Shown one piece after another: positions 1 to 64,000 of a stretch of 64,000 nucleotides of DNA. The notes beneath the pieces are model-generated. The model was not told the origin of the DNA. It searched no databases and was given only the letters and a program-made list of their open reading frames with translations. The stretch is taken from the NCBI GenBank assembly GCA_019635585.1, contig JAHBZE010000001.1, positions 1,612,001 through 1,676,000 on the forward strand, given 5' to 3'. Origin of the DNA: Xanthobacteraceae bacterium. GTDB lineage: Bacteria; Pseudomonadota; Alphaproteobacteria; Rhizobiales; Xanthobacteraceae. Made by a program: the position numbers and the translations under genes. Position 1 is the stretch's first letter. Every line of letters starts with the position of its first letter.

Positions 1-1345
1 AAATCTCCGCGCCGAGCATTTTCATATTTTCGACGAAAGCCGGAAAGCTCGTTGCGATGAAAGCGCCGTCATCGACCGCGACCGGCTTCTCGCTCGCAAG
101 GCCCATCACGAGAAACGCCATCGCGAGGCGATGATCCATGTGGGTCTTTACCGTGCCGCCGCCCGTGACATGGCCCCGGCCGCCGACCAGAAGATCGTCG
201 CCGAGCGTTTCGCAATCGACACCGTTGACGCGGAGTCCATCCGCAGTCGCGGCGAGCCGGTCGGATTCTTTGACGCGCAACTCCGAAAGCCCGCGCATGC
301 GCGTGTCGCCTTTGGCAAAGGAGCTTGCTACCGCGAGCACGATATATTCGTCGATCATCGAAGGTGCGCGGTGCGCCGGGACATCGACGCCTTTCAGTTC
401 CGAGTAGCGTACGCGCAAGTCGGCGATCGCCTCGCCGGCGTCGTCGCGGCGGTTCACCTCTTCGATGTTCGCACCCATTTCGCGCAAGGTTTCGATCAGC
501 CCCGCGCGCAGCGGGTTAAGCAGCACGTTTTCGAGCACGATGTCGGAGCCGGGAACGACAAGTGCCGCGACCATCGGGAAAGCGGCGGAGGAAATATCCG
601 ACGGCACGACGATTTTTTGCGGCTGCAGTTCGGGCCGCCCACGCAACACGATCTTGCGGCCGTGCGCGCCGTGCGGCTCGCTCGAAATCTTCGCACCGAA
701 ATGCGAGAGCATTCTTTCGGTGTGATCGCGGGTCGCTTCCTTTTCGATCACCGTGGTCTCACCGTCGGCGCAAAGGCCGCAGAGAAGCACGGCCGATTTG
801 ATCTGCGCGGAGGCGACCGGCGTTTCATAAACGATCGGAATCACTTCGCGTGCGCCGCGCAGGCGAAGCGGCAGCCTGCCGCCTTCGGCCTGCTCGACCG
901 TTTCCGCGCCCATCTGCATCAAGGGATCGAGGATGCGCCGCATGGGGCGCTTGCGGAGCGAGGCGTCGCCGTCGAATACCGCCTCGAAGGGATGGCCCGC
1001 GACCACGCCCATGGTGAGCCGGCTGCCGGTTCCGGCATTGCCGAAGTCGAGCACGTCGCGAGGCGGAAGCAGTGTGCCGACGCCGAGCCCGTTCACCCGC
1101 CAGCGGCCTTCGTCCTCGCGGGCGACGGAAGCCCCCATCGCGCGCACAGCCTTCGCCGTGGCGATCACGTCCTCGCCTTCCAGCATGCCCTCGATTTCGG
1201 TGCGGCCTACAGTCAGCGCGCCGATCAGAAGCGCGCGGTGTGAGATCGACTTGTCGCCCGGCACGCGCAGGCGGCCCGAAAGCGCCCGGGCCTTGCCCGC
1301 AGCCATCGGAATCGTGTTCGTGCCATGGCGTGATGCGTTCGACAT
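1..1345 (-). CDS. aroA: 3-phosphoshikimate 1-carboxyvinyltransferase (EPSP synthase), 3' end cut by window edge
   Basis: Transfers enolpyruvyl from PEP to shikimate-3-phosphate in the cytoplasmic shikimate pathway. About 448 codons are visible, so only the last few residues are missing at the left edge. The N-terminal GDKSISHRA motif (near residue 31), GNAGTGSR, SAQIKSA and the C-terminal MDHRLAMAF and DDGAFIATSFP motifs are clear. The GDKSISHR form is the class II (CP4-type) signature, but GNAGTGSR has Gly where the glyphosate-tolerant CP4 enzyme has Ala. The start is the ATG at 1343-1345. The gene is divergent from the acidic zinc-ribbon gene at 1483. Confidence 0.96.
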   Translation of the reverse strand, partial: MSNASRHGTNTIPMAAGKARALSGRLRVPGDKSISHRALLIGALTVGRTEIEGMLEGEDVIATAKAVRAMGASVAREDEGRWRVNGLGVGTLLPPRDVLDFGNAGTGSRLTMGVVAGHPFEAVFDGDASLRKRPMRRILDPLMQMGAETVEQAEGGRLPLRLRGAREVIPIVYETPVASAQIKSAVLLCGLCADGETTVIEKEATRDHTERMLSHFGAKISSEPHGAHGRKIVLRGRPELQPQKIVVPSDISSAAFPMVAALVVPGSDIVLENVLLNPLRAGLIETLREMGANIEEVNRRDDAGEAIADLRVRYSELKGVDVPAHRAPSMIDEYIVLAVASSFAKGDTRMRGLSELRVKESDRLAATADGLRVNGVDCETLGDDLLVGGRGHVTGGGTVKTHMDHRLAMAFLVMGLASEKPVAVDDGAFIATSFPAFVENMKMLGAEI

Positions 1346-1482
1346 TGCGCGCTCCCCTAGCACATGGCGTTCCGGGCCGTCTCGCCGAAGAAAAGCGCGC
1401 GTTCCCGGCCCTTGACAGGTTTAGGAGTGCGGTCCAAGGGAAGCCGCCTTTTCGAACGAGCGACTTTGAAGGAGCGAGCGGC

Positions 1483-1905
1483 GTGGCGAAACCCGAACTC
1501 GGCACCAAACGCGTCTGCCAGAGCTGCGGCGCCAAATTCTATGATCTTTCGAAGGACCCGATCACCTGCCCGAAATGCGGTGCGGTTTACGAGGTCATAG
1601 TGCCGGTCACGCGCGGCGGCCGTCCGGCCGCAGCGGCGGCTGGCGCTGCTGCGACCGCCGGCGCTGACGAAGTCGAGGCGCGCACCGAGGGCGCTGAGGT
1701 GATTTCGCTCGAGGATGCCGACGCGGAAGCCACCGGTTCCAAGAAGGGCGCGGTCGATCCCGAACTCGAAGCCGACGATGACGTCGAGGTCGAGGGCGGC
1801 GACGACGAAGAAGACAACACCTTCCTGGTGACCGACGAGGAAGAAGAAGGCGGTGACGTATCCGATATCATCGGCGACGGCATCGAAAAGGAAGAAGAGA
1901 ACTAG
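1483..1905 (+). CDS. TIGR02300 / FYDLN acid domain protein (zinc ribbon plus acidic tail)
   Basis: A 140-residue protein of unknown function found widely in Rhizobiales. The N-terminal third has two CxxC pairs (C12/C15 and C29/C32) around FYDL, which looks like a zinc ribbon. The C-terminal half is an Ala-rich linker followed by a strongly acidic Asp/Glu tail. A GTG start at 1483 is chosen because GGAG at 1471-1474 is well spaced and the conserved MAKPELGTKR start follows. A TTGACA at 1412-1417 could be its -35, without a clear -10. Its function is unknown; protein or nucleic-acid contact through the tail is only a guess. Confidence 0.9.
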   Translation: MAKPELGTKRVCQSCGAKFYDLSKDPITCPKCGAVYEVIVPVTRGGRPAAAAAGAAATAGADEVEARTEGAEVISLEDADAEATGSKKGAVDPELEADDDVEVEGGDDEEDNTFLVTDEEEEGGDVSDIIGDGIEKEEEN

Positions 1906-1910
1906 GCGCG

Positions 1911-1939
1911 TTGGCTTGGCTGCCTTTTGGCAGTAGAGA
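1911..1939 (+). promoter_or_regulatory. Putative sigma-70 promoter of tRNA-Ala
   Basis: TTGGCT (1911-1916), 17-base spacer, TAGAGA (1934-1939), about 40 bases before the tRNA. The spacer contains a CTGCC-TTTT-GGCAG hairpin. The expected leader carries a perfect 7-bp hairpin (1954-1970). Motif reading only. Confidence 0.45.
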
Positions 1940-1980
1940 TTTCGCGTTCCCTAGCCGGCTTCGAGCCGGCGACGGCCAGT

Positions 1981-2056
<76 letters not shown>

Positions 2057-2065
2057 TTTCCCCCT

Positions 2066-2092
2066 AGCCGCCTGAAACCGCGCGGCTTTTTT
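2066..2092 (+). terminator. Rho-independent terminator after tRNA-Ala
   Basis: Stem AGCCGC/GCGGCT (2066-2071 and 2082-2087), 10-base loop, T-run to 2092. It separates the tRNA from the heat-shock promoter of the next gene. Confidence 0.7.
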
Positions 2093-2096
2093 CGCG

Positions 2097-2125
2097 CTTG
2101 AACGCCCCTTCTCGGGTTCCCATAT
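2097..2125 (+). promoter_or_regulatory. RpoH (sigma-32) promoter of hsp20
   Basis: CTTGAA with its CTTG core at 2097-2100, an 18-base spacer, and CCCATAT at 2119-2125. This matches the alphaproteobacterial RpoH pattern CTTG-N17/18-CYTATNT with one mismatch. It lies between the tRNA terminator and the hsp20 start, so a TTG codon at 2098 cannot be the translation start. Confidence 0.7.
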
Positions 2126-2214
2126 GGAGGGAGCCGGAGGCGGTGACCGTTTCCGGCTTCGGGCGCCAAATTTGGGCCCAACCACAAAGTCGCTTGAACG
2201 AGGGCTTTGCACCG

Positions 2215-2649
2215 ATGTCGCGTATTCAATCCCTTTCGTCGCCGTTTCTGCTCGGCTTCGACCAGATCGAGCGTGCGCTCGACCGGGTCTCGAAGGCGGC
2301 GGACGGTTATCCGCCCTACAACATCGAAAGGCTGCGCGCGGCAGAAGATAAGCCCGAACGGCTTCGGATCACGCTCGCGGTTGCGGGATTCTCGTCTGAG
2401 GATCTCGACATCACCGTCGAGCAGAAGGAACTGACGATCCGCGGCAGGCAGCGGGACGATTCGGCGGAACGGGAATATCTCCACCGCGGAATCGCAGCGC
2501 GGCAGTTCCAGCGCACTTTCGTCCTCGCCGACGGTATCGAAGTGGTCGGTGCGGATCTGCGCGACGGGCTTCTGTCCGTCGATCTGGAGCAGCCCGAAAG
2601 GGTGAGCCAGGTACGCCGGGTCGAAATCTCGAGCGGTGGCGCGAAGTAA
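2215..2649 (+). CDS. Small heat-shock protein, Hsp20/alpha-crystallin family
   Basis: A 144-residue cytoplasmic holdase of the IbpA/HspA type that binds unfolding proteins and passes them to DnaK. The N-terminal LLGFDQIERALDRV and PPYNIERL segments are typical of rhizobial small HSPs. The alpha-crystallin domain spans roughly residues 40-130, with LTIRGRQ and EYLHRGIAARQFQRTF. The start MSRIQSL at 2215 fits the family and lies about 90 bases after an RpoH promoter. The DUF1150 gene follows 17 bases downstream, probably in the same transcript. Confidence 0.94.
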   Translation: MSRIQSLSSPFLLGFDQIERALDRVSKAADGYPPYNIERLRAAEDKPERLRITLAVAGFSSEDLDITVEQKELTIRGRQRDDSAEREYLHRGIAARQFQRTFVLADGIEVVGADLRDGLLSVDLEQPERVSQVRRVEISSGGAK

Positions 2650-2666
2650 GGAAGGAGTATCGAAAA

Positions 2667-2921
2667 ATGACGAATAACACCGAACTGACGCTCACTCCCG
2701 AGGCCTTCGCCGTGCTTGGCGGCGGTCAGGTCGCCTATGTGCGCGAGATCAAGCCGGAAGAAGTGAAGACGCTGTTCCCGCAGGCGCCGCAGATGGCGCC
2801 GGGCATGAAGCTGTTCTCGTTGCACGCCGCCGACGGCACGCCGATCATCGTGACCGACAGCCGCGAAGCCGCGATCGCGAATGCGCGCGAGCACGAACTC
2901 GATATGGTCAGCGTCCACTAA
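2667..2921 (+). CDS. DUF1150 family protein
   Basis: A small 84-residue protein matching the DUF1150 family, which in Rhizobiales usually follows a small heat-shock gene. Visible features are GGGQVAYVREI and the C-terminal DSREAAIANAREHEL helix. The start follows GGAG with good spacing. It shares an operon with hsp20, so it is probably heat induced. The molecular function is unknown. Confidence 0.88.
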   Translation: MTNNTELTLTPEAFAVLGGGQVAYVREIKPEEVKTLFPQAPQMAPGMKLFSLHAADGTPIIVTDSREAAIANAREHELDMVSVH

Positions 2922-2941
2922 AGCGAATCAGCCTGCAAAGA

Positions 2942-3406
2942 TCAGGCGGCGTCGCTTGCGGCGGTAGCCGTAAGCAACTTGTAAGCTGCGCCGGCGTCAC
3001 GCGCGCCGCGCAGCTTTTTTGCGACCTCTGGGTCGCGAAGCAGGCGCGCGATGCGTGCGAGCGCTTTCAAATGGTCCGCGCCCGCCGCTTCCGGCGCCAG
3101 CAGCAGAAAAATCAGATCGACCGGCTCGCCGTCGAGCGATTCGAAATCGACCGGCGTATCGAGCCGCGCGAATAGTCCGACGATCTTGTCGAGCTTCGGC
3201 AACTTGCCGTGCGGAATCGCGACGCCGCCGCCGACGCCAGTCGAGCCAAGCCGCTCGCGGCGAAGTAGCGTCTCGAAAATCTCCCGCTCGTCGTGACCAG
3301 TCAGGCTTGCTGCCTGCGCAGACAATTCCTGTATCGCCTGTTTCTTGCTGGTGACTGCGAGCGAGGGGAAGACCGCATTCGGTGCGAGCAAATCGCTGAG
3401 CGGCAT
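2942..3406 (-). CDS. ptsN: Nitrogen-regulatory PTS protein EIIA(Ntr)
   Basis: EIIA of the nitrogen phosphotransferase system (PtsP-Npr-PtsN), a regulatory phosphocarrier that does not transport sugar. It has 154 residues, the usual family length. The phospho-acceptor is His66 in GVAIPHGKL. The start MPLSDLLAP at 3406 is chosen because upstream in-frame sequence is basic and non-homologous. It lies 202 bases downstream of rpoN on the same strand, with no hpf gene between them, unlike the common rpoN-hpf-ptsN order. Confidence 0.95.
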   Translation of the reverse strand: MPLSDLLAPNAVFPSLAVTSKKQAIQELSAQAASLTGHDEREIFETLLRRERLGSTGVGGGVAIPHGKLPKLDKIVGLFARLDTPVDFESLDGEPVDLIFLLLAPEAAGADHLKALARIARLLRDPEVAKKLRGARDAGAAYKLLTATAASDAA

Positions 3407-3608
3407 GGCCTCTGATCCGTTATTCCGGTTCCAAAGTCGCGCTGCGATCTCGTTGCGGCGCGGCCCGGGGGTACCGAAGGCGGGGGTATAGGGGCGCCTC
3501 GCCGCCCGGTCAACGCCCATTTTCCGTGGATTGCGCGAAAAATTACGGATCGCGATACCGGAAGAAGGCGCGGACGCAACAGAAGTTAATTTAGAGCCGC
3601 ACCAAGTA

Positions 3609-5165
3609 TCAGCCCGCAATAGGGCCCGCGCGCTTCTCACGGCGGCGCTGCACCGAAGAAGGAATGCGGAGCGCTTCGCGATATTTCGCGACCGTGCGGC
3701 GCGCAATGTCGATGCCGGCTTCTTTCAGCTTCGTCACAATGGTGTCGTCGGAGAGAATGTCGTCGGGGCTTTCCTCGTCGATCAGCCGCTTGATGCGGTC
3801 GCGAACCGCTTCGGACGAATGCGCCTCGCCGCCTTCGGAGGAGGCGATCGAAGACGAGAAGAAATATTTCAACTCGAAGATGCCGCGCGGGGTCGCCATG
3901 TATTTATTCGCGGTGACGCGCGAAACAGTCGATTCGTGCATCTCGATCGCATCGGCAACCATGCGCAGATTGAGCGGCCGCAGATGCTGCACACCATGCA
4001 CCAGAAACGCGTCCTGCTGGCGCACGATCTCGGTCGCGACTTTCAGGATCGTGCGCGCGCGCTGGTCGAGCGAGCGCGTGAGCCAGGTCGCGGTCTGCAT
4101 GCATTCGGTAAGAAACGCCTTCTCCTTGTCGGAGATCGGACCTTTGCTGACGCGCGAATAATAAACCTGATTCACCAGCACACGCGGTAGCGTGTCGGAA
4201 TTGAGCTCGACGTTCCATGCGCCGTCGCTCGCGGGCCGCACGAAAACATCCGGCACGATTGGCTGCACCACGCCGCCACCGAAAGCGAGACCCGGTTTCG
4301 GATTGAGTCGCCGCAGTTCGGCAACCATGTCGGCAAGGTCTTCCTCGTCGACGTTGCAGAGGCGGCGCAAGCCTACGAAGTCGCGCTTGGCGAGCAGATC
4401 GAGGTTGTCGATTAGCGTCTTCATCGCCGGGTCGAGCCGGTCGCGCTCGCGAAGCTGGATGCCTAGACACTCGGCAAGATCGCGCGCGCCGACGCCAGGC
4501 GGATCGAAAGTCTGGATTTCCGCAAGCACGGATTCGATTTCGCTTCTCGGCGCGCCAAGTTTTTCGGCAATGCCCTCCAGATCGCTCCGCAGATAGCCTG
4601 CTTCGTCGACCGAATCGATCAGATGCTGGCCGATCATGCGGCGCACAGGATCGGTGATCGCGAGCGAAAGCTGCCGCGACAAATGATCGGGCAGCGTGAC
4701 CTCCGCCGAGACGAAAGCTTCGAGGTTGTAGTCGTCGTCCGGCCGTCCCCCTGAACCGACGCTCGCCCATTCCGAATAAGCCGCAGGCTCCTGCGCGGCG
4801 GTCGTCGCTTCGGAGGGCGCGGACGGCGCGTCATCCGGAAATACGTTTTCGAGATTGGTGCCGAGCTGCTCTTCCATCGCAGCACGGCTCTCGTAGCGGT
4901 CTTCCATCCAGTCTTCGCTCGAGGAAGATGGCTCACCGCTTTCGGTAAGCTCTTCCGGCTGCATCTGGATTTCCTGCGGGCCGTCACCGCGCTCGGGCTC
5001 GGATCCTTCCTCGCGCTCTAAGAGCGGATTGCGCTCGAGCTCGGCCTCGACGAAGGCGATCAGATCGAGATTGGAAAGCTGAAGCAACTTGATCGCCTGC
5101 ATCAATTGCGGCGTCATCACGAGCCCCTGGCTCGTGCGCATCTCGAGCTTCTGCGAGATCGCCAT
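3609..5165 (-). CDS. rpoN: RNA polymerase sigma-54 factor
   Basis: Sigma-54 directs transcription of nitrogen-assimilation and other activator-dependent genes from -24/-12 promoters. It has 518 residues. The Gln/Leu-rich region I opens with QKLEMRTSQGLVMTPQL, an acidic region II follows (about 55-120), and the RpoN box ARRTVAKYRE lies at residues 488-497. Its ATG overlaps the lptB stop in a TAATG junction at 5165, indicating translational coupling with LPS-transport genes, a linkage common in proteobacteria. Confidence 0.97.
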   Translation of the reverse strand: MAISQKLEMRTSQGLVMTPQLMQAIKLLQLSNLDLIAFVEAELERNPLLEREEGSEPERGDGPQEIQMQPEELTESGEPSSSSEDWMEDRYESRAAMEEQLGTNLENVFPDDAPSAPSEATTAAQEPAAYSEWASVGSGGRPDDDYNLEAFVSAEVTLPDHLSRQLSLAITDPVRRMIGQHLIDSVDEAGYLRSDLEGIAEKLGAPRSEIESVLAEIQTFDPPGVGARDLAECLGIQLRERDRLDPAMKTLIDNLDLLAKRDFVGLRRLCNVDEEDLADMVAELRRLNPKPGLAFGGGVVQPIVPDVFVRPASDGAWNVELNSDTLPRVLVNQVYYSRVSKGPISDKEKAFLTECMQTATWLTRSLDQRARTILKVATEIVRQQDAFLVHGVQHLRPLNLRMVADAIEMHESTVSRVTANKYMATPRGIFELKYFFSSSIASSEGGEAHSSEAVRDRIKRLIDEESPDDILSDDTIVTKLKEAGIDIARRTVAKYREALRIPSSVQRRREKRAGPIAG

Positions 5166-6397
5166 TAGAGCCGGAACTCCTCGCCGAGATAGAGCCGGCG
5201 CACTTCGTCGCTCTCGACGATTTCCTCGGGCGTGCCTTCCATCAGCACCGAGCCGGAATGGATGATGTAGGCGCGGTCGACGAGACCGAGCGTTTCGCGC
5301 ACGTTGTGATCGGTGATCAAGACGCCGATGCCGCGGCCGGTCAGATGCCGCACCAGCGCGCGGATGTCGCCGACCGCGATCGGGTCGATGCCGGCAAAAG
5401 GCTCGTCGAGCAGCATGTAATGCGGGTTGGTGGCCAGCGCGCGCGCGATTTCCACGCGGCGGCGTTCGCCGCCCGACAGTGCGATCGAAGGCGACTTGCG
5501 AATGTGCTGGATCGAGAATTCGTCGAGCAGTTCTTCGAGCCGCTGCATGCGGCGGCGCTTGTCGGGTTCGACCACCTCAAGCACCGCCAAAAGATTGTTC
5601 TCGACGTTCAGGCCGCGAAAGATCGAGGCTTCCTGCGGCAGATAACCGATACCGAGGCGCGCGCGGCGATACATCGGCAGCTTCGTGACATCGTGACCGT
5701 CGAGCGAGATGTGTCCTGCATCGGGCTCGACCAGACCCGTTACCATGTAGAAGCAGGTCGTCTTGCCCGCGCCGTTCGGCCCGAGAATGCCGACCGCCTC
5801 GCCGCGCATTACGTCGATCGAAACGTCGTTGACGACGCGGCGGCCGCCATAGCTTTTCTGCAGGCCGTCGGCGGCAAGAACGCCTTCCCGCGGAACCGGA
5901 ATATGCGGCGGGTGGGCACGCGGACGCGAAGGGCGTTCGTCCTCTGCTGCGGAGCGCAGCCGTCCTTCGAGATTAAATCCGTTCGACCGCGGCTGCGGCG
6001 AGGGCGCGCGTGGCGGCTCGCGGAGGTCCTCCGCCGGCGGCCGCCAGGTCTGGGCCGGGCGCGCGCCGCGCGGCAATTCCTGCTGCAAGGGATGTGGACG
6101 CGCCTCGGCGGCGGGGCGCGGCTGCGGCGCTTGCTGACGTTGTTCGCGCGGTGCGGGTTGCTGCTGCGGCGGGCGCTCGGGCGCCTGGCGTGCCGGTGCG
6201 GCACGCTGGCGCTCGGGAGCATCAAGACGCCATTGATCGGCGAGCGCGGGCTTATCGCGCTTGTCCTTGTTGCCAGACCGGAACCAGGGGACTTTCAGCG
6301 TCCTCACTCCATTCCCGACACCCGCGCGAAGTCGACGGCGGAAATCCGCCTCGCGGGAAAATCGAATCGGATTTCGCGGGTATTCAGGCCCCGCCAA
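5165..6397 (-). CDS. lptB: LPS export ABC transporter ATP-binding protein LptB with long N-terminal extension
   Basis: ATPase of the LptB2FGC complex that powers LPS extraction from the inner membrane. The ABC domain covers residues 173-410: Walker A GPNGAGKT (206-213), signature [15 protein letters not shown], Walker [12 protein letters not shown]. Before it lies about 170 residues rich in Pro, Arg and Gln, making the protein 410 residues against about 240 for E. coli LptB. A GTG at 6307 (residue 31, VRTLKVPWF) with GGAATGGA before it is an alternative start. The linker is in frame and uninterrupted either way. Confidence 0.93.
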
Positions 6398-6480
6398 AGG
6401 CCGAATTCGTACGGAATGAGGGTTAGGTAGCCCGTTCGCAGGCTTGAAGCAAATTAACCAAGCAAAACCGGGGCCAATTC

Positions 6481-7173
6481 TCAGTTGGCGGGTGGTTGTT
6501 TTTTACGCGAAGGCCGGGTTTTCCCATCCGGGCCTTCCTTCTTATCCATTGAACTCGGGACGAAGACGCCTTTGACGCGCGAGACACCCTGCTGTTTGGG
6601 GCCGTCGAGCCGCGAGGTGCCGTCGGTCAGATTCACGACCAGCTTTTCGCCGTGCATTACGTTCTGCCCCTGCGTAATGACGACGTTGCCATCGAGCGTG
6701 ACCATGTTCGTCGCCATCTCGAACACGCCCTTGTCGCCGACCGCCTTCTGGTCTTTCGCAGTAACGATCACGCCGCCGATGGCAACCAGCCGTTTGATCT
6801 TCTGTGCGGACTCGTTTTTCTGCTGGGTCTTGGTCGCAGGCACGTTCTGGCGCGGATCGACCCCAAGCGCGTTGCCTTCGTAGAACACGTGCAGTTCCTT
6901 GCAGCGCATCGTGGTATCGCCCTGCACCACCACGACGTTGCCGGTGAAAACCGCGACCTTCTCCTTGTCCTTCACTTCGAGATAGTTCGCCTCGATCTTA
7001 ACCGGGTCCTTCCGGTTGCGCGTGAAGCCCTGAAACGCGCTCGGCATGGTCGTGCTGTTCGCCGCCGGTTGCTGCTGCGCGAGCGAGAACGAAGTCCCGA
7101 CGCCGCCGAGGAGAGCTGCCGAGAGCAAAGCGGCGAGCAGCCGCGAGCCGGTATTTTCGCCGAGATATTTCAT
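6481..7173 (-). CDS. lptA: LPS transport periplasmic protein LptA (OstA-like)
   Basis: Periplasmic bridge protein that carries LPS from LptC to LptD. It has 230 residues. A signal peptide (hydrophobic about 10-30, ending SFSLAQ) precedes an OstA/LptA beta-jellyroll domain (about 55-200) with repeated [23 protein letters not shown] and [11 protein letters not shown] strands. The tail is basic and Lys/Pro rich. The start ATG overlaps the lptC stop as ATGA. An 83-base gap separates it from lptB. Confidence 0.93.
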
Positions 7174-7880
7174 TCCTGCGCCTCGTTTTTCGCCGGCGGC
7201 AGTTTCATGAACATCGTGATGCCGCCTTCGAAGACCGCGCGCGCGCCGTTGTCGAAGATTTCCATCTTGTCCGCGCGCAGCGAGCCGTTGTTAAACGTAA
7301 TGTCCACCGGATTCGTCGTGATGACATGGCCGCGCTTCACTTCAATGGTGGCGTCCTGCAGCTTGCCTTCGTAACCGGCGGTCGAGCGGATTACGACGCC
7401 TTCGGTAAGCTGCACGAAGTCGGCTTTCGCGTCATAGACGCCCTTGGTCGCGATCAGCTCGGTCATGCCATTGTTGGTCAGCGCGAAGTTTGCCTTGATG
7501 CCCTGCAGTTCGATCACGTTCATTTTCGTTAGATCCTGCGCAGCAGCGTCGGCGGTGATGTGGTAGCCGCGGCCATCCTTGGTGAAGCCGGAGAGCTTCG
7601 GCGCGTCCATCACGAGTTTGTTGTCCTTGATCGAGAGCTTCAGCACGTCGAGCGGAAAATCGCGCACGATCCGGAACGGATCGAGCCAGGCGATCACGCC
7701 CGCGAGCAAGAGAATGACGAGCACGATGACCGGCAGCACGCGGCGCAGGAAGCGTACGCGCGAGGAATGGCGCACAGCCGCGCCATAACCGTGCATCCGC
7801 GGATCGGGCGCTTGCCGCCGCGGGTTTCTGCCGGCTGCGCGGACATGTTCCGGCCGGCGCGAATAAGCGTGGTCACTCAT
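7170..7880 (-). CDS. lptC: LPS export system protein LptC
   Basis: Bitopic inner-membrane partner of LptBFG that hands LPS to LptA. It has 236 residues: a basic cytoplasmic N-terminus, one membrane helix near residues 46-66 (VLPVIVLVILLLAGVIAWL), then a periplasmic LptC/YrbK fold. The MSDHAYSRR start at 7880 is preferred over an ATG 12 codons upstream. It overlaps lptA by 4 bases. Confidence 0.92.
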   Translation of the reverse strand: MSDHAYSRRPEHVRAAGRNPRRQAPDPRMHGYGAAVRHSSRVRFLRRVLPVIVLVILLLAGVIAWLDPFRIVRDFPLDVLKLSIKDNKLVMDAPKLSGFTKDGRGYHITADAAAQDLTKMNVIELQGIKANFALTNNGMTELIATKGVYDAKADFVQLTEGVVIRSTAGYEGKLQDATIEVKRGHVITTNPVDITFNNGSLRADKMEIFDNGARAVFEGGITMFMKLPPAKNEAQE

Positions 7881-7940
7881 GGGTTTCCGCAGGTCTATTC
7901 CCTGCAATTGCGGCATTCGAACGGCCCATGCCGTGGCGGC

Positions 7941-8555
7941 TCAGGAATGGGCGAAAATGTCTTCTTCCGCCCAGCCGCCGAGGTCGAGCGCGACCCGGGT
8001 CGGCAGGAACGAAAAGCAGGCTTCCGCCAGCGCCATGCGGCCTTCGCGGGCGAGCATCTGGTCGAGCCGCGTCCGAATCTCATGGAGATAAAGCACGTCG
8101 GAGGCGGCATAGGCGATCTGCGCTTCGGAAAGCTGGTCCGCGCCCCAATCCGAGCTCTGCTGTTGCTTCGACATGTCGATGTTGAGCAACTCGCGCGCGA
8201 GATCCTTGAGGCCATGGCGGTCGGTGTAGGTGCGGGTCAGCCGCGACGCGATCTTGGTGCAATAGACCGGCTGCGGCATGACGCCGAGATTCTTGTAGAG
8301 CACCGCGAGATCGAAGCGCGCGAAGTGGAAGATTTTCGTCTTCGCGGTGTCGGCCAAGAGCTTCGCGATATTCGGCGCGCTGTGCTTGCCCGCGGGAATC
8401 TGCACAACGTCGGCGGTGCCGTCGCCCGGCGAAAGCTGCACGACGCAAAGGCGGTCGCGGCCCGGATTGAGACCCAGCGTTTCGGTGTCGATCGCCACCG
8501 CGCCGGTGTAGCGCGAAAGGTCCGGCAGATCGCCCCGGTGAAGTCTGACCGTCAT
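7941..8555 (-). CDS. Ribonuclease D-like 3'-5' exonuclease (DEDDy), single domain
   Basis: A 204-residue RNase D catalytic domain without the HRDC domains of E. coli Rnd, the form usual in Rhizobiales. Exo motifs are visible: AIDTETLG (Asp23, Glu25), HFARFDLAVL, and YAASDVLYL with the Tyr/Asp pair. It is expected to trim 3' ends of tRNA precursors or other RNAs. The start MTVRLHRGDL at 8555 is chosen since the catalytic strand follows about 20 residues later. It lies first in a minus-strand run leading to lptC and about 120 bases downstream of tRNA-Leu. Confidence 0.9.
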   Translation of the reverse strand: MTVRLHRGDLPDLSRYTGAVAIDTETLGLNPGRDRLCVVQLSPGDGTADVVQIPAGKHSAPNIAKLLADTAKTKIFHFARFDLAVLYKNLGVMPQPVYCTKIASRLTRTYTDRHGLKDLARELLNIDMSKQQQSSDWGADQLSEAQIAYAASDVLYLHEIRTRLDQMLAREGRMALAEACFSFLPTRVALDLGGWAEEDIFAHS

Positions 8556-8644
8556 TCTGAAAGTCCCGCGTCCCGCTTTAAAGAGCCGCGGAACATACCA
8601 TTTTACGATACGCAAAAAGATTAACGGGCGCGATCTGTGCGGTT

Positions 8645-8662
8645 CGGCGCCTGACAGCGCCG
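8645..8662 (-). terminator. Hairpin downstream of tRNA-Leu (possible terminator)
   Basis: Perfect 6-bp stem CGGCGC/GCGCCG with a 6-base loop, 12 bases after the tRNA 3' end. There is no U-run directly after it, so it may be a processing or weak termination structure. Confidence 0.35.
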
Positions 8663-8674
8663 GAAACAAGCCGA

Positions 8675-8759
<85 letters not shown>

Positions 8760-8783
8760 AGGTCGCGTGGCCTTAAGCGGCGC

Positions 8784-8813
8784 TAGGTAGGGCTAGGCCT
8801 TGAGCCTTGTCAA
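8784..8813 (-). promoter_or_regulatory. Promoter of tRNA-Leu
   Basis: On the minus strand, a perfect TTGACA (8808-8813) is followed after 18 bases by TACCTA (8784-8789), about 25 bases before the tRNA 5' end. It is a strong -35 of the stable-RNA type. Confidence 0.6.
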
Positions 8814-8907
8814 TCGAAGGAAGGCGCAGCGGCGATCCGCACTTTGACGGCGAAAAACCGATCTTGTAACGCTCGTCGAAAGCAGGCTTTCCCAGCGAGT
8901 TTCATCC

Positions 8908-9876
8908 ATGGCGCAAATCCCGTCCGACCGTCTGGTCACAATTTACGGCGGTTCCGGCTTTGTCGGCCGGCACCTCGTGCGCGCACTCGCCAAACGCGGC
9001 TGGCGCATCCGCGTTGCCGTGCGCCGTCCCGATCTGGCCGGACACCTCCAGCCGCTCGGCGTGGTGGGCCAGATTCAGCCGGTGCAGGCGAATCTCCGTT
9101 ATCCAGATTCGATCACGCGCGCGGCGGAAGGTGCTTCCGCGATCGTGAACCTCGTCGGCATTCTTTATGAAAGCGGCGCGCAGACTTTCGACGCGGTCCA
9201 AGCCGAAGGCGCGGCTTCGGTTGCCAGAGCGGCGAAGAAGGAAGGCGCGCGGCTGGTGCAGATATCCGCGATCGGCGCCGATAAAGATTCGGACTCCGCT
9301 TACGGCCGAACCAAAGCCCTCGGCGAGGAGGCTGTATTTTCGGCCAAGCGCGATGCCGTGGTGATGCGTCCGTCTATCGTGTTCGGGCCGGAAGACGATT
9401 TCTTCAATCGCTTCGCGTCGCTCGCGCGCATCTCACCATTCCTGCCGCTGATCGGCGGCGGGGAAACGAAATTCCAGCCGGTATTTGTCGGCGATGTCGC
9501 CGAAGCGCTCGCAAAAGCCGTCGAAGGCGAAGCCAAAGGCGGCGAGATCTACGAACTCGGCGGGCCGGAAGTGAAGAACTTTCGCGAATTGATGGAACTG
9601 ACGTTGCAGGAGATCGGGCGCAAGCGCTTGTTGATCCCGCTGCCGTTCGCACTCGCGCGCGTGCAGGCGTTCTTCATGGAATTGCTGCCGAAGCCGATGT
9701 TGACGCGCGATCAGGTGACGATGCTGGAAACCGACAACGTCGTGTCAGCGGAAGCGTTGCGCGCAAACCGCACGCTCGAAGGTCTCGGCATCAATCCGAC
9801 CGCCATGCGCGCGATTTTGCCGAGCTATCTCTGGCGCTATCGCAAGGCGGGCCAGTTCACCAAGGCCGCGACCTGA
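8908..9876 (+). CDS. NAD(P)-binding epimerase/dehydratase-like protein, complex I NDUFA9-like
   Basis: A 322-residue atypical short-chain dehydrogenase with an N-terminal Rossmann fold (YGGSGFVGRHL, residues 13-23). It resembles the NDUFA9 accessory subunit of mitochondrial complex I, and alphaproteobacterial complex I carries a homologue of this kind. Other conserved pieces are NLVGILYE, YGRTKALGEEAV and RPSIVFGPEDDFFNRF. The usual catalytic YxxxK is present as YGRTK. The gene ends 3 bases from convergent uppP. Complex I membership is inferred from family resemblance only. Confidence 0.85.
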   Translation: MAQIPSDRLVTIYGGSGFVGRHLVRALAKRGWRIRVAVRRPDLAGHLQPLGVVGQIQPVQANLRYPDSITRAAEGASAIVNLVGILYESGAQTFDAVQAEGAASVARAAKKEGARLVQISAIGADKDSDSAYGRTKALGEEAVFSAKRDAVVMRPSIVFGPEDDFFNRFASLARISPFLPLIGGGETKFQPVFVGDVAEALAKAVEGEAKGGEIYELGGPEVKNFRELMELTLQEIGRKRLLIPLPFALARVQAFFMELLPKPMLTRDQVTMLETDNVVSAEALRANRTLEGLGINPTAMRAILPSYLWRYRKAGQFTKAAT

Positions 9877-9879
9877 ACT

Positions 9880-10686
9880 TTATCGCGTGAGATAAAGCCC
9901 GATCAGCGCGGCAGAGCCGACGACGATTCGCCACCAGCCGAAAATCGCGAACCCGTTTCGCGACACGAAGTCGAGCAGCGCGCGCACGACGACGAGCGCC
10001 GAACAAAACGCGGCGACAAAGCCGATGACGACCAGCACCCCGTCGTCCATGGTCAGGTTCTTGTAGTTCTTTGCAAGATCGAACACGAACGCGCCGAGCA
10101 TCGTCGGCATCGCGAGAAAGAACGAAAACTCGGCCGCGGCGCGGCGATCCAATCCCAAGAGTAGCGCGCCGACAATAGTCGAGCCCGAACGCGACACGCC
10201 CGGAATCAGCGCGAGGCACTGAAACAGTCCGATGCCGAGCGCGGTCATGAGCGGGAGCGCCATTGCGTCGTCATATCGCGGTTTGAAGGCGACCTTGTCG
10301 ACAACGAGCAGAATCACGCCGCCAACGATGAGCGCCACTGCAATCAACATCGGGCTTGCGAACAACACGGTCTTGATAAAGTTATGCAAAAGCGCGCCGA
10401 TGATCGCCGCCGGAATGAAAGCGAGAATAACGCCGAGTGCAAAACGTCTCGCCGCCGGATCGAAGGGAAGCGCGAAGGCGACCCTTGCAAGCCGCGTGAA
10501 ATAAACGACGACGATGCCAAGGATGGCGCCGAGTTGCACCAGTACCTCGAAGGTCTTGCCGGAGGTGTCAAACTTCAAAAAGTGCGTGGCGAGCAGGAGA
10601 TGCCCGGTCGAAGAGACCGGAATAAATTCGGTGCCGCCTTCGAGGATTCCCAGAAGCAGCGCTTCGAGCATTTTGCCGAGGGTCAT
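9880..10686 (-). CDS. uppP: Undecaprenyl-diphosphatase (BacA/UppP)
   Basis: Integral membrane phosphatase that recycles undecaprenyl pyrophosphate to the lipid carrier used for peptidoglycan and O-antigen; overproduction gives bacitracin resistance in E. coli. It has 268 residues and about 8 membrane helices. Catalytic motifs are [15 protein letters not shown] near residue 16 and PGVSRSGST in the second half. Convergent with the NDUFA9-like gene. Confidence 0.96.
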
Positions 10687-10864
10687 GATTTTCCGTTCCG
10701 GAAGGCTTCGATTGGGCGTCGCTCTTAATCTGCTTCGGGGGCGGCAGCAAAGCGAACGGTCGTCAAATCTTTGCCCGCTTCACACGGTTTTTACGTGGGC
10801 CGATGCGGGCGCCGCCCGCAATGATTAAGAATATTAAGGAAGTTCGGGCAGGAATGCCCTTGCA

Positions 10865-11551
10865 ATGCAGCTTTATCATCAGTTCTTCTGCCCCCATTCG
10901 CGCTTCGTCCGCCTCGCGCTCGCCGAGTACGGGATCGATGCGGTTTTGACCGAAGAACACGAATGGAAGCGGCGGCCGGAATTTCTTGCGCTCAATCCGG
11001 CCGGCACGGTGCCGGTCTTGACCGACGACAAGCTCATTATTCCCGGCGCCGGCGTGATCGCGGAATATCTCGACGAAAGCCACGGCAGCCAGGTCGCGGA
11101 GCGGCGGCTGATGCCGTCGCCGAGCGCCGATCGCGTGGAAGTGCGCAGGCTGATGACCTGGTTCAACTCGAAGTTTTTCAGCGAAGTCAGCGAACTGATT
11201 GCGCGCGAGAAAATCTGGAAGCGCTATATGCGCCCGGACGAAGGCGGCGGCCCGCCGGACAGCTTCGTGATCCGCACTGCGCGCGCCAATATCGGCGAGC
11301 ATTTGCGCTATCTCGGCTGGCTTGCGAAAACCCGCAAATGGCTCGCCGGCGAGAAGCTGACCTATGCCGATCTCGCGGCGGCTGCACATTTGTCGACTTG
11401 CGACTATCTGGGTGACGTACCGTGGCAAGAGGACGAGAACGCGAAGAACTGGTACGCGAAAATCAAATCGCGCCCGACGTTCCGCGCGTTGCTCGCCGAG
11501 ACGATCCCGGGTCTGCCCCCATCAGCCAGCTATACGAACCTCGACTTTTAG
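10865..11551 (+). CDS. Glutathione S-transferase family protein
   Basis: A 228-residue soluble GST-like protein. The thioredoxin-like N-domain starts MQLYHQFFCPHSRFVRLAL and contains NPAGTVPVL, the cis-Pro loop that binds glutathione. The all-helical C-domain follows from about residue 90, with LAGEKLTYADLAAAAHL. The substrate is unknown. Its end overlaps or directly abuts queG; the two are likely co-transcribed. Confidence 0.9.
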   Translation: MQLYHQFFCPHSRFVRLALAEYGIDAVLTEEHEWKRRPEFLALNPAGTVPVLTDDKLIIPGAGVIAEYLDESHGSQVAERRLMPSPSADRVEVRRLMTWFNSKFFSEVSELIAREKIWKRYMRPDEGGGPPDSFVIRTARANIGEHLRYLGWLAKTRKWLAGEKLTYADLAAAAHLSTCDYLGDVPWQEDENAKNWYAKIKSRPTFRALLAETIPGLPPSASYTNLDF

Positions 11552-11577
11552 AGCGCCACAGGCAACTCAAGGCCGAG

Positions 11578-12678
11578 TTGATCGCGCGCGCGCGCGATGA
11601 AGGCTTCGATGCCGTCGGGGTTGCTCATCCTGACTCAATTCGCGAAGCCGGACCCGAGCTTCACAAATGGATTGCCGAGCAACGTCATGGCGACATGGCG
11701 TGGATGGAAACCCATGCGCTTCGCCGCGCGCATCCGAAGGCGCTTTGGGAAATGGCCGGCGCGGTCGTGATGTTTGGCCTGAATTACGGACCCGATCGCG
11801 ACCCACGCGAGATTCTGAAAGAAAAGCTGCGCGGCGCGATTTCCGTTTACGCGCAGGGCGACGACTATCACGAACTCATCAAAGGTAAGCTCAAGCGTCT
11901 CGGCCAGTGGTTCGCGCACAAGAGCGGCAGCGACCTGAAAGTATTTGTCGATACGGCGCCCCTGATGGAAAAGCCGCTGGCGCAGGCCGCCGGTCTCGGC
12001 TGGCAGGGCAAGCACACCAATCTCGTTTCGCGCGAACGCGGCTCGTGGTTGTTTCTCGGCGCGATGCTCTTGCCGTTTCAGCTTCCGTTCGACGAGCGGG
12101 AAATCGACCGCTGCGGATCGTGCCGCGCCTGTCTCGACGTTTGTCCCACGAACGCTTTTCCTGCGCCGTATCAATTGGACGCGCGGCGCTGCATTTCCTA
12201 TCTCACGATCGAGCACAAGGGTCCGATCCCGCGCGAATTCCGGAAAGCGATGGGAAATCGCATTTACGGTTGCGACGACTGTCTCGCGGTCTGCCCCTGG
12301 AACAAGTTTGCGAGCGCTGGCCGCGAGCAGAAACTGGCGGCGCGCGAAGAGAACCGCGCACCTTCCTTGTCGGAACTTGCGTCGCTCGATCAGGAATCGT
12401 TTCGCGTCCGCTTTTCGAAATCGCCAATCAAGCGCACGGGCCGTGACCGTTTCGTGCGGAACGTCCTGATTGCGATGGGAAACGCGGAATCGCGATCGCT
12501 CATGCCGGACGTGGTCGCGCGGCTCGATGACGAATCGCCGCTGGTGCGGGGCGCCGCGATTTGGGCCGCATCGCAATTATTGAACGCCGATGAGTTCGCG
12601 GTGCTGGAGAAAGAAAGAAGCCTCAACGAGAAAGACGACACCGTTTCCGCCGAGTGGGAAGCCGGACTTAAGCGCTGA
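11578..12678 (+). CDS. queG: Epoxyqueuosine reductase
   Basis: Reduces epoxyqueuosine to queuosine in the wobble base of His, Asp, Asn and Tyr tRNAs, using cobalamin and two [4Fe-4S] clusters. Cluster motifs CGSCRACLDVCP and CDDCLAVCPWN are intact, and a C-terminal HEAT-like tail (LIAMGNAE...) is present. The start is uncertain: an ATG at 11422 would overlap the GST gene by 130 bases, while a TTG at 11578 with AAGG just upstream gives MIARARDEGFDAVG, close to the family N-terminus. I prefer the TTG. It converges on the hydrolase gene with an 11-base overlap. Confidence 0.9.
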   Translation: MIARARDEGFDAVGVAHPDSIREAGPELHKWIAEQRHGDMAWMETHALRRAHPKALWEMAGAVVMFGLNYGPDRDPREILKEKLRGAISVYAQGDDYHELIKGKLKRLGQWFAHKSGSDLKVFVDTAPLMEKPLAQAAGLGWQGKHTNLVSRERGSWLFLGAMLLPFQLPFDEREIDRCGSCRACLDVCPTNAFPAPYQLDARRCISYLTIEHKGPIPREFRKAMGNRIYGCDDCLAVCPWNKFASAGREQKLAAREENRAPSLSELASLDQESFRVRFSKSPIKRTGRDRFVRNVLIAMGNAESRSLMPDVVARLDDESPLVRGAAIWAASQLLNADEFAVLEKERSLNEKDDTVSAEWEAGLKR

Positions 12679-13459
12679 CTTCGCTCGCAAGCTCGTCCAC
12701 CGTCTTCAACAGTCTTTCAATGTCTTCGGGCCGCGACAGGCGATGATCGCCGTCTTTCACGAGCGTCATCGTCGCGTCGTCCTGCGCGAGACAGGAAACC
12801 AGTTTCATCACGTGTTGCCAGGGCACGTCCGGATCGAGCACGCCCTGCAAGATACGCACCGGGCATTTCAGATGGATCGGCGCGCCGAGCAGAAGATGCT
12901 TGCGGCCGTCTTCGATCAGCCCCTTCGTGATCGCATAAGGCGGGTCGCCGTACACCGAAGGGCGTTGCCACTGGCCTTTCGTTTCGATCTCGTTCCGCAC
13001 CTCGTCCGGAAAACTCTTCCACATCAGTTCTTCGGTAAAATCCGGCGCGGGCGCGATCAGCACCAGCCCTGCGAGCTTCGCCTCCGGCGCGAGCGCGGGA
13101 TCGTTTGCAAGCGCGCGCGCGAGCAAAAGCGCCATCCAGCCGCCCATCGAGGAGCCGATCACGATCTGCGGTCCGCGGGCGCGCGCCTTGAACACCGCGA
13201 GCGATTCCTCGAGCCATTGCGAGATGGTGCCGTCTTCGAATTTGCCGCCGGACTCCCCGTGGCCCGAATAATCAAAGCGCACGAAGGCGCGGCCAGTCTT
13301 CGCCGCATGCTCGTCCAATGCGACAGCCTTGGTGCCCTTCATGTCGGACTTGAAGCCACCGAGCCAGAACAATCCCGGAGATGTTCCGGCGCGCGCACGA
13401 ATAGCGATCCGCCGCGCAGGATCGCCTACCGATAGATATTCGGGTTCGCCGTTTTCCAT
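12668..13459 (-). CDS. Alpha/beta hydrolase, ABHD10-like
   Basis: A 263-residue serine hydrolase. The catalytic triad is readable: Ser104 in GSSMG, Asp209 in LDPDVPW and His239 in GDHRLS. FDYSGHGES is the typical strand-loop before the nucleophile. It resembles the mitochondrial ABHD10 group (acyl-protein thioesterase or esterase), but the substrate cannot be read from sequence. It is divergent from the GT4 gene with only 41 bases between starts. Confidence 0.87.
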   Translation of the reverse strand: MENGEPEYLSVGDPARRIAIRARAGTSPGLFWLGGFKSDMKGTKAVALDEHAAKTGRAFVRFDYSGHGESGGKFEDGTISQWLEESLAVFKARARGPQIVIGSSMGGWMALLLARALANDPALAPEAKLAGLVLIAPAPDFTEELMWKSFPDEVRNEIETKGQWQRPSVYGDPPYAITKGLIEDGRKHLLLGAPIHLKCPVRILQGVLDPDVPWQHVMKLVSCLAQDDATMTLVKDGDHRLSRPEDIERLLKTVDELASEVSA

Positions 13460-13500
13460 CCGCGCCGCGTAATATGACTACGAAGTGAAGGCAAGCCGCC

Positions 13501-14769
13501 TTGCGATTGCCGCATCCCGATTTTAAGACTCCGGCCGTGGCGATTCCCGCGAACCAACTGCACGAAAGACCGCTGACGGTCGTACAGGTCGTTCCCGACC
13601 TGCAGCCGAGCGGCACTGTGAACCACGCGCTTGAAATCGCTGAAGCGCTTTCGCGCGCCAAACACCGCCCGGTCATCGTTTCCGAGGGCGGCCGCTTGGA
13701 AGCCACGGCGGAGCGTCTCGGCGCCACCGTCATCAAACTTCCGGTCGCGAGCAAGAATCCGACCCAGATGGTTGCGAATGCGCGGAAGCTCGCGGAGCTA
13801 TCGCGTGATCTTTCTGCGGACGTGTTGCATGCGCAGGGCCGCGCGCCGGCCTGGAGTTGTCTGGTCGCGAACAAGATTTCCAAGGTACCGTTCATCGCGA
13901 CCTATGACGGCAGTTTCTCGGAGCGCAATCCGCTCAAGCGGCTTTACAACAGCGTGATGGTCCGGGGCGCACGCGTGATCGCGCCGGGCGAGCGGCTCGC
14001 GAAGATGATAGAGGAGCGCTATGGCACCGCGCGGGAAAAGATTTCCGTCGTCCCGCACGCAATCGATTTCGAGGCGTTCAACCCTTCGCATGTCGATCCG
14101 GTGCAGCGCGCGTTGCTTGCGAATCAATGGGGTGTCGGTCCGAAGGATCGCGTGATCCTCTTGCCCGGACGCCTGTCGCGCCCGAAAGCGCCGCATCTTC
14201 TGGTCGAAGCGGCGGCGCGCCTGCGGGAAGCTGGCCTGAAAGATTTCATCTGCATTTTCGCCGGTGAGCATCCGGAACGCTCGGGCTACGCCGGCGACGT
14301 ATGGGACCGCATGCATCAACTCGGTCTTTCCGGTCATGTGCGCTTTGTCGGGCATACAGAGGATATGATCTCGGCCTATTCGCTCGCCGACATCGTGGTC
14401 TGCACTTCGGTGAGCCAGGGCGGCCACCGCCGCGCGGTACTGGAAGCACAGGCGATGGGAGTGCCGGTCGCGGTTTCGGATTCCGAGAACGGGGATGAAA
14501 TCGTGCGCGCGGCTCCCTATATTTCGGATGCACGTGCGACCGGCGTGCTCTACCGCGCGGGCGATAGCGCGGAGCTTGCGCAGACGCTTTTCAAATTGCT
14601 CGCAATGGGCGCCGCCTCCCGCCGCGCCATGGGCGTGCGCGGCCGTGAATGGATCGCCTCGCACTTCTCGAAAGAGGGCTTCGCGGAGCGGCTGCTCGCG
14701 GTCTATCGCGATGTAGTGGCCAATTCCGCCGCATCCCAAGCCGGCTATAGCCGGCCTGGGCACTCATGA
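13501..14769 (+). CDS. Glycosyltransferase family 4 protein
   Basis: A 422-residue cytoplasmic GT-B retaining glycosyltransferase. The N-domain opens TVVQVVPDLQPSGTVNHALEIAEAL. The donor-binding C-domain has LLPGRLSRPKAPHLLVEAA and the EX7E-like region AVLEAQAMGVPVAVSDSENGDE. The donor and acceptor are unknown; LPS or exopolysaccharide assembly is plausible. A TTG start at 13501 is supported by GAAGG about 9 bases upstream; a GTG at 13537 is a weaker alternative. A hairpin terminator follows the stop. Confidence 0.9.
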   Translation: MRLPHPDFKTPAVAIPANQLHERPLTVVQVVPDLQPSGTVNHALEIAEALSRAKHRPVIVSEGGRLEATAERLGATVIKLPVASKNPTQMVANARKLAELSRDLSADVLHAQGRAPAWSCLVANKISKVPFIATYDGSFSERNPLKRLYNSVMVRGARVIAPGERLAKMIEERYGTAREKISVVPHAIDFEAFNPSHVDPVQRALLANQWGVGPKDRVILLPGRLSRPKAPHLLVEAAARLREAGLKDFICIFAGEHPERSGYAGDVWDRMHQLGLSGHVRFVGHTEDMISAYSLADIVVCTSVSQGGHRRAVLEAQAMGVPVAVSDSENGDEIVRAAPYISDARATGVLYRAGDSAELAQTLFKLLAMGAASRRAMGVRGREWIASHFSKEGFAERLLAVYRDVVANSAASQAGYSRPGHS

Positions 14770-14770
14770 T

Positions 14771-14797
14771 GCGGCAAGTTGACTTGCCGCCCGTTTC
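14771..14797 (+). terminator. Terminator-like hairpin after the GT4 gene
   Basis: Perfect 8-bp stem GCGGCAAG/CTTGCCGC with a TTGA loop (14771-14790), then a short T-rich stretch. It starts 1 base after the GT4 stop and insulates the infC cluster. Confidence 0.6.
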
Positions 14798-14884
14798 TAC
14801 CGATCTTCCCGATGCTTCGCCGTTTTGGGCCGGTCTTCCCCTGAAGACTCTGGTTCCGGCGTAACAGCGTTCGTTTCAACAGCT

Positions 14885-14891
14885 AGAGGAG
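14885..14891 (+). promoter_or_regulatory. Ribosome binding site of infC
   Basis: AGAGGAG lies 9 bases before ATT 14901 and 21 bases before ATG 14913, so it favours the ATT start codon. Confidence 0.7.
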
Positions 14892-14900
14892 ACTGCCCCC

Positions 14901-15440
14901 ATTCGTCGTCCCATGAGAGCCGCGGCGCCCGTGCAGAAAGACGGTCCGCGCATCAACGAAGAAATCCGCGTCCGCGAAGTTCAGCTGATCGATGCCGATG
15001 GCGAGAACCGCGGGACCGTTCCGACCCAAGAAGCCCTCCAGATGGCGCGCGATGCGGGCCTCGACCTCGTCGAGATCTCGCCGAACAACAACCCGCCCGT
15101 CGTGAAGATTCTGGACCACGGCAAGTTCAAGTTTCAGGCCCAAAAAAAGGCCGCCGAAGCGCGCAAGAAGCAGAAGACCGTCGAGGTCAAAGAAATCAAA
15201 CTGCGCCCCGGCATCGACAAGCACGACTATGATGTGAAGATGCGCTCGATCGCCCGCTTCTTCGAGGAAGGCGACAAGGTGAAGGTCACGCTTCGCTTCC
15301 GTGGCCGCGAAATGGCGCACCAGGAACTCGGCTACAAGCTTCTCCAGAAGCTGAAAGAGGATACGACCACCATCGCGAAAGTCGAGATGGAGCCGATGTC
15401 CGAAGGCCGGCAGATCGTGATGATCCTCGCGCCCAGGTGA
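14901..15440 (+). CDS. infC: Translation initiation factor IF-3 (AUU start)
   Basis: IF-3 binds the 30S subunit, blocks premature 50S joining and proofreads the start codon. From the ATT at 14901 the protein has 179 residues, beginning with the rhizobial RRP-RA start; from the ATG at 14913 it has 175. The ATT is chosen because of the well-placed AGAGGAG and because infC is known to use AUU/AUC starts for autoregulation. [18 protein letters not shown], the Lys-rich linker and the C-domain [13 protein letters not shown] and [12 protein letters not shown] are conserved. It overlaps the downstream lipoprotein gene by 4 bases (GTGA). Confidence 0.95.
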
Positions 15441-15817
15441 CGCCGCTAAACACCAAACGCGTCTATACGCTGTCCGCTCTCGCGCTGGCCGCCCTCGTTT
15501 CGGCCTGCGCGGGCGGGAGCGGATTCTTGGGCGGCGCCAGCGACCAGTTTGTCCTGAATGGCAACTATCGCGGCATCGCTGATTGCACGTTCGGGAAGAT
15601 CAGAATGGCGCAGGCTGCCGGGCTAAAGCAGAGCGTGGTTCCGAACGAGCAAAAAATACTGGTGACGCTCGAGAGCGGCTCCACGCAACATTGGGAAATG
15701 ACCTTCACGCCGGCCGGCGCGACCGCAACGAATGTTGCCATCAGCGGCTCGCTATCGGCGGGTCCCTATCCGGCTGACAAGGCGCTTCAGACCGCGCGGA
15801 GCTGTGCCGCCCGGTAG
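15437..15817 (+). CDS. Predicted small lipoprotein coupled to infC
   Basis: A 126-residue protein with an N-terminal signal ([16 protein letters not shown]) ending in a lipobox-like LVSAC, so it is probably lipidated at Cys24. The mature part has GGSGFLGG, a region with two further Cys, and beta-type sequence ([19 protein letters not shown]). I do not recognise the family. The GTG start overlaps the infC TGA, so translation is probably coupled. A 177-base gap then precedes rpmI. It is odd to find a lipoprotein gene inside the infC-rpmI-rplT cluster. Confidence 0.75.
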
Positions 15818-15845
15818 TCTCGCCCTCGGTACAAGCCTCAAATAC

Positions 15846-15874
15846 TTGAAAACCCTCGCCGTCTCGTCTATCGA
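15846..15874 (+). promoter_or_regulatory. Possible promoter upstream of rpmI
   Basis: TTGAAA (15846-15851), 17-base spacer, TATCGA (15869-15874), about 120 bases before the L35 start. Moderate match only; it would allow rpmI-rplT to be expressed apart from infC. Confidence 0.35.
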
Positions 15875-15994
15875 AACGGCCTTCGAGCCGACCGGCCATT
15901 CATCAGGGCTGCCGTGGCGGCTTTCGAGCGCTCAATTCCGAGCAATATCAGTGACTTAGGCGGGCCCGCCCGCGCTTCGTCCATGGAGAGCAAA

Positions 15995-16195
15995 ATGCCC
16001 AAGCTGAAGACCAAGTCCGGCGCGAAGAAACGCTTCAAAATTTCTTCGACCGGCAAGGTGATCTCCGGTCAGGCGGGAAAACGCCACGGCATGATCAAGC
16101 GGACCAACAGCCAGATCCGGAAGCTGCGCGGCACGCGCGTCATTTCCGAATCCGACGCAGAGCGCGTCCGCAAGATCTTTTTGCCGAACGGCTAA
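15995..16195 (+). CDS. rpmI: 50S ribosomal protein L35
   Basis: A 66-residue basic ribosomal protein of the large subunit. [15 protein letters not shown] and [10 protein letters not shown] are diagnostic. The start is the ATG at 15995, preceded by GGAGAG. rplT follows 41 bases downstream, the conserved rpmI-rplT pair. Confidence 0.97.
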
Positions 16196-16236
16196 ACGCC
16201 GTTCGTTTTCAAAACCGTTTCTGAAGGAGATTCACG

Positions 16237-16593
16237 ATGGCTCGCGTCAAACGCGGCGTAACCGCACACGCCAAGCATAAGAAAACCTACAAGGCCGCCA
16301 AGGGCTTCCGTGGCCGCCGCAAGAACACGATCCGCACCGCGAAAGCGGCAGTCGATCGCTCGATGCAATACGCCTACCGCGACCGCAAGAACAAGAAGCG
16401 CACGTTCCGCGCGCTCTGGATTCAGCGGATCAACGCGGCGGTGCGCGAGGAAGGGCTTGTCTACGGCAAGTTCATCAACGGTCTGAACAAGGCCGGCGTC
16501 GAAGTCGACCGCAAGGTGCTCGCGGACCTCGCCGTTCACGAACCGGCGGCGTTCAAGGCGCTCTGCGCACAGGCTCGCGCCGCTCTTAACTGA
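16237..16593 (+). CDS. rplT: 50S ribosomal protein L20
   Basis: A 118-residue basic protein that binds 23S rRNA early in 50S assembly and represses its own operon in E. coli. [16 protein letters not shown] and [14 protein letters not shown] are conserved. A strong GAAGGAG precedes the ATG. pheS starts 8 bases after its stop, so the ribosomal and tRNA-synthetase genes are co-transcribed. Confidence 0.98.
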
Positions 16594-16601
16594 GCCGCGC
16601 G

Positions 16602-17684
16602 ATGGCCGACCTTTCGAAGCTAGAGAACGATCTCACCACGCAGATCGCGGGCGCGGCCGACGAAGCCGCGCTCGAAGCCGTTCGCGTTTCGGCGCTCGGC
16701 AAAAAGGGTTCGGTCTCGGAGTTGCTCAAGGGCCTCGGCGCGATGTCGCCGGAGGAGCGCAAGACGGAAGGCGCGAAGATCAACGCGCTGCGCGACCGCG
16801 TTTCCTCCGCGCTGGATGCGAAAAAATCCGCGCTGAAAGAAAAAGCGATCGCCGGAAAGCTTGCGGCGGAAGCCGCCGACGTCACGCTGCCGGTGCGGCC
16901 CGCGCCCGCCGAAGTCGGCCGCATCCATCCGATCTCGCAGGTGATCGACGAGCTGACCGCGATCTTCGCGGACATGGGCTTCTCGGTCGCCGAAGGCCCG
17001 GATATCGAAACCGATTTCTATAACTTCACGGCGCTGAACTTCCCGCTCGGCCATCCGGCGCGGGAAATGCACGACACGTTCTTCTTCCCGCCCGACGCGA
17101 ACGGCGAACGGAAGTTGCTTCGCACGCATACCTCGCCGGTGCAGATCCGCTCGATGCAGCGCGAGAGGCCGCCGATCAAGATTATCATTCCGGGCCGCAC
17201 TTATCGTTCGGACTCGGACCAGACCCACACGCCGATGTTCCATCAGGTCGAAGGGCTCGTGATCGACCGCAAGTCGCATCTCGGAAATCTGAAGTGGATT
17301 CTTGCCGAGTTCTGCAAGGCGTTCTTCGAAGTCGACGACGTGAAGATGCGCTTCCGCCCGTCGTTCTTCCCCTTCACCGAGCCGTCGATGGAAGTCGACA
17401 TCCAGTGCGACCGCTCCGGTGGCGACATCCGTTTCGGTCAGGGCACGGATTGGCTTGAGATTCTCGGCTGCGGCATGGTGCATCCGAACGTGCTGCGTAA
17501 CTGCGGGTTAGACCCCGACGAGTACCAAGGCTTCGCCTGGGGCATGGGCATCGACCGCATCGCGATGCTGAAATACGGCATGCCGGATCTGCGTCCGTTC
17601 TTCGAGGCGGACGTGCGCTGGATCGAACACTACGGCTTCCGGCCGCTCGACTTCCCGACGCTTGCGGGAGGGTTGAGTACGTGA
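16602..17684 (+). CDS. pheS: Phenylalanyl-tRNA synthetase alpha subunit
   Basis: Catalytic subunit of the alpha2beta2 enzyme that charges tRNA-Phe. It has 360 residues: an N-terminal coiled-coil (about 1-85) that contacts tRNA, then the class II core with [21 protein letters not shown] (motif 2 area), FTEPSMEVD and the C-terminal [13 protein letters not shown] (motif 3). Its stop overlaps the GTG start of pheT by 4 bases. Confidence 0.98.
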
Positions 17685-20086
17685 AATTCACTCTCTCCTG
17701 GCTGAAGGATTATCTCTCGACCGACGCCACCGTCGCGCAGATTGCCGACAAGCTCACCGAAGTCGGACTTGAGGTCGAGTCGATCGAGGACAAGGCTGCC
17801 CAGCTCAGCGCGTTCGTGGTCGCGAATGTGATTTCCGCCGAGAAACATCCGAACGCGGACAAGCTTCGCGTCTGCATGGTCGATACCGGAGACGGCAATC
17901 CGATTCAGGTCGTCTGCGGCGCGCCGAATGCGCGCGGCGGGATGAAGGCCGTATTTGCGCGTCCCGGCACCACAATTCCGGCGAGCGGCGATGTTCTGAA
18001 GATCGGCGCGATCCGCGGCGTGGAATCGCGCGGCATGCTGGTCTCCGAGCGCGAGATGGGTCTCTCCGACGAACACGCCGGCATCATCGAAATGCCGGCG
18101 GATGCGCCGCTCGGGAAACCGTTCGCCGAAGTGCTCGGCTTCAACGATCCTGTGTTCGACGTGGCAGTCACGACCAACCGCCCCGACGCGCTCGGCGTAC
18201 ATGGGATCGCGCGCGATCTGGCGGCCGCCGGCCTCGGCACGTTCAACGACAAGCCGCCGAAGCCGGTCGCGGGCAAGTTTCCCTGCCCGATCAGGGCGAA
18301 GATCGAGGCGCCCGAGCTTTGCCCGGCCTTCGGCATGCGGCTCATTCGCGGCGTGAAGAACGGGCCGTCGCCGGAATGGCTGCAGAAGCGGCTGCGCGCG
18401 ATCGGATTGCGCCCGATCAGCGCGCTCGTTGATATCACTAACCTCCTCACGCATGACCGCTCGCGGCCGCTGCATGTGTTCGACGCGGCGAAAGTGAAGG
18501 GCGATCTCGTCATTCGCCGCGCGAAGCAGGGCGAGAAACTCTTGGCGCTCGACGGCAAGACTTACGAACTCGACGATACGATCTGCGTGATTTCCGACGA
18601 CGTTGCCGTAGAATCGCTCGCGGGCGTCATGGGCGGCGAGGAAAGCGGCGTTTCGGAAACGACGACGGACGTCGTGGTCGAATCCGCGCTCTGGAATCCG
18701 CTCAACATCGCGCAGACCGGCCGCAAGCTCGGCCTGCATTCGGATGCACGCTTCCGTTTCGAGCGCGCGGTCGATCCGGCTTTCATGCTGCCGGGGCTGG
18801 AACTTGCGACGCAGTTGATCTTGGAGATCTGCGGCGGCGAGCCGTCGGAGGTTTTCGTCGCGGGCGATGTGCCCGACACGAGCCGCGTGATCGATTTTCC
18901 GTTGAGCGAGCCGAAGCGGCTTACCGGCATCGAAATCAAGCCGGACGAGATCAAACGCATCCTTTCCGCACTCGGCTTCACCACCGCGGGCGCGGGCGAC
19001 ATACTTAAGGTCTCGCCGCCGAGCTGGCGCGGCGACATCGAAGGCAAAGCCGATCTCGTCGAGGAAGTCGTGCGGATCGCGGGCCTCGAGCGCGTACCGA
19101 TGACCCCGTTCGAGCGCGATGAAAATGCGCGGAAGCCCGTTCTGACCATGCTGCAGAAGCGTACCCGCGCTGCGAAGCGCGCGCTCGCCGCGCGCGGTTC
19201 GGTCGAGGGCGTGACGTGGTCCTTCATCTCGAAGGAACATGCCGAGCGTTTCGGCGGTGGCAAACCGGAAGTGGCGCTTTCCAATCCGATCGCGTCGGAC
19301 CTTTCCGACATGCGGCCGAGTTTGATCCCGGGCCTTGCGCTCGCCGCGCAGAAGAACGCCGACCGCGGCTATGCCGACGTCGCGCTGTTCGAGGTCGGGC
19401 AGATTTTCCTCGGCGACAAGCCGGAAGACCAATTGATCGCGGCAACGAGCCTGCGCCGGGGTGCCGCGAAAATTTCCGGCAACGGACGCCACTGGCAAGG
19501 CTCGGCAGGCAACGTCGATGTTTACGACGCGAAAGCCGATGCGCTGACGATTCTCGCGGCCTGCGGTGCACCGACGGACAAAGTGCAGATCGTCGCCGGC
19601 GGCCCGAACTATCTGCATCCGGGCCGCTCCGGCACGATCCAGCTCGGGCCGAAGCTCATCCTCGGTTACTTCGGCGAATTGCATCCGCTGACGTTAGATG
19701 CGCTCGACATCGAAGGCCCGGTCACGGTCGCGGAAGTTTTCCTCGACCGTCTTCCCGAACAGAAGGCGAAGCCGACCAAGGTGAAGCCAAAGCTGGAATT
19801 GTCTGCATTCCAACCGGTCACGCGTGATTTCGCGTTCCTGGTCGACCGTAAAGTCACGGCGGCCGAGATCATCCGCGCCGCGCAAGGTGCGGACAAGGGG
19901 CTGATCGCGAATATCGACGTGTTCGATCTTTACGAGGGCAAGGGCGTGCCGGAAGGCAAGAAGTCGCTTGCGATCGCCGTCACCTTGCAGCCGCGCGAGA
20001 AGACGCTGACGGATGCCGAGATCGACGCGGTCGCGAAGAAGATCGTGGACGAAGTCTCGAAGAAGACCGGCGCCCAACTTCGCTAG
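17681..20086 (+). CDS. pheT: Phenylalanyl-tRNA synthetase beta subunit
   Basis: Large subunit of PheRS, 801 residues, the standard bacterial length. It has an N-terminal EMAP/OB tRNA-binding domain (about 40-150: [20 protein letters not shown]), a B3/B4 editing region, B5 domain (about 400-475) and a C-terminal FDX-ACB anticodon-binding domain (about 705-800). GTG start at 17681. It converges with the ATP-pyrophosphatase gene, overlapping it by 4 bases, leaving no room for a separate terminator. Confidence 0.98.
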
Positions 20087-20748
20087 GCAAGCAGCAAATC
20101 CGCGAATACGAAGCCGTCGCGTTCGACGACTTCGCCGGTCTTCACTTCCAGATTTTTTGAGAACATCGGCCCGCCGGTGACGCAGGTATGAAACTCGCCG
20201 TTTTCGGCGCAGGGATCGACACCCGGCGGCAAGGCCGCGAGCAACGCTTCGCCAAATGCTTTTCCCGCAAGCTCGCGCGGCATCTTTCTCGGGTTGAGGC
20301 AGACGACGCGCGCCTGCACGCCGCCCGAAATCATTTCGCGCGCGAGTTGCCCGGTCGTAATTTTCCAGAGCGGAAACACCGGCGCGATACCCGTGCCGTG
20401 CAACTTCTCCTCGCGATAGGCGCGGATGTCCTCGAGAAACAGATCGCCGAAGATGATTTTCGTGATGCCGTTTGCGCGGGCGCTCGCTATCGCCTCGCCC
20501 ATGCGCGCTTCATAGATTTCATTCGGGCAGGGCGAGGGAATCATCACGGGGAAGAGCGGCAGGTTCGCGGCCTGCAACTGCGCATCGAGTATCTCCCGCC
20601 GCACGCCGTGCATCGAGACGCGGCCGAAATCTCCGGTGATCGTCGTGAGCGCGCCCACGATCTCGTATTCGCCTTCCTCTCGCGCACGATGGAGCGCCCA
20701 GGCTGCGTCCTTGCCCGAGGACCAGGAGATCAGCGCCTTCGGTTTCAT
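20083..20748 (-). CDS. PP-loop ATP-pyrophosphatase, diphthine-ammonia-ligase-like (DUF71)
   Basis: A 221-residue adenine nucleotide alpha hydrolase. The PP-loop SWSSGKDAAWALH lies at about residues 8-20 and EFHTCVTGGPMF is the conserved DUF71 C-terminal signature. Eukaryotic and archaeal relatives amidate diphthine on EF-2, which bacteria lack, so the bacterial role is unknown; it probably activates a substrate by adenylation. A monocistronic gene on the minus strand, tail-to-tail with pheT. Confidence 0.85.
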   Translation of the reverse strand: MKPKALISWSSGKDAAWALHRAREEGEYEIVGALTTITGDFGRVSMHGVRREILDAQLQAANLPLFPVMIPSPCPNEIYEARMGEAIASARANGITKIIFGDLFLEDIRAYREEKLHGTGIAPVFPLWKITTGQLAREMISGGVQARVVCLNPRKMPRELAGKAFGEALLAALPPGVDPCAENGEFHTCVTGGPMFSKNLEVKTGEVVERDGFVFADLLLA

Positions 20749-20949
20749 GCGTGAACGCCGCGACAGAAATGCCTTTGAAAACGTGTCGGCATGGTAAAAA
20801 CTGCTTTAATAGCAAGAGTCTAACACCCAAGTTACCGGGGCGGGAAAGGCGCCGCGCGCAGCCTTGTGAACCGCAATGAAACAAAATTCGGCTAGGCTTC
20901 GCTTCGGGGAAACGCTTTCGGCCCGGTATACCCGGGTGGGGACTACGTG

Positions 20950-21813
20950 ATGTCGGATATTGCGCAGAGCTGGCTGAGCCGCCGGCTGATCAAGTACCTC
21001 GAGCAGACTTCGCCGGGGCTCGAGCCTTTCACGCCGAGCGATCCTTCGGCGTTGGAATCCGTGCTGCAGCCCGGCGACGTGCTCCTGGTAGAGGGCAACA
21101 CGCGCGTCTCAGGAATCATCAAGTACCTAACGCAGTCTACCTGGTCGCACTCCGCGCTTTATGTCGGTCCGCGCTTCAACAAGCGTGCGATGGACGGCAA
21201 GCCGCATGTCCTGATCGAGGCCAATCTCGGTCAGGGCGTGATCACCGCGTCGCTTTCGAAATATACCTCGTTCCATACCCGCGTCTGTCGCCCAGTCGGA
21301 CTTTCGGAAGAAGACCGCGAGCGCGTGGTCGAATACATGATCAAGCGCCTCGGCATCGAATACGACGTGAAGAACATCATCGACCTGATGCGCTATCTCG
21401 TGCCGGTGCCGGTGCCGGCGCGCTTCCGCCGCCGCATGCTTTCCTTCGGCTCGGGCGTGCCAACCAAAGTGATCTGCTCCGGCTTGATCGCGCAGGCCTT
21501 CGAGTCGGTGCGATATCCGATCCTGCCGCGCATCGAGCTGGTCGAGAGCAAGGAGAAGCGCCGCGAGATTTTGCACATCCGGCATCACTCGCTCTACATG
21601 CCGCGCGACTTCGACATCTCGCCCTATTTCCGTATCGTGAAGCCCACGATCGAACTCGGCTTCGACTATCACAGCTTGCGCTGGGCGAACCGGCCCATGC
21701 CGCCGGAAGAGGAGCGGGACGATATGCCCCGCCCTTTAGCGGAGGGCGGGAATCCGCCCCTCGTCCCCGATCTTCCTGAGCCTGTCGCAGCGGCCGCCTC
21801 AATCAAGGCGTAA
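20950..21813 (+). CDS. Permuted NlpC/P60 (YiiX/YaeF-like) cysteine hydrolase
   Basis: A 287-residue protein with the circularly permuted papain-like arrangement: the catalytic His (His67, STWSHSALYVG) comes before the catalytic Cys (Cys176, KVICSGLIAQAF). YiiX/YaeF-type enzymes are predicted to cut amide bonds of lipids or peptides. No signal peptide is seen, and the C-terminal tail is Pro/Glu rich. The ATG at 20950 is chosen over an adjacent GTG at 20947 because of its spacing from GGGGA. A CysZ-like membrane protein gene follows 21 bases later, probably in the same operon. Confidence 0.82.
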   Translation: MSDIAQSWLSRRLIKYLEQTSPGLEPFTPSDPSALESVLQPGDVLLVEGNTRVSGIIKYLTQSTWSHSALYVGPRFNKRAMDGKPHVLIEANLGQGVITASLSKYTSFHTRVCRPVGLSEEDRERVVEYMIKRLGIEYDVKNIIDLMRYLVPVPVPARFRRRMLSFGSGVPTKVICSGLIAQAFESVRYPILPRIELVESKEKRREILHIRHHSLYMPRDFDISPYFRIVKPTIELGFDYHSLRWANRPMPPEEERDDMPRPLAEGGNPPLVPDLPEPVAAAASIKA

Positions 21814-21834
21814 TGCCTGCTACAAGCGCGTGGC

Positions 21835-22530
21835 ATGATTTCCGACGCCCTCGGCGCTTTCGCGCAAACCTTCTCGCCCGCGCTTAGGAAGATTCTTCTG
21901 AAGTCGGTCGGGCTTGCCCTGCTCCTGCTGATCGCACTCGGCGGCGCGCTGCAATGGCTTTTGCGCCTGTTAATGCCGCTCGCGCACCCTTACGACTATA
22001 TCGCCGAAATCCTGCTCGGCGTGCTGACGCTGACCGTCGCTTTCTTCACCATGGCGCCGGTCACTTCCGCGATCGGCGCACTGTTCGTGGACGATGTCGC
22101 GGACGAAGTGGAGCGGACGAAGTTTCCCGCGGACCCGGTCGGCAAACCTTTGCCGATGACGCGGGCGATCATCCTCTCGGTGAAATTCTTCGGCGTGGTG
22201 CTGCTCGTCAATCTCGTTGCGCTGCTTCTGTGGTTCGTGATTCCGGGGCTGAACGTCGGCGTGTTCTTCATCGCCAACGCCTATCTCTTGAGCCGGGAAT
22301 ATTTCGAGCTTGCGGCCATGCGCTACCGCACGCCCGAAGAAGCGCGGCGTCTGCGGCAGCAGAACGCGGTGCCGATCTTCATTTCCGGCATGGTGATCGC
22401 CGCGGTGGTGCTGGTGCCGGTGCTGAACCTGATCACGCCGGTCTTCGCCACTGCCTTCATGGTGCGGCGGCACAAACGCTTCATGCCGAAGCGCGAACTG
22501 TTGCCGCCGGAGCGCGGTGCCGGAATCTAG
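21835..22530 (+). CDS. EI24/CysZ-like integral membrane protein
   Basis: A 231-residue multi-pass membrane protein of the EI24/CysZ family. Four to five hydrophobic segments are visible (about 22-48, 60-85, 112-140 and 185-205). DDVADEVER and ANAYLLSREYFELAAMR are the typical cytoplasmic segments. E. coli CysZ takes up sulfate, but many relatives lack any link to sulfur genes, and none is seen here, so I leave the substrate open. It overlaps the nth stop by 4 bases (convergent). Confidence 0.82.
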   Translation: MISDALGAFAQTFSPALRKILLKSVGLALLLLIALGGALQWLLRLLMPLAHPYDYIAEILLGVLTLTVAFFTMAPVTSAIGALFVDDVADEVERTKFPADPVGKPLPMTRAIILSVKFFGVVLLVNLVALLLWFVIPGLNVGVFFIANAYLLSREYFELAAMRYRTPEEARRLRQQNAVPIFISGMVIAAVVLVPVLNLITPVFATAFMVRRHKRFMPKRELLPPERGAGI

Positions 22531-23231
22531 AGCGTCTTCTCCGGCCAGAGGCAAAGATCGTTGATAATGCAGGCCGGGCATTTGGGATTGCGCGCAAGAC
22601 ACGTGTAGCGCCCGTGCAGGATCAGCCAGTGATGCGCGTGCGTCATGAAGCGGTCCGGAATCACGCGCATCAGCTCCAACTCGACTTCCAGCGGATTTTT
22701 TCCGGGCGCAAGCCCCGTGCGATTGCTCACGCGAAAGACATGCGTATCGACCGCCATGGTCGGTTCGCCGAAGGCGATGTTGAGCACGACATTCGCCGTT
22801 TTCCGTCCTGCGCCGGGGAGCGCCTGCAATTCCTCGCGCGTTTTCGGCACATGGCTATTGTGCTTCTCGATCAGCATTTTCGAGAGCGCGATCACGTTCT
22901 TCGCTTTGCCTTTGTAGAGGCCGATAGTCTTGATGTAGTCGCGCAGCCTCTCCTCGCCGAGCGCAACCATCTTCTCGGGCGTGTCGGCGACCTGAAACAG
23001 CGCGCGCGTCGCCTTGTTCACGCCAGCGTCGGTCGCCTGCGCCGAAAGTACGACCGCGACCAGGAGCGTGAAATGATTGACCGATTCCAGTTCGCCCTTG
23101 GGGTGTGGGTTGGCCTTGTGGAATCGAGTAAAGGCTTCCGTGACTACGGCCTCGCTCCAGCGCTTTGCCGCCGCTTTTTCGCGCGGGGACGGCTTTGCTG
23201 CGCGCTTTTTGACGGTCGCTTTTTTGCCCAT
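22527..23231 (-). CDS. nth: Endonuclease III (DNA glycosylase/AP lyase)
   Basis: Base-excision repair glycosylase for oxidised pyrimidines. It has 234 residues. The helix-hairpin-helix LPGAGRKTANVV holds catalytic Lys144, Asp162 lies in VDTHVFR, and the [4Fe-4S] cluster ligands are C211, C218, C221 and C227. The start MGKKATVKKR at 23231 has AGAGG just upstream. Only 20 bases separate it from the divergent DUF2244 gene. Confidence 0.96.
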   Translation of the reverse strand: MGKKATVKKRAAKPSPREKAAAKRWSEAVVTEAFTRFHKANPHPKGELESVNHFTLLVAVVLSAQATDAGVNKATRALFQVADTPEKMVALGEERLRDYIKTIGLYKGKAKNVIALSKMLIEKHNSHVPKTREELQALPGAGRKTANVVLNIAFGEPTMAVDTHVFRVSNRTGLAPGKNPLEVELELMRVIPDRFMTHAHHWLILHGRYTCLARNPKCPACIINDLCLWPEKTL

Positions 23232-23239
23232 CCGTCCTC

Positions 23240-23245
23240 TATAAT
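23240..23245 (+). promoter_or_regulatory. TATAAT -10 element directly before the DUF2244 gene
   Basis: A perfect TATAAT ends 6 bases before the ATG at 23252. A start about 7 bases after the -10 would fall on the A of the ATG, giving a leaderless mRNA. No good -35 at 17 bases is visible (TTGACG at 23209-23214 is too far). Confidence 0.4.
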
Positions 23246-23251
23246 TCCCGG

Positions 23252-23737
23252 ATGCAGGCGAGCAACCCGATTCCGGAAACGACGCTCCTGTTCGAGCGCT
23301 TATCCCCGCACCGCTCATTGGACTCGCGCGGTTTTGCAATCGTGATGGGCGTGCTGGGTGTCGCCAGCTTCATCCTCGGCGTCGCTTTCCTGTCGCTCGG
23401 CGCATGGCCGATTTTCGGTTTTCTCGGCCTCGATGTGCTGCTGGTCTATATCGCGTTCCGCGCCAATTTCCGTGCGGCACGAGCGTTCGAGGAAATTCTT
23501 GTGACCCCGGTGCGGCTCGTCTGGCGGCGCGTCTCGCCGCGTGGCGAAGCGCGCGAGGACACCATGAACCCGCGCTGGGTTCGGCTCGAGACGACTTCGG
23601 ACGAACTTTCCGGCGTCACGCGAATTGCGCTGACCGAGCGGCGGATCACCCGCGTCATCGGCTCGTTCCTGCCGCCGATCGGCAAGGAAAAACTCGCAAA
23701 AAATCTCGCGGCAGCACTCGCGAACGCGAAACGCTAG
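23252..23737 (+). CDS. DUF2244 membrane protein
   Basis: A 161-residue protein of the DUF2244 family. LSPHRSLDSRGF precedes two adjacent membrane helices (about 28-50 and 52-70), followed by a soluble C-terminal part beginning ARAFEEILVTPVRLVWRRV. The function is unknown; in alphaproteobacteria the family often sits near nth or cytochrome oxidase genes. There is no Shine-Dalgarno in the 20-base gap before it. Confidence 0.85.
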   Translation: MQASNPIPETTLLFERLSPHRSLDSRGFAIVMGVLGVASFILGVAFLSLGAWPIFGFLGLDVLLVYIAFRANFRAARAFEEILVTPVRLVWRRVSPRGEAREDTMNPRWVRLETTSDELSGVTRIALTERRITRVIGSFLPPIGKEKLAKNLAAALANAKR

Positions 23738-23816
23738 AGCCTTTTCGCCCGCGAAATCGGGTGGTTTCGCGCTATTCTCACGCCTATGTCCTCCCAAGAT
23801 GACGGAGGACTTTCTC

Positions 23817-24689
23817 ATGCTCGCAAGACCTATGAAAATCTCGGATGCCAGCGATCGTCAGGACTATGAGACCGTCCGGCGCGCGATCGAGTTTCTGACG
23901 AAGAAATTCCGCGAGCAGCCGGAAGTGGAAGCGGTCGCCGCCGCCACCGGCACCGATCCGCGCCACTTGAACGAACTCTTCCGCCGCTGGTGCGGGCTAA
24001 CACCGAAAGCGTTTTTGCAGGCGGTCACGCTCGACAACGCGAAGAAGCTGCTAGCGGACGCGCCCAATATTCTGGAGGCGAGCTACGAACTCGGCCTTTC
24101 CGGGCCGGGACGGCTGCACGACCTTTTCGTCGTGCATGAAGCCATGTCGCCGGGCGAATGGAAGACCGGCGGCGAGGGCATGGAAATCCGTTACGGCTTT
24201 CATCCCTCGCCGTTCGGGACCGCGCTCGTGATGATAACCAAGCGCGGACTTTGCGGGCTCGCTTTCGCCGATCCTGGCAAGGAAGCAGCCGCGCTCAAGG
24301 ACATGCGCGCGCGCTGGAAAAACGCGCGCTACGTCGAGGATTCGGCATCGACCGCCGACATCGCCGCGCGCATCTTCCAGTCGGATCGCTGGAAGCCCGA
24401 CACGCCGCTTCGCGTCGTCCTCATCGGCACCGATTTCGAAGTGCGGGTCTGGGAAACGCTTCTGAAAGTGCCGCTCGGACGCGCTGCGACCTACAGCGAA
24501 GTCGCGCGGCAGATCGGAAAGGCGAACGCGCCGCGCGCGGTCGGTGCCGCGGTCGGCAAGAATCCGATTTCTTTCGTAGTGCCGTGTCACCGCATCGTCG
24601 GCTCGAACGGCGCGCTCACCGGCTATCACTGGGGATTGACGCGCAAGCGCGCGATGCTCGGCTGGGAACAGGCGAAGCTGATCGCGTAA
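23817..24689 (+). CDS. AraC-type HTH / methylated-DNA-protein cysteine methyltransferase fusion (Ada-like)
   Basis: A 290-residue fusion. The N-terminal third is an AraC-type DNA-binding domain (helix ATGTDPRHLNELFRRWCG). The C-terminal half is the O6-methylguanine-DNA methyltransferase domain with active Cys257 in VVPCHRIVGSNGALTGY. The metal-binding N-Ada domain that senses methylphosphotriesters in E. coli Ada is absent, so classic Ada induction is unlikely; it may act mainly as a repair protein. The ATG at 23817 is chosen for GGAGG 8 bases upstream, over an ATG at 23799. Confidence 0.92.
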   Translation: MLARPMKISDASDRQDYETVRRAIEFLTKKFREQPEVEAVAAATGTDPRHLNELFRRWCGLTPKAFLQAVTLDNAKKLLADAPNILEASYELGLSGPGRLHDLFVVHEAMSPGEWKTGGEGMEIRYGFHPSPFGTALVMITKRGLCGLAFADPGKEAAALKDMRARWKNARYVEDSASTADIAARIFQSDRWKPDTPLRVVLIGTDFEVRVWETLLKVPLGRAATYSEVARQIGKANAPRAVGAAVGKNPISFVVPCHRIVGSNGALTGYHWGLTRKRAMLGWEQAKLIA

Positions 24690-24692
24690 CAC

Positions 24693-25313
24693 TTACGAGG
24701 CGAGATCGAGCTTTTCGGCGACCGTAGAGTCGGCGTTCAGCTTGTAGATGATCGGCACGCCGGTCGAGAGCTCGCGTTTGATGATGCTCTCGGGCGTATG
24801 CTTCTCCAGCACCATGATCAGCGCGCGCAGCGAATTGCCGTGAGCCGCGACCAGCGTGCGTTCGCCGCGCAAGACGCCCGGTAAAATGTTCTGCACATAA
24901 TAAGGCAGCGCACGGGCGACGGTGTCTTTCAAACTCTCCCCGCCCGGCGGCGGCGTGTCATAGGAGCGGCGCCAGATATGCACCTGCTCCTCGCCCCACT
25001 TCTTGCGGGCGTCGTCCTTGTTCAGGCCGTTCAGATCGCCGTAGTCGCGCTCGTTCAGTGCCTGATCCTTGTGAACCGTAATCCCGCTTTGGCCCATCTC
25101 GTCGAGCACGAGGCCAAGCGTGCGTTGCGCGCGCTTGAGCGCCGAAGTGTAGGCGACATCGAAAGTAATGCCGCGCTCTTTCAGGCGCTTGCCCGCGGTC
25201 TTGGCCTCGCCGACGCCCTGCTCGGTCAGATCGACGTCGCGCCAGCCGGTGAAAAGATTTTTCAGATTCCACTCACTCTGGCCGTGACGGACGAGAACCA
25301 GCAAGCGTTCCAT
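24693..25313 (-). CDS. gpmA: 2,3-bisphosphoglycerate-dependent phosphoglycerate mutase
   Basis: Glycolytic/gluconeogenic enzyme interconverting 3- and 2-phosphoglycerate. It has 206 residues, the short alphaproteobacterial form. The phospho-histidine is His11 ([11 protein letters not shown]), ERDYGDLNG carries the catalytic Glu, and the second His lies in [11 protein letters not shown]. Last gene of a minus-strand run from dapB, 81 bases after the small membrane protein. Confidence 0.96.
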
Positions 25314-25394
25314 TCCCTTATTCCTATATATGCACGCGGACGAAGAAGTTTTCGGCGAAGCGCATAGCGAGATAAGCCTTCGCTGTCGATATGA

Positions 25395-25613
25395 CTACCG
25401 GCCGCGTTGCGCGGCAAGCCTGCCCAGCATCATGGCCGCGATCCCGAACAGCACCACGCAAAAGCCCGCGCCGAGCGAGATCGTGCGCGGCGCAATGCCT
25501 GTGAGCCGCGCGAGCCAGGGTGTGCCGAGAAAATAAACGTAGAGTGCGGCGAGGAGCAGAATCAGACTGGCGTAGACGTAGCGCTTCACGGCGTCACGAA
25601 AGTCCGAGTACAT
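25395..25613 (-). CDS. Small two-helix membrane protein between dapB and gpmA
   Basis: A 72-residue protein with two predicted membrane helices (about 13-34 and 48-66) joined by a loop [14 protein letters not shown], ending with basic residues. I do not recognise a family. The start [12 protein letters not shown] at 25613 lies inside the dapB 3' end (20-base overlap), so translation is probably coupled. Longer in-frame upstream sequence is Arg-rich and unlikely to be coding. Confidence 0.7.
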
Positions 25614-26403
25614 CCGCCATCGAATAGATGCCGGGCTTCTTGCCCTTGCCCCACTTCGCGGCGGCGAGCGCCCCGCGCGCAAAGATCATGCGATCTTCGG
25701 CCTTGTGTGTCAGTTCGATGCGCTCGGAGGGGCCTGCGAAAATCACGCTATGCTCGCCGACCACGGTACCGCCGCGCAGCGTAGCAAAACCGATGGCGCC
25801 GCTCTTGCGCGCACCGGTATGGCCGTCGCGCGAGCGCACGGAATTTTCTTCGAGCGCGATCTTGCGTCCTTCGGCGGCGGCATTGCCGAGCAACAACGCG
25901 GTGCCGGACGGCGCATCCACCTTCTTGTTGTGGTGCATTTCCAGCACCTCGATATCGAACTCCGGCCCAAGCGCGGCCGCCGCGCGCTTCACGAGTGCTG
26001 CGAGCAGGTTCACGCCGAGGCTCATGTTGCCAGAGCGCACGAGCGCAGCATGCCGCGCCGCGGCTTCCAGCTTCGCATCATCTGCAGAGGAAAGTCCGGT
26101 CGTGCCGATCACGTGCACGATCCGCGCCTGCGCGGCGAGCCCGGCAAGCGCCACGGTCGATGCGGGCGTCGTGAAATCGATGATGGCGTCGGCCTGCGCG
26201 ACCAAAGGCAGCGCATCGGTCGTCACCTTCTTGCCCGAAGGCGAGAGGCCCGCGAGCGTTCCGGTATCGGCGCCGATTTCGGCCGCACCTTCGCGGTCCA
26301 CCGCGCCGGCCAGTGCGAAACCCGGCACTTCATGGATCGCGCGCAAAAGCGTGCGGCCCATGCGGCCACCGGCACCGGCAATGACAAGACGAAGTTCGGC
26401 CAT
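25594..26403 (-). CDS. dapB: 4-hydroxy-tetrahydrodipicolinate reductase
   Basis: Second committed step of lysine/diaminopimelate synthesis: NAD(P)H reduction of the DapA product. It has 269 residues. The Rossmann [10 protein letters not shown] lies near residue 10, and the substrate region [14 protein letters not shown] is intact. Located 66 bases after the DUF1330 gene, and linked to gpmA downstream, a gene order common in Rhizobiales. Confidence 0.97.
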
Positions 26404-26469
26404 TTCTCGCGCTCCAAAGTCGAGCGCGGGTATAGCGCGGGTCGGCCGTTCAAGAAAGCGCGGGCGGGT

Positions 26470-26775
26470 TCAGGACGGCTGCGGGCCGTCGTAGCCCTCG
26501 ATGATGACGATGTCGCCCTCTGAGATCGGCGCGCGGATCGAGATCGCGTGCTTGTATTCGGGCGAGTGGTAGCAATCGACCGCCGCCTGATAGCTCGGAA
26601 ATTCGATCACCACGTTGCGCGAGCGCGAGGAGCCTTCCGGATTCTCGAACTTGCCGCCGCGCACGATGAACTTCGCGCCGTATTTCTTGAAGGCGATCGC
26701 ATTCGCATCGCGATATTTGCCGTACACTGCGTCGTCGCGGACATCGACGCGCGCAATCCAGTAGCCCTTTGCCAT
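26470..26775 (-). CDS. DUF1330 domain protein
   Basis: A 101-residue ferredoxin-like alpha/beta-barrel protein of the DUF1330 family. AKGYWIARVDV, KYGAKFIVRGG and VVIEFPSYQAAVDCYHSPEY are typical. The function is unknown. The MAKGYW start at 26775 is preferred over a site 14 codons upstream in the spacer. It lies 10 bases after pyrF and 66 bases before dapB on the same strand. Confidence 0.88.
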   Translation of the reverse strand: MAKGYWIARVDVRDDAVYGKYRDANAIAFKKYGAKFIVRGGKFENPEGSSRSRNVVIEFPSYQAAVDCYHSPEYKHAISIRAPISEGDIVIIEGYDGPQPS

Positions 26776-26785
26776 TTCGCTCCCC

Positions 26786-27493
26786 TTATTTTTTTGCCTG
26801 TTCGATTTCCCCGACAATGGCTTCTGCCGCCGCTTTCGGATCTTCCGCTGCGAGAATTGGCCTGCCGATCACCATGTAATCGACACCGGCCTTGATCGCG
26901 TCACCCGGCGCCATGACGCGCTTCTGGTCGCCCTTCTCGCTCCCGGCAGGACGAATGCCGGGCGTGACCAAGATCATCTTCGCGCCGAGCCGCTGACGCA
27001 GGTCTTTCGCTTCCGCCGCCGAGCTTACGATGCCGTCGATGCCGATGGCTTCCGCTTGCGCGGCGCGGCGCGCAATCAATTCCGGCACGGTCGTCGAGTA
27101 GCCCGCGTCTTTCAGGTCGTTGTCGTCCCACGAAGTCAGCACCGTGACGGCGAGCAGATCGAGATCGCTATCCTCGCGGCCTTCGACCGCGGCACGCATG
27201 GTCTGCGGAAAGGCATGCACCGTCAGGAACGTGGCGCCGAGTTTCGCCGCGCGGCGGGTCGCGTGCATGACGGTGTTGCCGATGTCATGCAGCTTCATGT
27301 CGAGAAAGACCTTCTTGCCGCTGTGCACGAGGTCTTCGGCGAGCGAAAGGCCGCCTGCCATCACGAGCTCAAAACCGATCTTGTAGAAATTGACGCTGTC
27401 GCCGAGCGTCCAGATCGCTTTTTCCGCGGCTTCGACATCGGAGAAGTCGAGCGCGACGATGACGCGGTCGCGGGCGGCGATATCCACGCTCAT
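26786..27493 (-). CDS. pyrF: Orotidine 5'-phosphate decarboxylase
   Basis: Last step of UMP synthesis. It has 235 residues. The catalytic Lys-Asp network is in [22 protein letters not shown] is the N-terminal Asp strand and VTPGIRP the phosphate loop. Its start overlaps the end of the FMN reductase gene by 4 bases, indicating one operon. Confidence 0.97.
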
Positions 27494-28056
27494 GCCAGCA
27501 CTCCCGCGAGTATGACGAATTTTTCAAGCTGGGCTTTGAGAATTTTCTGGTTGCCTTCGTCTTTGAGCGCCCCGCGATCATCGAAGGCATTGCTCGCGCC
27601 CGCAATCGCGACCTGCTCGGGGATCACGAGTGCGCCGAGGCCCAACTCCAGCGACTGGCGCAGATGATAGAGACCGCGATAGCCGCCGAAGCGGCCGTCG
27701 GAGGTCGCGCCCAGCGCAAAGGTGCATTGCTTGTAAGGATTCCCCGCCGGTTCTTTTGCGCGGGAGACCCAGTCGATCGCATTTTTCAGAAGCGGCGGCA
27801 TCGAGGCGTTGTATTCGGGCGAGGCGATGTAGATGCCTTCGTGGGCGAGCATCATTGCCTTCAATTTCTTCGCATTCTCCGGCACGCCCTCGTCCTTTTC
27901 GAGATCGCCGTTGTAGATCGGCAGTTCGTAGTCGGCGAGCGAGATCAGCGTGGTTTCGGTATCCATCAGCGCGAGTTCGCGCGCGACATGCGCCGCCAGT
28001 CTTGCGCTTAAGGCACCGGAGCGGATCGAGCCTGCGAAGACCAGAAGCTTCTTCAT
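27490..28056 (-). CDS. NADPH-dependent FMN reductase family protein
   Basis: A 188-residue flavodoxin-fold protein that binds FMN and reduces flavin, quinone, azo or metal substrates. [13 protein letters not shown] is the phosphate loop and [18 protein letters not shown] the conserved flavin region. The second of two adjacent ATGs (28056) is better spaced from AGGAG than the first (28059). It lies between the PmtA-like methyltransferase (6-9 bases upstream) and pyrF. Confidence 0.9.
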
Positions 28057-28065
28057 CATCTCTCC

Positions 28066-28659
28066 TTATCGCGCACGATAGGTCCAGACGCGCGCCGGCG
28101 GCAAATTCCACCAGATGCGCTTCGAGGCGCTCGTTTCGTAAAGATGCGACATCACCGGCAGCGGCGAGTTCGCGCCGTAGGTAAACTGGATAAACGGCGC
28201 GCGCGGCCGCAGCATCCGCATCGAAATCTCGACCAGTTGCTGGCGCTGCTCTGGCGAGAAATTGAGCAAAGGCAGGCTCGAGACGATGGCAGCAAAAGGC
28301 GCCGCGGCGTGCGTTGCAAGCGTCTGGTCGAGCGCGAAAGCGTCGCCCTGCACGACATTCACCTGCGGATATTTTTTGCGAAGCGTCGCGCAGAACGCTT
28401 CGTCATATTCGACAAGCGTCAGCCGCGACGGCTCGATGCCGCGCGCAAGGAGTGCTGCCGTCACTGGTCCGGTTCCTGGCCCGAGTTCGACGATCGGGCC
28501 GTCGAGCGTGGGATCGACGATCGCCGCCATGGTGCGCGAAAGCGCAGGACCGGAGGGCGCCACCGCGCCGACGTTTTTCGGATTCTTGAGCCAGGAAGAC
28601 AGAAATTTTATGCCGTCGAAGCGCGGGGCCGCAGGTTTTTCGCCGGGCGCTGTCTGCAT
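28066..28659 (-). CDS. Class I SAM methyltransferase, rhizobial PmtA-like phospholipid N-methyltransferase
   Basis: A 197-residue SAM-dependent methyltransferase. LSSWLKNPKNVGAVAPSGPALSR and ELGPGTGPVTAALL match the Sinorhizobium-type PmtA family, which methylates phosphatidylethanolamine to phosphatidylcholine; SSLPLLNFS is the conserved post-motif. rRNA adenine dimethylase-like relatives share the fold, so a lipid substrate is likely but not proven. First gene of the run to pyrF, downstream of dnaJ. Confidence 0.82.
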   Translation of the reverse strand: MQTAPGEKPAAPRFDGIKFLSSWLKNPKNVGAVAPSGPALSRTMAAIVDPTLDGPIVELGPGTGPVTAALLARGIEPSRLTLVEYDEAFCATLRKKYPQVNVVQGDAFALDQTLATHAAAPFAAIVSSLPLLNFSPEQRQQLVEISMRMLRPRAPFIQFTYGANSPLPVMSHLYETSASKRIWWNLPPARVWTYRAR

Positions 28660-28727
28660 TGTCGGCTACGCCTTTTACTTCTGACGGAACGACGTACGCG
28701 TAGCGCTTCGCGCCCGCGCCGGTCAAG

Positions 28728-29855
28728 CTAACCGAACAATTCGCGCACTTTTGCGAAAAAGCCCGCGGATTCCGGCTGCGTATCCTTCGAGCTTTCGCTC
28801 TCGAATTCCTTCAGCAATTCCTTCTGGCGCTTGGTCAGTTTCTGCGGCGTCTCGACCGCGACCTGCACATACATGTCGCCACGGTCGCGCGAACGCAGCA
28901 CCGGCATGCCCTTGCCCGAAAGCCGGAATCGCTTTCCGGTTTGCGTCCCTTCGGGCACTTTCACCTTGGAGCGCGCACCGTCGATGGTCGGCACTTCGAA
29001 CTCGCCGCCGATCGCCGCCGTCACCATCGAGATCGGCACGCGGCAGTAAAGGTCCGCACCCTCGCGCTGGAAGATCGGATGCTGGCTTACCGAGAGAAAA
29101 ATATAGAGATCGCCGTTGCCGCCGCCGCGCATGCCGGCTTCGCCTTCGCCGCCGAGACGAATGCGCGTGCCGTCCTCGACGCCCGCCGGAATATTCACTT
29201 CGAGTGCGCGCTCCTTCACGACGCGGCCCGCACCCTTACAGTTCTTGCACGGGTCGGTGATCACCGAACCTCGTCCCTGACAGGAGGCGCAGGTGCGCTC
29301 GAGCGTGAAGAAGCCTTGCGCATGACGGATGCGCCCGGTGCCGGAGCAGGTTTTGCACTGCACCGGCTGGGTGCCGGCCTTCGCGCCGGTGCCCGAACAG
29401 GTTTCGCAAACCACGTTGGTCGGCAATTCGATTTGCGCGGTTTTGCCGTTGAAGGCTTCTTCCAGAGAGATTTCGAGATTGTAGCGAAGGTCAGCGCCAC
29501 GCTCGCGGCCGCCACGCGTGTTCCCGCGCCTTCCGCCCATGCCGCCGAAGAGATCGTCGAAAATGTCGGAGAAGGTGGAAGTGAAATCGCCGCTGAAGCC
29601 TCCGAAACCGCCCGCGCCTCCGCCGCCGTTTTCAAACGCGGCGTGACCATAGCGATCATAAGCCGCGCGCTTCTGCGGGTCCTTCAGGCAATCATAGGCT
29701 TCGTTGATTTCCTTGAACTTCGCTTCGCACTCGGCGTTGCCCGGATTTTTGTCCGGATGCCATTGCATCGCGAGCTTGCGATAGGACGATTTCAGTTCGC
29801 CGTCGCTTACCGTGCGCGAGACGCTCAGGACTTCGTAGTAATCGCGCTTGGCCAT
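28728..29855 (-). CDS. dnaJ: Chaperone protein DnaJ
   Basis: Hsp40 co-chaperone that delivers substrates to DnaK and stimulates its ATPase. It has 375 residues. The J-domain (1-70) carries HPD (WHPDKNPG), a Gly/Phe-rich linker follows (about 76-105), and the zinc region has four CxxCxGxG repeats ([32 protein letters not shown]). The ATG at 29855 (MAKRDYYEV) is preferred over the adjacent one at 29858. A hairpin terminator separates it from dnaK. Confidence 0.97.
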
Positions 29856-29868
29856 CATCGAATACCGG

Positions 29869-29924
29869 TCAAGAAAATGGCCTCCGTCCGCTGCGTATAT
29901 CGACTACGCTGAACGAAGGCCATT
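29869..29924 (-). terminator. Long hairpin terminator/attenuator between dnaK and dnaJ
   Basis: An imperfect inverted repeat of about 18-20 bp arms (AATGGCCT ... AGGCCATT, 29876-29924), followed on the minus strand by TTTTCTT (29869-29875). It would reduce dnaJ relative to dnaK expression. Confidence 0.65.
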
Positions 29925-29952
29925 CGCATTCACTCGTTAAGAAGACCGCGCC

Positions 29953-31866
<1,914 letters not shown>

Positions 31867-31987
31867 GGCTTACCTCTCGTTTCCGGCAGGCCGGGTGGGT
31901 CCGTTCGGCACCCTTGGAAACGGCTTCCTCGCCGTTCCCCTCGGCCCCCGCGTTGGGGATTTGCCGCGAGCGCGGCAGTTGCGAGGG

Positions 31988-32016
31988 ATATAGGCAGGGG
32001 CTTTTTCAGCCGCAAG
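31988..32016 (-). promoter_or_regulatory. RpoH (sigma-32) promoter of dnaK
   Basis: On the minus strand CTTG (32013-32016), an 18-base spacer, CCTATAT (31988-31994): a full match to CTTG-N17/18-CYTATNT. It lies in the gap between the TRIC gene and dnaK, so dnaK-dnaJ is heat inducible from here. Confidence 0.8.
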
Positions 32017-32028
32017 GCGGCCAAGCCC

Positions 32029-32670
32029 TTAAAGCTCCGAAGAATTACGCCCCGGGCGAGCACGGTAAACGGGAAGCGACCAGCCCCAGAGCAGCGCACC
32101 GGCGCGGATGCCGAAAGCCACGAGAAAACCGAGGGTTGCGCCGCCCCAGAACGGTGTTCCGGCCGCCGAGAGAACCACGAAAACCAAAGCGCCCGCGAAG
32201 GCACACGTGATGTAAAGCTCACGCCGCAGGATCACCGAAGGCTCGCCCGCGAGCACGTCGCGAATCACGCCGCCGAAGGTCGCGGTGAGGATGCCGAGCG
32301 CCAGTGCATCGGCCGCCGACGCGCCCGCAGCCAAGGTCTTCGCTGCGCCCACCACCGTATAGGCGGCGAGACCGACTGCATCCGCCCACAAGAGCACGCG
32401 ATAGCGCGATTCAAAAAGATGCGCGGTGAAAAAGACCAGTACCGCGACGCAAAGTGGAATCGCGAGATAAGCCGGATGCCGGACCCAGAATACCGGCACG
32501 TCGAGCAGGAGGTCGCGAAGCGTGCCGCCGCCGGTCGCGGTCACCGCTGCAAAGAACACGAAAGCTACCACGTCGAGTTGCTTCCGCGACGCAGCAAGCG
32601 CGCCGGTCGCGGCGAACACCGCGATGCCGACATAGTCGAGCGTCTGCAGAAGAACCGAGACCTGATCCAT
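32029..32670 (-). CDS. Trimeric intracellular cation (TRIC) channel family protein (YadS-like)
   Basis: A 213-residue membrane protein made of two tandem UPF0126 repeats with about seven helices. Each repeat has the conserved glycine motif (ATGGGTLRDLLLD and FGGVIRDVLAG). Prokaryotic TRIC proteins form trimeric K+-permeable channels. It lies 45 bases downstream of the GT-C-like gene and immediately before the dnaK promoter. Confidence 0.9.
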   Translation of the reverse strand: MDQVSVLLQTLDYVGIAVFAATGALAASRKQLDVVAFVFFAAVTATGGGTLRDLLLDVPVFWVRHPAYLAIPLCVAVLVFFTAHLFESRYRVLLWADAVGLAAYTVVGAAKTLAAGASAADALALGILTATFGGVIRDVLAGEPSVILRRELYITCAFAGALVFVVLSAAGTPFWGGATLGFLVAFGIRAGALLWGWSLPVYRARPGRNSSEL

Positions 32671-32715
32671 GGCCGCGCGACGAGACGACGGCGCGGCGGC
32701 GAAGTCAATCGCGCG

Positions 32716-34221
32716 TCACTTGCGGCGCAGGATCAGAACGCTCTCGACTTCGGCGAGCGGGCGATAATTTTCGAGTTCGTGCGCGAGTGCCGCATCGCGT
32801 TGCGCCCACTTGTACCAATCGTAATGATTGCGGTCGGCGAGAATGATGTCCGGTTTTCCGTTGCGGATATCCTCGACCAGGATTTTGAGGTCGAGCGCCA
32901 TATACCGGTCGAGCTTGGCTTTCGTCTCTGCATCCACGCCGCGCATTTTCGCGGCAAGTACGCCTGCGGAAATCCATTGTCCGCAGGTGCGGCCGACCCA
33001 GGTGCCTTCGAGTTGGCGCGTGAGCGGGAAGCCCATACCGACAAGGCCGCCGCCGGAGATATTCAAAATCTTCGGGCGTACTACGGCGGCGCGGATGGGT
33101 GCCGCGATCGCGCGGGTATCGACCGTCACGGCGTACCAGGAGAAGGTCGCAAAATGCAGCCCCGCGATCGCGATCAGCGCGCCAATGAACATTGCAGGGC
33201 TCTGCCGCGCTTGCGGCGCGCGATCGAACGCAGCCACGATCGCGTTCGCGAAGATCAGCGCGAGCATCGGATAGGAATGATAGGGCAAGCCCTTTTGCTG
33301 CGCGAAGAAGGACGCGAAGAAACCGGTGGAGGCCGCGAGCAGCAGCACAAACGGCGGCGCAAAAGCGGCGCGCCGTTTCATCGCGACGATCACGAGCAAT
33401 CCGCCCAGCCAGAACGGAATCGCACCGAGCGTAAAGAGATCGATCAGCGAAGCTTTCTGCGCAACATAGACCGCAGTGATGATCGGCACCCAGTCGTGGA
33501 TGAACTCGGGATAAAACATGATCACCGCCGCGCCATAGAGCAGCGCAAGCGTCGCGGAAATCCAGTTCTCTAGCGCGAACAGCGGCCGCCACGAGCGTGC
33601 GTAAAACGCGGCGGTCGCCGCCACGAACAACACGGGGAAAATGAAATGCGGCTTGATGATCGCAGTCAGTGCCGCGCCGAGCCCGGCGACGATCGCGGCA
33701 CTCCACGCAACCGGTTTGTTTTGCGCGCGTAGCGCCGCGCAGGCGATGAACGGCAGAAACGAAATCAGCGCGATGTGTTCGCGCTGTGCAAACGTCGCCG
33801 CCGGAAGCACGAGCAGCACGACGGCAAACGCAGACGCAAGCGGCCACGCGCTGCGGCTTTCGATGACGCCCCCTTTGACGAGAACGCGCGCCGAGAACCC
33901 GAGGCTCGCGCCAGTGCCGGCGAATACAAGCAGGCCGACCATGAACTCCGGCGAAAGGCCGCTCACGCGCGCGAGCACAAGCGCGGGTAGATAAAGAAAA
34001 ATCGAAGCGGGCGGATTGACCTCGATGAAATCGATATAGGGACGCTCGCCTGCGAGCAGCCGTTCGCCCAAGGTCAGAAGCCAGCTCACATCGGGCGCGG
34101 TTTCGATGATCGCGCGCTCGGCCAGCGCCACGAGCACAATCGCGGCGAAGACCCAGCGCTCCGCATAAGGCACGGCGCGCGGCAGCGCGCGGTAAGCGCC
34201 AAGCGCGCTCGCATCGCTCAT
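32716..34221 (-). CDS. Polytopic membrane protein, GT-C-type glycosyltransferase-like
   Basis: A 501-residue protein with about 10-11 hydrophobic helices in the first 400 residues and a soluble C-terminal part. The first loop has ERPYIDFIEVNPPASIFLYLP, an acidic-residue-containing loop like those of ArnT/PMT-type transferases that use polyprenyl-phosphate sugars. The family is not certain; it could be a GT39/GT87-like enzyme. The start overlaps the methyltransferase gene by ATGA. Together with the GT2 and methyltransferase it forms a glycan-modification cassette. Confidence 0.75.
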   Translation of the reverse strand: MSDASALGAYRALPRAVPYAERWVFAAIVLVALAERAIIETAPDVSWLLTLGERLLAGERPYIDFIEVNPPASIFLYLPALVLARVSGLSPEFMVGLLVFAGTGASLGFSARVLVKGGVIESRSAWPLASAFAVVLLVLPAATFAQREHIALISFLPFIACAALRAQNKPVAWSAAIVAGLGAALTAIIKPHFIFPVLFVAATAAFYARSWRPLFALENWISATLALLYGAAVIMFYPEFIHDWVPIITAVYVAQKASLIDLFTLGAIPFWLGGLLVIVAMKRRAAFAPPFVLLLAASTGFFASFFAQQKGLPYHSYPMLALIFANAIVAAFDRAPQARQSPAMFIGALIAIAGLHFATFSWYAVTVDTRAIAAPIRAAVVRPKILNISGGGLVGMGFPLTRQLEGTWVGRTCGQWISAGVLAAKMRGVDAETKAKLDRYMALDLKILVEDIRNGKPDIILADRNHYDWYKWAQRDAALAHELENYRPLAEVESVLILRRK

Positions 34222-34907
34222 TTTACTTCGCCGCAGGTCATGTATTGCGCGCCGAGCGGCGCGAAGCTGAAGGCGCGCTCGACCGCGCGCGCAGCCTTGT
34301 GCTGCCACGGCAGCATCAGAAAGAAATCGCTCTCGATATTGCGAAGACCGGTTTCCTGCATCAGCGCTTCGGTCTTGCCCGCGCGCAGAAGCACCGCGTC
34401 GGCGTCGAACTCGCAGCGGTTCACGGCGAGCCGCGTCAGCGGATTCCACGGATTGTGCTCGATCACGCAGACGATGCCGCCGGGGCGGATGACGCGGCGC
34501 ATCTCGCGCATGAAGGAAGACCATTGCGCGGGCGGCACGTGATGCATGACGCAGATCGCGCTGACGAAGTCGAAAGAGCTGTCCGCATGCGGAATCTGCG
34601 CGCCGTCGTGGGCTGCATATTCGACGTCGCTGCGCGCGGCCTTGGCCTGCTCGATGGATTTCTCGGAGATATCGACGCCGCAATAGCGGGCGAAATAATT
34701 CCGTACATAAGGATGGAATGCGCCGACGCCGCAGCCGAGATCGAGACCGTCCGGCTTTTTCATGCCGAAATGCGCGGCGATCTTCTCGCGCATCAGGTCG
34801 GCTTTGGCCTGCAGGAAGAAATCGTGCTTCAGCCCGGAGAAGTCGATCGAGCCCTGCACGACATCGCCGTAAGAGCGGTCGTATTGATCAAAGAGCTGCT
34901 GGCTCAT
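34218..34907 (-). CDS. Class I SAM-dependent methyltransferase (Methyltransf_11 type)
   Basis: A 229-residue methyltransferase. Motif I is LDLGCGVGAF, motif II-III lies around CGVDISEKSIEQAK, and ICVMHHVPP/VIRPGG is the later core. A substrate is not readable; between a GT2 and a GT-C-like protein it may methylate a lipid-linked sugar. Overlaps both neighbours by 4 bases. Confidence 0.85.
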   Translation of the reverse strand: MSQQLFDQYDRSYGDVVQGSIDFSGLKHDFFLQAKADLMREKIAAHFGMKKPDGLDLGCGVGAFHPYVRNYFARYCGVDISEKSIEQAKAARSDVEYAAHDGAQIPHADSSFDFVSAICVMHHVPPAQWSSFMREMRRVIRPGGIVCVIEHNPWNPLTRLAVNRCEFDADAVLLRAGKTEALMQETGLRNIESDFFLMLPWQHKAARAVERAFSFAPLGAQYMTCGEVK

Positions 34908-35896
34908 GCGACCCTCGCGTGTTCCTGCGTTTCGGATTTTGCCGCGGCAGCGAAGCCGACTTTCTTCGCGACCACATAGAGCGGGCGGCGCTTCACTTCG
35001 GCATAGATGCGGCCGACGTAAAGTCCGACCATGCCGGTAAGCAACATGTTCAAACCGCAGAGAAAGGAAACGATGACGACGGTCGAGGTCCAGCCACGCA
35101 CGACGCTATCGCTGAAAAGGCCGGCGAGAATCGAATAGACGCCGTAGAGCACCGCGAGCGTGGAGACGGTCGCGCCCGCCCAAATCGCGGCCTTCAACGG
35201 CGCGTCCGAGAAACTCACGACGCCGTTCACCGCGAGCCGCACCATCTTCCAGAACGGATATTTGGTTTCGCCGGCGGCACGCGCGGGACGATGAAACGCG
35301 ACCTCGCATTGCCTGAAGCCGAGCCAGGCGAACATGCCGCGCACGAAGCGGTCGCGCTCCGGCATCTCCCGAAACGCCTCGAGTACCTTGCGGTCGATCA
35401 GGCGGAAATCGCCGACATCGCGCGGAATTTCGATCGAGGAAAGGTTCCCGAGCAGACGATAGAAGATCGACGCGGTCTTCTTCTTGAAGGCGCTCTCGCC
35501 GTCGCGGGACAGGCGGCGCGCCTGTACGACGTCATAGCCTTCCTTCCAGCGCGCGATCATTTCGCCGACGACTTCGGGCGGGTCCTGCAGGTCGGCATCC
35601 ATCACGATGATCGCCTCGCCGCAGGCGGCATCCATGCCGGCGGTGATCGCGATCTGATGGCCGAAATTGCGCGAGAGCTTCAGAAAGCGGATATGCGGTT
35701 TTTCTTTCGCCATCGCTTCGAGCAAAATCGCGGAGGTGTCGCGCGAGCCGTCATCGACGAAGATGACTTCCGCCGGCGCGTCGAGCGAAGCGACGAGCTT
35801 GTCGAGCCGGTGCAACAAAAGCGGCAACACCGCCTCTTCATTGAAGACGGGCAGGACGAAGCTGTAGCGGATGCCTTCGGGCGCGCGCGCGATCAT
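34904..35896 (-). CDS. Glycosyltransferase family 2, polyprenyl-phosphate sugar synthase type (GtrB/DPM1-like)
   Basis: A 330-residue GT-A enzyme with VLPVFNEEAVLP, VDDGSRDTS and the DxD region VMDADLQDPPE, followed by two C-terminal membrane helices (about 235-255 and 268-292). This layout matches GtrB/ArnC/DPM enzymes that load a sugar on undecaprenyl or dolichyl phosphate in the inner membrane leaflet. It would supply the substrate for the GT-C-like protein in the same cassette. A terminator-like hairpin sits just upstream of its ATG. Confidence 0.9.
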   Translation of the reverse strand: MIARAPEGIRYSFVLPVFNEEAVLPLLLHRLDKLVASLDAPAEVIFVDDGSRDTSAILLEAMAKEKPHIRFLKLSRNFGHQIAITAGMDAACGEAIIVMDADLQDPPEVVGEMIARWKEGYDVVQARRLSRDGESAFKKKTASIFYRLLGNLSSIEIPRDVGDFRLIDRKVLEAFREMPERDRFVRGMFAWLGFRQCEVAFHRPARAAGETKYPFWKMVRLAVNGVVSFSDAPLKAAIWAGATVSTLAVLYGVYSILAGLFSDSVVRGWTSTVVIVSFLCGLNMLLTGMVGLYVGRIYAEVKRRPLYVVAKKVGFAAAAKSETQEHARVA

Positions 35897-35902
35897 GGTT
35901 CC

Positions 35903-35933
35903 AAAACGGTCCGGGCGGGAAGCCCGCGGAACC
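35903..35933 (-). terminator. Terminator-like hairpin between grpE and the GT2 gene
   Basis: On the minus strand an imperfect stem built around GCGGG-CTT-CCCGC with outer GGTTCC and GGACC arms, then GTTTT. It ends 7 bases before the GT2 start codon, so it may limit read-through from the heat-shock grpE transcript into the glycan genes. Confidence 0.5.
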
Positions 35934-35972
35934 CTAGGAAAACGCCCTTAAGATCGCCTTTCGGAAAATGGT

Positions 35973-36587
35973 TTAAGCCGTCTTATCGACGTCGCCGCCG
36001 CTAACCGGGCCTGCTTTCGGCGCGGCCTTGGCGACGCCCACCATGGCCGGACGCAGTACGCGCTCGCCGATGGCATAGCCCGGCTGGACCACCTGCTTCA
36101 CGGTCCCGGCCGGGACCGTATCGTCCGGGATTTCGAACATGGCCTGATGGAAGTTCGGGTCGAACTTCTGGCCGACCGGATCGAGCAGCCGGACGCCATG
36201 TTTTTCGAGCGTCTTGGCAAGCTCGCGATTGGTGAGTTCCACGCCTTCGAGCAGCGTCTTCAGCGTGTTATCGGCGGCTTCGCGGATCGCCGGATCGACC
36301 GCTGCCAGCGCACGGCCGAGGTTGTCGGCGACCGACAACATGTCGCGCGCGAAACCTGCGATCGAGAAATTGCGCGCGTCGGCAACGTCCTTCTCGGCGC
36401 GGCGGCGGGTGTTTTCCATCTCCGCATGCGCGCGCAGATACTTGTCTTTGAGCTCCGCGACCTGCGCCTCGAGGACGGTTCGTTCGTCCACATAGGCGGC
36501 ATGCTCTTTTCCTTCGCGGGCCTGATTTTCGTTCGCGGCCTGCGGGTCGAGCGGTGCTTTATCGTTGGTGTTGTCGTCGGCGGTCAT
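35973..36587 (-). CDS. grpE: Nucleotide exchange factor GrpE
   Basis: Co-chaperone that releases ADP from DnaK. It has 204 residues: a disordered acidic N-terminus, a long coiled-coil (about 45-110, [23 protein letters not shown]), and a C-terminal beta-wing with [13 protein letters not shown] and [22 protein letters not shown]. An RpoH promoter lies in the gap before it. hrcA is upstream on the same strand, 71 bases away. Confidence 0.97.
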
Positions 36588-36611
36588 GTCTTCGGGTTCC
36601 GTTCGCCCCGC

Positions 36612-36640
36612 ATATCAGGGCGATGGGCGCAAAAATCAAG
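36612..36640 (-). promoter_or_regulatory. RpoH (sigma-32) promoter of grpE
   Basis: On the minus strand CTTG (36637-36640), an 18-base spacer and CTGATAT (36612-36618), one mismatch from CTTG-N17/18-CYTATNT, about 25 bases before the grpE ATG. It separates grpE induction from hrcA. Confidence 0.6.
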
Positions 36641-36658
36641 TTCGGGTCTCTTATTTGC

Positions 36659-37741
36659 TTATTTGCCGCCGAGAATCTTGCTCACGACGAGTGCCGTGTA
36701 ATCCACCATCGGGATCACCCGGGCATAATTGAGCCGGGTCGGGCCGATCACGCCGAGCACGCCGACGACCCTGCCCTCGCCGTCGCGGTAGGGCGCGACG
36801 ATGGTGGAGGAGCCGGAAAGCGAGAACAGCTTGTTCTCGGAACCGATGAAGATGCGAAGCCCTTCGGCTTCTTCCGCCTTGCCGAGCAGTTCCGCGACTT
36901 CGCCCTTCTGTTCCAGGTCGTCGAACAGAAGCCGCACGCGCTCGAGATCCTCGGCGGCATTCACGTCCTCGAGAAGCTTCGCGTGGCCGCGCACGATCAA
37001 GCGGCGCGAGCTCGCGTCGCCGCCGGACCAACTCGCGAGACCTTCGCTGACGATGCGCTGGGTCAGTTCATCGAGTTCGGCGCGCGCGGCGACAAGCGAC
37101 TTTTCTAGATCGTTGCGCGCTTCGCCCAGCGTGCGGCCGCGAATGCGCGCGTTCAGGAAGTTGGTGGCTTCGACCAGCGAAGAGTTCGGCACGTCTTTCG
37201 GAATATTCAGGAGCCGGTTTTCGACCTGCCCGTCCTCGGAGACCAGCACCGCGAGCGCGCGGGCGGCATCGAGCCGCACGAATTCGATCTGCTTCAGACG
37301 CGGATTGGTCTTGGTCGCCGTCACCACGCCCGCACCGCGCGAAAGTCCGGAGAGAAGCGCGGAAGCTTCGCCCAGCACGGATTCGATATTGCCGCCGCGG
37401 GTCGCGCTTACCTGCGCGTCGATGTTGCGCCGCTCGCTCTCCGGCAGATCGCCAATTTCCAAAAGAGCATCGACGAAGAAGCGAAGACCCTGCTGGGTCG
37501 GGAGCCGCCCCGCGCTGGTGTGCGGCGAAAAAATCAGGCCCGCGGCCTCCAGGTCCGCCATCACATTGCGGACGGAAGCCGGCGAAAGCGTCATCGGAAT
37601 GATGCGCGAAAGATTGCGCGAGCCGACCGGCTCGCCGGTCGCGAGATAGGATTCGACGATCTGGCGGAAAATCTCGCGCGAACGCTCATCCAGTTCGCGT
37701 AACGCCTGACCCGGCGGTCTTAGCGGAATCTCTGCGGACAA
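36659..37741 (-). CDS. hrcA: Heat-inducible transcription repressor HrcA
   Basis: Represses groESL by binding the CIRCE element. From TTG 37741 it has 360 residues. The N-terminal winged helix includes [27 protein letters not shown] and [18 protein letters not shown]; the C-domain includes [13 protein letters not shown] and [24 protein letters not shown] stands 9 bases upstream of the TTG; a GTG at 37783 is an alternative with weak SD. I see no CIRCE repeat in this window, so its targets lie elsewhere. It is divergent from rph. Confidence 0.95.
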
Positions 37742-37877
37742 CGCGGCCTGCTCCTGTCTGCCCGGAAACTCGTATCCGGCCACTATATCTCGGGTTTTCG
37801 CGCCGTTCGAGCAAGAGCGGGTTGCGGCACGGCGCCTGCTGCCCCTACAAGGACCGCGATAACAATAAGGAGCGACG

Positions 37878-38594
37878 ATGGCGCGGCCGGGCGGACGAGC
37901 GAACGACCAGATGCGGGCGGTTTCTTTCGAGCGCGGCTTCTCGCGCCATGCCGAGGGTTCCTGCCTCGTGCGTTTCGGCGACACGCATGTGCTCGTCACC
38001 GCTTCGCTCGAGGAGCGGCTGCCGCCGTGGCTCAAGGGTCAGGGCCGCGGCTGGGTCACCGCCGAATACGGCATGCTGCCGCGCTCGACGCACGACCGCA
38101 CGCGCCGCGAAGCCGCGGGCGGCAAGCAATCGGGCCGCACGCTCGAAATCCAGCGTCTGATCGGGCGCTCGCTTCGCACCGTCACCGATCTCGTTGCGCT
38201 CGGCGAGCGGCAGATCACGCTCGATTGCGACGTGATCCAGGCCGATGGCGGCACGCGCACCGCTTCGATCACCGGCGCATGGATCGCGCTTCACGATTGC
38301 ATCGCATGGATGAAGAAGCGCGGCATGGTGACAAAACCCGTACTCACCGATCAGGTCGCGGCGATCTCCTGCGGCATCGTCGAGGGCACGCCGGTGCTCG
38401 ATCTGAACTACGACGAAGATTCCACCGCCGAGACCGACATGAATCTCGTGATGACGGGAAGCGGCGGCATCATCGAAATTCAGGGCACCGCCGAGAAGAA
38501 GCCCTTCACCAACGACGAGATGACCGCGCTGATCGATCTCGCGCGCAACGGCATCAACAAGCTCGTCGACATGCAGAAGATGACGGTCGCCTGA
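37878..38594 (+). CDS. rph: Ribonuclease PH
   Basis: Phosphorolytic 3'-5' exoribonuclease that trims tRNA 3' ends. It has 238 residues, the usual length; [13 protein letters not shown], the phosphate-site [13 protein letters not shown] and [15 protein letters not shown] are conserved. Good AAGGAG upstream. Its TGA overlaps the rdgB ATG (ATGA). The hrcA/rph divergence is conserved in Rhizobiales. Confidence 0.98.
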
Positions 38595-39220
38595 TGGCCC
38601 GCAAGCTTTCCGGGAAAGTCGTGCTTGCGACCCATAATTCCGGGAAGCTGAAAGAAATGCGCGAGTTGCTCGCGCCTTACGGTGTCGAAGTCGTTTCCGC
38701 CGGCGAGCTCGGACTGCCCGAGCCGGAAGAAAACGGCACTACGTTCGAAGCCAACGCGAAGATCAAGGCAGAAGCCGCGGCGCAAGCATCGAACCTTCCC
38801 GCCTTCGCGGACGATTCCGGATTGGCGGTCGAAGTGCTGAACGGTGCGCCGGGGATTTATTCCGCGCGCTGGGCGGGCAGTTCAAAGAATTTTGCGCAGG
38901 CCATGCGGCTGGTCGAAGAGAAATTGCACGAGGCAAAGGCGACGGCCGCGCAACGCAAAGCCGCCTTTATTTCCGCGCTCTGTGTCGCATGGCCCGACGG
39001 CGAGACGATCACTTTCGAGGGCCGCGTCGACGGCACGCTGGTATGGCCGCCGCGCGGTACTTCCGGATTCGGATACGATCCGATGTTTCTGCCTGACGGA
39101 AAGACCAAAACCTTCGGCGAGATGACGGCGGAGGAAAAACACGGCCTGCCGCCGCATGGCGAAGGCCTCTCGCATCGCGCGCGCGCTTTTCTGAAACTCG
39201 CGGAGGCGTGCCTTGGCTGA
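38594..39220 (+). CDS. rdgB: Non-canonical purine NTP pyrophosphatase (RdgB/HAM1)
   Basis: Hydrolyses ITP, dITP and XTP to the monophosphates, keeping them out of nucleic acids. It has 208 residues. [38 protein letters not shown] and SHRARAF are the family motifs. Coupled to rph upstream and overlapping hemW by 8 bases downstream. Confidence 0.97.
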
Positions 39221-40358
39221 CGCCTTCGGCGTTTACGTGCATTGGCCGTTTTGCCTCGCGAAGTGTCCCTATTGCGATTTCAATTCGCATGTCCGCCACG
39301 AAAAGCCGGATGAAGCGCGTTACGCGCGCGCGATCGCTTCCGAGCTCGCTTATCTGAAGCCGCGCACGGACGCGCGCGAGGTCACGAGCATCTTCTTCGG
39401 CGGCGGCACGCCGTCCTTGATGCAAGCCTCGACCGTGCAAAGCGTACTCGACGAAATCGCGAAGCGCTGGACGATTTCTTCAAGCGCCGAAATCACGCTG
39501 GAAGCCAACCCCACGAGCGTCGAAGCGGAACGCTTCCGCGGCTATCGCGCGGCCGGGGTAAATCGGGTTTCGCTCGGCGTGCAGGCGCTCGACGATGTTT
39601 CGCTGAAAAATCTCGGCCGCATGCATAGCGCGCAGGAAGCGCTGGCCGCAGTCGAAGTCGCACGCGAAAATTTTCCGCGCATTTCCTTCGATCTTATTTA
39701 CGCGCGGCCCGATCAATCGCCGCAGGCATGGCGCGAGGAGCTCACGAAAGCGCTCGCTTTCGCGCCGGAACACCTGTCGCTTTACCAACTCACGATCGAA
39801 CCCGGCACCACGTTCGAAATGCTGCATCGAGCGGGCAAACTGAAAACGCCCGATGCCGATACCTCGCGCGCGCTGTGGGACGTGACACAGGAACTTTGCG
39901 AAGCGCGCGGCATGCCGGCCTACGAGATTTCCAACCACGCGAAGGCGGGCGCGGAATCGCGGCATAACCTCGTTTACTGGCGCTATCAGGAATACGTAGG
40001 CGTGGGTCCCGGCGCGCACGGGCGGATCGGCGCCGATGGCGCGCGGATCGCCACTTCGACCGAAAAGAATCCCGAGCGCTGGCTCTCGAGGGCCGAGACC
40101 AGCGGCCACGGTCTCATCGAGGAAGAGAAGCTTTCGAAGCTCGAGCAAGCCGACGAGATGCTGGTGATGGGCCTGCGGCTCGCGGAAGGCATCGACGTCG
40201 CGCGCTTTGAGCGGCTGACCGGCGTTTCGTTGAACCCGGAGCGTGTTTCTTTTCTGGAAAGCGAAGGGCTGGTCGAGCGTTCCAACGATGCGCGGCTGCG
40301 CGTGACTGCATCCGGCTTTCCGTTGCTGGACGCGATCGTCGCCGATCTCGCGGCTTAA
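39213..40358 (+). CDS. hemW: HemW-type radical SAM haem chaperone (HemN-like)
   Basis: A 381-residue radical SAM protein. The cluster motif CLAKCPYC lies near residue 14 in [18 protein letters not shown], and GGGTPSLM and the HemN C-terminal domain follow. HemW proteins bind haem and lack coproporphyrinogen oxidase activity; the N-terminus here starts directly at the radical SAM strand, as in HemW rather than HemN. A TTG start at 39213 has GGAGG 6 bases upstream and overlaps the rdgB stop. Confidence 0.92.
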
Positions 40359-40369
40359 TTATTTCGCGT

Positions 40370-41614
40370 TTAGAGCGCCGCGTTGTTGAAATTATTCGGC
40401 GCGGGTTGCAGCACGCGCGACGCCCGGCCGCGGATTTCCATGACCGAAAGCGCGCGCTCGCAAGTGCCGTCGTTACGGAAGCGGAACACGCCATCGACGC
40501 CGGCGAAACCCGCGCGGTTCGTCAGCACCTCTTCGGTGAAGCGGCTCGGGCCTTGGGTTTTCACAAGTTGGCAGACCAGCGAAACCGCGTCATAGGCAAG
40601 CGAAGCGGTGCGCGCAGGATCGGAGCCGAAGCGTGCGCGATAGCGCTGCGAGAAGCCACGGAAACCGGCGTCGTCGGGTGCCGCGAACCATGCGCCCTCA
40701 AGTTCGGGAACCGAAAATACATTCTGGTCGTCCCACAATCCGGCGCCCGCGAACTGCACGCGCTTCGGATTGATGCCGACGGAGCCGAGTGCCTTCAGCA
40801 CGTAGGAGGTGCCTTCCGCGCCGTCGGCGATGATGATGAAGTCGGTCATGCGGAAGCCCGGCTGTGCGCGGCGCACGGCCGAAAGCGCGTCGGTCGGATT
40901 CTGATTGTAGCGCTCGACGGCGTTCACATTCGCCTTGCGCGCGGAAGCGAATTGCTTGATCGCCGCTTCGCAGACATTTCCATAGGCGTTGTCGGGCACG
41001 AAACCGGTGATGCCTTTTTTGCCGCGCGACACGCCGAACGTGATGACGCGGTCGATATCGTTTTCCGGCTGGAAGCTCAGAAGATAAATGCCGCGCGCGG
41101 CGACATTCGAATCGGTCGAGAACGCGATCATCGGTACCGAGCGGGTGCGCGTCACCTGACCCGCGGCTGCCACCGCGTGACTGAACAGGGGGCCGAGCAC
41201 GATCTCCGCGCCTTCGGAAATGGTGGCCTGCGCCGCGGCCTGCGCGCCTTGCGCGGTGCCGCCGTCGTCCTTGATGATGAGCTGGATGTTCGGATTGTTG
41301 AATTCGGAAAGCGCGAGCTCGGCGGCGTTGCGCATCGACTGCGCGGCAACGCCGGCGTTGCCGGCACCGCTTAAGGAAAGAATGAGGCCGACACGAACAT
41401 TGCCCGCGCCGAGATTCTGCAACGGCTGCGTTTCGATCTGCTTGTCGAGGTTCGGTCCCTGCGCGGATTGCGGCGAGTCGTTCAGGAAGCTCGGCATGGA
41501 AGTCGAGCAGGCCGCGAGGGTCAGGCCAGCCGGCAGAATCAAAACGCTGCGGCGCGTCCACAGGAGCGCCTCGCCGGTTTCTCCGCTTCGGGTCGATCGT
41601 TTCCGCACACTCAC
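40370..41614 (-). CDS. Penicillin-binding protein activator/LpoA-like lipoprotein with periplasmic-binding fold
   Basis: A 414-residue protein with a twin-Arg-flanked signal (RRSVLILPAGLTLAAC) ending in a lipobox LTLAAC, so probably lipidated at Cys36. The mature part has the type I periplasmic binding fold (VRVGLILSLSGAGNAG, VLGPLFSHAVAAAG, GVSRGKKGITGFVPDNAYGN). This matches the LpoA-type penicillin-binding protein activator family, or an amino-acid ABC transporter binding protein; no transporter genes are near. GTG start. Divergent from rsmI and tail-to-tail with hemW. Confidence 0.85.
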   Translation of the reverse strand: MSVRKRSTRSGETGEALLWTRRSVLILPAGLTLAACSTSMPSFLNDSPQSAQGPNLDKQIETQPLQNLGAGNVRVGLILSLSGAGNAGVAAQSMRNAAELALSEFNNPNIQLIIKDDGGTAQGAQAAAQATISEGAEIVLGPLFSHAVAAAGQVTRTRSVPMIAFSTDSNVAARGIYLLSFQPENDIDRVITFGVSRGKKGITGFVPDNAYGNVCEAAIKQFASARKANVNAVERYNQNPTDALSAVRRAQPGFRMTDFIIIADGAEGTSYVLKALGSVGINPKRVQFAGAGLWDDQNVFSVPELEGAWFAAPDDAGFRGFSQRYRARFGSDPARTASLAYDAVSLVCQLVKTQGPSRFTEEVLTNRAGFAGVDGVFRFRNDGTCERALSVMEIRGRASRVLQPAPNNFNNAAL

Positions 41615-41772
41615 TACCTTTACGCTTACTTCTTACGTTCGCGACGCGGCCGTGGCCAATCCGAGGGGCCTTCAAGCGCCGTCAAAATCAGGCTTTCTCC
41701 TTGAAAACCCTGGATTTTCCGCCTTTTCTGTCCCGAGCCTCGGGAATTGTCCGCGAAGCCCATTAAGAAATC

Positions 41773-42690
41773 ATGCACCATAGCGCAATGGATGACAGAC
41801 GCGGCTCCAAAGCGGCGGAAGTGAGACCCGGACAGGCAGAACAGCCGACGCGGCTCGCACCGGGCCTCTATGTCGTCGCAACTCCGATCGGAAACTTGCG
41901 TGACATCACGCTGCGTGCGCTCGAAGTCTTGCGCGCAGCCGATCTCGTGCTCTGTGAAGACACGCGCGTTACGCACAAACTACTCGAGCGGCATCAGCTT
42001 TCGCCGAAGCTTGCCGCCTATCACGATCACAATGCCGCGAGCGTGCGGCCGCGCGTGCTCGCGGAACTTGCCAAGGGTGCCGCGGTCGCGCTGGTTTCGG
42101 ATGCGGGCACACCGCTTGTCTCCGATCCGGGGTTCAAGCTCGTCGAAGCCGCAATCGAAGCAGGCCACCGCGTCTATCCAATTCCGGGCGCGTCGGCGGC
42201 ACTCGCAGCTCTCGTCGCCGCCGGATTGCCGTCGGACCGTTTTTTCTTCGAGGGATTTCTGCCGCCGAAAAGTGCCGCGCGGAGAACGCGGCTTTCGGAA
42301 CTGCGCGGCATTCCGGCGACGCTGATCTTTTACGAGAGCGGGCCGCGACTCGCGGAATCACTTGCCGACATGGCCGCCACGCTTGGCGCGCGCGACGGCG
42401 CCGTCTGCCGTGAACTTACAAAAGCCTTCGAGGAAATCCGGCGCGGCACGCTCGCGGCGCTCGCCGCACATTATGAAGAGGCCGGTGCGCCGAAAGGCGA
42501 AATCGTCGTCGTGGTTGCGCCGCCGGGCGAAGCGGCTCCGCTCGACAACGAAGACATTGAAAGGAAAATCAAAGCAGCGCTGAAAAAACTTTCGCTGAAA
42601 GACGCGTCCGCAGCAATCGCGGCCGAGACCGGATTGCCGCGCAAGGAAATTTACGCACGCGCGCTTGCGCTTGCCGGGAAGAAGAAATGA
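41773..42690 (+). CDS. rsmI: 16S rRNA (cytidine(1402)-2'-O)-methyltransferase
   Basis: Methylates the ribose of C1402 in the ribosomal P site. It has 305 residues. The tetrapyrrole-methylase-type fold shows [47 protein letters not shown] and [20 protein letters not shown]. The C-terminal extension is Lys-rich. Its end overlaps yraN by 4 bases; this rsmI-yraN-gshB run is common in Rhizobiales. An ATG at 41788 is an alternative start. Confidence 0.96.
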
Positions 42691-43073
42691 CGACCGCGAA
42701 GCGGAACGCCGATCCGAAACGCAAGGACGCATTCCTGCGTGGCGTTTCGGCGGAAGGCCGCGCTTCGCTTTATCTCGCCGCCAAGGGCTACCGCACGCTC
42801 GCGCGGCGCTGGAAAAGCCCCTCCGGAGAAATCGATCTTGTCGTGAAGCGCGGCAGGCTGATCGTCTTCGTCGAGGTCAAGGCGCGCGGCGATCTCGATG
42901 CCGCCGCCTTTGCCGTGCTGCCGCGCCAGCGCAAGCGGATCACCGCCGCCGCCGAAGCGTGGCTGGCAACGCATCCCGAGCATATGAGCCATGATCTGCG
43001 TTTCGACGCGGTGCTGATTGCGCCCAAGCGTCTTCCGCGTCATATCGAGGCGGCGTTCGACGCCGAATATTGA
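42687..43073 (+). CDS. yraN: YraN family protein (UPF0102, nuclease-like)
   Basis: A 128-residue protein with the restriction-endonuclease-like core: [19 protein letters not shown] then FVEVKAR gives the Glu-Asp-GluxLys catalytic signature. Homologues are predicted DNA or RNA processing nucleases; the role is not established. Coupled to rsmI upstream and 11 bases before gshB. Confidence 0.92.
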
Positions 43074-43084
43074 GGAGCACGCGC

Positions 43085-44023
43085 TTGGCACTGAAAGTCG
43101 CCGTCCAGATGGACCCGATCGAGCGGATCAAGATCGCGGGCGATTCTACCTTCGCGCTCCTGCTCGAGGCGCAAAGCCGCGACCACAGCCTTTCCTATTA
43201 CACGCCGGACAAGCTCTCGCTGTCCGAAGGCAAGCTCTATGCAAGCGTGAATGCGCTTTCGGTGCGCGACAAGGCGGGCGATCACTTCACGCTCGGCGAA
43301 GCGAAACGCGCCGATCTTTCCTCGTTCGACGTCATCCTGCTGCGGCAGGATCCACCGTTCGACATGCATTACATCACGACCACGCATCTGCTCGAGAAAT
43401 TGACCGATACACTCGTCGTCAACAACGCGCGCTCGGTGCGCAACGCGCCGGAAAAAATGTTCGTGATGGAATTCGGCGACCTGATGCCGCCGACTTTGAT
43501 CACGCGCGACCTCGACGAGATCAAGGCGTTCCGCGCCAAGCACAAAGACATCGTGATGAAGCCTTTGTACGGCAAGGGCGGCGAGAGCGTTTTCCGCATT
43601 GCGCCGAACGATCTGAATTTCGGTTCGCTGTTCGACCTTTTCTCCGTCACTTTCCGCGAAGCCTGGGTTGTGCAGAAGTTTCTTCCCGAAGTGAAAGATG
43701 GCGACAAGCGCATAATTCTGGTCGACGGAGAATTCGCGGGCGCTGTGAACCGCGTGCCGGCGGAGGGTGATCTTCGCTCCAACATGGTGCGCGGCGGCTC
43801 GCCGAAGAAAACCGACCTGTCGCCGCGTGAGCGCGAAATCTGCGACCGGCTCGGGCCGGAGTTGAAGAAGCGCGGGCTCCTCTTCACCGGCATCGACGTG
43901 ATCGGCGGCTGGCTCACCGAAATCAACGTGACCTCGCCCACGGGAATTCGCGCGATCAAGAATCTCGGCGGGCCCGACGTCGCGGCGATGATCTGGGACG
44001 CAATCGAGAAGAAGCGGAAATGA
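43085..44023 (+). CDS. gshB: Glutathione synthetase
   Basis: ATP-grasp ligase joining gamma-glutamylcysteine and glycine. It has 312 residues. [38 protein letters not shown] and [19 protein letters not shown] are the family motifs. The TTG at 43085 is chosen because GAGGAG lies 8 bases upstream and the homologous N-terminus begins there; a TTG 5 codons earlier is less likely. Overlaps the thioesterase gene by 4 bases. Confidence 0.95.
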
Positions 44024-44493
44024 ACGTGCAGGCCGACGCGATCCCCGCGGGGTTCATCGAACTGCCGTTTTCGGGCGGCGAGCATTTTCTCTCGCTCACC
44101 GGCCCGCTTTACGCAAAGCGCGACGGCAGCAAGCTCGTGCTCGGGCTGCGCGTCGAGAAGCGCCACTGCAATATCGCGGGCATCTGCCACGGCGGCATGC
44201 TGATGACGTTCGCCGACATGCAGCTCGGTTTGGGCGCGCGTTTCGACGCGGAAGAAGATTTCGGCTTCATGCCGACGGTTTCGATGACTGCCGATTTCCT
44301 CGCACCCGCGCCGCTCGGTACCTGGGTCGAAGGCCGTACCGACCTTCTGCGCTCGACGCGCAATTTCCTGTTTTGCCAATGCATCGTCTCGTCGAACGGC
44401 GCGCCCGCCATGCGTGCGAGCGGAATCATGAAACTCGGCGGTGCGCCGATACCCATCAAAGGGCTGCCGAATCTGCGTACGCTCTTGAAATAA
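44020..44493 (+). CDS. PaaI-type thioesterase, hotdog fold
   Basis: A 157-residue hotdog-fold acyl-CoA thioesterase of the PaaI/DUF4442 type. [17 protein letters not shown] holds the typical catalytic HGG/Asp arrangement, and [21 protein letters not shown] is the central strand. The substrate is unknown. Last gene of the rsmI operon; the comM promoter region follows. Confidence 0.88.
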
Positions 44494-44505
44494 CGTCGCT
44501 ATTTT

Positions 44506-44520
44506 GTTCACGTATTGTTC
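44506..44520 (+). promoter_or_regulatory. LexA (SOS) box of comM
   Basis: Perfect GTTC-N7-GTTC (44506-44509 and 44517-44520), the alphaproteobacterial LexA operator. It directly abuts the TTGACG -35 at 44521, so LexA would block RNA polymerase. Confidence 0.8.
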
Positions 44521-44549
44521 TTGACGATACGAACGAAGTTCCGTTAGCC
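44521..44549 (+). promoter_or_regulatory. Promoter of comM
   Basis: TTGACG (44521-44526), 17-base spacer, TTAGCC (44544-44549), 30 bases before the ATG. The -35 adjoins the LexA box. Confidence 0.5.
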
Positions 44550-44578
44550 TCCTCCGATACCGGGGAGAGCCGCGCGCG

Positions 44579-46117
44579 ATGGTGCAGCATGTTTCGACCG
44601 TTGCATTCGAGGGCGTCGAGGCGCGGCCCATCGACGTACAGGTGCAGGTCGCGCCCGGACTTCCGGCGTTCAACATCGTCGGTCTTCCCGACAAGGCGGT
44701 TTCCGAAGCGCGCGAGCGCGTGCGCGCGGCACTGATCGCATCGGGCCTCGCGCTTCCCGCCAAACGCATCACCATCAATCTCGCGCCCGCCGATCTGCCG
44801 AAGGAAGGCAGCCACTACGATCTGCCGATCGCGCTCGGTCTGATGAGCGCGATCGGCGCAATTCCTTCCGACGCCGCGGAAGGCTTCATGGTGGTCGGCG
44901 AACTCGGGCTCGACGGCTCGCTCGCGCCGGTGTCGGGCGTGCTGCCGGCGGCGGTCGCCGCGAATGCGCGCGAACAAGGATTGATCTGTCCCGCACCTTG
45001 CGGCGCGGAAGCGGCCTGGGCCTCGCCAGAGATGAATCTCGTTGCGCCGCGTTCGCTCCTGCAACTTGTGAACCACTTGCGCGGCACGCAGGTGCTTGCG
45101 CGGCCTTCGCCGAAGATTCGCGAGTTCTCCGAGAACCCGCTCGACCTCAAGGACATCAAGGGACAAGAGAGCGCGAAGCGCGCGCTCGAGATCGCCGCCG
45201 CTGGCGGGCATAACCTCCTGATGGCGGGGCCTCCGGGGTCCGGCAAATCGATGCTTGCGGCACGGCTGCCTACAATTCTGCCGCCGCTCTCGCCTTCGGA
45301 GTTGCTCGAAGTCTCGATGATCCAGTCGGTCGCAGGCGCGATCGAAGGCGGGGCGCTTACGAACAAGCGTCCGTTCCGCAACCCGCATCACTCCGCGAGC
45401 ATGGCGGCGATGGTCGGCGGGGGCTTGCGCGCAAGGCCCGGCGAAGTTTCGCTTGCGCATCTCGGCGTGCTTTTCCTCGATGAGTTTCCGGAATTTTCGC
45501 CGCAAGTGCTCGACTCGCTTCGCCAGCCACTGGAGTCCGGCGAAGCGGTGATCGCACGCGCAAACCATCGCGTGACCTATCCCGCGCGCTTCCAGTTGGT
45601 CGCCGCGATGAACCCCTGCCGTTGCGGTCGCGCGACCGAACTTGGCTTCGCCTGCAAGCGTGCGCCAAACGCGCGTTGCGCGGCCGATTATCAATCGCGC
45701 GTTTCGGGTCCGCTGATGGACCGCATCGACCTGCATATCGAAGTTCCCGCGGTCTCCGCCGCCGATCTCGTGTTGCCGGCACCCGCCGAGGGCAGCCGCG
45801 AAGTAGCCGCACGTATCGCCGCCGCGCGGGAAATCGCGCTCGCCCGTTTCAAGGCGATGGGCCGCGAGAACCTGCGTACCAACGCCGAAGCCGATGCAAA
45901 ACTGATCGAGCAATTGGCCGCGCCCGACGCGCCGGGCCTTGCGCTTCTGCGCGATGCGGCGGAAGCCATGCGGCTTTCCGCGCGCGGCTATCATCGCGTG
46001 CTGAAAGTCGCCCGCACCATCGCCGACCTCGACGGCGCCTCCTCCGTCGGCCGCGCGCATCTCGCCGAGGCGCTTGCTTATCGTGCCGCGCAGGATCGCG
46101 TGGCGCTCGCCGCCTGA
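44579..46117 (+). CDS. comM: YifB/ComM family Mg-chelatase-like AAA+ ATPase
   Basis: A 512-residue AAA+ helicase; ComM drives branch migration in natural transformation in Vibrio and Acinetobacter. It has an N-terminal lon-like ChlI domain (about 20-165), Walker A GPPGSGKS (217-224), Walker B FLDEFPEF, and the C-terminal Mg-chelatase domain with a Cys-rich segment (NPCRCGR ... CKRAPNARC). An ATG at 44579 follows GGGGAGAG. An SOS box controls it, which suggests a DNA-damage role in this organism. Confidence 0.94.
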   Translation: MVQHVSTVAFEGVEARPIDVQVQVAPGLPAFNIVGLPDKAVSEARERVRAALIASGLALPAKRITINLAPADLPKEGSHYDLPIALGLMSAIGAIPSDAAEGFMVVGELGLDGSLAPVSGVLPAAVAANAREQGLICPAPCGAEAAWASPEMNLVAPRSLLQLVNHLRGTQVLARPSPKIREFSENPLDLKDIKGQESAKRALEIAAAGGHNLLMAGPPGSGKSMLAARLPTILPPLSPSELLEVSMIQSVAGAIEGGALTNKRPFRNPHHSASMAAMVGGGLRARPGEVSLAHLGVLFLDEFPEFSPQVLDSLRQPLESGEAVIARANHRVTYPARFQLVAAMNPCRCGRATELGFACKRAPNARCAADYQSRVSGPLMDRIDLHIEVPAVSAADLVLPAPAEGSREVAARIAAAREIALARFKAMGRENLRTNAEADAKLIEQLAAPDAPGLALLRDAAEAMRLSARGYHRVLKVARTIADLDGASSVGRAHLAEALAYRAAQDRVALAA

Positions 46118-46119
46118 TC

Positions 46120-46134
46120 TTAACCTTCCCTTAA
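46120..46134 (+). promoter_or_regulatory. CtrA-type binding box TTAA-N7-TTAA
   Basis: TTAA (46120-46123), 7 bases, TTAAC (46131-46135): a full match to the alphaproteobacterial CtrA consensus, about 105 bases before the hybrid kinase start. Confidence 0.65.
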
Positions 46135-46239
46135 CCACCGGCGCATTTTCGGCCCTTCGACGCGTCCCGATTTGCGCGTGTTAAGCGCCGGAGTGTCATC
46201 TTTGGGGCCGGAAATATTCCGCGTTTTCAAAGGACCGCC

Positions 46240-48411
46240 ATGACGAAAGCCGATCGTCGCATTCTTCTTCTGTCGCTTGCCGCAGGCGTTTCGCTGATGC
46301 CTACGCTTGCGTCTGCGCAGGAGATGATCGGCGACGGTCCTGAGCTCGGCTGGATCGGTCTCGGCGGCATGATCGCCTGCGCAATCGGCATCGTGTTCGG
46401 TGTCATCAATCGCCGCGCGATTTCGCTGCGGGAGAAAGTTTCGCGGCTCGAAAACGAGGTCGAAACGCGCGACGACAAGATCTGGACGCTGGAGGAACGG
46501 CTCGCGCATCTTACTGCGCTCGTGGACAGTCAGGATGATCTCGTCTTGCGCGAAGACGAGCATGGCCGCGTCACCTACGCGAGTGCCGCGACCTGCGCAC
46601 TCGCCGGAAAGAACCCGGCCGAGGTGATCGGCCGTCCGCTGAAGTTCAAGGTGCTGCGCTCCGGCGCGCGCACGCAAAGCGCGGACGGCAACTTCGCGGT
46701 CGATCAGGAAATCGAAACGCCAGAAGGTTCGCGCTGGATTTCGTGGAAAGAAGCGCCGGTACGCGGCACGCGCGGCGAGATCGTCGAAATCCAACGCACG
46801 GGCCGCGATATTACTGGGCGCGTCGCCACCGAACATGCGCTGGAAGATGCGCGGGAACAGGCGGAAGCCGCGAGCCGCGCGAAGTCGCGCTTCCTCGCGG
46901 TCGTCAGTCACGAAGTACGCACGCCGCTCAACGGCATCCTCGGAATGGCACATCTCCTTTCCGAGACGACGATGAGCCAGGAGCAGCAGACCTATGTGCG
47001 CGCCGTGAAATCCTCAGGCGAAGCGCTGCTCGGTCTGATCGAGGAAATTCTCGATTTCTCGAAGATCGAAGCCGGGCGCATCGAACTTGAAACCGCGCCG
47101 TTCGATCTCACGGAACTCGTCACCGACGTGGTCGAATTACTCAGCCCCCGCGCACAGGCAAAAGGCATCGAGATCGCGGCACAGTTCGACCGCAGCCTTC
47201 CACAAAGGGTTTCCGGCGATGCCGCGCGGCTGCGGCAGGTGTTGCTCAATCTCGCGGGCAATGCGGTGAAGTTCACCGACGAAGGCGGCGTTGCCGTCGC
47301 GGTCGAGACCGCGGGCAACCGCATTCGCTTCTCAGTGCGCGATACCGGGCCCGGCATCGAAGCCGACGCGCAAGCACGCATCTTCGAAGAATTCGAGCAG
47401 GGCGACGGCACGCTTGCGCGCAGGCACGGCGGCACCGGGCTCGGACTTGCGATCGCGTCCCGCATCGTCGAGCGCATGGGCGGCGAGATCGCGCTCTCGA
47501 GCGGCACGGACGGCGGCACAGTGTTCCGTTTCGCAATCGCGCTTCCGCCCATCACGGACGGCGCCACGGAAGACGTGCCGGACTTCATGAACGCGGATGT
47601 GATCGTGCTCTCACCGTCCGCGATCGTCGGCCCCTTGCTCGCAAACCAGATCGAGCAATGGGGCGCACGCGCCGCGATCGCCGACACCCGCGAGCTTGCG
47701 CTCACGCTTCTGCCGGAGCGACACTGGAGCCATTGCATCATCGACCGCGCTTTCGGACATGACGAGACGCTCGCGCTATACGAAATCGCGCGCCGCAACG
47801 CCGCGCATTGTCATGTGCTGCTCACGCCCGCTGAGCGCCGCGAATTGCCGACGCTGCAGGCAAAAGGGCTTGCGAGCTATCTCATCAAGCCGGTACGCGC
47901 CGCTTCGCTCGCCGCGCGGCTGTTCGATCCCGCCGCGAGCGCAATCGAAGAGGATGTTGCGCAGCAGGCCGCGTTCGAATTTGCCACCGGCAAAGGCGGC
48001 CTTTCGATTCTGGTTGCCGAGGACAACGACATCAACGCGCTGCTCGTGCAGGCCTTACTCGCGCGGATGGGCCACCGCGTCACCATCGTCGGCGACGGCG
48101 CGGTTGCGGTGAACGCGGTGGCAAGCGCGCATACGATGGGGGCGCCTTACGACGCCGTCCTCATGGACCTGCATTTGCCCGGCATGGACGGACTCGAGGC
48201 GACGCGGCGCATTCGTGCGCTCGGCGGTGCGGCGGGCACGATCCCGGTGATTGCGCTCACCGCGAACGCCTTCGAAGAAGACCGGGCGGCCTGCCTTGCG
48301 GCCGGTATGAACGGCTTCGTGGTGAAGCCCGTGGACCGCAAGCGGCTCGAGGCGGCGCTCGCCGAAGCCCTGCCTGAGAGTTCCGCAAAACCCGTCGAAA
48401 CCGCCGCCTGA
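46240..48411 (+). CDS. Hybrid sensor histidine kinase with PAS and receiver domains
   Basis: A 723-residue membrane-anchored hybrid kinase. Order: signal-like N-terminus (10-26) and a second hydrophobic segment (38-56), coiled coil (62-95), PAS (about 95-195), HisKA with phospho-His224 (FLAVVSHEVRTPL), HATPase with DTGPGIE and GGTGLGLAI, a receiver-like segment (about 452-565) without the usual acidic pair, then a complete receiver with Asp643 (VLMDLHLPGMDG). The input signal is unknown. A CtrA box in its promoter region suggests cell-cycle control. Confidence 0.92.
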   Translation: MTKADRRILLLSLAAGVSLMPTLASAQEMIGDGPELGWIGLGGMIACAIGIVFGVINRRAISLREKVSRLENEVETRDDKIWTLEERLAHLTALVDSQDDLVLREDEHGRVTYASAATCALAGKNPAEVIGRPLKFKVLRSGARTQSADGNFAVDQEIETPEGSRWISWKEAPVRGTRGEIVEIQRTGRDITGRVATEHALEDAREQAEAASRAKSRFLAVVSHEVRTPLNGILGMAHLLSETTMSQEQQTYVRAVKSSGEALLGLIEEILDFSKIEAGRIELETAPFDLTELVTDVVELLSPRAQAKGIEIAAQFDRSLPQRVSGDAARLRQVLLNLAGNAVKFTDEGGVAVAVETAGNRIRFSVRDTGPGIEADAQARIFEEFEQGDGTLARRHGGTGLGLAIASRIVERMGGEIALSSGTDGGTVFRFAIALPPITDGATEDVPDFMNADVIVLSPSAIVGPLLANQIEQWGARAAIADTRELALTLLPERHWSHCIIDRAFGHDETLALYEIARRNAAHCHVLLTPAERRELPTLQAKGLASYLIKPVRAASLAARLFDPAASAIEEDVAQQAAFEFATGKGGLSILVAEDNDINALLVQALLARMGHRVTIVGDGAVAVNAVASAHTMGAPYDAVLMDLHLPGMDGLEATRRIRALGGAAGTIPVIALTANAFEEDRAACLAAGMNGFVVKPVDRKRLEAALAEALPESSAKPVETAA

Positions 48412-48558
48412 CGGCGCTTTTCCGAGCCGGTACAACTACTTAGCACGAGACCGGATTGCCGCATCGTTGTCACGATCGCGTTCAATACCTATGTTCTATC
48501 AAGCAAGACGGGCTGCCGAATCAATCGCAGCCTGCATCCCTTGGGGAAACGCTACGCC

Positions 48559-49470
48559 ATGACCCACGTCGTTCCGCGCGGAAAGGTTGCGAACCTTCTG
48601 CCGAAGCTGCGCGCCTATAGCGGGCTGCGGCTGCCGGAGGCGAAGAGCGATTTCACGCGCACACTCGGCCGCGCCGGCTCGCTCGAAGTGAAGCTTGCGG
48701 GCAAGGCGCACGAAGTCCGCAGCGCGCAGCGGCTCCGCTACAACGTGTTCTACAAGGAAATGTCGGCGATCCCGGCCGCGACGACTTTGCTAGCGCGGCG
48801 CGACGTCGATGCCTTCGACACGATCTGTGACCACATGAACGTGGTCGATCACGAGTGGCCGAGGCTCGTGTTCGGTCTCAAGCGCCCGCGCGTGGTCGGC
48901 ACCTATCGCCTGCTCCGCCAGGAAGTCGCGCAGCGGCACGGCGGATTCTATACCCAGAACGAATTCGATGTCAGCGCGCTGATGGCGCGTCACCGCAGTT
49001 TGCGATTCCTCGAACTCGGCCGCTCCTGCGTGCTGCCGCAATACCGCAACAAGCGCACTGTCGAGCTTTTGTGGCACGGCATTTCCAACTACGTCGCGCA
49101 GCATCGGCTCGACGTATTGATCGGTTGCGCTTCGCTCGAGGGCACTAACCCCGACAAGCTCGCGACCCAGCTTTCCTTCCTGCACCATTTCGCGCGCGCG
49201 CCGGAGCAATGGCGCGCTTCCGCGCTTCCCTCGCGCCGCGTCGAGATGAACCGGATGCCGAAGGAAGCGATCGACGCCAAGGCAGCACTTCGCGAGCTGC
49301 CGCCGCTTATCAAAGGCTATCTGCGGTTAGGTGCCTATATTGGTGACGGCGCGGTGGTCGATCATCAGTTCGGCACTACCGACGTCTTGATCGTGCTGCC
49401 GATGCAGAACATCACCGGCCGCTACCGCGACAAGTTCGTCGGCGGCGACGAACAGAAGATCGCGGCTTAG
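48559..49470 (+). CDS. olsB: OlsB-type ornithine-acyl-ACP N-acyltransferase (GNAT family)
   Basis: A 303-residue N-acyltransferase that in Sinorhizobium forms lyso-ornithine lipid from ornithine and 3-hydroxyacyl-ACP. [48 protein letters not shown] and IGCASLEGT are typical of the family. ATG 48559 is preferred over TTG 48541. No olsA acyltransferase is next to it; the partner must lie elsewhere. Tail-to-tail with coaA, overlapping by 4 bases. Confidence 0.88.
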
Positions 49471-50420
49471 AGCTTTCTCAGCGCTACCGACTCGATGCGG
49501 TGATCCTCGCCTTTGCGGAGGATCAGGCTCGCGCGCTGCCGCGTCGGCAGAATGTTTTCGCGCAAGTTCGCGAGATTGATGCGCGACCAGATTCCGCGCG
49601 CGATTTCCTGCGCTTCCTCGTCGGTCACCTGCGAATAGCGGTGGAAGTAGGAAAGCGGATCGCGAAACGCGGTCGAGCGCAGCGCGCGGAAGCGCTCGAC
49701 ATACCATTTCTCGAGCACGCTTTCGTCCGCATCGATATAGACCGAGAAATCGAAGAAATCCGAAACATAGGGAATCGCCTTGCCGTCCTTCGGCGGACGG
49801 CCGGTCTGCAACACGTTCAGTCCTTCGACGATCAGGATGTCCGGGCGATGCACTTCGATCGTTTCGCCTGGGATGACGTCATAGGAGACGTGGCTATAGA
49901 GCGGCGCTTTTACGTTGCGCTGGCCGGCCTTCACATCATGGAGAAAACGCAAGAGCGCCGGAAGATCGTAGCTTTCCGGAAAGCCTTTCTTCTCCATCAG
50001 CTTTTCTTTTTCCAGTACCGCGTTCGGAAAAAGAAAACCATCAGTGGTGACGAGCTCGACTGTCGGTGTGTTCGGCCAGCGTGCGAGCAGCGCCTGCAAG
50101 ACACGCGCGGTGGTCGATTTGCCGACCGCGACCGAGCCCGCAACCCCGATGATGTAGGGCATCTTGCCGTCGCGTGCACTCAGAAATTCCTGCACGCCGT
50201 CGAACAGTTTTTGCGCGGCCTCGACATAGAACGCGAGCAGACGTGAGATTGGAAGATAGATCTCCTCGACCTCGATCATCGAGAGCTTGTCGTTGAGGGC
50301 CTGCAGGTGAACGATTTCGCTCTGGGTCAGCGTCATCGGCGTGTTTTCACGCCGCGCGGCCCATTCTTCGCGCGAGAACACGCGATAGGGGGAGATGTCT
50401 GACTCGACGCGCTGTTCCAT
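49467..50420 (-). CDS. coaA: Pantothenate kinase type I
   Basis: First step of coenzyme A synthesis. It has 317 residues. The P-loop is [17 protein letters not shown], followed by [15 protein letters not shown] and the pantothenate-site [15 protein letters not shown]; feedback inhibition by CoA is a family trait. It follows hisE on the same strand by 19 bases, ending the his-coaA run. Confidence 0.97.
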
Positions 50421-50439
50421 GACGGCTCAGCTTTACTCG

Positions 50440-50766
50440 TTATGACGACTTACTGCGTGAGGCTTTTTCTTCGAGGCCCGACTGCGCGGTGCGGCGTTCG
50501 AGCTCCGCATAGACGTCGGAAAGATCGACGCCGCGCGCTCTCAGAACCACCAACAGATGATAGAGCAAATCCGCGCTTTCGGCGACGGTCTGCTCTTTCG
50601 TTCCGGCGGTCGCAGCGATGATGGTTTCGGTCGCTTCTTCGCCGAGCTTCTTCGCGCATTTCTCGATGCCGGCATCCAGGAGCTTACGCGTATAGGACTT
50701 GTCCGCGCTTTCGCCGGCGCGGGCCGCGATGATCTTCGCCAAGTCCTCAAGCGTGAAGTTTGCCAT
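50440..50766 (-). CDS. hisE: Phosphoribosyl-ATP pyrophosphatase
   Basis: Second step of histidine synthesis: PR-ATP to PR-AMP. It has 108 residues, MazG-like all-alpha fold. [14 protein letters not shown] and [13 protein letters not shown] provide the metal-binding Glu/Asp residues. Located 12 bases after hisF. Confidence 0.95.
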
Positions 50767-50778
50767 GGCGCGGCTTTA

Positions 50779-51555
50779 TCAGGCGTCCAGCCGCACGGGA
50801 AGTCCGGCCTTGGCCATATGCTCTTTGGCCTGGCGTATGGTGAATTCGCCGAAGTGAAAGATCGAGGCGGCAAGTGCTGCGGTCGCGTGGCCGTCGCGGA
50901 TGCCTTCCACGAGATGATCGAGCGTACCGACGCCGCCCGAGGCGATCACCGGCACCTGCACCGCATCCGCAACCGCACGCGTGAGCGGCACGTCGTAGCC
51001 GCTCTTGGTGCCATCGCGGTCCATCGAGGTGAGCAGAATTTCGCCGGCACCCAGCGAAACCACTTCGCGGGCATAATCGACCGCATCCAGCCCCGTCGGG
51101 TTGCGGCCGCCATGCGTGAAGATTTCCCAGCGCGGCGGCTCGCCTTCGTTCGAAACTTTCTTCGCGTCGATTGCGACCACGATGCACTGCTCTCCGAATT
51201 TTTCCGCGGCTTCCTTCACGAAGACGCGGCGGTTCACGGCTGCCGTATTGATCGAAACCTTGTCCGCGCCAGACGCAAGCAGCGCGCGCACATCTTCGAC
51301 CGTGCGCACGCCACCGCCTACGGTCAGCGGCATAAAGCAGGCTTCCGCCGTGCGCTGCACGATGTCGAGGAGCGTGCCACGGCCTTCATGGCTCGCGGTG
51401 ATGTCGAGAAAACAAAGCTCGTCCGCACCGGCGGCATCATAGGCTTTCGCGGCCTCCACCGGATCGCCGGCGTCGCGCAGGTCCACGAACTTCACGCCTT
51501 TGACGACGCGGCCGTCTTTCACGTCGAGACAAGGGATCACGCGGACCTTGAACAT
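50779..51555 (-). CDS. hisF: Imidazole glycerol phosphate synthase cyclase subunit
   Basis: Cyclase half of IGP synthase; uses ammonia from HisH to form IGP and AICAR. A 258-residue TIM barrel. Catalytic Asp11 ([10 protein letters not shown]) and the second acidic site in [12 protein letters not shown] are present. Its ATG overlaps the hisA TAA (TAATG at 51555). Confidence 0.98.
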
Positions 51556-52283
51556 TATGCGCCTTTCAGAAGTGCCAGCGCTTCTGCCGGATCGATGCGC
51601 CCGTCATAGAGCGCGCGGCCTGCGATTGCGCCTTCGAGCTTTTTGGCGCGCGGTTCGAGCAGCGCCTTCACGTCCTTGATCGACGCAAAGCCGCCCGACG
51701 CGATCACCGGAATCGAAACCGCTTCCGAGAGTGCAATCGTCGAATCCAGATTCAGTCCCTGCAACATGCCGTCGCGCTCGACGTCGGTGTAAATGAGCGC
51801 GGCGACGCCTGCGCCCTCGAAGAGCTTCGCGACTTCGGCCGCCTCCAGCTGCGTTTCTTCGGCCCAGCCGGAGATCGCAACCTTGCCGCCGCGGGCGTCG
51901 ATGCCGATCGCGATCTTGCCCGGAAATTTCCGCGCGGCTTCCTTCACGAAAGCGGGTTCGCGTACGGCAGCCGTGCCAATGATGACGCGTGAAATGCCTT
52001 CGCCGAGCCAGGCTTCAACCGTTTTCATGTTGCGGATGCCGCCGCCGAGCTGCACCGGAATTTTTACAGCCTTCAAGATTTGTGCGACCGCGAGCGCATT
52101 CACAGGCTTCCCCGCGAAAGCGCCGTCGAGATCGACGAGGTGCAGCCATTCGAAGCCCTGGTCCTCGAACTGCTTCGCCTGTTTCGCCGGATTCGAATTG
52201 AACACGGTGGCGCGCGCCATGTCGCCCTGTTGCAGGCGCACAGCTTCGCCATTCTTGAGATCGATCGCGGGAAACAAAATCAT
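51555..52283 (-). CDS. hisA: Phosphoribosyl-isomerase (ProFAR isomerase)
   Basis: Isomerises ProFAR to PRFAR. A 242-residue TIM barrel. Catalytic Asp8 ([15 protein letters not shown]) and the second Asp in [10 protein letters not shown] are present. The start MILFPAIDL at 52283 overlaps hisH by 4 bases. Confidence 0.97.
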
Positions 52284-52930
52284 GGCTTCCACCGCAGAAA
52301 ATTGGCAAGAAGCGCCAGACCGAGCTTCTGGCTTTTCTCGGGATGAAACTGTGAGCCCGCGATGTTGTCGCGCGCGACGAAGGCGGTGATGGGCCCGCCA
52401 TATTCGGCTTGCGCGACGAGATCGGAGTCGTCCGCGGGCTTCAGGTGATAGGAGTGGACAAAATAAGCGTGCTGGCCGCGATCGCCAAGATCGATGCCGT
52501 CCAACAGCGCATGTTTGCGCTTTACGCGCAGCGTATTCCAACCCATGTGCGGAATTTTCAGCGATGGATCGGACGGCGTGATGCGGTCGACCTCGCCCTT
52601 CAGCCAGCCGAGCCCGTTATAGACGCCGTGTTCGAGACCGCGCTCGGCAAGCAGTTGCATGCCGACGCAGATGCCGAAGAACGGCTTTCCTTTTTTCAGC
52701 GTCGCTTCGTTCAACGCCGCGACCATGCCGGAAATGTCATCGAGGCCACGTTTGCAGTCGGCGAACGCGCCGACGCCGGGAAGCACGATGCGGTCGGCCC
52801 GGCGCACGTCGTCGGGATCGTTCGTCACCAGAATCTTTTCGTTACTGCCGTCTTCCCGCGCCGCGCGCTCGAGCGCCTTGGCCGCCGAATGCAGATTGCC
52901 GGAGCCGTAGTCGATTACTGCGACCGTCAT
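52280..52930 (-). CDS. hisH: Imidazole glycerol phosphate synthase glutaminase subunit
   Basis: Class I glutamine amidotransferase that feeds ammonia to HisF. It has 216 residues. The nucleophile Cys lies in [15 protein letters not shown], and the His/Glu pair in the C-terminal FHPEKSQ. It overlaps the DUF2628 gene by 4 bases. Confidence 0.97.
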
Positions 52931-53448
52931 CGCTGCCCCGGGGCCGGAAACATGCCGATGATATTCTGCTCGGCGGACGCGGCGGCGAACTTCGTTTCGG
53001 GATATGCAGGCGGGGTCGCTTCCGGCGCGTAGGGAAAATCGCCTTTCACTGGCGTGTCAGACGTGGGCGCATTCTTCCAGCTTTCGAAGAAGCGGCGTTC
53101 GGCGGTCTCGAGATCTTCAGCGATCACGACGCCGGCCTCGCGATAGCCTTTCTTCACGAGCTTGCGTGCACGCAGGTTGATCGCCTCGAAACCGAGCACG
53201 AGCGAAGGAAAGAAAGATGCAGCGAGTGCCGCGTAAGGCCCGAAGCCGAGCCATGCGCCAGTCACGCTGATCGCGGCGAAAGCAACCAGCCACATAAGAA
53301 AGGCGAGCCACAGCCGGTAACGCAACAGCCAGAACGGCGTGAAGACGAAGGCCCATCCGGAAAATTTTTCGCGCAGGAATACGACGCGTTCCGCATTCGC
53401 CTGCGTGCGCGCGCCGTCTGCTGGTTCGAGAACGAGATAAGTCGGCAC
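52927..53448 (-). CDS. DUF2628 membrane protein inside the his operon
   Basis: A 173-residue protein with two to three hydrophobic segments (about 33-50, 52-70 and 73-90) and a soluble C-terminal tail rich in Pro and Ala. [14 protein letters not shown] and [18 protein letters not shown] are the DUF2628 hallmarks. It sits between hisB and hisH in many Rhizobiales genomes, yet has no known histidine role. A structured 71-base gap separates it from hisB. Confidence 0.88.
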
Positions 53449-53479
53449 AGCTAATGTCCCGCGTAGTTTATTTTCTGGC

Positions 53480-53525
53480 GCGTGATCTTATCCAAAAAGC
53501 GATTCTCGCCTTTTCGGGATCACGC
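53480..53525 (-). terminator. Nested hairpins between hisB and the DUF2628 gene (terminator/attenuator)
   Basis: Outer arms GCGTGATC (53518-53525 on the minus strand) and GATCACGC (53480-53487) are perfect complements. Nested inside is GCGA-GAA-TCGC flanked by A-run and TTTTT (53494-53514), which alone looks like an intrinsic terminator. The outer arm overlaps the hisB stop codon. Confidence 0.55.
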
Positions 53526-54113
53526 ACCAAGACTACCCTTGGTCGATGGAATTTCCGTGGCGGCCGTCGGATCGATCGAAAACGCGATCCTGAGCGCGCG
53601 CGCTAAGCCCTTGAAGCAGCTTTCCGCGACGTGATGCGCGTTGTCACCGTATAGCGTCTGGACATGCAAGGTCACCCCTGCGTTCATCGCAAACGCCTGG
53701 AAGAATTCGCGTACGAGGTCGCTGTCGAAATCGCCGATCTTGTCGCGCGGGAAATCGACCTTAAAGACGAGCACCGGACGGCCGGAAACGTCGATCGCGA
53801 CGCGGGTCAGCGTTTCATCCATCGGCATATAGAGGCTCGCGTAGCGCGTGATGCCGCGCATGTCGCCGAGCGCCTGCTTCACCGCCTGGCCGAGCACGAT
53901 GCCGACGTCTTCGGTGGTGTGGTGATGGTCGATGTGCAGATCGCCTTTGGCTTTCACCGTCATGTCGATCCGCGAATGCCGCGCAAGAAGATCGAGCATG
54001 TGGTCGAAAAAGCCGATGCCGGTCGCAATCTCGTTCTGGCCCTTGCCGTCGAGATTAACCTTCACCGAAATCTCGGTTTCCTTGGTTTTGCGGGCGATTT
54101 CGCCGGTACGCAT
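53520..54113 (-). CDS. hisB: Imidazoleglycerol-phosphate dehydratase
   Basis: Dehydrates IGP to imidazole acetol phosphate. It has 197 residues. [12 protein letters not shown] and the two histidine clusters ([10 protein letters not shown] and NAHHVAES) bind the manganese ions. Start [10 protein letters not shown] at 54113. Divergent from hslV with 135 bases between. Confidence 0.97.
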
Positions 54114-54195
54114 CAGAAAAGCTCCTCGGAAGGCGGGTCCATAGCAGCCTGCCCCGGCTGCCGCCACACAATGCAGCGATCACCTTTCCGGATGG

Positions 54196-54223
54196 TTTGC
54201 GGATGCCTCCCGACGCCCTAGAT
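54196..54223 (+). promoter_or_regulatory. Possible RpoH promoter of hslV
   Basis: TTTG (54196-54199), 17-base spacer, CCTAGAT (54217-54223); one mismatch in each half from CTTG-N17/18-CYTATNT. Heat induction of hslVU is normal in E. coli. Confidence 0.4.
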
Positions 54224-54248
54224 AAGGGGCCGGAGGCCATTTTCCCCC

Positions 54249-54800
54249 ATGAACACCCCCCATAAACCAGACACTTTTTACGGCACCACGATCGTCGCTG
54301 TCCGCAAGGGCTCGAAGGTCGCGATCGCCGGCGATGGCCAGGTCTCGTTCGGCAACACCGTGATGAAGTCGAACGCGAAGAAGGTCCGGCGGCTGACCGG
54401 CGGGAACGTAATCGGCGGCTTCGCCGGTGCCACCGCGGACGCGCTGACCCTGTTCGACCGGCTGGAAGCCAAGCTCGAGCAGCACAAGGGCCAGCTCGCG
54501 CGGGCATGCGTCGAGCTCGCGAAAGACTGGCGCACCGACCGTTATCTGCGACGGCTCGAGGCGATGATGCTGGTGGCCGATAAAGACATCACGTTGCTCT
54601 TGGCAGGCACCGGCGACGTGCTCGAGCCGGAAAACGGCATCGCGGCGATCGGCTCCGGCGGGTCTTACGCGCTCGCGGCCGCGCGGGCGCTCGCCGATTC
54701 GCAGCACGATGCGGAAGAAATTGCGCGCCGCGCGCTCGATATCGCCGCCGACATCTGCATCTACACCAACCGCAACGTCACCGTCGAGACTATCGGATGA
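54249..54800 (+). CDS. hslV: ATP-dependent protease HslV (ClpQ)
   Basis: Peptidase subunit of the HslUV proteasome-like protease. It has 183 residues. The short propeptide ends before Thr13 ([11 protein letters not shown]), the N-terminal nucleophile after cleavage. [14 protein letters not shown] and [14 protein letters not shown] are conserved. Its stop overlaps the next gene (ATGA). hslU lies 1.6 kb downstream, with two membrane-protein genes in between. Confidence 0.97.
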
Positions 54801-55777
54801 TCCGCGAAAGCGACCTCGAACAGGCGGTTTCGCAGAACATCATCAGCGCGGAGCAGGCGGCGAAATTACGCGCGCTTGCGGAAGCGCGCATCCGCAAGCC
54901 GCACGAGACCAACGAGCGTTTCGTCGTCGTCAACAATCTCGCGGAGTTGTTCGTTTCCATCGGGCAGGTGCTGTTCTTCGCGGCACTGCTGATCGCGGGC
55001 GGCAGCGTCGGCGCGGGCTTCGGTATCATTGCCGGATGGGCGATGGCGGAATTCTTCGCGCGCCACCGCAACATGCGCTGGCCCGCGGTGGTCGCGAGCA
55101 TCGCTGCCGCCTTGTGCGCGGCATGGCTCGTCTTCATCGCGACCGGCGGCTTCGACCGCGGCGAGTGGCAGACCAAACTGTTGCTGCCTTATCTCGCGGC
55201 GCTCGTCAGCATCGGGCTCTCGATCTGGCGCTACAGGCTGCCGTTTCTGGCACTGCCGCTCGCCTGTTCGCTCGCCGGACTCGCGGGAGCGCTTTTGCCC
55301 TGGCCGCGCGAGCTAAGCCTCGTCACGGCGGGTGCGATTTCGCTTCTGCTCGCGGTCGTGCTCGATCTTTCGGACCGCGACCGCATCACGCGAAAGAGCG
55401 CCTTCGCATTCTGGCTCTATGTCGCAGGCGCACCGTTGTTCCTGCATCCGATCTATTCTTCGGTGACCTCGCCCGGACAGTCGCTGGTCGCGGTCGCGCT
55501 GGTGCTCGGGATCGCGGCGGCGTCCTGCCTGTTCGGATTGATCCTCGACCGGCGCTCGCCGATCGTTGCCTCGCTGATCTATCTCGGCATCATCATCGTC
55601 TGGAGCGCGCGGGCGCTTGCGATCTCGCCTTCGCTGCAGACCGCGCTCGCGCTCTTCATTCTCGGCAGCGGCGTGATGCTGCTCGGCATCTGGTGGAAAC
55701 AGGCGCGGGCCGCGCTGCTTTCCGTGCTGCCCGCGGCTTTTGTGAACCGGCTGCCTCTAACGGAAATCCGCGCATGA
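54797..55777 (+). CDS. Polytopic membrane protein (DUF2157-like), unknown function
   Basis: A 326-residue protein with a charged N-terminal segment (1-45, resembling the DUF2157 cytoplasmic helix [14 protein letters not shown]) followed by about 9-10 membrane helices. No catalytic motif is recognisable. It sits between hslV and a DUF2585 gene, coupled by ATGA overlaps on both sides, so it is made with the HslUV operon. Family assignment is tentative. Confidence 0.7.
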
Positions 55778-56379
55778 CCGCATCGACGCCGCAGGCCGAT
55801 TATGAAACCGCGAAGCGTAATACGCTGCTCATTCTGCTCGTCCCGCTTGCCATCGTGGCAGCACAGGCTCTTGGCCTGTACGCGCTTGGCCGGACGCCGA
55901 TCTGTACCTGCGGCTACGTGAAGCTCTGGGAAAGTAACGCCTTCGGTTCGGGCAATTCGCAGCATCTATCGGACTGGTATACGCCCTCGCATATCGTTCA
56001 CGGCTTTTTGTTTTATCTGCTCGCTTGGGCGCTATTCCGCCGCGCCCCGATCGCGTGGCGTTTCGCCTTTGCGGTTTTCATCGAAGCGGCGTGGGAGGTG
56101 ATCGAGAACACCTCCTGGATCATCGAATACTACCGGGGCAATACCGTCTCGCTGAACTATTACGGCGACAGCATCATCAATTCGGTGTTCGACACGCTCT
56201 GGATGGCGCTCGGTTTTGTGGTCGCGTGGCGTGTGCCAATTCTTGTCACCGTATTCCTGGCACTGGCGCTGGAGGCGATCGCTGCCTATGTAATCCGCGA
56301 CAACCTCACGCTGAATGTTGTGATGTTTATCTATCCCTTTGAATCCATCAAGGCGTGGCAGACCGCCATCGGTCAGTAG
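55774..56379 (+). CDS. DUF2585 (UPF0314) membrane protein
   Basis: A 201-residue membrane protein with about 5 helices. [30 protein letters not shown] and [21 protein letters not shown] are the strong family signatures, with conserved Glu, His and Trp residues that look like a membrane active site. The function is unknown. ATG 55774 overlaps the preceding stop; hslU starts 11 bases after its end. Confidence 0.9.
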
Positions 56380-56390
56380 CAGAGTATTCG

Positions 56391-57698
56391 ATGTCCGACT
56401 TCTCACCCCGCGAGATCGTTTCCGAACTTGATCGCTTCATCGTCGGCCAGCACGACGCGAAGCGCGCGGTCGCGATTGCGCTTCGCAATCGCTGGCGGCG
56501 GCTGCAGCTCGACGACAAGCTGCGCGAGGAAGTGCTGCCAAAAAATATCCTGATGATCGGGCCGACCGGCGTCGGCAAGACCGAGATTTCGCGGCGGCTC
56601 GCGAAACTCGCGAACGCGCCGTTTCTGAAAGTCGAAGCGACCAAATTCACCGAGGTCGGCTATGTCGGCCGCGACGTCGAGCAGATCGTGCGCGATCTCG
56701 TCGAAATCGGCATCGCGCTGACTCGCGAAACCAAGCGCCGCGACGTACAGGCGCGCGCGCATGTCGGCGCGGAGGAACGCGTGCTCGACGCGCTTGTCGG
56801 TCCGGCGGCAAGCCCCGCGACCCGCGACAGCTTTCGGAAGAAACTGCGCGCGGGCGAACTCGACGAGAAGGAGATCGAGATCGAGGTCTCCGGCGGCGGC
56901 AATCCGCAGATGCCGATGATCGATATTCCGGGCATGCCGGGCGCGCAGATGGGCGCGATCAATATCGGCGACATTTTTGGCAAGGCATTCGGCGGCAAGC
57001 CGAAGACGCGGCGCGTCAGCGTGAAGGAGGCGCATCCGTTGCTGCTCGCGGAAGAGTCGGACAAGTTGCTCGATCAGGAATCAGTCACTCAGGAAGCGAT
57101 CCGTATTGTCGAGAACAACGGTATCGTGTTTCTGGACGAGATCGACAAGATTTGTGCGCGCGAAGGTATGCGCGGCGACGTTTCGCGCGAAGGCGTGCAG
57201 CGCGATCTCCTGCCCCTGATCGAAGGCACCACCGTCAACACCAAATACGGCCCGGTGAAATCGGACCACATTCTCTTCATCGCGTCCGGCGCGTTTCATG
57301 TCGCAAAACCCTCGGATTTGCTGCCCGAATTGCAGGGACGCCTTCCGATCCGGGTCGAATTGAACGCGCTTACCCGCGATGATTTCAAGCGAATTCTGAC
57401 CGAGACCGAAGCCTCGCTCATTAAGCAGTCCGTCGCGCTGATGAAGACCGAGGACGTGAATCTCGTCTTCACCGACGACGCGATCGACGCGCTTGCCGAT
57501 GTCGCGGTTGAGGTGAATGCGCGGCTCGAAAATATCGGCGCGCGGCGCCTGCAGACAGTGATCGAGCGGGTGCTGGACGAGATCAGCTTCGCAGCACCGG
57601 ACAAGTCCGGCGAGACGCTCACGATCGATGGCGACTACGTGAAGAAGCGCGTTGCGGATCTCGCCAAGGACGCGGATCTCTCGCGTTATATTCTGTAA
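56391..57698 (+). CDS. hslU: ATP-dependent protease ATPase subunit HslU (ClpY)
   Basis: AAA+ unfoldase that feeds HslV. It has 435 residues. Walker A GPTGVGKT (57-64), the intermediate I-domain (about 110-225), Walker B FLDEIDKI and the C-terminal AAA small domain ending RYIL, which docks into HslV. Start [10 protein letters not shown] at 56391 is preferred over an ATG 12 codons upstream. Confidence 0.98.
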
Positions 57699-57707
57699 GG
57701 CGACAAC

Positions 57708-58277
57708 TCAGCGGCGGCGGCGAACGCGGATATACAACGCGCCGGCACCGCCGTGACGGAGCGCGGCCTCCTCAAAGCCGATTACCAACGCGCGAAATTC
57801 GGGCAGCGAAAGCCAGAGCGGTACCTGCCGCTTCAAGACGCCGCCTTCGTTCGACCAGCTATCCTCGCTGCGCTTGCCCTTGCCGGTAATTACCAGCACC
57901 AGCGCATGCTCGCGCACCTGCGCGGTTTCGAGAAAACGCATGAGACGGGATTTCGCTTCCGCCTGTGTATGGCCATGCAGGTCTAGCTTCGCGTCGAAGT
58001 CTGCGCTGCCGCGCGAGAGTTTGGATTTTAGCCGCCGGTCGATCTTTGCCAGCGGCGGCGCCGGCGGATCGCGATGCTTCGCCTGCTGTGCGACGACCGG
58101 ACGGTTTCTTTTCTCAACACCGCGTGAAAGCTGATCTTCGACCGAAAGCGCTTCCGGCTCGCGCCCGGTTTTGGTACGGCGGCCGGGAAGCGGCTTGATC
58201 GATTTCGCGATCTCCTCCCACAGCGTCTGGTCTTCGCCGGTCAGCCCGCGCTTTTTTCCCCCGCCGCTGCCGCTCAT
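57708..58277 (-). CDS. Smr/MutS2 C-terminal domain protein
   Basis: A 189-residue protein with a basic disordered N-terminus and a Smr domain (about 90-185) with KLDLHGHTQAEAK (Asp-Leu-His-Gly) and LVITGKGKRS. Smr domains can nick or cut DNA or RNA. It is coupled to mltA by ATGA and converges with hslU. The substrate is not known. Confidence 0.9.
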   Translation of the reverse strand: MSGSGGGKKRGLTGEDQTLWEEIAKSIKPLPGRRTKTGREPEALSVEDQLSRGVEKRNRPVVAQQAKHRDPPAPPLAKIDRRLKSKLSRGSADFDAKLDLHGHTQAEAKSRLMRFLETAQVREHALVLVITGKGKRSEDSWSNEGGVLKRQVPLWLSLPEFRALVIGFEEAALRHGGAGALYIRVRRRR

Positions 58278-59626
58278 TTTTTCGGCTCGTCTTTCTTTGG
58301 CGCGGCGGCTTTCGGTTCTTCTTTCTTCAGCGCGTCTTTCTTTTGCGCTTCGGCTTTGGGCGGCTCTTTCTTTTCAAACTCAGGCCGGTAGTCCGGATTG
58401 GGAATACTGGCGGCGGCCGCGAGCCGCACCGGATCGATCTCGTTCGGCACGAGCATGAAGAACGCGCCGGGATTGCGGATACGACCCGCGATCGTACCCG
58501 CGTCCGCGCCACCGCCGAAGTAAATGTCGGCGCGGGCAATACCGACGATCGCGGAGCCGGTGTCCTGCGCAATCATCAGCCGGTTGAACGGTTGGCCTTC
58601 TTTTGTGTTCTGTAATTGCAGCTTCGCTTCGATCCAGAACGGCGTACCGTAAACATGCAGCTTGTTGTCGACCGCAATCGAGCGCTCTTTGACGAGCGAG
58701 ATGCCCTGCGCGCCGACCGCTTCGGAGTCGGGCGGCAGGTTGTCGACGATGCGGAAGAAGGTGAACGCCTTGTTCTGCCGCATCAGCTCGCGGCCTTCCT
58801 CCGGCATTTCCGCGATGAACATGCGGATTGTTTCCATCGAGATTTCATCGCGCGGCACGATGCCGGTCGCAATCAGATTGCGGCCGATAGGCGTAAAGGT
58901 GTGGCCATTATGCGCGGCATAGTTCACCCGCACGAGCTTTCCGTCAGGAAGCCTGATGCGCGCCGAGCCCTGGATCTGAATGAAAAATGCGTCGGCGGCA
59001 TCGCGCAGCCAGACGATTTCGAGACCGCGTCCAGCGAGCGCGCCGTCCTCGATCGCTGCGCGATCGTGATACTCGACGAATTTGCCCTTCACGCGATAGC
59101 CGGCGCCTCCCGTGCTCGGAAATCCCGCGCGCAGTACGCGCTTGCCTAGCCTTGCCTTCGAGATCAATTCGGGCGGGCGACGATAGAGCGGAACGGTGAA
59201 GCCTTTGGTAAGTTCGAGGCTGCCTTCCACTTCCGGTTCGTAATAGCCGGTGAGCAGACCGGTGGTTTCGCCAAGTTTGGAAACGCGAACTGGCCTAAAA
59301 TTTTCCTCGAAGAATTTTCTCGCCGCGGCATCGTCCGCGTTTTCGGGAAGTGCCAGCCCACGTGGGCAGACTTCGCGCAGCGCCTTTTCCATCGGGCGCG
59401 CATCGAGCGCATCCTTCCGTTTCAGGATGACTTCGCAGCTTTTACGAAATCCGGCGAATACCTGCGCCTGCTTGTCGGCGCTCCAGCCGTCAAGATCGGC
59501 GAAGGATACGAAATCATATTGCGCGTCGGGAAAATCGAGCGACGTTATGCTTGCGGCGGAGATGCTGTTTGGAAAAAGCATCGCGCAGCACGCGATAAAT
59601 AATTTCGCGTGATGTAGATGCGGCAT
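58274..59626 (-). CDS. mltA: Membrane-bound lytic murein transglycosylase A
   Basis: Lytic transglycosylase that cleaves glycan strands to 1,6-anhydro products. It has 450 residues. A signal peptide (about 1-24) lacks a clear lipobox, so it may be periplasmic. The MltA barrel and 3D domain follow, with LLTGYYEPEVEGS, FIQIQGSARI and the catalytic Asp in IAQDTGSAIVG. The C-terminal 55 residues are a Lys/Glu/Pro/Ala repeat tail. Confidence 0.95.
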   Translation of the reverse strand: MPHLHHAKLFIACCAMLFPNSISAASITSLDFPDAQYDFVSFADLDGWSADKQAQVFAGFRKSCEVILKRKDALDARPMEKALREVCPRGLALPENADDAAARKFFEENFRPVRVSKLGETTGLLTGYYEPEVEGSLELTKGFTVPLYRRPPELISKARLGKRVLRAGFPSTGGAGYRVKGKFVEYHDRAAIEDGALAGRGLEIVWLRDAADAFFIQIQGSARIRLPDGKLVRVNYAAHNGHTFTPIGRNLIATGIVPRDEISMETIRMFIAEMPEEGRELMRQNKAFTFFRIVDNLPPDSEAVGAQGISLVKERSIAVDNKLHVYGTPFWIEAKLQLQNTKEGQPFNRLMIAQDTGSAIVGIARADIYFGGGADAGTIAGRIRNPGAFFMLVPNEIDPVRLAAAASIPNPDYRPEFEKKEPPKAEAQKKDALKKEEPKAAAPKKDEPKK

Positions 59627-59631
59627 CGGCG

Positions 59632-60354
59632 TCAGGCCGTTTCGTTATTCTCGACGAGCTTCCAGTTCGGATCCGACGACTTCACGTCGCGGGCGAACAT
59701 CCAGAGGTCTTCCACATCGGTCAGCGCATCGGCGCTGCCTTCGACGACGTTGCCGTCCTTGTCACGCGTGGCTGACACGAGCTGCGCAAGGAAATCTATG
59801 GTGATCCGCGCCTCGTTCCCGGCCAGCGTCGCGTTCTTGATCTCGGCCTTGTCGAGCGAGACGAAACGCGACTCCATCTTGTGGCCCTTCGCTTCGCGCG
59901 CGTTCAACGCGGAGGCGAATTCCTCAAAGAGTTCCTTGCCGAGCATGTTGCGCAAGGTTTTGCGGTCGCCTTCGGCGAACGCCATCACGATCATTTCGTA
60001 GGCTGCCTTCGCACCCTCGAGAAAATTGCGCGCATCGAAGCTGCGGTCGGCATTCGCGATCGTGTCGAGACCGGCTGCGACCGCGCTTCCAGGGGCGGCG
60101 ATCCCGGCCCAACGATCCGCCGCCGGGGCTTCGCGCTCCGCGTCCCGCGCAACGGGGGATGTCTCTTCGTTACGGTTCGGGATACTGGCGGGCTTATCGG
60201 GAAGCGTCGCCGGTTTCGGCGTCTCGCCTGAATAGGGATCGAACGGCGGCCGCTCGTGGCCGGTGCGGGTCCCGAGCACGCTCCGAAGCTTCGCGAAAAT
60301 AAATACCGCGAGGGCGAGAAATATGATCGTGTAAATGTCGAACACGGCGTTCAT
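59632..60354 (-). CDS. Tim44/TimA-like domain protein
   Basis: A 240-residue inner-membrane protein. The N-terminal helix (about 8-25) is followed by a Pro-rich linker (30-90) and a C-terminal Tim44-like domain (about 100-235, YEMIVMAFAEGDRKTLRNML). The family includes the mitochondrial Tim44 import factor and bacterial TimA. Here it is head-to-head with secB, a protein-export chaperone gene, and leads the mltA-smr run. An export role is suggestive but unproven. Confidence 0.9.
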   Translation of the reverse strand: MNAVFDIYTIIFLALAVFIFAKLRSVLGTRTGHERPPFDPYSGETPKPATLPDKPASIPNRNEETSPVARDAEREAPAADRWAGIAAPGSAVAAGLDTIANADRSFDARNFLEGAKAAYEMIVMAFAEGDRKTLRNMLGKELFEEFASALNAREAKGHKMESRFVSLDKAEIKNATLAGNEARITIDFLAQLVSATRDKDGNVVEGSADALTDVEDLWMFARDVKSSDPNWKLVENNETA

Positions 60355-60628
60355 CGTCTGTGTCGTTCCGGCCCGGAAGCTGCGAAGAGCGGATTTGAAC
60401 TGTATTTCCCGCTCATATGGGAATTTTGCGACCTCTTCCAAGCCGCTGCGTCGATTTAGGCACTCCAATAACTCGCCGGCAGGTTAAACGATCCGCTTTA
60501 CCCGCGCCAATGGCGCAAATAGCCGCCAAAGGGGGCTTTCTTGTGCCCCTTCGGGCCCCATGCTAGCGACCCCGCTTTCCGGCGGAAGGGCGCCGGCCGC
60601 ATCTGAAATTCGAGGCTGGAGCAGAACC

Positions 60629-61105
60629 ATGACGACACAGAACGGCGGCACGACCGACGCACAAGCGCCGGGCCTCGGAATTCTCGGCCAGTACGTCAAG
60701 GATCTCTCGTTCGAGAACCCGCATGCGCCGCAGTCGCTGATGATGCAGCCCGAGCAGCCGCCGGCGGTCGACGTTCAAATCAACGTGAATGCGAAGCCGA
60801 TGGCGGAAACCGATTATGAGGTGGAGCTCAAGGTCGAGGTGAAGGCCGAGGACAAGAAAGCGAAGCGCGTGCTCTTCAATCTCGAACTGACCTATGCCGG
60901 CGTATTCCGGCTGACCAACGTGCCAAAGGAAAGCGTGCAGCCGCTCGCATTAATCGAATGCCCACGCCTCCTGTTTCCCTTCGTGCGCCGGATCGTCGCC
61001 GATTCGATCAGCGAAGGCGGTTTTCCACCGATCATGCTGCAACCGGTGGATTTCGCGGCGCTGTTCCGCGCCCGCGCCGAAAGCCAGAACGCGACGAAGT
61101 CCTAA
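60629..61105 (+). CDS. secB: Protein-export chaperone SecB
   Basis: Tetrameric export chaperone that holds preproteins for SecA. It has 158 residues. LGILGQYVKDLSFENPHAP, VELKVEVKA and VRRIVADSISEGGFPPIMLQPVDF are the family core. Start ATG 60629. Convergent with dnaQ, 1 base apart. Confidence 0.97.
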   Translation: MTTQNGGTTDAQAPGLGILGQYVKDLSFENPHAPQSLMMQPEQPPAVDVQINVNAKPMAETDYEVELKVEVKAEDKKAKRVLFNLELTYAGVFRLTNVPKESVQPLALIECPRLLFPFVRRIVADSISEGGFPPIMLQPVDFAALFRARAESQNATKS

Positions 61106-61106
61106 A

Positions 61107-61820
61107 TCACTCAGCTGCCGGTAGTTTGTCCTCGGCGAAATAGTCGAGCCAGATTGCTTTGTCGCCAAGCGTCGCGACGAATTTGCGGTGCTCGCTACGC
61201 TCGCTTTCACTTACAAGCGAGATCTGCCGCGATTTGCGCGAGGCACTCGTCACGACCGTCACCGTCAGTTCCTCGCGAATTTCGGTAACGAGCCCGAGCT
61301 TGGCCTGCCGGCCACCAGCCAGTTCCGCATAGACTTCGGCAAGCAGTTCGGCGTCGAGCAGCGCACCATGCTTGGTGCGGCGGGAATTATCGATGCCGTA
61401 GCGCGCGCAGAGATCGTCAAGCTTGTTACCGCCGCCCGGATGTTTGCGGCGCGCGAGCGTCAGCGTATCGACCACGCGGTCGCGCGTCGGCGGCACGAGC
61501 CCGCACTTCTTCAGTTCGAAATCGATGAACGTCATATCGAAGCCCGCGTTATGCGCGACGAGCTTAGAGTCGTTGCCGATGAATTCGAGGAACTCTTCCG
61601 CGACCTCCGCGAATTTCGGTTTGTCTTTCAAAAACGCTTCGCTCAACCCGTGCACGGCTTCGGCCTGCGCAGGCATGTCACGTTCTGGATTGATATAGGC
61701 GTGGAAGGTCGCGCCGGTCGGAATGCGATTTAGAAGTTCGACGCAGCCGATCTCGACAATGCGATCGCCGGTCGCGGGATCGAAGCCGGTGGTTTCGGTG
61801 TCGAATACGATTTCGCGCAT
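61107..61820 (-). CDS. dnaQ: DNA polymerase III epsilon subunit
   Basis: Proofreading 3'-5' exonuclease of the replicative polymerase. It has 237 residues. Exo I FDTETTGFDP, Exo II LVAHNAGFDMTFID and Exo III HGALLDAELLAEVY (DEDDh) are complete. The C-terminal clamp/polymerase-binding tail extends beyond residue 185. One base downstream of coaE. Confidence 0.97.
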   Translation of the reverse strand: MREIVFDTETTGFDPATGDRIVEIGCVELLNRIPTGATFHAYINPERDMPAQAEAVHGLSEAFLKDKPKFAEVAEEFLEFIGNDSKLVAHNAGFDMTFIDFELKKCGLVPPTRDRVVDTLTLARRKHPGGGNKLDDLCARYGIDNSRRTKHGALLDAELLAEVYAELAGGRQAKLGLVTEIREELTVTVVTSASRKSRQISLVSESERSEHRKFVATLGDKAIWLDYFAEDKLPAAE

Positions 61821-61821
61821 T

Positions 61822-62424
61822 TCACTTTTTCCTGGTCCAGCCGGGCGAGAGCACTTCGGCCAAAACTTCTTTCACCTGCTTCCGGGCAAATTCGAGTCCT
61901 TGCCCCGTATCGATTACGAAATCCGCGCGGGCGCGTTTTTCCGAATCAGGCAGCTGCCGTTTCAGGATGGCCCCGAATTTCTCCGGCGTCATCCCAGGGC
62001 GTGCATGAACGCGCGCGCGCTGAATATCGTGCGGCGCGCTGACCACAATTACGGCATGGAACTTTGCCGGATCGCCGGTTTCGAACAGAAGCGGAATGTC
62101 GAGCAGCACTGCCTTGGCGCCGGATTTTTCGGCGTCGGCCATGAATTGCGCGCGGAGTTGGCCTACCAGCGGGTGAATGAGCTTTTCGAGTTTCGAGAGC
62201 GCTTCGGGCTTGCCGACCACTGCGGCGGATAGTTTTTCGCGGTCGACCGTTCCGTTTTTCGTGGTTCCAGGAAATTCGCGCTCGATCAACGGCACCGCCT
62301 CGCCGGCATAGAGATGATGCACAGCGGCGTCGGCGTCGAACATTGGCACGCCTTCCTCGACGAACATTTGCGCCGTCGTGCTTTTGCCCATGCCGACGGA
62401 TCCGGTGAGGCCGAGCACGATCAT
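61822..62424 (-). CDS. coaE: Dephospho-CoA kinase
   Basis: Final step of CoA synthesis. It has 200 residues. P-loop [14 protein letters not shown] at about 8-21, then [10 protein letters not shown] and [11 protein letters not shown] in the CoA domain. Overlaps aroE by 4 bases. Confidence 0.96.
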
Positions 62425-63263
62425 TTCGCGGCCCCTTTCAAAAGATCGGCGACGATCAGATCGCGGAGTTCCTTCGTCACCTTCGGCCGCAAGCCGAACC
62501 AGCGCTCAAAGCCCGGTACGGCCTGATGCAGGAGCATGCCGAGGCCGTCCACCACCGGATGGCCGCGCTCGCGCGCCTGACCCAGCAAAGCAGTTTCGAG
62601 CGGCACATATACAATGTCGCTGACGGCGGCACCGGCTTTCAGATTCTTCAAGTCAATTTCGAGTGACGGCTGTCCGCTCATGCCGAGCGATGTGGTGTTG
62701 ACCAGAAGATCGGTGGAAGGAAGCAGCGCTTCGAGACTGTCGAAGCCCGCGATGTTCGCTGCGATTTTTAGCTCTTTGACAAGCTGCTCGGCGCGATCGC
62801 GCGATCGATTGACGATGGTGAGGGTTTTAACGCCGCGCATCTTAAGTCCGTAGACGATCGCGCGCGCAGCACCACCGGCGCCGAGCACCACCGCGTGGCG
62901 CGTCTTTGCATCCCAACCGGATATCGTATCGTCGAGATGCGCGAGATAGCCTTCGACATCGGTGTTGTCGCCGTGAAGCGCGTCGTTCTCGAGCCAAAGC
63001 GTATTCGCGACACCCAGCGCACGCACGACGTCGGTCGACTTCGCAACATTTCGCGCGGCCGCTTCTTTATGCGGAAGCGTTACGTTGCAACCGATGAAGG
63101 GGCCGCGTGCGAAATTCTTCAGAAACGTATCGATATCTTCCGGTTTCACTTCATGACGAACATACTCGCCGTCGATCTTGTATTCGCGCAGCCAGTAGCC
63201 GTGGATCAGCGGCGAGCGCGAATGGGCGACCGGATAACCGATGACGCAGGCGCGCTTCGTCAC
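62421..63263 (-). CDS. aroE: Shikimate dehydrogenase
   Basis: NADPH-dependent reduction of 3-dehydroshikimate to shikimate. It has 280 residues. [11 protein letters not shown] and NVTLPHKEA (catalytic Lys) form the substrate site, [11 protein letters not shown] the NADP site. Overlaps maf by 4 bases. Confidence 0.97.
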
Positions 63264-63871
63264 GACACGATCATCCCTGCTTTTCGGAAGTAGGCGAGCA
63301 ATGGCATCAGCGGCATGCCGAGGATCGTGAAATGATCGCCTTCGATCTTTTCGAACAGGTTCACGCCGACGTTTTCGAGCTGATAGCCGCCGACGCTCTG
63401 CATCACGCGGTCGCCGGCCTCGCCAAGATAAGCGTCGAGAAAAGTGTCGCTTAGCGCATGCATCGTGAGATGCGCCGACGACACCGTCTCGAACAACACT
63501 TTATTATCGCGCACGAGTGCGATGCCCGAATGTAGTGCATGGGTCTTGCCGGAAAATTTTTTCAGTTGTGTCCGGGCGGCGTCCATCGATTTCGGCTTCG
63601 AGAAGCGCTCGGCTCCGAGCGCGAGCGTCTGATCGGCGCCGAGCACGATCTTGCCGGAATTGCGTTTCGCGGTCTCTAACGCTTTCGCGCGCGCCAATAA
63701 TAGTGCCGCGCCTTCGGGCGTCGCGGCGTCTTTCGGCGATGCGGCTTCCGCCGCACGTTCATCGATGTCAGCGGGATCAATGATGAGCGGAATTCCAGCG
63801 GCTTCCAGGAGCGCGCGGCGCGGCGCGCTTTTGGATGCGAGCACCAACGGTTCTCCTTGCCACAGCGTCAT
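63260..63871 (-). CDS. maf: Maf-like nucleoside triphosphate pyrophosphatase
   Basis: A 203-residue Maf protein that hydrolyses non-canonical or standard NTPs to [28 protein letters not shown] and [11 protein letters not shown]-like [10 protein letters not shown] are family motifs. ATGA overlaps on both sides tie it to ppsR and aroE. Confidence 0.95.
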
Positions 63872-64000
63872 TGCGCCGGCGCCGTGTCGCGACGGCGCTC
63901 CTGTAATAGCGCGATCACCGCGGCAGCGGTTTCCTCGATCGAGCGGCGGGTGACATCGATGATCGGCCAGTTATGGCGCGCGCAGAGTTTTTTCGAGTGG
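63868..64000 (-). CDS. ppsR: PPSR/UPF0085 kinase-phosphorylase (RP001-like), 3' end only
   Basis: The last 44 codons of a gene entering from the right. [25 protein letters not shown] matches the conserved C-terminus of pyruvate,phosphate dikinase / PEP synthase regulatory proteins, which control their target by phosphorylation. Its stop overlaps the maf start by 4 bases. In Caulobacter the replication origin lies between hemE and the RP001 gene, which I recall as a member of this family. Confidence 0.85.

Follow-up and report, generated by a model that had tools for sequence, protein, structure and literature searches.

Locus organization

The window, i.e. the whole stretch of 64 kb that was analysed, contains a gene for a hybrid histidine kinase that lies between comM on one side and olsB and coaA on the other. 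The features of the locus are listed by their positions in the window.

44579–46117, forward strand: comM (YifB-type AAA ATPase), a syntenic marker; NCBIfam TIGR00368 over cut-off
46118–46239, forward strand: intergenic region between comM and the kinase gene, presumed promoter and leader; read from the sequence
46120–46135, forward strand: CtrA box TTAA-N7-TTAAC, an exact match that is also conserved before family orthologues
46229–46234, forward strand: AAAGGA, likely ribosome binding site; read from the sequence
46240–48411, forward strand: shkA-like hybrid histidine kinase, 723 aa; Pfam, ShkA matches and tree
46246–46410, forward strand: two hydrophobic helices (residues 3–29 and about 37–57), presumed membrane anchor; sequence and AlphaFold2
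46507–46824, forward strand: PAS domain (residues 90–195); Pfam PAS/PAS_4
46879–47076, forward strand: HisKA/DHp (residues 214–279) with phospho-acceptor H224; Pfam, H224 invariant in the alignment
47215–47544, forward strand: HATPase_c (residues 326–435); Pfam
47596–47925, forward strand: REC1 pseudo-receiver (residues 453–562); AlphaFold2, alignment to 6qrj and conservation
48007–48360, forward strand: REC2 receiver (residues 590–707) with phospho-site D643 and K696; Pfam, invariant in the alignment
48403–48408, forward strand: C-terminal Ala-Ala, degron-like tail; family counts
48559–49470, forward strand: olsB, L-ornithine N-acyltransferase, order-level syntenic marker; NCBIfam NF052555 over cut-off
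49467–50420, reverse strand: coaA, type I pantothenate kinase, syntenic marker; NCBIfam TIGR00554 over cut-off

The box has the letters TTAACCTTCCCTTAAC, i.e. TTAA-CCTTCCC-TTAAC (46120–46135, forward strand). It begins 2 nt past the comM stop (46117) and ends 104 nt before the ATG of the kinase (46240), which confirms the full TTAA-N7-TTAAC that the initial annotation had placed about 105 bases ahead of the gene. This was the only match to the pattern in the window, where 100 dinucleotide shuffles gave a mean of 0.01. Across the whole genome (3.2 Mb, 2 contigs), the pattern resulted in 24 strand-hits at 18 places compared with 6 for the reversed pattern, and the single box taken alone is therefore modest evidence. 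The 61 genomes of the family yielded 1339 strand-hits for the perfect box versus 668 for the control, with perfect-box sites outnumbering the control in 54 of them.

PAS, HisKA, HATPase_c and Response_reg all scored over their Pfam cut-offs in the window kinase, in agreement with its earlier description as a hybrid histidine kinase; the same scan detected no Hpt domain. Its description as a membrane kinase holds with respect to two hydrophobic N-terminal helices, which are visible in the sequence and in the AlphaFold2 model (helices at residues 3–29 and 36–97), while the anchor itself is presumed. Between HATPase_c and REC, the model displays a receiver-like fold (residues 453–562) with a pLDDT of mostly 86–94, and this REC1 fold lacks the acidic pair when inspected by eye. 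Assignment as an orphan or a DivJ/PdhS-type kinase was rejected, since the NCBIfam scores were far under the curated cut-offs (DivJ, 138.1 bits vs. cut-off 1000; PdhS, 134.5 vs. cut-off 2000). TorS and BarA were the best partial NCBIfam matches, all below curated cut-offs, and GacS was a lower-ranking PDB match. Hybrid kinases of the BarA/TorS/GacS type have HisKA, HATPase and REC domains in common with the window kinase, which differs in having no Hpt domain.

Relationship to ShkA

In Caulobacter, stalked-cell morphogenesis is driven by ShkA-TacA, known as a G1/S switch timed by c-di-GMP. ShkA belongs there to a CtrA-linked, c-di-GMP-gated relay (excerpts of PMC7010744). The best PDB sequence match of the window kinase was 6qrj, the Caulobacter ShkA, with 344 bits (next 241). 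The same entry was the best fold match, with a Z score of 30.7 over 411 residues (next 23.0) and an rmsd of 12.3, which we read as domain movement. When the ShkA core was compared with 115 alphaproteobacterial genomes, the window kinase ranked first in its own genome with 345.8 bits, and the second-ranked protein of that genome, among the matches listed, scored 166.7 bits.

Gene neighbourhood and phylogeny agreed with these matches. comM also flanks homologues in genomes G241 (54% to ShkA), G181, G268 and G187. It is a neighbour of the kinase gene in several orders, including another order to which the L175 homologue (54% to ShkA) belongs. In a maximum-likelihood tree of 50 rows, one clade of 30 rows (support 100/99) united ShkA with the window kinase and every comM-linked row. 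The other 20 hybrid kinases, none of them comM-linked, fell outside this clade; L189 and L204 were left out of the tree as short. A scan of genome contigs yielded different hybrid kinases for the most part, and a single named locus of use, that of Bradyrhizobium sp. (L088). Reciprocal best match, comM synteny and the supported clade thus argue that the window kinase is an orthologue of ShkA by descent.

Both proteins show the domain order DHp-CA-pseudo-REC1-REC2, which in the window kinase is seen in Pfam, in the AlphaFold2 model and in the fold match to 6qrj, and they are 48% identical over the core. The window kinase differs in its additional N-terminal membrane helices and PAS domain, in the absence of the DDR linker and in a C-terminal AA in place of AG. 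The window kinase gene in addition has a CtrA box 104 nt upstream; the excerpts do not describe the promoter of Caulobacter shkA.

The pseudo-receiver, the linker and the C-terminus

c-di-GMP binds the pseudo-receiver REC1 of ShkA; binding is disturbed by the exchange Y338A, and the mutated residues include R324 and R344 (excerpts of PMC7010744). In the alignment to 6qrj, residues R533, Y547, I549, P551 and R553 of the window kinase correspond to R324, Y338, I340, P342 and R344 of ShkA, so that the c-di-GMP-linked REC1 residues by which ShkA kinases are recognized are present. Within the clade, the R324 position is R in 27/30 rows, the Y338 position is Y in 24/30 and aromatic in 29/30, and the positions of P342 and R344 are P and R, respectively, in 30/30. 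Most of the 20 outgroup rows lack residues equivalent to R324 and Y338.

The DDR lock motif, which was used to pick ShkA orthologues (PMC7010744, in excerpt), is absent from the linker between REC1 and REC2 of the window kinase, and among the 50 rows it occurs only in 6qrj and L175. For this reason we file the window kinase as a ShkA-like orthologue by descent and not as a DDR-type ShkA, and any off-state must be held differently. It could be argued that CtrA control and descent from ShkA are right and that c-di-GMP gating was nevertheless lost, the PAS domain or the membrane part driving the kinase instead. The absence of DDR from 28/30 clade rows and the extra PAS domain and membrane helices would fit such a loss. 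We consider it unlikely, given that the c-di-GMP-linked REC1 residues are kept across the clade while the outgroup rows have mostly lost them.

CtrA itself has a C-terminal Ala-Ala that is a ClpXP signal. The window kinase and 27 of the 31 family loci end in Ala-Ala after variable preceding residues, compared with 4/27 loci in the other families of the order; L060 and L071 could not be cleanly read and were scored as not AA. The C-terminal Ala-Gly that serves as ClpXP signal in Caulobacter ShkA (PMC7010744, in excerpt) is not present in the window kinase.

Candidate relay partners

Our kinase has no Hpt domain of its own. Four Hpt-domain matches were found in the genome, as well as ChpT (C2:1050035). 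The only small stand-alone Hpt is a protein of 99 aa (C2:596177) that is present in 12/12 genomes of several orders. A TTAA-N7-TYAAC near-box (≤1 mismatch) lies ≤600 nt upstream of it in 10/12 genomes, compared with 0–5 for other spacers and a mean of 0.35 in shuffles. Orthologues of a sigma54 activator whose receiver is intact (C2:1147391) occur in 15/15 genomes, and 12/15 have a near-box ≤300 nt upstream, between −70 and −89 relative to the start (0–3 for other spacers; shuffle mean 0.22). In neither of these small sets does a spacer of 7 give more exact half-site pairs than a spacer of 6 (Hpt, 2/12 vs. 3/12; activator, 0/15 vs. 2/15), which counts against the Hpt and activator boxes.

The phospho-Asp of the activator in G241 is at residue 54, as in TacA (D54E), and tacA is a direct CtrA target in Caulobacter (excerpts of PMC7010744); TacA is also listed among the activators of S. 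meliloti (PMC3616915, in excerpt). Two activator orthologues (L242 and L249) end in Ala-Gly. From conservation, the D54 position and the near-boxes we infer a ShpA-like Hpt and a TacA-like activator; an NCBIfam scan of the two proteins matched no ShpA or TacA model. L232 was rejected as a TacA candidate, its receiver looking degenerate by eye, and L233/L236 were preferred. One locus, L219 (G259:C3), encodes the ShpA-like Hpt as a fusion with a receiver domain.

A kinase that carries a REC but no Hpt domain, in a genome that encodes ChpT, could instead be CtrA-controlled and feed the CckA-ChpT-CtrA phosphorelay via ChpT, as a direct feedback loop with no separate ShpA-TacA branch. This arrangement appears quite improbable, because the stand-alone Hpt, which 12/12 genomes contain and which has near-boxes, more closely corresponds to the known partner of ShkA, and because ShkA is the reciprocal best match of the kinase. 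A separate branch through the ShpA-like Hpt is the reading that we follow below.

Conservation of the CtrA box

We compared the regions upstream of the kinase orthologues. Orthologues in other genera of the family share about 46–61% protein identity, and comM, olsB or coaA are common neighbours of most. The family loci comprise 30 from a search that matched 61/61 genomes, plus L058 from another search; L031 was left out of the box count as its contig stops short of the gene. The alignment was used to extrapolate start codons, which makes the distances approximate, and L039 and L053, with doubtful starts, were counted as misses.

The upstream DNA of the family orthologues differs, yet the N7 box recurs. 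TTAR-N7-TYAAC was found ≤300 nt upstream in 18/30 family loci, compared with 0 or 1 for spacers 2–6 and 8–13 and with a mean of 0.021 and a maximum of 1 in 1000 runs of a Markov simulation. Allowing ≤1 mismatch, TTAA-N7-TYAAC occurred ≤300 nt upstream in 25/30 loci (spacers 3–6 and 8–12, 0–4; shuffle mean 0.35). The Y of TYAAC was picked post hoc with the sequences in view, and only the strict published consensus TTAA-N7-TTAAC was a prior one; with ≤1 mismatch it was present in 17/30 family loci and 12/22 genera. The same family loci contain 18 box matches in the 9.0 kb upstream of the kinase versus 1 in 143 kb elsewhere. For TTAAN7TCAACC, the 61 family genomes yielded 115 sites (control 83), 11 of which lie ≤300 nt upstream of the kinase gene. 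The named Bradyrhizobium sp. locus (L088) also carries the box.

Conservation upstream of the orthologues lifts the box beyond chance. Its position- and spacer-specific recurrence across genera speaks, with good support at the level of motif comparison, for a functional CtrA-type site, and we regard the conserved CtrA-type site before the ShkA-like kinase as real. With ≤1 mismatch, 5/30 family loci have no box. Among them are L028 and L029, close relatives of the genus of the window that show no clean N7 box; L028 has TTAA-N6-TCAAC instead. Several orthologues have, some 40 nt past the box, a GCAA-rich element that may be part of the promoter.

A box common to the whole order was rejected, as none of the 27 non-family order loci has one ≤300 nt upstream; L066 in this set has only 226 nt of upstream sequence. 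Widening the search to 600 and 900 nt upstream gave a near-box in 1/27 of these loci, at −370. In three loci of the family f20 (L061, L062 and L064), GTAA-N7-TCAAC lies some 20 nt past the extrapolated start. The genes may in truth begin further on, and the motif suggests that a box may also exist in this second family.

CtrA and its other candidate targets

TTAA-N7-TTAAC is the consensus derived from CtrA ChIP-seq (PMC7200025, in excerpt). The box in the window shares with CtrA regulon promoters this exact consensus, the spacing of 7 and an intergenic site before a regulatory gene. Most family orthologues differ by a second half-site TCAAC, and the comparison is one of sequences. CtrA is encoded at C2:1041153 (239 aa) and matches a Caulobacter CtrA query at 84%. 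A CtrA box at ctrA itself was rejected, since only a one-mismatch site is present, far upstream.

We then scanned 20 ORFs beside the other perfect boxes, hand-picked with a codon-bias filter, and 10 had a family match. FlgB and FlgI were over the family cut-off and a FliX-like protein was below it. Further perfect-box neighbours were an MCP, a GGDEF protein, an EAL protein, a ParA-like ATPase, a DapC-like aminotransferase, urease alpha and a weak adhesin match. Motility, chemotaxis and c-di-GMP genes together are the typical look of a CtrA regulon.

The case for CtrA is motif-based, and the genome encodes several other OmpR-type regulators, which are weaker matches to the CtrA query (next best 39% identity). 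The conserved box might thus be bound by another regulator of the OmpR/PhoB type with a similar direct repeat. However, its sequence and spacing of 7 fit the CtrA ChIP-seq consensus (PMC7200025, in excerpt) and the same motif stands ahead of flagellar genes in the window genome, which leaves such a regulator a very unlikely candidate. That the box arose by chance and has no function, as the 18 such places in the genome and the 6 strand-hits of the reversed pattern might suggest, is extremely improbable in view of the position- and spacer-specific recurrence across genera (25/30 family loci at ≤1 mismatch). On comparative evidence, i.e. the N7 box of the family loci and the encoded CtrA, CtrA control of the kinase is well supported.

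Proposed circuit

The most probable reading, based on sequence comparison and on analogy with Caulobacter, is a CtrA-driven, c-di-GMP-gated relay of the ShkA-ShpA-TacA type, with the window kinase as the shkA orthologue by descent. CtrA would bind the box at 46120–46135 and drive, most likely activate, transcription of the kinase gene, whose product would be a membrane-anchored PAS hybrid kinase. By analogy with ShkA, c-di-GMP would dock on the REC1 pseudo-receiver and release autophosphorylation at H224, and the phosphate would pass from H224 to D643 of REC2. From there it could move to the ShpA-like Hpt (C2:596177) and on to the TacA-like sigma54 activator (C2:1147391). CtrA would supply all three components, kinase, Hpt and activator, each of which has a CtrA-like box. 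A PAS or membrane signal may also open the kinase besides c-di-GMP, and the Ala-Ala tail may lead to later removal by ClpXP, closing the window of activity. The expected outcome would be a pulse of sigma54-dependent expression when cells with active CtrA then see c-di-GMP rise.

In the initial annotation, the kinase was thought to be a possible uncharacterised part of the CtrA circuit. CtrA control is well supported by comparison, given the box at 25/30 loci and the encoded CtrA, but the word uncharacterised has to be withdrawn, since the kinase is by descent an orthologue of ShkA, for which a relay is already known. A more far-reaching formulation, for which our confidence is evenly poised, is that outside Caulobacterales, in the family that contains Bradyrhizobium, CtrA may control a ShkA-ShpA-TacA-type relay at each of its three steps. 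The kinase would be a membrane-anchored, DDR-less dual sensor, with a PAS domain and a c-di-GMP pseudo-receiver, and in this family it would combine a promoter under CtrA with an Ala-Ala degron. Such a relay would act as a coincidence gate of CtrA AND c-di-GMP for sigma54-dependent polarity or surface genes in non-stalked bacteria.

No description of a ShkA orthologue in Hyphomicrobiales, or of its control by CtrA, was found among the partial texts of the matches listed, and neither shkA nor tacA is mentioned in the main text of PMC4287350 or of PMC7200025. A map of transcription start sites has been published for B. japonicum (PMC4842269, in excerpt). Our results suggest that a c-di-GMP-switched developmental relay is wired to CtrA well beyond stalked bacteria. 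If the same relay is indeed under CtrA and widespread in non-stalked Hyphomicrobiales, its older role would not be stalk building. The relay would then give bradyrhizobia and their relatives a concrete effector through which c-di-GMP acts on cell-cycle control. The missing DDR lock, combined with the PAS and membrane part, offers a natural experiment on the gating of kinases by pseudo-receivers.

Other perfect boxes of the genome are placed as follows. Boxes located just before an EAL gene (G000:C1:435912, L001) and a GGDEF gene (G000:C2:303806, L017) suggest that CtrA also touches c-di-GMP turnover. Another perfect box is found between the divergent FliX-like and FlgI genes (G000:C2:561125, L021), and one more lies ahead of the gene for a ParA/MinD-like ATPase, possibly a polarity factor (G000:C1:1685797, L010).
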